Shown here: piece by piece, positions 1 to 48,008 of the stretch
Layout of the letters: every line of letters starts with the position of its first letter
Numbering within the stretch: the stretch's first letter is position 1
Origin: Gallionella sp.
GTDB lineage: Bacteria; Pseudomonadota; Gammaproteobacteria; Burkholderiales; Gallionellaceae
Assembly: GCA_025350705.1 (NCBI GenBank)
Contig: JANXXH010000153.1
Span: forward strand, 1-48,008
Reading direction: 5' to 3'
Length of the DNA stretch: 48,008 bases
Translations under genes and position numbers: made by a program
Notes under the pieces: model-generated
Told to the model about the DNA's origin: nothing
Database searches by the model: none
Seen by the model: only the letters and a program-made list of their open reading frames with translations

Positions 1-43
1 CATGCTTGGCTTATAATGCGCGCCCTTTTACCCGTTGATTTGC

Positions 44-3000
44 ATGCTGCTCTCTTCTTCACATTCCCGCCCGCGCTACACGAACTTGCAAGGTTCGTCC
101 GATGCGCTGGCGCTGGCGCAATGCGCCGCACAACATGCGCCGCTGATAATCATCGCCGCGAATGCACTGGAGGCGCAGCGGCTGGTGGAAGAGATCCCGT
201 TCTTCGCTCCAAAATCGCGCGTGCATCTGCTGCCGGACTGGGAGACGCTGCCTTACGACCATTTCTCGCCGCATCAGGATCTGATCTCCGAGCGATTGGC
301 AACGCTGCATCACGTGCGCAGCCAATCGTGCGACGTACTGATAGTTCCGGTGACCACTGCGCTGTATCCATTACCTCCGGTCGAATATCTCGCCGCCTTT
401 ACTTTTTTTCTGAAGCGCGGTGAGAAGCTCGACATTGCCAGGCTGCGCGAGCAGATGACCTTCGCCGGATACAACCATGTGCAGCAGGTGCTGTCACCCG
501 GCGAATACTGCGTGCGCGGCGGCATCATCGACCTGTTTGCGATGGGCAGCGTATTGCCGTACCGCATCGACCTGTTCGACAACGAGATCGAGACCATCGC
601 CACCTTCGATGTGGACACACAGCGCACCTTGTATCCGGTGCCGGAGATCCGTTTGTTGCCAGCGCGCGAATTCCCGCTCGACGAGGCCGGACAACAACGC
701 TTCCGCCAGAATTTCCGCGAACGCTTCGAGGGCGATCCTTCCCGCTCACACATCTACAAGAACGTCAGCAAGGGTAATGCCCCGGCGGGCATCGAGTATT
801 ACCTGCCGCTGTTTTTTGAAAAGACCGCCACGCTGTTCGACTATCTGCCCAAACACTCCACGCTGTGCTTGCATCACGATGTGAACGAGGCCATCGCCAC
901 TTTCGCAAAAGATGCGGCATCACGCTATAACCTGCTCAGGGGCGACCCGCAGCGCCCGCTGCTGGAGCCGAAAGAGTTGTTTATGGATGCGGAGCAATTT
1001 TTCATCCGCTTGAAGGATTTTGCTCGCCTGGACATTGTCGCTGACGAAAGCGGTGCGACACTCACTCCCTGCCCCACCACCCCCCTCCCCGACATCGCGG
1101 TAAACCGCCGCGCCGAAATCCCCACGCAGGCATTCCAGAATTTCCTGCAAGCTTATCAAGGCCGTGTGTTGCTGCTCGCCGACAGTCTGGGACGGCGCGA
1201 GATCATCTCAGGTTATCTGAACGAATATGGCCTGTCGCCCGCGCTGTGCGAAGACTATGCATCTTTCATCGCCAGCAAAGAAAAGTTCATGCTCTGTGTC
1301 GCCGCGTTGCAGAACGGCTTCATACTCTCCGATGAGAATCTTGCACTTGTCACCGAGACAGAGTTGTATGCCGCTCAACCGCGCAGCCGCGCTTCACGCG
1401 CCGCGAAGAAGAGCAACGTGGAAGGCATGCTGCGCGACCTGTCCGAACTCAAGGTCGGCGACCCGGTGGTGCACGAACAGCACGGCATCGCGCGTTATCA
1501 GGGTCTGGTGAACCTCGATCTCGGCGAGGGCGAGAACGAATTCCTGCTGCTGGAATATGCCGGCGAGGACAAGCTGTACGTGCCGGTCGCGCAACTGCAT
1601 GTGATCAGCCGCTACAGCGGCGGCGCGGCGGAAACCGCGCCGTTGCACAAGCTCGGCAGCGGCGCGTGGGACAAGGCCAAGCGCCGCGCAATGAAGCAGG
1701 TGCGCGATACTGCCGCCGAGCTGCTGAATCTCTACGCGCAGCGCGCGTTACGCAAGGGTCACGCCTTCAAGCTGACACCTCATGATTACGAGGCTTTCGT
1801 CGCAGGATTCGGATTCGAGGAAACACCGGATCAAACCGCCGCGATCGAAGCGGTGATCCTCGACCTGCAATCCGGCAAGCCGATGGACAGGCTGATCTGC
1901 GGCGACGTCGGCTTCGGCAAGACCGAGGTCGCGTTGCGCGCCGCGTTCGTCGCGGCGATGGATGGCAAGCAGGTGGCGGTGCTGGTGCCCACCACGCTGC
2001 TCGCCGAACAGCACTTCCAGAATTTCTCTAACCGCTTCGCCGATCTGCCGGTCAAGATCGCCGAGCTGTCGCGCTTCCGTTCCGCGAAGGAACAAACGCA
2101 AGCGCTGAAGGACATGGAGGACGGCAAGCTCGACATCATCATCGGCACGCACAAGCTGATCCAGAAAGGCGTGAAGTTCCACAACCTCGGTCTGGTCATC
2201 ATCGACGAGGAACACCGCTTCGGCGTGCAGCAAAAAGAAAGGTTGAAAGCGTTAAGAGCGGAAGTGGATGTGCTGACACTGACCGCGACGCCTATCCCGC
2301 GCACACTGGCGATGTCGCTGGAAGGACTGCGCGATTTTTCGGTGATCGCCACCGCGCCGCAGCGCCGCTTGTCGATCAAGACCTTCGTCGCGCAGGCCAG
2401 CGACGGCATCATCCGCGAGGCGGTGCTGCGCGAGCTGAAGCGCGGCGGACAGGTGTATTTTCTGCATAATGAAGTGGAGACCATCGCCAACATGCAGGAA
2501 AAACTGGAGCGCCTGCTGCCTGAGGCGCGCATCCGGGTGGTGCATGGGCAGATGAACGAGCGCGAGCTCGAAGCGGCGATGCGCGATTTTTACCAGCAAC
2601 GTTTCAATGTGCTGCTATGCACCACCATCATCGAGACCGGTATCGACATCCCGACCGCGAACACCATCATCATGAACCGCGCCGACCGTTTCGGCCTGGC
2701 ACAGTTACACCAATTAAGAGGCCGCGTCGGACGTTCGCACCATCAGGCTTACGCCTATCTGTTGGTCGAAACCGAAGCCCTCTCCGCCCAGGCAAAGAAA
2801 CGCCTCGAAGCGATCCAGGCGATGGAACAGCTCGGCAGCGGCTTCTACCTCGCGATGCACGACCTCGAAATACGCGGCGCGGGCGAAGTGCTCGGCGAAT
2901 CGCAGAGCGGCGAGATGCAGGAGATCGGCTTTTCGCTATACAACGACATGCTCGCCGCCGCGATCAGTTCGCTCAAGCAAGGCAAAGAACCGGACATGGC

Positions 3001-3442
3001 ACACCCGCTCGGCGTGACCACCGAAATCAACCTGCACACACCCGCGCTGTTGCCCAGTGACTATTGCGGTGACATCCACCAACGGCTGGCGATCTACAAA
3101 CGCCTCGCAAATTGCGCCTCTTCGGATGAACTCGACGACATGCAGCAGGAACTGATCGACCGCTTCGGACTGTTACCGGACCCTGCGCAGCACCTGCTCG
3201 ACTGCCACCGCTTGCGCATCGCCGCCAAGCCGCTCGGCATCAGCAAAGTGGATGCGTCGTCGGAAGCCATCGTCATTCAGTTCGTGCCCAACCCGCCTAT
3301 CGATCCGATGAAGATCATCACGCTGATCCAGAGCAAGCGCCACGTCAAAATGGCCGGGCAGGACAAGCTGCGCATCGAATTGAAATATGGGGATCTAAAT
3401 CAACGAGTGCTGGCGATCAAAAACTTTTTTAATGAGTTATAG
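44..3442 (+). CDS. mfd: Transcription-repair coupling factor Mfd
   Basis: Long ORF with UvrB-interacting/CarD-like region and RecG-like helicase motifs (GDVGFGKTEVALRAAF, DEEHRFGVQQKE, TATPIPRTLAMSL, RGRVGRS). ORF track starts at 35; ATG at 44 also plausible. Confidence 0.97.
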   Translation: MLLSSSHSRPRYTNLQGSSDALALAQCAAQHAPLIIIAANALEAQRLVEEIPFFAPKSRVHLLPDWETLPYDHFSPHQDLISERLATLHHVRSQSCDVLIVPVTTALYPLPPVEYLAAFTFFLKRGEKLDIARLREQMTFAGYNHVQQVLSPGEYCVRGGIIDLFAMGSVLPYRIDLFDNEIETIATFDVDTQRTLYPVPEIRLLPAREFPLDEAGQQRFRQNFRERFEGDPSRSHIYKNVSKGNAPAGIEYYLPLFFEKTATLFDYLPKHSTLCLHHDVNEAIATFAKDAASRYNLLRGDPQRPLLEPKELFMDAEQFFIRLKDFARLDIVADESGATLTPCPTTPLPDIAVNRRAEIPTQAFQNFLQAYQGRVLLLADSLGRREIISGYLNEYGLSPALCEDYASFIASKEKFMLCVAALQNGFILSDENLALVTETELYAAQPRSRASRAAKKSNVEGMLRDLSELKVGDPVVHEQHGIARYQGLVNLDLGEGENEFLLLEYAGEDKLYVPVAQLHVISRYSGGAAETAPLHKLGSGAWDKAKRRAMKQVRDTAAELLNLYAQRALRKGHAFKLTPHDYEAFVAGFGFEETPDQTAAIEAVILDLQSGKPMDRLICGDVGFGKTEVALRAAFVAAMDGKQVAVLVPTTLLAEQHFQNFSNRFADLPVKIAELSRFRSAKEQTQALKDMEDGKLDIIIGTHKLIQKGVKFHNLGLVIIDEEHRFGVQQKERLKALRAEVDVLTLTATPIPRTLAMSLEGLRDFSVIATAPQRRLSIKTFVAQASDGIIREAVLRELKRGGQVYFLHNEVETIANMQEKLERLLPEARIRVVHGQMNERELEAAMRDFYQQRFNVLLCTTIIETGIDIPTANTIIMNRADRFGLAQLHQLRGRVGRSHHQAYAYLLVETEALSAQAKKRLEAIQAMEQLGSGFYLAMHDLEIRGAGEVLGESQSGEMQEIGFSLYNDMLAAAISSLKQGKEPDMAHPLGVTTEINLHTPALLPSDYCGDIHQRLAIYKRLANCASSDELDDMQQELIDRFGLLPDPAQHLLDCHRLRIAAKPLGISKVDASSEAIVIQFVPNPPIDPMKIITLIQSKRHVKMAGQDKLRIELKYGDLNQRVLAIKNFFNEL

Positions 3443-3508
3443 TAGCAGGTACAGGTATATTGCCGAAAAGCCTTATCTCTGAAACAATACGCCACGAATG
3501 GAGAATCA

Positions 3509-4558
3509 ATGAAACATTTTATTTTCAATGTCCTGCTGATTTTGTGGATGACCTTGTCCGCAACCGCCCATGCCGAATCCATCATACTCGCCGTACCCGG
3601 TCCGGGTCCTTTGTCTTATCTGCCCGTCTATGTTGCCAAGGCCATCGGAGCAGACCGCGAGGTAGGTCTGGAACTCAAGCTGCGCTATTTTTCCAACGGT
3701 CCTTTGGCCATGCGCGACATGATGAACAACAACAGCGATTTCATGGCAATCGGCATGCCCGCCATTGCCGCCGGCCGCGCGGATGGTTTGCCCATCGTCG
3801 CCATCGGCCAACTCAGCCAGTCAGCAATGTTCGTGCTTCTGTTGCGCTCCGGCCTCAAAAACAAGGTGCACAGCCTCGCAGACCTCAAGGGCAAGAGCAT
3901 GAGTATCGGCACAGCGCAAGGCATAGCCTCCAACACCAGTACGCAACGTTCTCAGGGATACATGCTGACGGAATATCTGCTGCGGCGCAGCGGACTCAAT
4001 CCCAAAAACCCGAAAGATGTGCAATTCGTCTCAGCCGGACAAACTCGCGAAGCGCAGGCAAGCTCACTGGCCAGCAAAGCTGTCGATGTCCTGATGGGGG
4101 ATGAACCTTTTGCCTCGGAACTGGTTCAGAAAGGCATTGCCGTCAGGCTGGTGGATTTGTATCCCCCGAAACAAAGCCGCGAGCTGATCGGCGGAACGCT
4201 CATACACGCCACGGTGGCCACACGCGAAGAAATATATACGCAACACCCCGAGACCGTGAAAAAAATCCAGCTCATGTTCGATCGCACCTTGCAGTGGATG
4301 TCCACGCATTCCGCCCAGGAAATCATTGATAAGCTCGCCGGACAACCCGGCTTCGAATCTGCTGCCCAAAACAAGCTTGTGGCCGATAAATTGCAGAGCA
4401 ATCCCGGCATGTTTACAAAACGCATCGCCTGGAATCCGGAAGCTTTGGCAACGACAGAAAATTTTTTCCACTCCATAGCGGCCACCAAGGCGGAAACGAG
4501 TTTGCTATTTGGCGATTTTGTGCGCGGCGAATATATCCATAATATGACTGCGAATTAA
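3509..4558 (+). CDS. ABC-type substrate-binding protein (NitT/TauT/NMT1-like), periplasmic
   Basis: Signal peptide MKHFIFNVLLILWMTLSATAHAE followed by SBP-like sequence (GPLSYLPVYVAKAIGADREVGLELKLRYFSNG); no permease or ATPase gene adjacent. Confidence 0.8.
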   Translation: MKHFIFNVLLILWMTLSATAHAESIILAVPGPGPLSYLPVYVAKAIGADREVGLELKLRYFSNGPLAMRDMMNNNSDFMAIGMPAIAAGRADGLPIVAIGQLSQSAMFVLLLRSGLKNKVHSLADLKGKSMSIGTAQGIASNTSTQRSQGYMLTEYLLRRSGLNPKNPKDVQFVSAGQTREAQASSLASKAVDVLMGDEPFASELVQKGIAVRLVDLYPPKQSRELIGGTLIHATVATREEIYTQHPETVKKIQLMFDRTLQWMSTHSAQEIIDKLAGQPGFESAAQNKLVADKLQSNPGMFTKRIAWNPEALATTENFFHSIAATKAETSLLFGDFVRGEYIHNMTAN

Positions 4559-4564
4559 GCCCCG

Positions 4565-7333
4565 TTGAAACTCACTTTATTCAAGACTAAACATACCTCC
4601 ACGTTACGGCAGACATTCAGCCGCCGGTTAGTACTGTTGTTAGCTTTATTCTCTGTAGTGATGAGCGTCTTGATCGTGCTGGCTTACCAGCAACAAACCG
4701 ACCGGTTAAATCGGGCAGCGATGACCGACGACCTAAACCATTTATTGCCGCGTCTCCAGAGTCAACAACGGATCTGGGGCGATGGCGCAGATCAATTACT
4801 CGATGTCATCGATTGGACCGGCTTGCTCGACTTGAAAGAAAATGAGCGCAACCAGAAGTTGAATGCTTTTTTGACTGCCCAGGCACAAAGCATGGCATTT
4901 GAAGGTATCGTTATTGTCGATGTGGATAGAAGAAAGATATTGTTCAATTTTTGGAACAACACCGACAAGCCCGATTTACTGAATGCCGTGAAAGATGATC
5001 AACCTTACTGGTATGACGATCAGCATAACACCCTGTACACAAAAATAAGGAAATCCCCCCCCACCAAAGGCGAGAATATATATATTTTCTTTCTCAAGGC
5101 ATGGGATAGCGCCATGCTGCATCGCGTGAGCTTTCCTGACTCGCCCCTCTTTCTTACGCTGGGCTCCAAAGCGTTGCTGAGCTCCACCGGCAACCTGGGC
5201 ATGGAATCGATGCATCCATTTTCCAGTGGAGGATATTCCGAATTCACAATAAAAGGAAAAAAATATCAGGAAGGCAGCATCAGCTTGACAGATGTATTAA
5301 TTTCAGAAGGCCAGAAAGCACCATTAACAGTGACGGAACGTGCTCCGTTAGAAAATATCCTGCCGGTTCAATTTGTGCTGGGTGCTTCTGTCGGTGTCAC
5401 GCTGATGTTTGGCCTACTGCTGTTCATGGTTTTTGGCCGCTGGTTGAGACAGCTCGGAACAAGGCTGGATGCATTGGCCAGTGCAGCCGTACGCTTCAAA
5501 AATGAGCAGCGCGGCGAGGTTAGCAATCAAATCCGCGATCTGCTGCAAGTTGCCAAAACTGCCTCAGAAGATCAGGTCACCGTGGTAGCGCAAGCGTTGT
5601 CTTCGTTGATGACGAGTTCCGCTGCACGTAATGAAGAGCAGCGCGCTTACTTGCAAACGTTGGAATTGCTGCAGGATGCGGTTATCGAACTGGCCCCGGA
5701 TGGGCGCTTGCTGCGTGCCACTGATGCCTGGAAAATCATGACCGGCATAGACAACCTATCCTCCTGCACCATCATCAACTGTGTACATCCTGAAGACAGC
5801 AATGAATTGCTGAAACATCTTGGCACCCTGAACGATAACCAGAAGAATCAATTCAACATCCGGTTCCGGATAATCCACCAGCATAATATTGACAGGCATT
5901 TCTGGGTAGAGGGACGCTTTGCCACAGTGATCCTTAACAACAAAATCGTAAGCATCCGTGGCGTGGTGCGCGACATCACCACCACCTACCGCCAGGAACG
6001 CCAGATCAACCACATGGCTTTGCATGACTCGCTGACAGACTTGCCCAATCGTGTGCTGCTGGAAGACCGTTTAGAAATGGCAATCACCCGGGCCGGACGT
6101 ACTGGCCAGCATGTGGCTTTGGGTTTCATCGATCTCGATCACTTCAAGCAGGTGAACGATAACTTCGGCCACAAGACCGGGGATCACATGCTCAAGCAAG
6201 TCGCGCAAAGACTGCAAACGGCTTTGCGCAGCACCGATACTTTATCGCGTTGGGGCGGCGATGAATTTGTGGTGCTGTGCCCTGAATTGACTTGTATGGA
6301 GGACGCCAAAGATATCACGCAAAAATTGGCTTTAATGGCACGCGACAACATCACGATTGATAACACGAATTTCCCGTTTACCTTTAGCGCAGGTTTCGCG
6401 GTGTATCCGGACGATGCGGAAAACGGCGAAATGTTGTTGGCCCAAGCGGACCGCGCGATGTTCTACGCCAAGGCACAAGGTCGGAACAACATCCAGTTCT
6501 TCAACGTCATCGCCGGCAAGACAACCAACCGGCAGTCGTTCCATATCCAAAGTCGGTTGATGCAGGCGGTACACGGCGATGAAATCATGTGCTGGCTACA
6601 ACCGATACTGTCGGCTAAAACCGGACAGGTGGTCGGGGTCGAAGCATTGGCCCGCTGGCATGATCCTGAACAAGGCTGGGTACCCCCATCGGTATTCGTC
6701 CCGATGGCTGAAAGCCTGGGGTTGATCGACAAGCTCGGGCAAACAGTTTGGCAACAAGCATTACATGCCCTGACTTTGTTGCCAAGCCATTATCGTTTAT
6801 CGGTTAATCTTTCCAAACGACAACTTTTTTCCAACATCATCGTCCAGCAACTCTGCGATGACGTAGCGCGCGTCAACATCGAACCCGGCCGCATCATGCT
6901 GGAGATCACTGAAAGTATCGCGCTTTCTGATGTGGCCTATGCGCGCGAGCGCATTGTCGAGTTGGATACCAAGGGTTTTGGTATTTCCATTGATGATTTC
7001 GGCGTGGGCTATTCATCACTGTCCCAATTGCATGAGATTCCCGCCGATGAACTCAAGCTGGACAAGTCTTTCGTCAAGCGCATCCATGAGAAGAGTGGCT
7101 TCACCATGGCCGCGGCAATCGTCTCCATCGCCCAGTCGCTGAACCTGAAATGCGTCGCAGAAGGGGTAGAAGACGCACGCACCGCTGTTCTGCTTGGTTC
7201 CATGGGAGTAGAAATGCTGCAAGGTTATTATTTCGCCAAGCCCATGAACATTGACGACTATCTGGCTTGGATGTCGTCACCTGCCCACGAACAAACCAAG
7301 CATAAAATGCTGGAAGTCGATAAACATGTCTAA
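4565..7333 (+). CDS. Membrane sensor (CHASE4-like/PAS) GGDEF-EAL protein
   Basis: N-terminal TM plus periplasmic domain, PAS-like segment, intact GGDEF (RWGGDEFVVL) and EAL (GVEALARW). Confidence 0.92.
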   Translation: MKLTLFKTKHTSTLRQTFSRRLVLLLALFSVVMSVLIVLAYQQQTDRLNRAAMTDDLNHLLPRLQSQQRIWGDGADQLLDVIDWTGLLDLKENERNQKLNAFLTAQAQSMAFEGIVIVDVDRRKILFNFWNNTDKPDLLNAVKDDQPYWYDDQHNTLYTKIRKSPPTKGENIYIFFLKAWDSAMLHRVSFPDSPLFLTLGSKALLSSTGNLGMESMHPFSSGGYSEFTIKGKKYQEGSISLTDVLISEGQKAPLTVTERAPLENILPVQFVLGASVGVTLMFGLLLFMVFGRWLRQLGTRLDALASAAVRFKNEQRGEVSNQIRDLLQVAKTASEDQVTVVAQALSSLMTSSAARNEEQRAYLQTLELLQDAVIELAPDGRLLRATDAWKIMTGIDNLSSCTIINCVHPEDSNELLKHLGTLNDNQKNQFNIRFRIIHQHNIDRHFWVEGRFATVILNNKIVSIRGVVRDITTTYRQERQINHMALHDSLTDLPNRVLLEDRLEMAITRAGRTGQHVALGFIDLDHFKQVNDNFGHKTGDHMLKQVAQRLQTALRSTDTLSRWGGDEFVVLCPELTCMEDAKDITQKLALMARDNITIDNTNFPFTFSAGFAVYPDDAENGEMLLAQADRAMFYAKAQGRNNIQFFNVIAGKTTNRQSFHIQSRLMQAVHGDEIMCWLQPILSAKTGQVVGVEALARWHDPEQGWVPPSVFVPMAESLGLIDKLGQTVWQQALHALTLLPSHYRLSVNLSKRQLFSNIIVQQLCDDVARVNIEPGRIMLEITESIALSDVAYARERIVELDTKGFGISIDDFGVGYSSLSQLHEIPADELKLDKSFVKRIHEKSGFTMAAAIVSIAQSLNLKCVAEGVEDARTAVLLGSMGVEMLQGYYFAKPMNIDDYLAWMSSPAHEQTKHKMLEVDKHV

Positions 7334-7563
7334 CTCCTTGCCGCTTGGGGTTCCCCCTTGCATTGACAGGGCGCAGAATTTTCCAATATGATCCTTCGAC
7401 GAAGTGCCCGCCAGCTAGAGGTATCCAGAGAGGCGCGTGTCTGTACCATGCGGTCAGCGCAGCAAAATGTGGAGAATAGAATACCGCGCAGAAAGTTTCC
7501 ATCGGGATACCCATTCTTCTGAAGCAGTTGGATAATTGAAGGCACCGCACAACAGGGGAGCTC

Positions 7564-9612
7564 ATGTTTAGATTACTGCGTTATTTTTCTATCGCGAGCC
7601 TGATCTCAATGGTGTTGGTGGCAATCGCCCTCGGCACACTTCATCAGTTATTTGAAAAAAGCCGTTTGCTGAGATTTGGCGAAAGCCAAAACATTACCCT
7701 TATGCAGGCTTTTTCAAGCAGCATTTGGCCACAGTTTCGCAGCTTCGCCGAAACGGCAAAATCACTTGACGCAGACTCCCTGCGTCGTCATCCCGACATC
7801 GCCGAATTAGGCCATACCCTGCATGATGCAGTGCGCAATACCCCAACGGTCAGAGTGCAAATCTACCAACTCGACGGACGCACGCTGTTCTCAACTGATA
7901 CAACGCAGATCGGTACAAGCGATAGCAGCGATGCCGGGTTTCTCTCGGCGAGCCAAGGGATTGTGCTAAGCGAAATCACCCACCACGACAACTTCAGCGC
8001 CTTCGACGGGGAGCTCGTGAATCGCGATGTATTATCCAGCTCCATCCCGCTACGCAGCGGTGCGGACGCGCCGATCGAAGGTGTGATGACGGTCTATACC
8101 GACATCACTGACCTGTTGGCAAGTGACGAAAGGCAACAACACCTTGTCACTTTGAGCGTGGTCGCAGTACTGACCGCACTCTACGGCATCCTTTTCCTCA
8201 TCGCCAGGCACGCCGACAGCGTTATCAGGAGGCAATACGAGCAACAACGCCGTATCGAGCAGAGTCTCCGGCACGTGACCACCCACGACACGTTGACCAA
8301 TTTACCAAACCGCTTGCTGCTACTGGACCGGATCACGCAATCGCTGGCTTCAGCGGAACGCCACAGCAATCTGCTTGCCGTGGCTTTTATCGATCTCGAC
8401 AGTTTCCAGAATATCAATAATTCCCTGGGGCATGACATCGGCGACAAGGTGTTGCAAACCATGGCGCAACGTCTGTCACGTTGTCTGCGCGAAAGCGACA
8501 CCGCCGCTCGTTACGGTAGCGATGAATTCGTCGTGAGTTTGTCCGACATCCACTCCAACGTGGATCTGTTCCAGATCGCCAAAAAGATGCTCGGAGCCAT
8601 CTCTGCACCCATTGAAGAAAATGGACGCGAGCTTCACCTCACTGCCAGCCTCGGCATCGCCATTTATCCTGAACATGGAAAAGATGCAGAAACGCTGATA
8701 CGAAAAGCTGACATGGCGATGCATAGCGCCAAGCGCCTCGGTCGCAACAGGCACCAGATGTTCGTCGAACACATGGACGAGGAGGTGCAACAGCAGGTGC
8801 AAATGGATGACGAAATGTGGCGCGCCCTCGGCAATAACGAATTCACGCTCTATTACCAGCCCATCGTAGACCTGAAGTCGGGAATGATCGTCGGGGCCGA
8901 AGCACTGCTGCGCTGGCCCAATCCTCATGGACCCTGGCTGTCACCGGCAGAATTTATCCCCATGAGTGAGCAATGCGGACTCATCGTGCCACTCAGCGAA
9001 TGGATACTCAGCGAAGCTTGCGCGCAGTTGCAAACATGGCGTGAAAACGGGCTGGGGATGGATAATTTCATGATGTCGGTCAACTTGTCGCGGCGCCATT
9101 TCGTGACGGCGGGCCTGGCCCAAATGATCGCCGGCGTAACCGAACAGGCAGAGATCGACCCGAGGAATTTGCACATCGAAATATCGGATGGACTGCTGAC
9201 CGAGATGAACGAATCCATTCTCTCCAATTTCGAAGCACTTAAGCGCATCGGCATAAAATTCTCTCTGGATAATTTCGGCACCGGCTATTCGAGTCTCGGA
9301 TATTTGAGGAGCTTCCCGATTGACATGCTCAAGATCAATAGCTCGTTCATTCAGGATCTGCCAGACGATGCCGACCATGTGGCAATCGTATCTACGATCA
9401 TCGCGTTGGCGAATAGCCTTAACCTGTCGGTGGTTGCGAAAGGGGTCGAGACAGATGCGCAACTCGCATCCTTGCAGCAGCTCGGCTGCCACCAGGCACA
9501 GGGATTTTTGTTCAGCCGCCCATTGCCTGCCGACGAATTTTTAGCGCTTGTAATGGAACAGCGGGACATGCGCATCACCCAATCGTTGATTCCACTCCAA
9601 CCTCCGCAGTAG
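7564..9612 (+). CDS. Membrane GGDEF-EAL protein with variant GGDEF motif (GSDEF)
   Basis: Two TM segments, RYGSDEFVVSL, EALLRW, DNFGTGYSSLGYL. Confidence 0.92.
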   Translation: MFRLLRYFSIASLISMVLVAIALGTLHQLFEKSRLLRFGESQNITLMQAFSSSIWPQFRSFAETAKSLDADSLRRHPDIAELGHTLHDAVRNTPTVRVQIYQLDGRTLFSTDTTQIGTSDSSDAGFLSASQGIVLSEITHHDNFSAFDGELVNRDVLSSSIPLRSGADAPIEGVMTVYTDITDLLASDERQQHLVTLSVVAVLTALYGILFLIARHADSVIRRQYEQQRRIEQSLRHVTTHDTLTNLPNRLLLLDRITQSLASAERHSNLLAVAFIDLDSFQNINNSLGHDIGDKVLQTMAQRLSRCLRESDTAARYGSDEFVVSLSDIHSNVDLFQIAKKMLGAISAPIEENGRELHLTASLGIAIYPEHGKDAETLIRKADMAMHSAKRLGRNRHQMFVEHMDEEVQQQVQMDDEMWRALGNNEFTLYYQPIVDLKSGMIVGAEALLRWPNPHGPWLSPAEFIPMSEQCGLIVPLSEWILSEACAQLQTWRENGLGMDNFMMSVNLSRRHFVTAGLAQMIAGVTEQAEIDPRNLHIEISDGLLTEMNESILSNFEALKRIGIKFSLDNFGTGYSSLGYLRSFPIDMLKINSSFIQDLPDDADHVAIVSTIIALANSLNLSVVAKGVETDAQLASLQQLGCHQAQGFLFSRPLPADEFLALVMEQRDMRITQSLIPLQPPQ

Positions 9613-9648
9613 TCTCCGAATTGGCGCGCTGAGTGCAAACCCAATACC

Positions 9649-11768
<2,120 letters not shown>

Positions 11769-11846
11769 GAACAACCGTGTAAATATAACTAAAAGGGGAT
11801 TGTAGTTGATATGGCACACCGCTTCATGGATAATGCGCCCCGCTTA

Positions 11847-11933
11847 GCCGGGGTGATGGAACTGGTAGACGTGCCGGACTCAAAATCCGGTGCCAGAGAT
11901 GGCGTGGGGGTTCGAGTCCCCCCCCCGGCACCA
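11847..11933 (+). tRNA. tRNA-Leu (anticodon CAA)
   Basis: Acceptor GCCGGGG pairs with CCCCGGC-A-CCA; anticodon stem CCGGA-CTCAAAA-TCCGG; long class II variable arm; T loop GGTTCGAGTCC; encoded CCA. Confidence 0.97.
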
Positions 11934-12041
11934 TATAGGCAATGCATTTACGGTGTCAACCGAACAAATACGCAGCGCGTTATAGGCACCGACACAGTAG
12001 TGTCATAAACGTTTATTAATCTACTAAAAATGGAGTTCACA

Positions 12042-12242
12042 ATGAGCAAACTGTTATCTGTATTGATCGCTGCTGTATTCGCTGCTGTTTCTTTCACCGC
12101 CGTTGCTGCTGACGCAGCTATGGCTCCTGCTAAGGCTGCTCCTGCTGCCAAGGCTGCTCCTGCTGCCAAGGATGAAGCTAAGCCAGCAAAGAAAGCAAAG
12201 AAAGCAAAGAAAGCAAAGAAGGCTGACGCTGCTGCTAAGTAA
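12042..12242 (+). CDS. Small exported Ala/Lys/Pro-rich low-complexity protein
   Basis: Signal peptide MSKLLSVLIAAVFAAVSFTAVAADA then AAPAAK repeats and a KKAKKAKKAKKA tail; ended by an intrinsic terminator. Confidence 0.75.
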   Translation: MSKLLSVLIAAVFAAVSFTAVAADAAMAPAKAAPAAKAAPAAKDEAKPAKKAKKAKKAKKADAAAK

Positions 12243-12258
12243 CACGCACGCAGTTAAA

Positions 12259-12287
12259 GAAGGCAGGGGTGACCCTGCCTTTTTTAT
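12259..12287 (+). terminator. Rho-independent terminator
   Basis: AGGCAGGG-GTGA-CCCTGCCT followed by TTTTTT. Confidence 0.85.
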
Positions 12288-12296
12288 TTGTAGAAT

Positions 12297-12749
12297 ATGA
12301 ATATGATTTGGAAACCTAATGTCACTGTCGCCGCCGTCATTGAGCGCGACGGAAAGTTTTTACTGATTGAAGAAGAAACCGAAAAAGGCGCAAGGTTTAA
12401 CCAGCCCGCAGGACATCTCGAAGCCGATGAATCGCTAGTCGCCGCCATAGTGCGCGAAACCTTGGAAGAATCAGCCTATCACTTTGTCCCGCAACATCTG
12501 CTCGGCATCTATCACTGGCACTCGACCGAATCAGACACCACTTATCTGCGTTTCGCCTTTACTGGCGCGCTTACCGGACACGATCCAGAGCGCCCACTGG
12601 ACACAGGTATCCTGCAAGCCGCATGGCTGGCACCTGATGAGATACGAGCCACGCAGGAGCGCCATCGCAGCCCACTGATCTTGCGTTGCCTGGAAGATTA
12701 TCTGTCAGGGAAACGCTATCCGTTGGAGTTATTGACTCATTATGACTAA
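12297..12749 (+). CDS. NUDIX hydrolase (NudJ-like)
   Basis: Nudix box [23 protein letters not shown]. Confidence 0.9.
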
Positions 12750-12805
12750 CGAGCAAGCTCGTCCCCCTATCTAACTTTCCCCCGCACGCGGGAAAAAGGA
12801 CAAAC

Positions 12806-13903
12806 GTGAAAATCAATTCTAAACCTCGCATCGTGGTCGGCATGTCCGGCGGAGTGGACTCCTCCGTCACGGCCTTGTTGCTCAAACAACAAGGTTATGA
12901 CGTGATTGGTCTATTCATGAAGAACTGGGAGGATGACGACGACAGCGAATACTGCTCGTCGCGCCAGGACTTGCTGGATGCGGTCTCAGTAGCCGACACC
13001 ATCGGCATCCCCATCGAGGCGGTGAACTTTGCCAAGGAATACAAAGAGCGCGTGTTCAGTGATTTCCTGCGCGAATATCAGGCCGGACGCACGCCCAATC
13101 CGGACATCCTGTGCAATGCCGAGATCAAGTTCAAGGCGTTTCTCGACCATGCCATGCAACTGGGCGCTGAAACCATTGCCACGGGTCATTACGCGCAAAT
13201 ACGCGAGGTGGATGGGCTGTTCCGGTTACTCAAAGCCGATGATGACAGCAAGGATCAGAGCTACTTTCTGCATCGCTTGAATCAAATGCAATTAAGCCAT
13301 GCGATGTTTCCGCTCGGCAAGATTTTGAAATCACAAGTGCGCGCCATTGCCGAACAACATGGTTTGCCTAATCACGCAAAGAAAGACAGTACCGGCATCT
13401 GCTTCATCGGCGAGCGCCCATTCCGCGAATTCCTGAATCGCTATTTACCCACCCAACCGGGCGAAATGCTCACCCCGGAAGGAAAGGTTGTCGGGAAACA
13501 CATAGGGCTATCGTTCTATACCATCGGACAACGTCAGGGGCTGGGCATAGGCGGAGCAAAAGCAACCTCCGGCGAACCCTGGTTCGTATCAGGCAAGGAT
13601 ATGGCGAATAACCGTTTGATCGTGGTGCAAGGGCATGACCACCCCGCTTTGCTCGCACCCCGCCTGATTGCGCTGGACGGCCATTGGATCAGCGGTACTG
13701 CGCCCCAACTCAATCATCCCTACGCGGCCAAGACGCGCTATCGGCAGGCCGATGCACCCTGTCACCTTACCCGCGTTTCCGGCAGTTCATGTGAAATCGC
13801 TTTTGACGAGGCGCAGTGGGCTGTGACGCCCGGACAATCGGTGGTCGTTTATGACGGCGCGATCTGCCTGGGTGGTGCAATCATCGAACAAGGGCACGGC
13901 TGA
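12806..13903 (+). CDS. mnmA: tRNA-specific 2-thiouridylase MnmA
   Basis: [55 protein letters not shown]. Confidence 0.97.
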
Positions 13904-13912
13904 TTCGCGTAA

Positions 13913-15316
<1,404 letters not shown>

Positions 15317-15332
15317 CCGCTCACCCAATACA

Positions 15333-15359
15333 AACAAGCCCGCAATCGCGGGCTTGTTT
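15333..15359. terminator. Bidirectional intrinsic terminator between convergent purB and FecR-domain gene
   Basis: ACAAGCCCGC-AATC-GCGGGCTTGT with T-rich flanks on both strands. Confidence 0.8.
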
Positions 15360-15380
15360 ATAATATTGACCGATAGCACA

Positions 15381-16220
15381 TCAGAACACCAATTGTGGTC
15401 CAGCTCCCCCACCAGTCTTGCCTTTAATAGGTTCCTGAATCTGGTTTTTCGGCGCTGCATTTCCCTGTGTGGCATCCTGCCCCTGAATAACGCTATCCAC
15501 AACCGTACTGCCGCGTACCTCGCCTTTACCTCCTTTGGCTTGTGGCAGCGGTGCAGGTACTACAGTAAAGATATTAAGATTGATCGGTTGCAGCTGCGGC
15601 ATTTGATCCATCCCGCCGACAAAACCCATCTGGTTAGGCAACACGTTAACAGTGCCTTTATCAGTAGTCATGATGGTCTCGCCGACATTCACCTTGTTGT
15701 AAGTACCGGCTGGCACGGATGCTGCCAATTCGCTGCCCGCGACAACCACGAAGATTTCGTGGTCAGTACCGCGTATGCCGATAGTTGAATTGATCGTTGC
15801 AATACGATAATTGCTCTTGTTCTTCTGCCCGATCAATCCGGTGATGGCACGGATGCCGCCCTTTAACAATGAAAAAAAGCTCTTTTCGCTTCCGTCTTCC
15901 TCACCGCTGAATACAAAGCTGTCGAACTTGAGCTGTGATTCCGGGCGTATGACTATGAAACCACCGTCCCGCATCTTGATTTGAACGGTAGCATCCTTTG
16001 CAGTAGTTACAGTATCGCTTTCATGGATCACATCACCCTTTTGCAGGGCATGTGTTTGTCCGGCAGCATTGGTTGCCTGAACATTCCCACTCACAAATTG
16101 AACATTTCCGGCGACACCCGCGTAAACAGCCTGACTCAACACCATCAGAAAAACCACCAGAAAGATATTCATAAATATTGTCATACATTTTGCGGTATTC
16201 ATGATTAGCACCTCACTCAA
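15381..16220 (-). CDS. Exported FecR-domain protein
   Basis: Signal peptide; FecR-like core GDVIHESDTVTTAKDATVQIKMRDGGFIVIRPESQLKFDSF ... NSTIGIRGTDHEIFVV. Confidence 0.85.
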   Translation of the reverse strand: MSEVLIMNTAKCMTIFMNIFLVVFLMVLSQAVYAGVAGNVQFVSGNVQATNAAGQTHALQKGDVIHESDTVTTAKDATVQIKMRDGGFIVIRPESQLKFDSFVFSGEEDGSEKSFFSLLKGGIRAITGLIGQKNKSNYRIATINSTIGIRGTDHEIFVVVAGSELAASVPAGTYNKVNVGETIMTTDKGTVNVLPNQMGFVGGMDQMPQLQPINLNIFTVVPAPLPQAKGGKGEVRGSTVVDSVIQGQDATQGNAAPKNQIQEPIKGKTGGGAGPQLVF

Positions 16221-16226
16221 GTTAAA

Positions 16227-17702
16227 TTACTTAAAATCATGGCGAATGGTCAATGAAGCATCCACCCTGTCATAGCTATAAATAATGATATTGGATATAT
16301 TCTTTGCGTAGCTCAACTGTGGACGCAATGTCCACAGCTTGCTCCAACGCCAATTCGCTCCAACCACTAAGTCATATAGACGATCACTGCGTTGACGCAA
16401 AAAGTACGGATTAACATTGCTGTAATCGCCGTTTTGCTCACCGGCGTTAAAAAACAGAATCGTTTTGTCGCCGAAAGCTGCCTGACCACTCACACGCAAT
16501 CCGCTGAAACGTTTAGCTCCATCTGCTCGTCCGCCATTGGGAGTGGCCTGTGTAATGATCGTAGAAACATCTTTTTCCGTACCCGAATACAAGCTGCCGA
16601 ACAGCGTCGATTTGCCCTCTGCCAGCACATGGAACCAGCCGCCGCCAACCACCTGCTGGTCGTAATCATTCACCTGCATAACCGCATCTACAAAGCGATA
16701 TTGCGCAGACTGACCAAATATCTTCAATTGATTGCTCGGGCTGAACACATGGCTCCACTCCGCATTAAGACCGGTTGTGTCGCTATTGTGTGCGTTACCC
16801 AGATTGTACTGCCCACCCAATACGCCGAAGCGCCATGAATTCGCTTTCCCTCCGAACATCACTCCGACTCGCGCATCAAGACTGAGTGAGTCAAAACTTT
16901 TCTGCGTGTTGTTGCCACGTTGCCGCAGATCTGACCCAGCATACAAGCCCCATCTGGAGTTCAGCCTGTATGTAACTTCCCCGCCTGCAGCCACCCCATA
17001 ATAATTGTCTGATGTTTTTACGTTAGTGGGATCGAGCGTGACACTTCCAGGTACCGGAGCATCAACGAATATCTGTGATTGGCTGGTGGAGTTATTGACG
17101 TTGTTATCACGCCCGACCGTTCCCGCGACATATCCGGTGATGCGCGTGTTCTTCCCCGCATCCCGCATTGCGATCTCATCCAGATATTTTTCAATGTTGG
17201 CACGCGCCGACTCGGAAGGATTTTGTTTCAAGGCCGATGCAAATTCAGTCCTGGCACGCGGCAGATCGCCCAGTTGGTAATAGGCACGCGCCATGTCCAA
17301 TCGGGCAGCAGCAGAATCAGGGTTGACTGTCAGAACCCGCTCGAAGGCAAGCGTCGCCTTGTCAGGCTTACCACTATCCAGTGCAGCAATGCCTATCAGA
17401 TAATCAAAGTGCTCTTCACCGGCATGCTCGAACTCAAGCGGCTCAAGCAAGGTATAGGCATCGGCTGGTCTGCCGCTCTTGATCAAAGCATCGGCATCGC
17501 GTAGCAACTTGTCGTAAGCCCCGCCAGTATTCTGGTTCTGGGTTGTTGGCTCGACACGCTGAGGCAGTTTTTGCGAGGCTTCTTCTGCATACGCCTCGCT
17601 AGTTGCTGACATCAATCCAAAGAGCATCGAAGTTACCATTATCCCAACCCAACCTTTCTTGTAAAGATTGCGGCTAATCGTGGCATTCCTGACCATCATC
17701 AT
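16227..17702 (-). CDS. Exported TPR protein with C-terminal outer-membrane beta-barrel
   Basis: TPR units (DSGKPDKATLAFERVLTVNPDSAAARLDMARAYYQLGD) then aromatic/glycine-rich barrel strands. Start at ATG ~17702 (GGAG-CTGAAA-ATG) preferred over ORF-track 17897. Confidence 0.8.
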   Translation of the reverse strand: MMMVRNATISRNLYKKGWVGIMVTSMLFGLMSATSEAYAEEASQKLPQRVEPTTQNQNTGGAYDKLLRDADALIKSGRPADAYTLLEPLEFEHAGEEHFDYLIGIAALDSGKPDKATLAFERVLTVNPDSAAARLDMARAYYQLGDLPRARTEFASALKQNPSESARANIEKYLDEIAMRDAGKNTRITGYVAGTVGRDNNVNNSTSQSQIFVDAPVPGSVTLDPTNVKTSDNYYGVAAGGEVTYRLNSRWGLYAGSDLRQRGNNTQKSFDSLSLDARVGVMFGGKANSWRFGVLGGQYNLGNAHNSDTTGLNAEWSHVFSPSNQLKIFGQSAQYRFVDAVMQVNDYDQQVVGGGWFHVLAEGKSTLFGSLYSGTEKDVSTIITQATPNGGRADGAKRFSGLRVSGQAAFGDKTILFFNAGEQNGDYSNVNPYFLRQRSDRLYDLVVGANWRWSKLWTLRPQLSYAKNISNIIIYSYDRVDASLTIRHDFK

Positions 17703-19203
17703 TTTCAGCTCCATGAGAATGCCGGGTAGCGTGCTTGTTTTTGCCGGAATGGTCAAGAGTATTAAGTAGATGGTTGTCTTTGTCCTCGTCATAGCTTTCT
17801 TCATCGATGCATCCTGTAGAAACTGCAGTAGACCACGACAGTTTACTAGCCACTGGATATGCATACGAAACCGTATTCCACGAAATACCATAGTCATAAA
17901 CGAGTCCGCTATAGGGCACGGAGCCTAATAGAGAATGTGCGCCAGGAGCAACCGGGATTGTCCCTACCGAATATATGCTGGTGCCGCCTATCGGCGTGAA
18001 CAGCGCAGAGTTTACTACCACATTGTCAAGCTTCAAGTTTGCTAATGCACTTGTTTCGGTGACGACATTCATAAAAGCTCCTGAGGTTCCGGCAAGGCCA
18101 TGAACTCCGAAGGTCGCATCTGTCATCCCCATTTCGGCAGGAATAACCAAAACCATGCTCGGGTCTCCTCTGTGTGCCGCATCATCCGTATAACTGTGCA
18201 TGAATTGAGCCACAAGTACAGGATTGTTGGAAACGAATTCACCGGCTTCAGACATAACGACATCCACGAATTGACCGGCATTCAATGTCCCGCTGATCAG
18301 TCCGGTGGTCGGCATCGTAGTAACAGTGGTGCCGTCCTGGGATGCCATCACACGCACTGTGTAATTCGCACGGCCACTGAACAGCGATGTATGAAAAGTC
18401 TTGCCCCAGATAGACACGTCAGTAAGTTGCTCGACGAGATAGTCGCAGAAATCCGTGCCAGATGGCACATCGGCACAACGATGACCGCCAAATACCGCAA
18501 TGGGTTTGTCGGCTGTCACATGCGAGCCTGTCATGTCGGCATTAGCCCGATTTGCCAACTGGTAGGTTTCTCCACCGTTCAGCAAAACCGTAAACACAGC
18601 TCCTGCCGCTTTGGTCGCACCGGCGGCATTGGGGGTAATGGTGACAGTCGTGGCGTTTTGGGTAGCCACTACAGCGAATTCCGAACCATCGTATCTGCTG
18701 CTAGCGTAAGACATTATGTAGTAATTTGTTCCAAGGCTGGGGGTCGGCAAGGCCAGATAACCATCAGCGGAATACATGTTTTCAGATACCACATGCACAG
18801 AAACCGGCGATAACGCCGTCACGTGGATACCCTTGGCTTCGATAGTCTCGTTCGACATCAACACCACGGCAGGATCGAGCGTGATCACGGTTTCAGCCCC
18901 TGCCGCAACAGAAAATGGTGTGGTCGCACCGTTAAATATCACATCACCCGTAGTCGCAGTTGCCGCAGCCACAATCAACTTGTTGCTAACTGACGGACTA
19001 ACGCAAAAAGCGGGTTCGCTGACACAACGATGGTCGGGCAGCGTTAAATAGAAATCTGTCCCGACTGATGTAATGACGGGAGCGGGTGCTGGGGCAGGTG
19101 CGGAGGTCGATGCCGAAGTTTCATCGCCACTATCGCACGCGGTCAATAACAACGACGTCAGGAGCAGACCGCCATAAATTATTCTCGCATTATCTGAACG
19201 CAT
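17674..19203 (-). CDS. Lipoprotein with IgGFc-binding-protein-N-terminal-like domain
   Basis: Lipobox LLTAC; FYLTLPD..., VHVVSENMYSADGYLALPTPSLGTNYYIMSYASSR, VFGGHRCADVPSGTDFCDYLVEQL resemble the IgGFc-binding N-terminal family. ATG 19203 has GAGGA 7 nt upstream. Confidence 0.75.
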   Translation of the reverse strand: MRSDNARIIYGGLLLTSLLLTACDSGDETSASTSAPAPAPAPVITSVGTDFYLTLPDHRCVSEPAFCVSPSVSNKLIVAAATATTGDVIFNGATTPFSVAAGAETVITLDPAVVLMSNETIEAKGIHVTALSPVSVHVVSENMYSADGYLALPTPSLGTNYYIMSYASSRYDGSEFAVVATQNATTVTITPNAAGATKAAGAVFTVLLNGGETYQLANRANADMTGSHVTADKPIAVFGGHRCADVPSGTDFCDYLVEQLTDVSIWGKTFHTSLFSGRANYTVRVMASQDGTTVTTMPTTGLISGTLNAGQFVDVVMSEAGEFVSNNPVLVAQFMHSYTDDAAHRGDPSMVLVIPAEMGMTDATFGVHGLAGTSGAFMNVVTETSALANLKLDNVVVNSALFTPIGGTSIYSVGTIPVAPGAHSLLGSVPYSGLVYDYGISWNTVSYAYPVASKLSWSTAVSTGCIDEESYDEDKDNHLLNTLDHSGKNKHATRHSHGAENDDGQECHD

Positions 19204-19299
19204 TCCAATATTCCTCAAGCCTCATTTTCAATGGCATCAAGGGAGAAAATGGTTATGCACAACTCATGCAAGGCAGTAATGCATACGGACGAACATCCG

Positions 19300-19380
19300 T
19301 ATCGCAGTCCCGCTACCATAGTTTCCCTTAGGCCGGTGACTTTGCGCCCTTATCTTTCGATAAGTTTGCCAAGTGAGCGG
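19300..19380 (-). ncRNA. Cyclic di-GMP-I (GEMM-I) riboswitch aptamer
   Basis: Minus strand: CACTTGGCAAACTTATCGAAAGATAAGGGCGCAAAGTCACCGGCCTAAGGGAAACTATGGTAGCGGGACTGCG. Contains GGCAAAC, CGAAAG tetraloop hairpin, CGCAAAG, CCGGCCTAA and GGTAGCGGG blocks of GEMM-I in order. Confidence 0.88.
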
Positions 19381-19410
19381 ATAGTAGCGGATGACCTTAA
19401 TATTAGTCAA
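19381..19410 (-). promoter_or_regulatory. Sigma70-like promoter for the riboswitch-led operon
   Basis: TTGACT - 18 nt - TACTAT on the minus strand, immediately upstream of the aptamer. Confidence 0.65.
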
Positions 19411-19472
19411 AACCTAACCGACGAGTGGTCTGATTTTCGGATGAACGGAGAAGTGAGTTTTCGTCTTAAAGA

Positions 19473-20147
19473 CTAGATCAATCCTTTTTCCGCGAATGAC
19501 AGAGTTTTCCCCATCGCCACCACGAAGTGATCCAGCACACGCACATCCACCAAACTCAACGCCTGCTTGAGCGCATCGGTTAACAGTTGATCCGACTGAC
19601 TGGGTTCGGCGACACCGGAGGGATGGTTATGCGCAAGGATAACGGCAGCGGCGTTATGCGCCAGCGCGCGCTTGACTACTTCGCGCGGATATACGCTGGT
19701 TTGACTGAGCGTACCCTGGAACAACTCTTCCGAGGCGATCACGCGATGTTGAGTATCCAGAAACAGCACCAGAAAAACCTCCTGCTGCCGTCCGCCGAGC
19801 AGGAGCTGCAAATAATCGCGCACCGTGCGCGGCGAATTCAGCGCATCGCCGCGTTGCAATTCCTCTTTAAGCGCACGCCGCGACATTTCCAGCACGGCTT
19901 GCAGTTGCACAAACTTCGCCTGCCCCATACCTTTTGTTTCGCAGAAATCAGATTCACTGGCAGCGACAAGCTGAGTGAGATTGCCAAAGCAGGTAAGTAA
20001 CTCGCGCGCCAGATCCACCGCGCTTTTGCCAGTTACGCCGGTGCGCAGGAAGATCGCCAGCAACTCAGCATCGGAAAGCGATGTCGCGCCGCGCGTTAGC
20101 AACTTCTCTCTGGGGCGCTCACCTTCTGGCCAGTCTGTGATTGCCAT
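19473..20147 (-). CDS. radC: RadC/JAB-domain protein
   Basis: [37 protein letters not shown] ... [16 protein letters not shown]. Confidence 0.96.
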
Positions 20148-20167
20148 ACCACCTCCTTAATTTGATT

Positions 20168-21157
20168 TTAGCGGCCAAGGTATGGAATATCTGACACCGT
20201 AACTTCTGCTACCACTCCATTTTGCTCCAACATTAACTCAACGGCTTTTTGACGTTTATATTTGTCTGGATGAGGCCCAACTATAATTTTACGGATTGGT
20301 AATTTGATAGCATCCCCGGCGGATGGGCGACCGAAAAGCATAATGTAAGGTACCAGAACACCATTCTTCATCTCAAACTGCACAGGCTTCCTTGGTCGCT
20401 TGTCACCGGAGTCCTGCGCCAGCTTAAATAATTCGGCGTTCGAAGGTATAGCTACGATTCGCACTTCAGACTCTTCTGCAAAGCCTTTGTGCTTGTGCGT
20501 ACAAGACAGAGCAGTAATTGGCTCAACAAGTCCATCAAGCTCTTCACGCTTGTTTGTTGAGAAAAAACCACTGATAGCTTTCTGGACGGCTTTTTCCCAT
20601 TCTATGGTCTCTGGATGAGGGGCATTCTGGAGGGTATCTTGGTCATAATATTCGACGTCACCCCAAACATAAAATTGGTAATGAAAATTTTTACTCTCCT
20701 CATCCAGTAATCGTTGAAGCTCGTCAGTCTCAAAGACTATTGCATAACCACCATCTGTCCCATATCCCCGCCATTGGCTAAGAAGCCCGTCGTCTGGCGA
20801 TTGTTTTGGCACACCGCAGAATGCTGTTATGTACGGTTTGTTGAGCTTCAATGTCACAGTACGAAATGTATCAACCAAATTTTGGATATCTTGTTGAATC
20901 ACATGTTCCAAGCCACCGTTGGCTTCGATTTGGTTTTGGCCTTGTTCTGTGCTCGCCATCTTCTCCGCAACTGACCGAACGGGCTCTTCCAACAAATACG
21001 GAAGCCGCCGATCAAAAAAGCCAGTGTGCTCTTCTGAATCATTAAGATAAGCAATATTCGTAGCCCGAAGCTGTTGGCTCTCAACAATGCCCTTAAGGCC
21101 AGCGGCTGTTGTGTAGTGATACAACTGCGCATATACCTCAGTCACTGACTTACCCAT
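20168..21157 (-). CDS. DUF2971-family protein
   Basis: LYHYTTAAGLKGIVESQQLRATNIAYLNDSEEHTGFF, FCGVPKQSPDDGLLSQWRGYGTDGGYAIVFE. ATG 21157 has AAGGAG upstream. Confidence 0.8.
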   Translation of the reverse strand: MGKSVTEVYAQLYHYTTAAGLKGIVESQQLRATNIAYLNDSEEHTGFFDRRLPYLLEEPVRSVAEKMASTEQGQNQIEANGGLEHVIQQDIQNLVDTFRTVTLKLNKPYITAFCGVPKQSPDDGLLSQWRGYGTDGGYAIVFETDELQRLLDEESKNFHYQFYVWGDVEYYDQDTLQNAPHPETIEWEKAVQKAISGFFSTNKREELDGLVEPITALSCTHKHKGFAEESEVRIVAIPSNAELFKLAQDSGDKRPRKPVQFEMKNGVLVPYIMLFGRPSAGDAIKLPIRKIIVGPHPDKYKRQKAVELMLEQNGVVAEVTVSDIPYLGR

Positions 21158-21188
21158 GAGAGACTCCTTGTAAATTAAAACTCTCATG

Positions 21189-21212
21189 CTCTGTGATCGC
21201 CATAACCCCTCC
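21189..21212 (-). pseudogene. Short remnant of the radC RBS/start region
   Basis: Minus strand GGAGGGGTTATGGCGATCACAGAG versus radC GGAGGTGGTATGGCAATCACAGAC; out of context upstream of the DUF2971 gene. Confidence 0.5.
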
Positions 21213-21255
21213 GCTCAGCCCAGACAGGCTGTTTCTTGATAAGATGCGCAACATT

Positions 21256-22503
21256 ATGGAACAAACCCAGACAAAACACATCGTGCTCGGCATTACCGGC
21301 GGCATCGCGGCCTACAAGGCGGCGGAACTGGCGCGTCTGCTGATCAAGCAGGGCATCGAGGTGCAGGTGGTGATGACCGGGGCAGCTTGCCATTTCATCA
21401 CACCAACCACGATGCAGGGCCTGTCCGGTAAACCGGTTTACACCGATCAGTGGGATGCGAGCGTGCCAAACAATATGGCGCACATCAATTTGAGCCGTGC
21501 CGCAGATGCGATCGTGATCGCGCCCGCGAGCGCGGATTTTATTGCCAAGCTGGCGCACGGTCTGGCGGATGATTTGCTCTCCACCTTGTGCATGGCGCGC
21601 AATTGCCCTCTGATCATAGCCCCGGCGATGAACCGCGAGATGTGGCTGAATGCGGCGACGCAGCGCAACATCGCACAATTGATTGCCGATGGCGTAAAGG
21701 TACTTGGGCCGGACAGCGGCGTGCAGGCGTGCGGGGAAGAAGGCATAGGACGGATGCTGGAAGCAGCTCAATTGGCGCAGGATATTTTGGCGCTGCTGCG
21801 CAATGCGCCACACTCTCCAACCCTCTCCCACAAAGGTGAGAGGGGTCAAGTTCGGAGGATGGATGGGGTAAGGATTCTCATTACCGCTGGCCCTACCTAC
21901 GAAGCGATAGACACGGTGCGCGGCATCACCAACCGCAGCTCCGGCAAAATGGGCTATGCCATCGCACAGGCCGCGCTGGAGCTGGGTGCAAACGTGATGC
22001 TGGTATCCGGGCCGACAGCACTTGCCAAGCCGCAAGGCGCGCAATGCGTGGATGTGCAGAGTGCCGAGCAGATGTTCGATGCGGTAAAGCAGCATGTTGG
22101 CAATTGCGATATTTTTATCGGCGTGGCAGCGGTGGCCGATTACCGCGCCGCGCAACCCAGCGCACACAAGATCAAGAAGAGCGCGAACAATCTCACGCTG
22201 GAGCTCGTCCCTACCCCGGACATTTTGGAGTATGTCGCCAACCTGACCAATCCGCCATTCTGCGTGGGCTTTGCCGCCGAGAGTGAGAATCTCGCGGAGT
22301 ATGCCGAGCAAAAACGCCGCGCGAAAAAACTGCCCTTGCTGGTCGGCAATCTGGTGCAGCAGGCCATCGGCAGCGACGACAACGAACTGGTGTTATTTGA
22401 TGACAGTGGCAGGCAAACCCTGCCGCGAGCCGATAAACTCACGCTGGCACGCCAATTGATGCAGCGCATTGCACAACGCATTAAGGGAGGAGTATTAAAA
22501 TGA
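21256..22503 (+). CDS. coaBC: Bifunctional phosphopantothenoylcysteine decarboxylase/phosphopantothenate-cysteine ligase
   Basis: [57 protein letters not shown]. Confidence 0.97.
21821..21845. repeat. REP-like palindrome in the CoaC-CoaB linker
   Basis: CCCTCTCCCACAAAGGTGAGAGGGG, translated in frame as part of [13 protein letters not shown]. Confidence 0.6.
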
Positions 22504-22973
22504 AACACGTCGCCCAAATTGAGCACATTCCCGTTGATGTCAAAATTCTCGACCATCGATTGCACGAAAACATGCCCGGTTATGCGACTGCCGGTTCAGC
22601 TGGGATCGATTTGCGCGCGTGCATCGAGCACAACATGGTGATCCAACCCAAGCAGTGCGAACTCATTCCCAGCGGCATCGCCATTCATTTAAGCAGCCTG
22701 GGCTATGCAGCGATGATTTTGCCGCGTTCCGGCTTGGGGCATAAGCACGGTATCGTGCTGGGCAACCTGGTCGGTTTGATCGACTCGGATTATCAAGGGC
22801 AGATTTTTGTTTCACTGTGGAACCGCAGCCAGATCCCCTTCACTCTGATGCCGATGGAGCGCATGGCGCAACTGGTGATCGTGCCGGTAATGCAGGCAAA
22901 GTTCAATATCGTGGAAGAATTTCCATTGAGCGAACGCGGCAGCGGCGGTTTCGGCAGCACTGGCAAGCATTAA
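22500..22973 (+). CDS. dut: dUTP diphosphatase
   Basis: [45 protein letters not shown]-terminal [12 protein letters not shown]. Confidence 0.97.
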
Positions 22974-22977
22974 AAAA

Positions 22978-23134
22978 ACCTCTAAAAATTCAGAGTTCGC
23001 CAAAATGCAAGGCGCGAAAAAATTTCGCCGCACCACATATTGGTTATATGGAATCAAGAAATTTTTTTCACAACGCGGCATAACCAGCGACTTAGTCGCC
23101 GTTGTATGGCGACTTAGTGGAATGGCTAGTAGTT
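22978..23134 (-). repeat. Structured intergenic repeat element (full-length copy)
   Basis: Nested inverted repeats (CTTAGTCGCC/GGCGACTTAG; GGTTAT/ATAACC; GAAAAAAATTTC/GAAATTTTTTC); 23079-23134 is shared with 47008-47090. Confidence 0.65.
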
Positions 23135-23161
23135 TTATCAGTTGGGATGAAATCTGGATAT

Positions 23162-23758
23162 TTAGCCGCGCGCGATCACGGCCTCGATTTCGGCGAAGGT
23201 GTGTGCCAATTCGAAACTCTGAACTTGCGCACCCAGTTGACGGGCGATTTGGGTAATGGAGAATAGTCCGCATACGGACTGTTTGCCATCGGCACTTTCT
23301 GCCACCACCAGCGCGTGTTGCCGGTGGGATTTTTTCAGGCTGGCGACGATTTGCCCGACTTGGGCATTTTTCACATCATCGATTTTCAATGCTTCCAGCT
23401 CACGCTGTGTCGTCATGATGTCACGCACCATGATGTCGGCATGAGTCCCCCCCATGTTTTGCAGGTAGCGCATCGGCTTTTCGCCCAGCACGTCGGTTGC
23501 AGTCAACAATCCCGCCACCTGATCGTTGTCGTCCAACACCAGCAATAAGCGTACCCCATACCGTATCATTTTGGCATTGGCTTTATCCATCGAAGTCTTG
23601 GCGCGCACACCCACCACTGAGACCTTGTTCAAATCGGTCATTACGCTGATTGCCGGATCGCTCAGCTTGACATACTCCGGCAATGTCTGAACCGGGCGCG
23701 CAAAAGCCGAACCCGATTTCAAAGGAAATACTTGCAGGGGGCTGTACTCCTTGATCAT
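23162..23758 (-). CDS. CBS-domain protein
   Basis: Two CBS-like repeats: GVRAKTSMDKANAKMIRYGVRLLLVLDDNDQVAGLLTATDVLGE and VGQIVASLKKSHRQHALVV. Confidence 0.85.
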   Translation of the reverse strand: MIKEYSPLQVFPLKSGSAFARPVQTLPEYVKLSDPAISVMTDLNKVSVVGVRAKTSMDKANAKMIRYGVRLLLVLDDNDQVAGLLTATDVLGEKPMRYLQNMGGTHADIMVRDIMTTQRELEALKIDDVKNAQVGQIVASLKKSHRQHALVVAESADGKQSVCGLFSITQIARQLGAQVQSFELAHTFAEIEAVIARG

Positions 23759-23786
23759 GAGGAACTCCTTAAAAATTCAAGCAAAA

Positions 23787-24299
23787 TCATCTGTACACCT
23801 GTTGTAAATGCGCGGTTTTATGTTTAACTGTCGGCAGGTAACCGGCCAATTCTTTAAGCGCCATCGTATAAACCTCGCGCTTGAATTCAATCACGGCGTT
23901 GATGTCCAGCCAGTAATCGTTCCAGCGCCAAGCATCAAATTCGGGATGCGAACTGGCACGTAAACAGACATCGCAATCACGACCAACCAGAAGTAACAAA
24001 AACCAGATCTGTTTTTGACCGCGGTAACCACCGCGCGACTCACGCTTGCTCCAGCTTTGCGGAACCTCATAGCGCATCCAGTCACGGGTGCGTCCGAGTA
24101 TTTTTACATGTTCCGGCATCAAGCCGACCTCTTCGTGCAACTCACGGTACATCGCCTGCTCCGGGGTCTCGCCATGCTGGATCCCGCCTTGCGGAAACTG
24201 CCATGCATGTTGCCTCACCCGCTTGCCCCAAAGCACCTGGTTCCTGCTGTTCGTGATGATAATGCCGACATTCGGGCGGTAGCCGTCTCGGTCTATCAT
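23787..24299 (-). CDS. rppH: RNA pyrophosphohydrolase
   Basis: [60 protein letters not shown]. Confidence 0.96.
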
Positions 24300-24459
24300 T
24301 TTCAGTTCTATTTTAAAGTTAATTTCAATGCGCAGATTCTTTCACATTTCCTCTGCAATGAAAAGCGAATCTGCTGTTTAGAAATTCCTGAACATACCGT
24401 ATACCGTGCATTCCCTGTAAAATCGCACATCCATAATTATTGTCAGGTCGAACTCAGCC

Positions 24460-26175
24460 ATGCGCGCTTCACAGTTTTTCATCTCTACCCTTAAAGAGGC
24501 TCCCTCCGAAGCAGAACTCGCCAGCCACAAATTGATGATGCGCGCCGGCTATATCAGAAAACTGGCCAGCGGCCTGTACACCTGGATGCCGCTCGGGCTG
24601 CGCGTATTGCGCAAGGTCGAAAATATCGTACGCGAAGAAATGGATCGCAGCGGCGGGATCGAGTTGCTGATGCCCGCCATCCAACCCGCCGAACTGTGGC
24701 AGGAAACTGGGCGCTGGGAAGTGTTCGGCCCTCAGATGTTGAAAATAAAAGACCGTCACGACAACCTGTTCTGCTTCGGCCCCACCCACGAAGAAGTGAT
24801 CACCGACATCGCCCGCCGCGAGATACGCAGTTACCGGCAACTGCCGGTCAACTTCTACCAGATCCAAACCAAGTTCCGCGACGAGGTGCGTCCGCGTTTC
24901 GGCGTGATGCGTGCTCGCGAATTCCTGATGAAGGATGCCTATTCATTCCATGCCGATTATGCGAGTCTGGAGCAAACCTACCGCGTGATGTATGACACTT
25001 ACGCCCGTATCTTCACCCGCCTCGGCCTGAAGTTCCGCGCCGTCGCGGCGGATACCGGAGCAATCGGCGGCAGCGGCTCGCATGAGTTTCATGTATTGGC
25101 TGATTCGGGTGAAGACGCATTGGCCTATTGTCCGACTTCGGATTACGCCGCGAATGTTGAGTTGGCGGAAGCGGTCGCACCAAGTGCGATGCGTGCTGAC
25201 CCGAGCGAGACGATGCGCGATGTTGAGACGCCCAAACAAACCACCTGCGAACAAGTTGCCGAATTGTTAGGCATTCCATTACAACGCACGGTGAAACTGC
25301 TGGCTTTGTTAGCCGGTGGCAAGCTGCATATTCTGTTGATACGCGGCGATCACAGCCTTAACGAAGTAAAAGCAAGCAAACTGCCGGGCCTTGCCGACTT
25401 CCGCTTTGCGACTGAAGATGAAATCCGCGCTTTTTTCAATTATCCGGCGGGCTTCCTTGGCCCGGTCGGGATAGACAGGACGAAGGTTCGCGTCATCGCA
25501 GACCGAACCGTGGCGGCTATGAGCAATTTTGTTGTGGGTGCGAATAAACCCAAGTTCCACACCGCCGGTGTGAACTGGGGGCGCGACTTGCCTGAACCCG
25601 ATCTTGTTGGAGACATTCGCAACGTGGTCACTGGCGATATATCTCCAGACAGCAAAGGCACGCTGGAAATTTGCCGCGGCATCGAAGTCGGTCATATCTT
25701 CCAGTTGCGCACCAAGTATGCCGAAGCTTTGAAAGCCACCTTTCTGGACGCGCAAGGAAAAGCGAAAATTCTCGAGATGGGTTGCTATGGCATCGGTGTG
25801 TCGCGCATCGTCGCTGCTGCCATCGAACAGAATTATGACGAGCGCGGCATCATGCTGCCGACTACGATGGCACCGTTCCAGATCGTCATCGTGCCGATCG
25901 GCATGAGCAAGAGCGAAGCAGTACGCAACGCCGTGGAACAACTGTATACCACGCTGCAAGCCGCCGGTATCGAGGTGTTGCTGGATGACCGTGACGAGCG
26001 CCCCGGCGTGATGTTTGCCGACATGGAGTTGATCGGCATTCCGCATCGCGTTGTTGTCGGCGAACGCGGTTTGAAGGACGGGATGCTGGAATATCAAGGG
26101 CGACGCGACCCTGCCGCACAAGCTATCCCCTTGCAAAATGCGCTGGAGTTCGTAGAATCGAAGCTGTGCAATTAA
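24460..26175 (+). CDS. proS: Prolyl-tRNA synthetase
   Basis: [46 protein letters not shown]; class II motifs; YbaK-like insertion. Confidence 0.98.
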
Positions 26176-26816
26176 TTCGACAAACATTTTCTCGTTATTT
26201 CACTCTGCCACTGTGCGTGGCAGGGATGTTTTTCTCATGCATGGCACAAGCTGGCGGACAAATCTACACGCCGCTTTCCGCCAGTGTACGCTCAGTATTG
26301 CAGCGTAGTGTGTCCGATCAGGCATCACCAAAACTCGCCTTCGCCACACAGTATGAAGCTGATTTCTGGCTGAATGAAATGTCGCGTCGATTGCAAAAAG
26401 ACTTGCCGGATACGGCATTCCGCTCAGGTTTTATCAAAACCGTACATTATGAAGCTACCCGCGCCGGACTCGATCCTGAATTGGTGTTGGCCTTGATCGA
26501 AGTAGAGAGCGGCTTCAAAAAGTACGCGGTATCCAGAGTGGGGGCACGCGGTTATATGCAAGTGATGCCGTTCTGGGTGAATGAAATCGGCATGAAAGAG
26601 CACAACCTGTTTCATCTGAAGACCAATCTGCGCTACGGTTGCACCATCCTTCGCTATTATCTGGACATGGAAAAAGGCGATTTGTATCGTGCCTTGGGGC
26701 GTTACAACGGTACGTTGGGCAAGCCGGAATATCCTAATCTGGTACGCGCTGCCTGGCATAACCACTGGGCTTTGCCGCGCCGCACTGTCAGCAACAACAA
26801 CATTCCATCCAGCTGA
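26166..26816 (+). CDS. Lytic transglycosylase (SLT domain)
   Basis: [46 protein letters not shown]; signal peptide. Confidence 0.9.
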
Positions 26817-26824
26817 TCTGTTTC

Positions 26825-27295
26825 TTATTTGACCAATTTGTTTTTGATATAAGCCTCGACGCTTGCGCGCGTCAGCTGTCCAGCCTGATAGCTCACCTGC
26901 TCACCTTTGGGGTTGTACAAATAGCTGACCGGCAGAACTTCTACCGCGCCTATCTGGGCAGTGATCTTGCGATCTCCCATCACCACCGGATAACTCATAC
27001 CATGAGTTTTGGCAAAGTCGTCGACTTTTTTTAGTGATCCCGAATCCATCGCAATACCGATCACCGCTAAATCATTGTCATGATGGGCGTTGTGCAAACT
27101 GACCAGTTCGGGTATTTCATCCAGGCATGGCGCACACCAGGTCGCCCAAAAATTCACCAGCACCCACTTGCCTCGGTAATCGGCCAAGTGATGCGTTTTG
27201 CCTTGAACATCTTCAAGCGTAAATCCCTCTGCCGCAGCGCCCAGCGCGAACTGTAACAAAAAAACAACCAGTAGGGCGCGCGTCACCAGTATCAA
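26825..27295 (-). CDS. TlpA-family thioredoxin-like protein
   Basis: Signal peptide; [17 protein letters not shown]. Confidence 0.92.
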
Positions 27296-27891
27296 TGCTG
27301 TTCTTCTTTGTGTGCCGCTACTGCGCCATCGGCTGCTTCGGATTCTTCCTCGTGGTCATCTTTCGCGCCACGCTCCCCTCCATGGGTGAGATACAGCGCC
27401 AGCGCAACCAAGGCAATACTGCCGCCCAGGTAAAGCAGATCGATGGGTGTAGTCATCTTCATGTTCAACGCTTCTTCAAACAAGGTCACGATCATGATCA
27501 TCAGTATCACCTTGGCCAAGCGTGCCTTCAAGTCATCCAGGCTGTTGATCACCAGTATCTTGCTGGAACCCTCGCTACCTTTGGCTTGGTCTATATCGCT
27601 GATAAACAGCTCATACAATCCGAACGAGAAAATTAGCATCACGGTTGCCAGCAAATAGCCGTCAACCACTTCGACAATGTGCGATACCGTCTTGTCGTGC
27701 AACACCTTGCGCGCTTCTTCGGCCATGTCTGAATCAGCGTAATGCAGCATATGCTGCACCAGATAGACAACATCCACCGTGGCCATGTAGAAAATCGCAA
27801 AACCCGCGAACAAGCTACCCAGCACCGCAGCAAGAACGATAAAACGGCTGCTCCACAACGACCCTTCAAAAAGCGACTCTATAAACTTCAT
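27292..27891 (-). CDS. YqhA/UPF0114-family membrane protein
   Basis: MKFIESLFEGSLWSSRFIVLAAVLGSLFAGFAIFYMATVDVV and multiple TM segments. Confidence 0.85.
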   Translation of the reverse strand: MKFIESLFEGSLWSSRFIVLAAVLGSLFAGFAIFYMATVDVVYLVQHMLHYADSDMAEEARKVLHDKTVSHIVEVVDGYLLATVMLIFSFGLYELFISDIDQAKGSEGSSKILVINSLDDLKARLAKVILMIMIVTLFEEALNMKMTTPIDLLYLGGSIALVALALYLTHGGERGAKDDHEEESEAADGAVAAHKEEQH

Positions 27892-27962
27892 GCCATCCTC
27901 CACAAACATCAAACAACAAACCGGCGCGCATTAAAGCGCAATTAATCGCATCGGGCAAGCAA

Positions 27963-29174
27963 TCACGCTGCATGACGCGCAAAGAGATCCTGCAACGTAA
28001 TATCTGTACTCTGCTCAAACTGCCCTGCACAGGCCACTAGCCAGTGCTGCAATGGATCGTTATTTTTTCCGGCTGACAATGAGTCGCGATTCAGCACGTA
28101 CAAACGTATCAATTCGGTAACGCGAATATGGTTAGCGTCTCGCATCATAACCCAGCCGTTCCCTTCCACTTTGCGCACCATGTTCACCCCGGCCAACTCA
28201 TCGAGTATCCTTTCGATCGTGTCATAACCGAGACGCAAAGATTTGGACAATTCCGGCAAGGTGCTCACACTACCATTCTGTAAACCGTCCACCATGATTT
28301 TCAACACACGCATGGCATCTAACAGCTGGGTGGCAGGCGCCAAGTGTTCTGCATCAGGAGTTCGCCAATGCGAAAGTGAAGCGGCGATAACAGCGCCGAA
28401 CAGTATAGTCAACCAGGACAAGTATATCCACATCAAAAATATAGGCACGCTGGCAAATGCGCCATACACCAATTTGTAGGTAGGGAAATGGCTGACGTAA
28501 TAGCCAAATATTCCGTTCATGGATTCAAATACCAGCGCGGCTACCAATGCCCCGAGCAGCGAGTGTGCGCGAGGAACATGACGATTGGGCACCAGCCGAA
28601 ATAACATGGCGAATGCCAAAGTAGTAAACAATATCGGCAATGTTTTAAGCAACACGATATCGAATGCAGAAATATGTTTGCCATACCCCATGGACATCCC
28701 GACCAGCCATGATGTCAGCGATAAGCTTGCCCCGATCAGCAACGGAGCAAGGGTCAGCACGGCCCAATATGCCACCAGACGTTTGACCAAGGGGCGGGGT
28801 CGCGTCACACGCCAAATAACGTTAAACGCATTGTCTATGGTCAGCATCATCGACATGGCGGTGACCGCCAGGAATACAATACCCACCGCGGTGAGGCGTG
28901 TTGCGCTATCAGCGAATTGCTGCATATATTGTGTGATGATTATTCCGGCATTTTCCGGCATCAAATTATTCAGCAGATAAATCTTGATCTGAGCCGAGAA
29001 ATCCTCGAACACCGGGAATGCCGAGAATACGGTTAATGCAATTGTTATCATCGGAACCAACGACAACAAAGTGGTAAAGGTCAGGCTCGCAGCAGTTTGC
29101 GTGCAGCGATCCTGCACAAAACGTGTTGCGATTAAACGAACCAAAACCTGAATATCGTGCAAATTATTTCGCAT
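27963..29174 (-). CDS. YihY/UPF0761-family inner membrane protein
   Basis: QTAASLTFTTLLSLVPMITIALTVFSAFP, FGYYVSHFPTYKLVYGAFASVPIFLMWIYLSW. Confidence 0.92.
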   Translation of the reverse strand: MRNNLHDIQVLVRLIATRFVQDRCTQTAASLTFTTLLSLVPMITIALTVFSAFPVFEDFSAQIKIYLLNNLMPENAGIIITQYMQQFADSATRLTAVGIVFLAVTAMSMMLTIDNAFNVIWRVTRPRPLVKRLVAYWAVLTLAPLLIGASLSLTSWLVGMSMGYGKHISAFDIVLLKTLPILFTTLAFAMLFRLVPNRHVPRAHSLLGALVAALVFESMNGIFGYYVSHFPTYKLVYGAFASVPIFLMWIYLSWLTILFGAVIAASLSHWRTPDAEHLAPATQLLDAMRVLKIMVDGLQNGSVSTLPELSKSLRLGYDTIERILDELAGVNMVRKVEGNGWVMMRDANHIRVTELIRLYVLNRDSLSAGKNNDPLQHWLVACAGQFEQSTDITLQDLFARHAA

Positions 29175-29199
29175 GGACTGACTGTTTCCCTATAATTAG

Positions 29200-30479
<1,280 letters not shown>

Positions 30480-30543
30480 GGCCAGCCAAGGTCGATCAGC
30501 GACCTTAGCCAACTTCCAATTTGATCTGCATGATTTATATCCT

Positions 30544-31260
30544 TTAGAAACGGAAACCCAGTTTGAAGCTGTAAGATTTAGCTGAGCCGGTTTTGTCGTA
30601 CTCGAAGGCAAGATTGGTTAATCCCATGTTGAGATTTGCACCAGCAAAAATTTTATTTTGCTTGAAAGTTTCTTCCACCAGCCCCAACCCGCTAACCGGA
30701 GTGCTAGCAACCCAGACATTGCCCAACCCCGCGTATGGGGTAAACATCAAAAAACCTTTTGAAATTGAAATGTCCAGGCTTTTGGTGCTGAATTCCAGTT
30801 GATCCACTCCGCTTAATTTGGTCACTGCGCCACGGATGCCGACTGCGGGCAAAGCCACACCGCCTTCAAGTATGGCATAACGCAATTCTCCTCCATAAAG
30901 CTTGATATTGGTGGTTGGTACTGCTGAATAAAAGGCTCCAACATCGATGTTAAATGGCAATCCTTTAAACACATGCAACTTCGGCACAATCAAGTTGGTC
31001 AGTGAGCTACCCGTAGCAACATCCAAGTTTCTCATTTTAGTCGAGGTGACCTCTAAGCCCAAATCAAAACCTGTCAGACCCAACGGAGCTGCCGGAGTAA
31101 CAGCTTTGTAACTTAATGCTGAACCCATATCTTCCGAGAAAGTTTTAAAATCAGACTGCGCTGTGCCCCCAGTAAAATAAGTCAGATTGACGTTATTGGC
31201 CGCCCATACTGGCTGTGCAAAACAAACCAGGACGCATAGCAATGTTAAGTTTTTATTCAT
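30544..31260 (-). CDS. Outer-membrane beta-barrel protein of unknown function
   Basis: Signal peptide MNKNLTLLCVLVCFAQPVWA; amphipathic strands; terminal GFRF. Confidence 0.7.
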   Translation of the reverse strand: MNKNLTLLCVLVCFAQPVWAANNVNLTYFTGGTAQSDFKTFSEDMGSALSYKAVTPAAPLGLTGFDLGLEVTSTKMRNLDVATGSSLTNLIVPKLHVFKGLPFNIDVGAFYSAVPTTNIKLYGGELRYAILEGGVALPAVGIRGAVTKLSGVDQLEFSTKSLDISISKGFLMFTPYAGLGNVWVASTPVSGLGLVEETFKQNKIFAGANLNMGLTNLAFEYDKTGSAKSYSFKLGFRF

Positions 31261-31377
31261 GATGCAGGCCTTTCATGTAGTTGATGATGATCTTTTAACC
31301 GATTTCCAGCATAGCTCATTTGTCATTTCCATGTCCACTGAGTTCCGCATGGATATCAAAATAAAGCAGTCCTTGCA

Positions 31378-31416
31378 GAAAAAATAAAAAGGGTTGGCAA
31401 TTTACGCCAACCCTTT
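31378..31416 (-). terminator. Intrinsic terminator (minus strand)
   Basis: AAAGGGTTGGC-GTAAATT-GCCAACCCTTT followed by TTATTTTTT on the minus strand. Confidence 0.85.
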
Positions 31417-31572
31417 GAAATGCTGGTTCACCAACCGGACAAGGCCGGGGTTAGTCAAACATCGTTATATGTCGAACAGACATTAAGCGGTTAACCCAAG
31501 ATTGTCGAAAAATTTGGTGTACTGGCATTGCGCCCGGTGGCCATTTAAGTAACAGAGCTGGCACCGAATCAA

Positions 31573-31662
31573 TTATTTTTTCCTGTCCCACTTCCCATCA
31601 TCAACAACAATGGCGATTCCGGTAATGATAAACAGGGCAATAAAAAATATAACTGTAGTCAT
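31573..31662 (-). CDS. Candidate 29-aa single-TM small protein MTTVIFFIALFIITGIAIVVDDGKWDRKK
   Basis: ATG preceded by GGAGAG; one hydrophobic helix then charged C-terminus; no overlapping larger gene; terminator downstream at 31378-31416. Confidence 0.5.
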   Translation of the reverse strand: MTTVIFFIALFIITGIAIVVDDGKWDRKK

Positions 31663-31908
31663 TTTAACTCTCCTTGGTGGTTAAGAAGAAACCTGGGAAC
31701 AGTGTCATACCGCCCTAACCTTCGAGAGATAAACCCCTTAGCAGTTCAAGCCCGCCGTTATGGATTCACACATCAATAATGAAGTAGACGACATAACCCT
31801 AGATACCCATACCCATTATAAGCCTTACATTTAATAATGGTAATTATTTTTAACCGCCTGTCTGAAAGCAATAAATTCCATTAAGTAATGCGCTGGTTTC
31901 CCCAATTC

Positions 31909-31939
31909 GAAAAAAAGCGGCGCACAAATGTGCACCGCT
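31909..31939 (-). terminator. leuA intrinsic terminator
   Basis: Minus strand AGCGG-TGCACA-TTT-GTGC-GCCGCT followed by TTTTT. Confidence 0.75.
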
Positions 31940-31965
31940 TACTTTCAACCCAACGAAGTATATAT

Positions 31966-33510
31966 TCACACCTGAGGATGCGCCCTCTCCAGCTTGCTGT
32001 GCAACTTGTTCAGCGCGTTGAGATAAGCCTTGGCGGAAGCCACCACGATGTCGGTATCTGCGCCCTGTCCATTCACAATGCGCCCGCCTTTGGACAGGCG
32101 CACCGTCACTTCGCCCTGTGCATCGGTGCCACTGGTAATGTTGTTCACCGAAAACAATTGCAGCTCGGTGCCGCTGTGGACGATCTGTTCTATCGCCTTG
32201 AAGGTTGCATCCACCGGCCCACCGCCCTGCCCATCAGCATGATGCTCCTTGCCGTCTATATTCATCACCACACGTGCTACCGGCATCGCGCCGGTTTCGG
32301 AATGCGCGCCCATGGCCACTAGGCGATAATGTTCGCTGACTTGCGCCGCTTCGTCGCTGACTAATGCCTGCAAGTCTTCGTCGAAAATCTCGTTCTTGCG
32401 ATCCGCCAATTCCTTGAATCGCTGGAACGTGGCATTGAACGCTTCTTCAGAACGAAACTCGATATTCAATGCAGTGAAACGCTGGCGCAAGGCATTGCGC
32501 CCGGAGAGTTTGCCCAGCGATAATTTGTTGGCGTTCCAGCCCACGTCTTCGGCGCGCATGATCTCGTAGGTCTCGCGATGCTTGATCACGCCGTCCTGAT
32601 GGATGCCGGACTCATGTGCAAACGCGTTCGCGCCGACGATCGCCTTGTTCGGTTGCACCGGATAGCCGGTGATACTGGAAACCAGCTTGGAAGTCGGCAC
32701 GATCTGCGTGGTGTCGATGCGCGTATCGAGGTTGAATATGTCGCGGCGCGTCTTCACCGCCATCACGACCTCTTCCAGCGAGGCATTACCGGCGCGTTCG
32801 CCGAGGCCGTTGATGGTGCACTCGATCTGGCGCGCGCCGTTCATCACGGCGGACAAGGAGTTCGCCACTGCGAGACCCAGATCGTTGTGGCAATGCGTGG
32901 ACCAGATCACCTTGTGAGAATCCGGCACGCGCGCGATCAATTGCCTGATGCGCTCTCCCCACGCGGCGGGAATCGAGTAGCCCACCGTGTCCGGAACATT
33001 CAAAGTCGTGGCGCCAGCCTTTATCACCGCGTCGAATACCCGCACCAGAAAATCCATGTCGGAGCGCACCGCATCTTCGGCGGAAAATTCCACATCGTCG
33101 GTGTATTCCAGAGCCAATTTTACTGCTCTCACCGCGTGCTCGACCACCTGATCCTCATTCATGCGCAACTTGTGCTGCATGTGGATGGGGCTGGTGGCGA
33201 TGAAAGTGTGGATGCGGCCCGATTTGGCCGGCTGGATAGCTTCGCCGGCACGGCGCACATCATTCTCGATCGCGCGCGCCAACGAGCACACCGTGGAACC
33301 CTTGATGGTTTCGGCCACCGCTTTCACCGCCGCAAAATCTCCCGGACTGGCGGCGGCAAATCCCGCCTCGATGATGTCCACACCCAACTTTTCCAGTTGG
33401 CGAGCGATACGGATCTTCATTTCCCGGGTCATGGACGCGCCCGGACTCTGCTCGCCATCACGCAAGGTGGTATCAAAAATTATCAATTTGTCTTTTGTTA
33501 TTTCTGGCAT
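31966..33510 (-). CDS. leuA: 2-isopropylmalate synthase
   Basis: [61 protein letters not shown]-type motif ([16 protein letters not shown]). Confidence 0.97.
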
Positions 33511-33589
33511 GCTGAACTCCATTGCAAATAGGTTTAACCTGCGGAACCGATACGGTTGCCGCGCATAATTTCAAACTTGTGGGGTATGA

Positions 33590-33670
33590 TTAGCGCGCGC
33601 CGCGCAGCAGCAGCGCAGCAAGCAGGCTGAACGTGGATTGGAGTGTTGCGATGTAGGTGGAGAAATGCAT
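33590..33670 (-). CDS. Candidate leucine-rich leader peptide MHFSTYIATLQSTFSLLAALLLRGAR upstream of leuA
   Basis: Short ORF between promoter-like TTGCAT-N17-TATATT and leuA; cluster CTG CTT GCT GCG CTG CTG CTG. Confidence 0.45.
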   Translation of the reverse strand: MHFSTYIATLQSTFSLLAALLLRGAR

Positions 33671-33677
33671 GAGCGCA

Positions 33678-33706
33678 AATATAACCAATTTTAGCACTTC
33701 ATGCAA
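33678..33706 (-). promoter_or_regulatory. leuA promoter candidate
   Basis: Minus strand TTGCAT (33706-33701) - 17 nt - TATATT (33683-33678). Confidence 0.55.
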
Positions 33707-33714
33707 TGGGCAGT

Positions 33715-34935
33715 TTAGTAACGACCATCGACTCCGCAAAAATCCACGTCCTCGGCAAAGCGCAGCCAGTCAGGCAAGGCTTTGCGATAGGCCTCACGCA
33801 TCTGCGGATCGATAGTTACACCCCAGTCGACCCGGGCGTTGACCTCGACTTCATACTTGTCCCACTCGAACCAGTTGATCATCTTCAAGCGCGGAAATCG
33901 TTTGGGGATATCGTATGCATACACTTGCTGCCACCAACTTGACTTGAGCGCCATTTGGTCGGTGCCGCCACTGGCCGGCGCATAAAACGCGGCCGTTTCA
34001 AACACGCCCACCGGCTTGTTCCAACGCTCGCCGTAGTCCCTGTAGAAGTTCGGCACGCTGCGTTCGTCGCCGACGCTGCCGTGGTAGTCGCCTTCCAGCA
34101 TTTGAGCGAACTTGCCGGGCTCCGGCAAGTCGTTGCTACCCCAAGGATAGACTGAACCCCAGTGATAAATGGACATGCCTACCCAATCCACCCAGTCGTT
34201 GCCCGGGAAGTAGGGCGCATAAGGATCGTCCTTGGCGGTCAGTTCACCGTCGCCATCGGTATCCAAGGCCTTCATGTCCGCACTGCCGGGACGGGCTTGG
34301 AACTTGCCGCCCCGGAATGGATAGCCGCCGCCGTAGTTGGGCGCCCAAAGCATGGCCGTGCCCGGAGCCTCCCGATGCACCGCATCGGCGACCCGTCGGA
34401 AGGTGGCGATGTACTTGACAGGCTGCTGGTCCCACGCGTACCAAGATCCGTTCATCTCATGCGCGAAACGCAGCAAGACCATAACCCCACGCGCATTGTA
34501 GCCCGCCAGGCGCGCGGCCACCGAGTCTATCACTGCTGGCGTGATGCTATCCAGACCAGCGCGCGGCTCCAAGGTCAACAGCAGCATGCCGCCAGACTGA
34601 ACCAGCATCGCTACCTTCTGATCCAGAAAGCCTCCATTGACCGAGTCGATGGGAACAGGCGAGAAGGTGGTGTAAACCGCCGGATGACGCCTCAAGCGCT
34701 CGCTGTAGCGGGTCGGCGAATCCTTGGCAAAATCGAGATTAACACCGAACCACACCCCTGATGCAGGAACCAGGCGCTCGCCATGCAGACTGGCATAGCA
34801 GTTCACAAAGTTCACCGGTTCGGGAGTCGGTGCAGTCGAAGCCTGGTTTTTTTCGACCGGGTTGCAAGCGACCAAAGCCGTTGCTACAACAGTGACTACA
34901 GAAGCACCCATGAAAAAACGAGAGAACAGCAACAC
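33715..34935 (-). CDS. GH26-family (mannanase-like) glycoside hydrolase, lipoprotein
   Basis: Lipobox-like VATALVAC; MVLLRFAHEMNGSWYAWDQQPVKYIATFRRVADAVH typical of GH26; GTG start 34935 with AAGGAG upstream. Confidence 0.8.
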   Translation of the reverse strand: MLLFSRFFMGASVVTVVATALVACNPVEKNQASTAPTPEPVNFVNCYASLHGERLVPASGVWFGVNLDFAKDSPTRYSERLRRHPAVYTTFSPVPIDSVNGGFLDQKVAMLVQSGGMLLLTLEPRAGLDSITPAVIDSVAARLAGYNARGVMVLLRFAHEMNGSWYAWDQQPVKYIATFRRVADAVHREAPGTAMLWAPNYGGGYPFRGGKFQARPGSADMKALDTDGDGELTAKDDPYAPYFPGNDWVDWVGMSIYHWGSVYPWGSNDLPEPGKFAQMLEGDYHGSVGDERSVPNFYRDYGERWNKPVGVFETAAFYAPASGGTDQMALKSSWWQQVYAYDIPKRFPRLKMINWFEWDKYEVEVNARVDWGVTIDPQMREAYRKALPDWLRFAEDVDFCGVDGRY

Positions 34936-35008
34936 TGACTCCTTAAAATATTGCTGTGACAGTAATAACAAGCTAATTATAAATATCGCAGCCCAAGCCG
35001 GTACAGCC

Positions 35009-35704
35009 CTAGTTCTGGAGGTACATTGAGAAAGAGAAACCGACCTCAGGGTGCGTGTCGCCACTTTCCGAGTGCTGGGCACCGACGTATATGCCCATGT
35101 CCAACTGGCCGATCTTCCAGCCATTGAGCGCCAAGGCCAAGCCATAGATCCGATAGTTTGGATCGCCGTTGGTGGACACCTGTGGGCCAATGGCAATGCC
35201 ATTTGAGAGTCGACGGCCGAGAAAAGCATTGGCGATGTTCCGACGATCGCCGAACACATACTGCACATAGGCACCACTACGCCAGGTGGCATCGGCCTTG
35301 GACTGCCAAATTAGCTCGCTGACTGGATGCAAGCCGGATCTAGGACTGGTGTTGCCGGAATCGTCGGGAGAGAGCTTGGTACGACTCGTGGCCACACCCA
35401 AGCTCAGTCCTAGTGAGCCATTATCGCCCCGAAACTCGCGCCCGACGCTGAACTTGATACCCTTGACCGTGCCCTGGATGCCCTGCGCGCCGGAGTTGTA
35501 ATTGTAGCTCACATAGTCCGCGAACACCGAATGGCTCCAGCCATCTCCAAGACTTTGGCCGGGAAGCAGGGGACCGATCCTCCCCAGATAGGCCACCCGG
35601 GTCATGCCTGCGCCACTACCGCCGCCAACCCACACGGACTCGGCCAGGGCCGGCATCGCGAACGTCGACAGGATGGAGGCCGTCACCATGAGTCGCATCA
35701 ACAT
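35009..35704 (-). CDS. Exported outer-membrane barrel protein, possibly BcsS-like (cellulose biosynthesis-associated)
   Basis: Signal peptide [39 protein letters not shown], repeated strands, terminal [10 protein letters not shown]. Family name is tentative. Confidence 0.55.
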
Positions 35705-35814
35705 TCCTCCACCTCGGCAATGAGGTACTTGCCATCGCCGATAGGCGATCTGAGCAACATAAGGTGATCCTGCTTTCTTGTCAGGTTCGATGATATCCAA
35801 TGCGCCACATGTAT

Positions 35815-36022
35815 CTGGCTTGTGGCAGCTGAGAAGCCCGCCTCAATGATGACCACGCGCAACTTTTCCAGCTTGCACGCGATTCGGATTTTCATTTCTC
35901 TGGTCATTGCCGCGCCCGGATTCTGCTCACCATCGCGCAAGGTTTTATCCAAAATTATTAACTTGTCTTTCATTTTATCTGGCATGCAGAACACCATTGC
36001 ACATAGGTTGAACCTGCGGAAT
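35815..36022 (-). pseudogene. Diverged 5' fragment of leuA (start region plus leader)
   Basis: [55 protein letters not shown] aligned to leuA N-terminus, with matching upstream CCGCAGGTT(c/a)AACCTAT(g/t)TGCAATGG. Confidence 0.9.
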
Positions 36023-36041
36023 GGGCTGTTATGCGTGTTAG

Positions 36042-36791
36042 TTATTTTTGGCGGTGCCGCGAAACCCAAAGCACATAACCTGACAAGGCGTAGCACATGA
36101 ACAATCCGAACAACACGCCGGGAGGATAGCTGGAGACAAAGATGAGGAATATGGCCACCAGGAAAATCACTAAAAATGGCACGCTCTTGCGCATGTTTAG
36201 GTCTTTGAAGCTGTAGAATGGCAAGTTGCTGACCATGCTCAATCCGGCAAACACGGCCAGAGCTGCCGCATACCAACTCACCGACTCGCCGCTAAAATCG
36301 AAGTCATGCATCACCCAGACAAATCCGGCGATAAGCGCAGCTGCGGCAGGGCTGGGCAACCCCTGGAAATAACGTTTGTCGACTACATCAATGTTGGTAT
36401 TGAAACGCGCCAGACGTAATGCCGTGGCGGCGCAATAAATAAATGCAGCGAACCAACCCCACTTGCCCAAACCTTTCAATGCCCATTCATACACCACCAG
36501 AGAAGGCGCGACGCCGAAAGATACCATATCGGACAGGCTATCGAATTCGGCGCCGAATTCGCTTTGCGTGTGCGTCAGCCGCGCAACTCGTCCGTCAAGC
36601 CCATCCAGCACCATCGCGATAAATATCGCCACCGCCGCATGCTCAAACTTGCTGTTCATCGCCTGTACGATCGCGTAGAAGCCTGCGAACAGCGCGCCTG
36701 TGGTAAACAGGTTGGGCAACAGATAAATCCCGCGCCTGCGCAGGCTTAGCGGCTTACGATGATCGAATTCGTCCATGCGCCTATTTTCCAT
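36042..36791 (-). CDS. pssA: CDP-diacylglycerol-serine O-phosphatidyltransferase
   Basis: [40 protein letters not shown]. Confidence 0.95.
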
Positions 36792-36803
36792 ATGTCAAGA
36801 CTA

Positions 36804-37451
36804 TCAGCTTTGCTGCAACACTGCCAAGATAGTCGTGGTTGCCGACACTTTGTCGCCGATGCTGACTTTCACGGCAGCGTTCAAAGGAAGATACACATCC
36901 ACACGTGAACCGAAGCGAATAAAGCCGTAGCGTTGACCGCGCGTCAGGATGTCTCCCGCTTTGACATAGCACAAGATACGCCGCGCGATCAGCCCCGCCA
37001 CTTGCACCGAAGTGATGTCAGTACCGTTGGCTGTTTTCAGCCACACCGCATTGCGTTCGTTTTCCGTGGAGGCCTTGTCCAGATCGGCATTCACGAATTT
37101 GCCAGGGAAGTACCAGACCTGCTGCACCGTGCCTTCCACCGGACTGCGGTTGGAGTGCACGTTGAACACATTCATGAACACGCTGACCTTGATCGCCTCG
37201 CGCTTCACATAAGGATCATTGATGCGCTCCACTGCGACGATGCGACCATCGGCTGGCGATAGCACCGCACCGGCAACTTGCGGAATCTCGCGCGGCGGGT
37301 CGCGGAAAAATTGCAGCACGAACAGCGCGATGATCCACAGCGGGATGGACCAGGCGGCACACCAGACGGTGGCACCGATGGCCAGAGCCAGCGATATCGC
37401 CAGGAACAGCCAGCCTTCACGGGCGATGATGGGGTGGGGATAATTTTTCAT
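36804..37451 (-). CDS. psd: Phosphatidylserine decarboxylase
   Basis: [40 protein letters not shown]. Confidence 0.95.
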
Positions 37452-37571
37452 AGAGAGTAGTCATAGAGAGTAGTAAGTGGAAAGTAGGGAGTAGGAAAAG
37501 CACAGCGAAGGATTGGAGAACAGTGAGTGAGATGTCGACACCCCCACTCCCTACTCACCACTCTCCACATT

Positions 37572-38597
<1,026 letters not shown>

Positions 38598-38706
38598 TTA
38601 TAATAAATTAATTGTTAGTCGCTAGTCATTAGTCGTTAGTCAAACAAAACCCGCGAAGCGGACAAATCTAACTAACGACTAGCGACTGCTTTATAACTGC
38701 CTTTAC

Positions 38707-39201
38707 TTAAAGTTTCAAAATTCGTTCACCGCGCCCGATGCCGGAGGCACCGGTACGCACAGTTTCCAAAATCAGCTTCCTGTCTATCGCCTGCAAAAAT
38801 TCATCCAGCTTGGCACAGGTGTCAGTCAGCTCTATAGTGCAAGTCGAATTCGATTCGTCTATCACGCGACCGTGAAAATTTTTTGTCACGCGCTTCAACT
38901 CATCGCACACCACACCCTCGGCACGCACCTTGACCAGCATCAACTCGCGCTCCAGATGCTCGCCTTCGCTCAGATCCATCACCGCCGCCACGTCGATCAG
39001 TTTGTTGAGTTGCTTGTTGATCTGCTCGATGACCGCGTCCGAACCGCTGGTGACAATGGTCATTCGCGACAAAGTAGGATCTTCCGTCGGCGCAACCGCC
39101 AACGACTCTATGTTATAACCACGTGCAGAGAACAGCCCCGCTACACGCGACAAGGCGCCTGCCTCGTTTTCCATCAGCAGAGAAATGATATGCCGCATCA
39201 C
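38707..39201 (-). CDS. ilvN: Acetolactate synthase small subunit
   Basis: MRHIISLLMENEAGALSRVAGLFSARGYNIESLAVAPTEDPTLSRMTIV. Confidence 0.97.
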   Translation of the reverse strand: MMRHIISLLMENEAGALSRVAGLFSARGYNIESLAVAPTEDPTLSRMTIVTSGSDAVIEQINKQLNKLIDVAAVMDLSEGEHLERELMLVKVRAEGVVCDELKRVTKNFHGRVIDESNSTCTIELTDTCAKLDEFLQAIDRKLILETVRTGASGIGRGERILKL

Positions 39202-40907
39202 AGATCCTCCGCCAAAATAACTTCTGACAATCCCTTGCCACCTGGCACCATGGGAAACACGTTTTCCGTCGGATCGGTCTGAAAATCCATAAACACCAAA
39301 TCCTTCTTGCGCTCAAACGCCTCTTTCAACGCCGGTTCGACATCGGAAGGTTTGTCGATGCGAATCCCGACATGACCATAAGCCTCAGCCAACTTGACGA
39401 AATCGGGCAGAGCGTCCATATAAGATTCCGAATAGCGGTTACCGTGAAAGAATTCCTGCCACTGCCGCACCATTCCCAGATAACGGTTGTTAAGCGACAC
39501 CACTTTGATCGGCAGGTGGAACTGCTTGCAGGTGGATAGCTCCTGAATATTCATCTGGATACTGCCTTCGCCGGTCACGCAGGCTACCGTTGCGCCCGGA
39601 TTGATCAGTTGCACGCCCATCGCGGCGGGCAGGCCAAACCCCATCGTGCCCAAACCGCCGGAGTTGATCCAGCGACGCGGCTTGTTGAATTTGTAATACT
39701 GCGCCGCCCACATCTGGTGCTGGCCGACATCCGAAGTGACGAAAGCATCGCCAGCTGTGATCTCGTAAAGCTTTTCTATCACATATTGCGGCTTGATGAT
39801 CTCGGTGGAATTTTTATAGCGTAATCCGCCGCCCTTGACGCGCCACTCATCCACTTGCTTCCACCATGTTGCCATGTCTGACGCATTTGGTTTTTGCTTG
39901 CTGCTGCGCAATTCGCCCAACAATTGTTCCAATACCAGTTTCAAATCACCGACCACCGGCACATCCACCTTGACGCGTTTGGCGATAGATGAAGGGTCGA
40001 TATCGATGTGGATGATTTTGCGCGGCACCTGGGCGAAATGTTCAACGTTGCCGACCACGCGATCATCAAAGCGCGCGCCAATCGCAATCAACACATCGCA
40101 GTATTGCATTGCCATGCACGCTTCGTAGGTACCATGCATTCCCGGCATTCCGACGAACTGCTTGTCGGTCGCGGGATACCCGCCCAAACCCATCAGCGTG
40201 TTGGTGCAAGGAAAACCAAGCTGGCGCACCAGTTCGGTCAATTGCGCCGATGCACCGGCCAGAACCACCCCGCCGCCTGCATAAACCATCGGGCGTTTGG
40301 CTTCCAGCAACATCTGCAGGGCACGCTTGATCTGAGCGCTATCTCCCTTGCCGACCGGATTGTACGAACGGATATTGACGCTGGTCGGATAGGAGTATGC
40401 CGTTTTTTGATTGGAAATATCTTTGGGGATATCGACCAGCACGGGTCCCGGGCGTCCTGACTTGGCCAGATAAAACGCCTTCTTGATGGTCAGCGCGATA
40501 TCTTTTACGTCCTTGACCAAAAAGTTGTGCTTCACACATGGGCGAGTAATACCGACCGCATCCACTTCCTGGAACGCATCTTCACCAATTGCATAACTGG
40601 GCACCTGGCCGCTGATAATCACCATCGGGATCGAGTCCATATAGGCTGTAGCGATTCCGGTGACCGCATTGGTGATGCCTGGACCAGAGGTGACCAATGC
40701 CACACCCACATTCTCCGAAGAACGCGCGTAGCCATCCGCAGCATGCACTGCTGCCTGTTCATGTCGCACAAGGATGTGCTTGACCTTGTCTTGCTGAAAC
40801 AGCGCGTCATAAATATGCAACACTGCCCCGCCGGGGTATCCGAATATGTATTCGACCCCTTCTTCCTGCAAACAGCGGATAGCAATTTCCGCACCGGTCA
40901 ACTCCAT
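39198..40907 (-). CDS. ilvB: Acetolactate synthase large subunit
   Basis: MELTGAEIAIRCLQEEGVEYIFGYPGGAVLHIYDAL; TPP-binding GEGSIQMNIQELST. Confidence 0.97.
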   Translation of the reverse strand: MELTGAEIAIRCLQEEGVEYIFGYPGGAVLHIYDALFQQDKVKHILVRHEQAAVHAADGYARSSENVGVALVTSGPGITNAVTGIATAYMDSIPMVIISGQVPSYAIGEDAFQEVDAVGITRPCVKHNFLVKDVKDIALTIKKAFYLAKSGRPGPVLVDIPKDISNQKTAYSYPTSVNIRSYNPVGKGDSAQIKRALQMLLEAKRPMVYAGGGVVLAGASAQLTELVRQLGFPCTNTLMGLGGYPATDKQFVGMPGMHGTYEACMAMQYCDVLIAIGARFDDRVVGNVEHFAQVPRKIIHIDIDPSSIAKRVKVDVPVVGDLKLVLEQLLGELRSSKQKPNASDMATWWKQVDEWRVKGGGLRYKNSTEIIKPQYVIEKLYEITAGDAFVTSDVGQHQMWAAQYYKFNKPRRWINSGGLGTMGFGLPAAMGVQLINPGATVACVTGEGSIQMNIQELSTCKQFHLPIKVVSLNNRYLGMVRQWQEFFHGNRYSESYMDALPDFVKLAEAYGHVGIRIDKPSDVEPALKEAFERKKDLVFMDFQTDPTENVFPMVPGGKGLSEVILAEDL

Positions 40908-40993
40908 CACAAACACCTTATTAAAATCTGAATAGAACCGCGTAAGATAATGGTTAGCAGCGTTTTGGTCAACTTTTGCCGTGCTATCGACAT
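40907..40993 (-). CDS. Candidate upstream ORF MSIARQKLTKTLLTIILRGSIQILIRCL overlapping ilvB start
   Basis: 28 codons, 11 Ile/Leu; stop TGA overlaps ilvB ATG (TGATG). Confidence 0.3.
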   Translation of the reverse strand: MSIARQKLTKTLLTIILRGSIQILIRCL

Positions 40994-41026
40994 GGTTTCA
41001 AGCGGTTTGGGTAACAATTTGCTACC

Positions 41027-41623
41027 ATGGGTGCTCTAGCAAAGGGGATAGCACTGAGTACTTCCGCGGAATTAAGCCAATTTCTTAGCAGTGTTGAACG
41101 TCGCGCATTCAAACATGCGGTTTTTGCTGTGCGCGACGATCACGCCGCGCTGGACATCGTTCAGGATGCGATGCTTAAGCTGGCAGAGAAATACGGCGAC
41201 AAGCAAGCCGAGGAACTGCCGATGTTGTTCCAGCGCATCCTGCAAAACACCATACGCGATTATTATCGCAGACAGAAGGTCCGAACCGCCTGGGTGACAC
41301 TATTTTCCGGCATGCAATCCAAGCACGAGGAGGAAGATTTCGACCCACTGGATGTGCTGGAAGACAAAGAAAATCAATCCACTCCAGCGGCTCCCGATGA
41401 ATCTTTACAACAAAAACAACTCATCGCCATTATCGAGCAAGCACTGAGCAACCTTCCGGCACGTCAACGCGAAGCCTTCTTGCTGCGTTACTGGGAAGAA
41501 CTTGATACAAACGAGACGGCTGTAGCGATGGGTTGCAGCGAGGGCAGTGTAAAAACCCACTGTTCGCGCGCGGTTCACTCGCTCACTGCGGCACTTAAAC
41601 TAAAGGGCATTGAATTATCATGA
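41027..41623 (+). CDS. RNA polymerase sigma factor, ECF/sigma70 family
   Basis: Region 2 (AVRDDHAALDIVQDAMLKLAEKYGD) and region 4 (LPARQREAFLLRYWEELDTNETAVAMGCSEGSVKTHCSRAVHSL). Start uncertain. Confidence 0.9.
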   Translation: MGALAKGIALSTSAELSQFLSSVERRAFKHAVFAVRDDHAALDIVQDAMLKLAEKYGDKQAEELPMLFQRILQNTIRDYYRRQKVRTAWVTLFSGMQSKHEEEDFDPLDVLEDKENQSTPAAPDESLQQKQLIAIIEQALSNLPARQREAFLLRYWEELDTNETAVAMGCSEGSVKTHCSRAVHSLTAALKLKGIELS

Positions 41624-41952
41624 TTACCAAATTAAATCCTGGCAAGATCGCCCAGTTGCTGACACAAAGCACTCGGCAATTGGATGCTGACACTTTATCC
41701 GCGTTAGTCGCCGCGCGCCAGAACGCACTGAAAAAGCAATCTGTACGCGCGCCAGTTTTCGAGCTTAGCACAGGCCGCCAGACACACAGCCTGATACCAG
41801 ACTCGGCTCAGCAATGGGTAGTCGCCGGGCTTTTTGTGGCTATGCTCATTGTCGGAACAAGTTTTTGGCATCACGTCCAGGAACAGCAACTCAGCGAACT
41901 TGATGTGGCAATCCTGACCGACGATTTGCCAATTGAGGTTTTCGTTGATTAG
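41620..41952 (+). CDS. DUF3619-like single-TM protein
   Basis: Overlaps sigma-factor stop; one TM helix, short C-terminus (LDVAILTDDLPIEVFVD). Confidence 0.65.
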   Translation: MITKLNPGKIAQLLTQSTRQLDADTLSALVAARQNALKKQSVRAPVFELSTGRQTHSLIPDSAQQWVVAGLFVAMLIVGTSFWHHVQEQQLSELDVAILTDDLPIEVFVD

Positions 41953-41973
41953 TTCTTCACGTACCTTGAATCA

Positions 41974-42381
41974 ATGCGTAGTTCTGTAATTGCCGTATTT
42001 CTGCTGCTGTGCCTGGTTAGCGCCAGTGCAAGCGCGGAGTCTTGGCGTGCGCTTACCCCGGAGCAACGAGAAGCCTTGGCTCCTTTGGTTCAACAGTGGG
42101 ACACATTACCGGAAAAACAACGGCTTCGCCTTCTGGAAACAGCCAAACACTATTCACAGCTGACACCCGAAAAAAAACAACGCTACCATGACCGCCTGGA
42201 AAAATGGAGCAAACTTACCCCCGAACAGCGCGAGGCCGCCCGTAAAAAATATCGCGCCTTTAAGAAGGTGCCGACAGAAAAACGCGAGCAAGTAAAACAA
42301 ATGGTTATGGAGGAGCAAGCAAAAAAAACACAGCAGCAAGCCAGCGGCATTCCTACTGCGTCGGTAATCGATCAAAAATAA
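41974..42381 (+). CDS. DUF3106-like exported protein
   Basis: Signal peptide; repeated WxxLTPEQREALAPLVQQWDTLPEKQRLRLL / WSKLTPEQREAARKKYRAFKKVPTEKRE. Confidence 0.75.
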   Translation: MRSSVIAVFLLLCLVSASASAESWRALTPEQREALAPLVQQWDTLPEKQRLRLLETAKHYSQLTPEKKQRYHDRLEKWSKLTPEQREAARKKYRAFKKVPTEKREQVKQMVMEEQAKKTQQQASGIPTASVIDQK

Positions 42382-42382
42382 T

Positions 42383-43459
42383 TTAACGTCTTTCCGTCCA
42401 CCATAACATCCCCATCGCAAGCAGCAAAAACAATCCAACCATTGCTGTGGCACTCATGAAGGGCTGCCAATCGTTGATCGCACCCAAACTGGCAAATAAC
42501 CGCCCGGCAAAGTGAAACACCAAACCAAGCACAATACCCATCAATATCATCGCACCGACTCCACCCGCACGCCGCTGGTAAGACGCAAAAGGCAGCGCCA
42601 ACATCATCATCACCACCAAGGCAAGCGGATAAACCAGCTTATTCCACATTGCGATTTCATAACGTGCGCTCTTTTGGCGGTTGTCGCGCAAGTGTTCTGC
42701 ATATTGATAGAGACTCCACGCCGACATCTGTTCCGGTACCACCAGTAGTACTGTGAAAATGCCAGGGTTCAATGCCGAGCGCCACTCCTGAAGCGGCTGA
42801 ACACTGATGTTCGTACCCTCTTTGCTGAAGTGCGTCTCCAATACATCTTCAAGCTGCCAATTCCCTTCATCGATGAAACTTGCCCGTTTGGCATTGGTAA
42901 TCGACTGCAAGTGGTAGGTGTCATCGAATTGGTAAATATCGATGTTCGACAAACTGGTGTCCGGCATCACATTCTTCACATTCACGAAGCTATGCACGTC
43001 CTTGACCCACACGCCGGAACGAAATTCCTTCAACGAGATTTGCATGTTCTGCGACTTCAAACGTAATTGCTGCGCCATCCGCTCACTCGGCGGTGCGAGC
43101 AATTCGCCGAAAAAAAAACACAATACCACCAGTGGCAAAGCTATCTTGAACAGCGCACCGACCATCTGCCAAAGCGATGCTCCGGAAGAGCGAAAAACTG
43201 TCAACTCCGAACTGGCTGCCATTTGTACCAACGCAACAATGGTACCAATCAGTACAGCCACAGGAAATAGTTCATAGACATGGCCTGGAATAGTCAGTAT
43301 CACGAACAGCAACACATAACCCAAGTGATACTGCCCTTGCCCCATCACATTCAACTCATGGATCAAATCGAGAAAGGCGAACAACATGATCAGCGCAAGA
43401 AATACCAACCCAATGCTGAAATAAATTTCACGACCGAGATAGCGCGTCATCAAGTTCAT
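42383..43459 (-). CDS. lptG: LPS export permease LptG
   Basis: MNLMTRYLGREIYFSIGLVFLALIMLFAFLDLIHEL; LptF/LptG fold, downstream of and overlapping lptF. Confidence 0.93.
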   Translation of the reverse strand: MNLMTRYLGREIYFSIGLVFLALIMLFAFLDLIHELNVMGQGQYHLGYVLLFVILTIPGHVYELFPVAVLIGTIVALVQMAASSELTVFRSSGASLWQMVGALFKIALPLVVLCFFFGELLAPPSERMAQQLRLKSQNMQISLKEFRSGVWVKDVHSFVNVKNVMPDTSLSNIDIYQFDDTYHLQSITNAKRASFIDEGNWQLEDVLETHFSKEGTNISVQPLQEWRSALNPGIFTVLLVVPEQMSAWSLYQYAEHLRDNRQKSARYEIAMWNKLVYPLALVVMMMLALPFASYQRRAGGVGAMILMGIVLGLVFHFAGRLFASLGAINDWQPFMSATAMVGLFLLLAMGMLWWTERR

Positions 43460-44664
43460 TTTTTAACTGCCCTACGTAGCGAGAACAATGTCATGCGTCG
43501 ATAAAACATCAACACGGTTACCACCAGCATCACCGCATGTATACCCCATAAACCAATACCGGGCGAAAGCTTGCCTTGACCTACCCAGGCATTCGTGACG
43601 CTGATCATATTGTTATAAAGCATGTACAGCACAATCGCCAAAATCAGATTGAGTGAACGTCCGGCACGCGGATTAACATAGCCCAATGGAATCGCCAACA
43701 AGGCAAGAATCGCTGCGCTGATTGGCAACCCTATTCGCCATTCCAGTTCAGAGATGTTCTGCGCTGTGCGGTTGCGCCACAATTCCAGCGTCGGCATGGT
43801 GCGCAACTGAGGTTCCGACTGCTTGATAGGCACCGAATCAATGCGCATCGCATAGCGTTCAAATTCCACAATGCGGTAATCGCGCTTGCCCGGCGTGCCT
43901 TCATAACGCGTACCATTCAATAGCACCAAAAAACGATCCCCATTAGCCCAGGTTTCCTGCAAGCCTTGCCTCGCTACCATCGTACCGAGTTTTCCATTCT
44001 GCTCGGATTGCACAAAAATGTTGCCAACGCGATTGGATCCCCTATCGACGTTATCAATAAAATACACCCGGTCCGCCTGTTTGGATTCGCGAAACATGCC
44101 CGGTGTAGCAGACGTAACATCATCACGACTTTCCAATTTGCTCCTGAACTCATCGGCCTTACGCAGTGCCCATGGCGTCAACACCAAACTAAGCAGCGCA
44201 ATCAAACACACCACCGGCAATGCATACCATAAGACCGGACGGATCCATCGCGTCAATCCGACACCAGAACTAAACCACACCACCATTTCACTGTCACGAT
44301 AACCGCGCGATAAAGTCAGCAAAATTGAGATGAACAAACTGATAGAAAACAATACCGGCAGATAATTCATCGCACTGAACCCCAGCAATGCCAGCACTCC
44401 ATCTACTGCTATTACACCGCTGACTGCCTCGCTTAACAAACGTATCAACTGGCTGACTACTATAATGCCGAACAACACCGCTAATACCAGCAATCCATTA
44501 CCAGTAAATTCACTCACCAAAGTACGATGGAAAATCCCATTGTGCAATGGCTTTGACTTTATGCTGTGAGTTTGCGGATAATCGGGCATCGAAACGTAGG
44601 TTTTAAGTCTTTTAAGGAGTACCGTGTGGAATTTAGCATAAAACAAAGCAATCCGGAAAAACAA
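43456..44664 (-). CDS. lptF: LPS export permease LptF (true start probably ~44550)
   Basis: FHRTLVSEFTGNGLLVLAVLFGIIVVSQLIRLLSEAVSGVI; divergent from pepA. Confidence 0.92.
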   Translation of the reverse strand: MFFRIALFYAKFHTVLLKRLKTYVSMPDYPQTHSIKSKPLHNGIFHRTLVSEFTGNGLLVLAVLFGIIVVSQLIRLLSEAVSGVIAVDGVLALLGFSAMNYLPVLFSISLFISILLTLSRGYRDSEMVVWFSSGVGLTRWIRPVLWYALPVVCLIALLSLVLTPWALRKADEFRSKLESRDDVTSATPGMFRESKQADRVYFIDNVDRGSNRVGNIFVQSEQNGKLGTMVARQGLQETWANGDRFLVLLNGTRYEGTPGKRDYRIVEFERYAMRIDSVPIKQSEPQLRTMPTLELWRNRTAQNISELEWRIGLPISAAILALLAIPLGYVNPRAGRSLNLILAIVLYMLYNNMISVTNAWVGQGKLSPGIGLWGIHAVMLVVTVLMFYRRMTLFSLRRAVKK

Positions 44665-46110
44665 CGCAGTGGCTGCATAGTCGTGGGCGTATACGAAGGC
44701 GGCAAGCTATCCCCTTCTGCGCAGGCGCTCGACAAAGCAGCGAAGCATGCCCTCAGCGAAATTATTGCGCGTGGCGACATGAGCGGAAAATCTTCCACCA
44801 CCCTGTTACTACACAAACTTCCCGGCATCGCAGCCGAGCGCGTGTTGCTGCTCGGCTTGGGCAAAGCCAGTGAATTGACCAACAAGACCAGCGTAGAGAT
44901 TTTGCGCGCCACGTTCAGCGCCTTGAGTGCCACGCCTGCCAAGGACGCCACGCTGTACATCATTGATGAGGGTGTCGGAAAAGATGCTGCATGGGTAATC
45001 AAGCAAGCGGTGTTTTCCGCAGCCGAGAGCGCCTATCGTGCAGACAGCATGAAGAGCAAACCCGCCAAAGCCGCAACGCTGAAGAACATCAACTTTGCCA
45101 CACTGGATAAACCGGCTGCGGCTTTGAAGAACGCGCTCGACCAGGCCGCCTCAATCGCACATGGCATGGATCTCGCCAAGACGCTGGGCAACCTGCCGGG
45201 CAACGTCTGTACCCCGACCTATCTCGCCACCAAAGCGCTGTCACTCGGCAAGGCACACAAGTCGATCAAAACCACCGTGCTGGAAGAGCAAGACATGAAA
45301 AAGCTGGGCATGGGTTCCTTCCTCTCTGTCACACAAGGCAGCGAGCAACCTGCCAAGCTCATCACGCTGGAATATCACGGCACCGATAAAAAACACAAAC
45401 CCATCGTACTGGTCGGCAAGGGCATCACCTTCGATAGCGGCGGCATCTCGCTCAAGCCTGGTGCCGAGATGGACGAGATGAAATACGATATGTGCGGCGC
45501 GGCCAGCGTACTCGGCACAATACAGGCCATCGCCGAAATGGGATTAAAACTCAATGTGGTCGGCGTGATACCAACCTGCGAGAACCTGCCCTCTGGCAAA
45601 GCCATCAAGCCCGGCGACATCGTCACTTCGATGTCCGGCCAAACCATCGAGATCCTCAACACCGACGCCGAAGGCCGCCTGATCCTGTGCGACGCGCTCA
45701 CCTACTCGAAGAAATTCGATCCCGACACCGTGATCGACATCGCCACACTCACCGGCGCATGCGTGATCGCATTAGGGCATGTCGCCAGCGGCATGTTCAG
45801 CAATGAGGATAAACTCGCCAAGGAATTGCTGGTGGCGGGCGAACAATCGCATGACCGCGTCTGGCAACTACCGCTGTGGGATGACTACCAGCCGCTGCTG
45901 GACAGCAACTTCGCCGACATGCAGAACATCGGCGGACGCGCGGGCGGAACCATCACCGCAGCCTGCTTCCTGGCGCGCTTCACTAAAGAATATCGCTGGG
46001 CACATCTGGATATCGCCGGCACCGCTTGGAAATCCGGCAAGGAAAAGGGCGCAACAGGCCGCCCTGTTCCCTTACTCACCCAGTACCTGATTAATCGCGC
46101 GCAAAAATAA
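44626..46110 (+). CDS. pepA: Leucyl aminopeptidase
   Basis: LVGKGITFDSGGISLKPGAEMDEMKYDMCGAA, NTDAEGRLILCDALTY; GTG start 44626 with AAGGAG upstream. Confidence 0.97.
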   Translation: MEFSIKQSNPEKQRSGCIVVGVYEGGKLSPSAQALDKAAKHALSEIIARGDMSGKSSTTLLLHKLPGIAAERVLLLGLGKASELTNKTSVEILRATFSALSATPAKDATLYIIDEGVGKDAAWVIKQAVFSAAESAYRADSMKSKPAKAATLKNINFATLDKPAAALKNALDQAASIAHGMDLAKTLGNLPGNVCTPTYLATKALSLGKAHKSIKTTVLEEQDMKKLGMGSFLSVTQGSEQPAKLITLEYHGTDKKHKPIVLVGKGITFDSGGISLKPGAEMDEMKYDMCGAASVLGTIQAIAEMGLKLNVVGVIPTCENLPSGKAIKPGDIVTSMSGQTIEILNTDAEGRLILCDALTYSKKFDPDTVIDIATLTGACVIALGHVASGMFSNEDKLAKELLVAGEQSHDRVWQLPLWDDYQPLLDSNFADMQNIGGRAGGTITAACFLARFTKEYRWAHLDIAGTAWKSGKEKGATGRPVPLLTQYLINRAQK

Positions 46111-46547
46111 TGACCAAAGTCGATTTCTACACCGGCTCGAAAGACAAGCTTCGCACCGCTTGCCAGTTGAGCCACAAGGCGATGCAGAAGGGCGTGCGCA
46201 CAGCCATCAGTTTGCCGGACGCATCCACCTGCGATGCGCTGAATAGATTGCTGTGGCATTATCCCGCCACCGCTTTTATCCCGCACTGCCACAGCGATGC
46301 CGAAGAAGCCGAGCAGATGCCGGTTGTATTGAATCATGGTGGCGAGAAATTTCCGCATTACGATCTATTGATCAGCCTGCACAACGAATGCGTGCCCTTC
46401 TTCAGCCGCTTCGAGCGTGTCATCGAGATAATCAGCGACGATGCGGAGGACAGCCGTATGGGGCGAGAGCGTTACAAGTTTTACAAGGATCGCGGCTATG
46501 CGCTTCGCCATATCGATTTGTCTCATGGCGATTCTTCCAGGACTTGA
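46110..46547 (+). CDS. holC: DNA polymerase III chi subunit
   Basis: MTKVDFYTGSKDKLRTACQLSHKAMQKGVRTAI; position downstream of pepA. Confidence 0.92.
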   Translation: MTKVDFYTGSKDKLRTACQLSHKAMQKGVRTAISLPDASTCDALNRLLWHYPATAFIPHCHSDAEEAEQMPVVLNHGGEKFPHYDLLISLHNECVPFFSRFERVIEIISDDAEDSRMGRERYKFYKDRGYALRHIDLSHGDSSRT

Positions 46548-46552
46548 AATAC

Positions 46553-46909
46553 ATGACCCTATTCAAAAAAATCGGCAAACAGTCTGGCAAAAAACCTGAC
46601 TATGATACGCCTGACACTCCGCCTTCATCGGCATTGATGACAGACGAAACGACGCTGAACAGTTTACCGGTACTTACCGAGATTGTTGCTGAAACAGCCC
46701 CCCACTCGCCACCCGCACTAAGCGCAGCGGAAAAACAGCAACTCCTGCACAAACTCGAGAAACACATTGAAACCCTGTTATCGCAAAAGCTAGCTCTCTA
46801 TCTCGAACAGGTGCAGCGGATAGCCATCGATCAAGCCATCATAGAACTCAAAGAGGAATTGCCCGAACTGCTGCGCAATGCGCTGGACACACATCTCAAT
46901 TCACGCTAA
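46553..46909 (+). CDS. Hypothetical protein (coiled C-terminus)
   Basis: MTLFKKIGKQSGKKPDYDT...; in frame with the longer track ORF but starts after the holC stop. Confidence 0.55.
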   Translation: MTLFKKIGKQSGKKPDYDTPDTPPSSALMTDETTLNSLPVLTEIVAETAPHSPPALSAAEKQQLLHKLEKHIETLLSQKLALYLEQVQRIAIDQAIIELKEELPELLRNALDTHLNSR

Positions 46910-47007
46910 TCAACAAATCCTGCCAAGTATTTCGTGCCAGGTTAATTCATCGTTCCCTGCATCGTATTTGATATAATCGCGCCCTTCCGCTTGGCCAGTC
47001 TTGATGA

Positions 47008-47090
47008 AACTACTAGCCATTCGACTAAGCTATCAGCCGAAGCGCTTTTGGCCGGGCACCCGAAATACGATAGCCAAGTCGCTGGTTATG
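47008..47090 (+). repeat. Partial second copy of the dut/CBS-gap repeat, in the valS leader
   Basis: AACTACTAGCCATTCGACTAAG ... AAGTCGCTGGTTATG in same order and orientation as the minus strand of 23134-23079. Confidence 0.7.
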
Positions 47091-47155
47091 AGCACATCGC
47101 AAAGACTCAGGACATGCTTTGAATTGCAACGCACCCTAGAAAAATCAAGAAAAAC

Positions 47156-48008
47156 ATGGAACTCGCAAAAAGTTTTGAACCGAAAGACATCGAAGCGCGC
47201 TGGTATCCAAAATGGGAAGTATCCGGCTACTTCAAGGCCGGACTAGATACCTCCAAGAAAGAAAATTTCTGCATCCAGTTGCCGCCGCCTAATGTGACCG
47301 GCACGCTGCACATGGGGCACGGTTTCAACCAGACACTGATGGATGCGCTGACGCGCTATCACCGCATGCGCGGCCACGACACGCTGTGGCAGCCGGGCAC
47401 CGACCATGCAGGCATCGCCACGCAAATGGTGGTGGAGCGTCAGTTGAATGCCGAGGGCAAGACCCGGCTTGATCTGGGCCGGGACGCCTTCATCGAACGC
47501 GTCTGGAGCTGGAAGGCCCAGTCAGGCGGATTGATATCCAACCAGTTGCGGCGGCTGGGCGCCTCCGTGGACTGGAGCAGGGATCGATTCACCATGGATC
47601 CGCAGCTTTCGAGCGCGGTGACCGCGGTGTTCGTGCGGCTGTACCGCGAAGGCCTGATCTACCGCGGCAAGCGCCTGGTGAACTGGGATCCGGCGCTCAA
47701 AACGGCGTTGTCGGATCTGGAGGTGGCCGCGCACGAAGAGCAGGGCAGCCTCTGGCATCTTCGCTATCCGCTCGCCGACGGCAGCGGATCGCTTGTGGTT
47801 GCGACCACGCGGCCTGAGACGATGCTGGGCGACACGGCGGTGGCCGTCCATCCGGAGGACGAGCGCTACCGCTCCTGGGTGGGACGCCGTCTGCGCCTGC
47901 CGCTGACGGGGCGCGAAGTGCCGATCATCGCCGACACGTATGTCGATCCGGCCTTCGGCAGCGGCTGCGTCAAGATCACTCCCGCGCACGACTTCAACGA
48001 CTACGAGG
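47156..48008 (+). CDS. valS: Valyl-tRNA synthetase, truncated by window end
   Basis: [78 protein letters not shown]; open to the last base. Confidence 0.96.

Follow-up and report, generated by a model that had tools for sequence, protein, structure and literature searches.

A c-di-GMP-I (GEMM-I) aptamer fused to its own promoter was found on the minus strand of a Gallionella contig, directly upstream of a putative surface-lipoprotein secretion operon. The window, i.e., the whole stretch of DNA that was analyzed, comprised 48,008 nucleotides; all features below lie on its minus strand unless stated otherwise. Slightly better than even credence is given to the reading that this aptamer is a riboswitch without the closing helix P1, located at the very 5′ end of a LytTR-activated mRNA, whose ligand lowers expression after initiation. 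In the mechanism proposed here, a LytTR regulator acting at tandem sites that closely precede the –35 element would activate a sigma70 promoter, and the mRNA for the lipoprotein, a Slam-like exporter, and a FecR-like protein would begin at the tetranucleotide ACUU. c-di-GMP would fix helices P2 and P3 with their tetraloop contact and occupy the C at 19304. In ligand-free RNA, this C would re-pair into the base of a downstream hairpin (P4) and ACUU could pair with the AAGU in the pocket junction. Expression would most likely be lowered by the folded aptamer because a CU-rich element would then be available to mask the Shine-Dalgarno (SD) sequence.

A preliminary description had read 19410-19203 (minus strand) as a promoter, a GEMM-I aptamer, and a leader, a reading that agreed with the sequence, and had called for a search with RF01051. 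This search returned a single, full-length match in the window (19380-19300, model positions 1-87, 69.2 bits, gathering cut-off 35 bits, E = 1.3e-11 for the whole window), which was also the only match in the whole genome (2.69 Mb, 87% complete); the aptamer call was thereby upheld. The first 6 nt of the match lie upstream of the predicted transcription start. The Rfam match and a class alignment placed P2, with a GAAA tetraloop, at 19349-19364 and P3, with an 11-nt tetraloop receptor (CCUAAG...UAUGG), at 19306-19341; the columns of the tetraloop (CGAAAG) and of the receptor were nearly invariant in 40-42 loci. Equivalents of the Vc2 pocket residues G20, A47, and C92 were identified in the Rfam alignment as G 19370, A 19343, and C 19304 and were invariant in the class alignment. 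The aptamer at 19380-19300 is predicted to bind c-di-GMP and to control expression. GGDEF domains numbered 28 in the genome, including two inside the window (6017-6490 and 8281-8751, plus strand, in open frames of 924 and 690 aa). RF01051 matches were found in 106 of 158 Gallionellaceae genomes.

About 130 family loci were compared after alignment on the pocket G, the equivalent of Vc2 G20. ACUU before GGCAAA was common to 52 of these (A 94%, C 98%, U 100%, U 98%), and by sequence the window aptamer belongs to this ACUU class, which appears to be promoter-fused, equipped with P4, and specific to Gallionellaceae. Occurrence of the class elsewhere was considered and rejected, as only standard aptamers were present among those matches read that belonged to other families in the order. 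The standard aptamers of Gallionellaceae (approximately 70 loci surveyed), which share Rfam family and bacterial family with the ACUU class, differ in having AAAA or AAAG before the pocket and often a UCUG/CAGA P1, in lacking a phased promoter and a P4 hairpin, and in their target genes.

The promoter proposed earlier (TTGACT-N18-TACTAT) was recovered with its –35 hexamer at 19410-19405, a spacer of 18 nt, and its –10 hexamer at 19386-19381. Since a single-sequence scan yielded promoter-like sites only at chance level (5 in 15200-19700 vs. 5.8 in shuffles), the case for this promoter rests on comparison. Its significance, and with it the earlier claim that the aptamer has a promoter of its own, derives from conservation at a fixed phase across the 52 related loci. 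In register with the pocket G, the –10 element corresponds to T-16, A-15, and T-11, and TAnnnT occurred at this phase in 75% of the ACUU class, whereas the best TAnnnT position in the standard class reached 9% at most. Similarly, a –35-like hexamer was present in 87% of the ACUU class and in 7% of the standard class. Because 6 nt separate the –10 element from ACUU, at whose A strong conservation sets in, +1 was placed at 19374. The sigma70 transcript is thus predicted to begin with pppACUUGGCAAAC, with ACUU (+1 to +4, 19371-19374) complementary to AAGU at 19342-19339 and the start lying four nt before the ligand-pocket G.

A start at ACUU would leave no 5′ strand for P1. Consistent with absence of this helix, complementarity of the 5′ and 3′ flanks equaled that of shuffles in the ACUU class (–4.50 vs. 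–4.46 kcal/mol), while it exceeded shuffles in the standard class (–4.30 vs. –3.35 kcal/mol). Two longer transcripts, with a P1 formed by AUCCG/CGGAU or by a 10-bp CCGCUACUAU/AUGGUAGCGG pairing, were rejected: both pairings were possible in the window only, were not conserved in orthologues, and required a start upstream of the –10 element. P1 is not required for membership in GEMM-I, because it lies outside the Rfam consensus pairs and is missing in the Clostridioides difficile riboswitch Cd1.

The hairpin reported earlier downstream of the aptamer was retrieved as P4 (core 19283-19302), extended by a UGC/GCA pairing between 19306-19304 and 19282-19280 that leaves G 19303 bulged out. Immediately 3′ of the ligand-pairing C, a segment of 25 nt folded at –6 kcal/mol or below in 94% of the ACUU class vs. 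7% of standard aptamers. P4 covaried across the class, with changes on both sides in 8 of 10 pairs (40 sequences); over the whole structure, 94.7% of cells paired, compared with 88.8% after shuffling and 39.4% at most after sliding. The ligand-pairing C at 19304 has G 19282 as its alternative partner. Pairing of this C with the P4 base is possible in 29 of 40 loci, and the computed probability of this re-pairing in the window leader was 0.66. In Cd1 and pilM, re-pairing of the ligand C by a downstream G, which ends ligand binding, is the published switching step (PMC9262584).

The downstream genes matched the surface-protein operon described previously. Pfam and orthologues identified the first gene product (17674-19203) as a lipoprotein with lipobox LTAC and an IgGFc_binding domain (PF17517, 237 bits). 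It is followed by an outer-membrane protein with TPR and SlipAM domains (16227-17702; the start at 17702 is the probable one, the longest open frame starting at 17897) and, by domain match, a FecR-domain protein (15381-16220). The second protein had a C-terminal SlipAM domain (PF04575) at 35.3 bits (cut-off 22) and TPR_19 at 54.1 bits. With both domains above the Pfam cut-off and a lipoprotein as partner, this Slam-like protein is a probable exporter of the lipoprotein to the cell surface. Position +2 of the mature lipoprotein (C-D-S, region 19203-19120) is Asp, and Gly in several orthologues; Asp at this position keeps E. coli lipoproteins in the inner membrane. The gene order, with radC preceding, was the same in relatives, and orthologous loci fell in Gallionella/Nitrosomonadales records. 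True orthologues of the lipoprotein (58-100% identity) occurred in 13 of 158 family genomes, in each case with an aptamer just upstream (13/13); two relatives with 37-38% identity lacked an upstream aptamer.

Upstream of the promoter, two LytTR/AlgR-like half-sites were identified. Half-site 1, CCGTTCATC (19440-19448), opens with CCGTT and matches the AlgR consensus CCGTTCGTC in 8 of 9 positions (PMC4064291); half-site 2, CCACTCGTC (19420-19428), matches in 7 of 9, lies 20 bp from half-site 1 (start to start), and is located 9 bp upstream of the –35 hexamer. Such 9-bp direct repeats, 20-21 bp apart, were located at an almost constant position (start –78, sd 0.7) in 34 class promoters outside the hemerythrin-type set, including that of the window. 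They scored 13.06 of 18 against tandem CCGTTCGTC (shuffles, 9.32 ± 1.05); at hemerythrin-type and standard loci, the score was no better than in shuffles. CCGTTCGTC is the AlgR core (PMC4064291), and LytTR sites are repeats of 9-11 nt, 11-13 nt apart (PMC4847170), often 10 bp upstream of the –35 element (PMC6193735). The two repeats, their spacing, and their likeness to CCGTTCGTC conform to a LytTR/AlgR operator, and the genome encodes one LytTR response regulator, located at L171:1492-2250 and adjoining a PF06580 histidine kinase. An AlgR-type LytTR regulator acting from the tandem sites is the probable activator of the sigma70 promoter. A genome-wide regulon based on the tandem repeat was rejected for the present genome, in which one exact site was found and the other three had 3 mismatches, near chance. 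In genome G093, tandem AlgR-like repeats occurred at seven places away from the listed aptamers, which suggests a wider LytTR regulon.

In agreement with the preliminary description, no U-tract follows the P4 hairpin, and no intrinsic terminator was found between aptamer and gene. The probable SD sequence (GAGG, 19213-19216) precedes the lipoprotein ATG at 19203. A CU-rich candidate anti-SD element, AACCAUUUUCUCCCUUGA (element X, 19237-19254), is also complementary to apical P3, which is suggestive only. Averaged over the 13 orthologues, computed SD accessibility was 0.28 in free RNA and fell to 0.16 when the aptamer was constrained to fold, vs. 0.38 and 0.35 with shuffled linkers; for the window alone it was nearly the same in free and bound ensembles. 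Pairing of X with apical P3 in the window reached –14.8 kcal/mol, vs. –8.5 kcal/mol in shuffles (p = 0.01). As a class-wide rule, this antisense pairing was rejected as weak (p < 0.05 in 13% of loci vs. 0-2% in controls); a covarying anti-SD helix was likewise rejected, its pairing being no higher than in shuffles (72.2% vs. 70.9%). Translational repression via the anti-SD element is the most likely level and direction of control, but only with moderate confidence, because the X-P3 pairing is weak class-wide and covariation is lacking for the anti-SD helix.

Further arguments against the favored reading are that loss of P1 abolishes binding by Vc2 (PMC9262584) and that it would be unusual for high c-di-GMP to turn an adhesin-like gene OFF. 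c-di-GMP commonly increases surface and biofilm proteins, which supports the opposite reading. In that case, ligand binding would open the P4 base, and the released strand would free the SD sequence or prevent premature (Rho-dependent) termination in the leader. Competition of the P4 extension and the ligand for one C fits such ON switching, and control by a non-intrinsic mechanism is conceivable since the leader has no intrinsic terminator. However, constraining the aptamer to its folded state did not clearly raise SD accessibility in any of the lipoprotein-orthologue leaders (by 0.07 at most, in locus L058), and ON control is considered rather doubtful. Control might instead act on the mRNA 5′ end itself, with ACUU-AAGU pairing shielding the end without ligand and ligand exposing the RNA to decay by RppH/RNase E, or the reverse. 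The predicted start exactly at ACUU and its complementarity to AAGU are in line with this model, as are the retention of the pairing through G-U in 3 of 4 ACUU variants (52 loci) and the effect of replacing ACUU by AAAA, which raised the mean computed formation of the P3 base from 0.39 to 0.51. The computed probability of the pairing (P0) was nevertheless low (mean only 0.23, and 0.00 in a short window RNA), so that 5′-end control appears unlikely. Pairing of ACUU with AAGU is hypothetical; covariation cannot test it because the pairing is nearly invariant, and conservation of ACUU could instead reflect initiation or the pocket sequence.

A more elaborate version of the favored reading, which we put forward tentatively, combines several of these elements: with +1 at the aptamer core, P1 would be replaced by ACUU, paired with AAGU, and by the hairpin that re-pairs the ligand C. 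c-di-GMP would then gate translation, the 5′ end, or both in a Gallionellaceae regulon of surface lipoprotein/Slam, hemerythrin, and other genes, as a layer of control beneath LytTR activation. Sensing of 3′,3′-cGAMP instead of c-di-GMP was also weighed, as GEMM-I includes cGAMP sensors (PMC9262584) and no assay of any ACUU-class member was found in the literature searched. Yet all 52 class members have G, and not the A of GEMM-Ib, at the selectivity position (Vc2 G20); while position 20 is a selectivity factor and no hard filter (PMC9262584), cGAMP sensing is very unlikely. Most improbable of all is a decayed, non-responsive aptamer retained only as a 5′ structural stabilizer of the mRNA. Absence of P1, which Vc2 needs for binding (PMC9262584), would fit such decay, but pocket, tetraloop receptor, and P2 covariation were kept in 40 loci and Cd1 binds c-di-GMP without P1 (PMC9262584).

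The survey also revealed other groups of GEMM-I loci in the family. A second ACUU-class target group consisted of bacteriohemerythrin-like genes, whose promoters lacked LytTR-like repeats (L084, L065, L082, L087, L059, L061, L063, L069, L071, L078, L086). A third GEMM-I variant (L031, L123, L125, L127, L132) had the junction CGCAAU/CGCAAC and the 3′ side CAGCCGGGCUGCC; its targets include FliL-like genes. The commonest standard target in the family was an unnamed conserved membrane protein of approximately 450 aa with an N-terminus like MQLNIKSGELWLLIIVSLMALGANLP (L003, L004, L008, L017, L020, and about 15 more). Locus L072 carried a tandem pair of GEMM-I aptamer cores, approximately 235 nt apart, upstream of a PilZ-like gene.

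c-di-GMP-I riboswitches as a kind, and P1-less GEMM-I in the form of Cd1, are already known. In the papers searched, which covered few subscription papers, we found neither a promoter-fused ACUU class with P4 nor its restriction to Gallionellaceae or its association with LytTR-like sites and a Slam-like operon; likewise, c-di-GMP riboswitch control of a Slam and a description of c-di-GMP riboswitches of iron-oxidizing bacteria were not found there. The locus would link c-di-GMP, and probably a LytTR system as well, with an operon of iron-oxidizing bacteria that is a candidate for surface-lipoprotein secretion. As in known Slam exporters (SlipAM, PF04575), a TPR protein with a C-terminal SlipAM barrel adjoins a lipoprotein gene, although its domain score is weak (35.3 bits) and its candidate client is an IgGFc_binding protein. 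The upstream region resembles AlgZR/LytTR two-component control in its 9-bp direct repeats like CCGTTCGTC, with a gap of 11-12 bp and approximately 10 bp upstream of the –35 element, and in the kinase-LytTR gene pair of the genome (PMC4064291, PMC4847170, PMC6193735); it differs in that the Gallionellaceae regulator is a putative AlgR counterpart with predicted binding sites. With Vc2 of Vibrio cholerae, a translational OFF switch (PMC9262584), the aptamer shares P2/P3, the GAAA-receptor contact, the pocket residues, and, probably, translational control. Binding by Vc2, however, depends on P1, of which the Gallionellaceae aptamer is predicted to lack the 5′ strand. The leader also resembles Cd1 (PMC9262584), likewise a GEMM-I reported without P1 and followed by a further hairpin, in which a downstream G re-pairs the ligand C in the absence of ligand. 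Cd1 ends in an intrinsic terminator, whereas the Gallionellaceae leader has a candidate SD-covering element, a promoter that abuts the aptamer, and a P4 that directly touches the ligand C. That P1 is essential in Vc2 but missing in Cd1 is an open contradiction (PMC9262584), and the at least 52 natural aptamers with no room for P1 offer a direct test of ligand binding and switching by P1-less GEMM-I.
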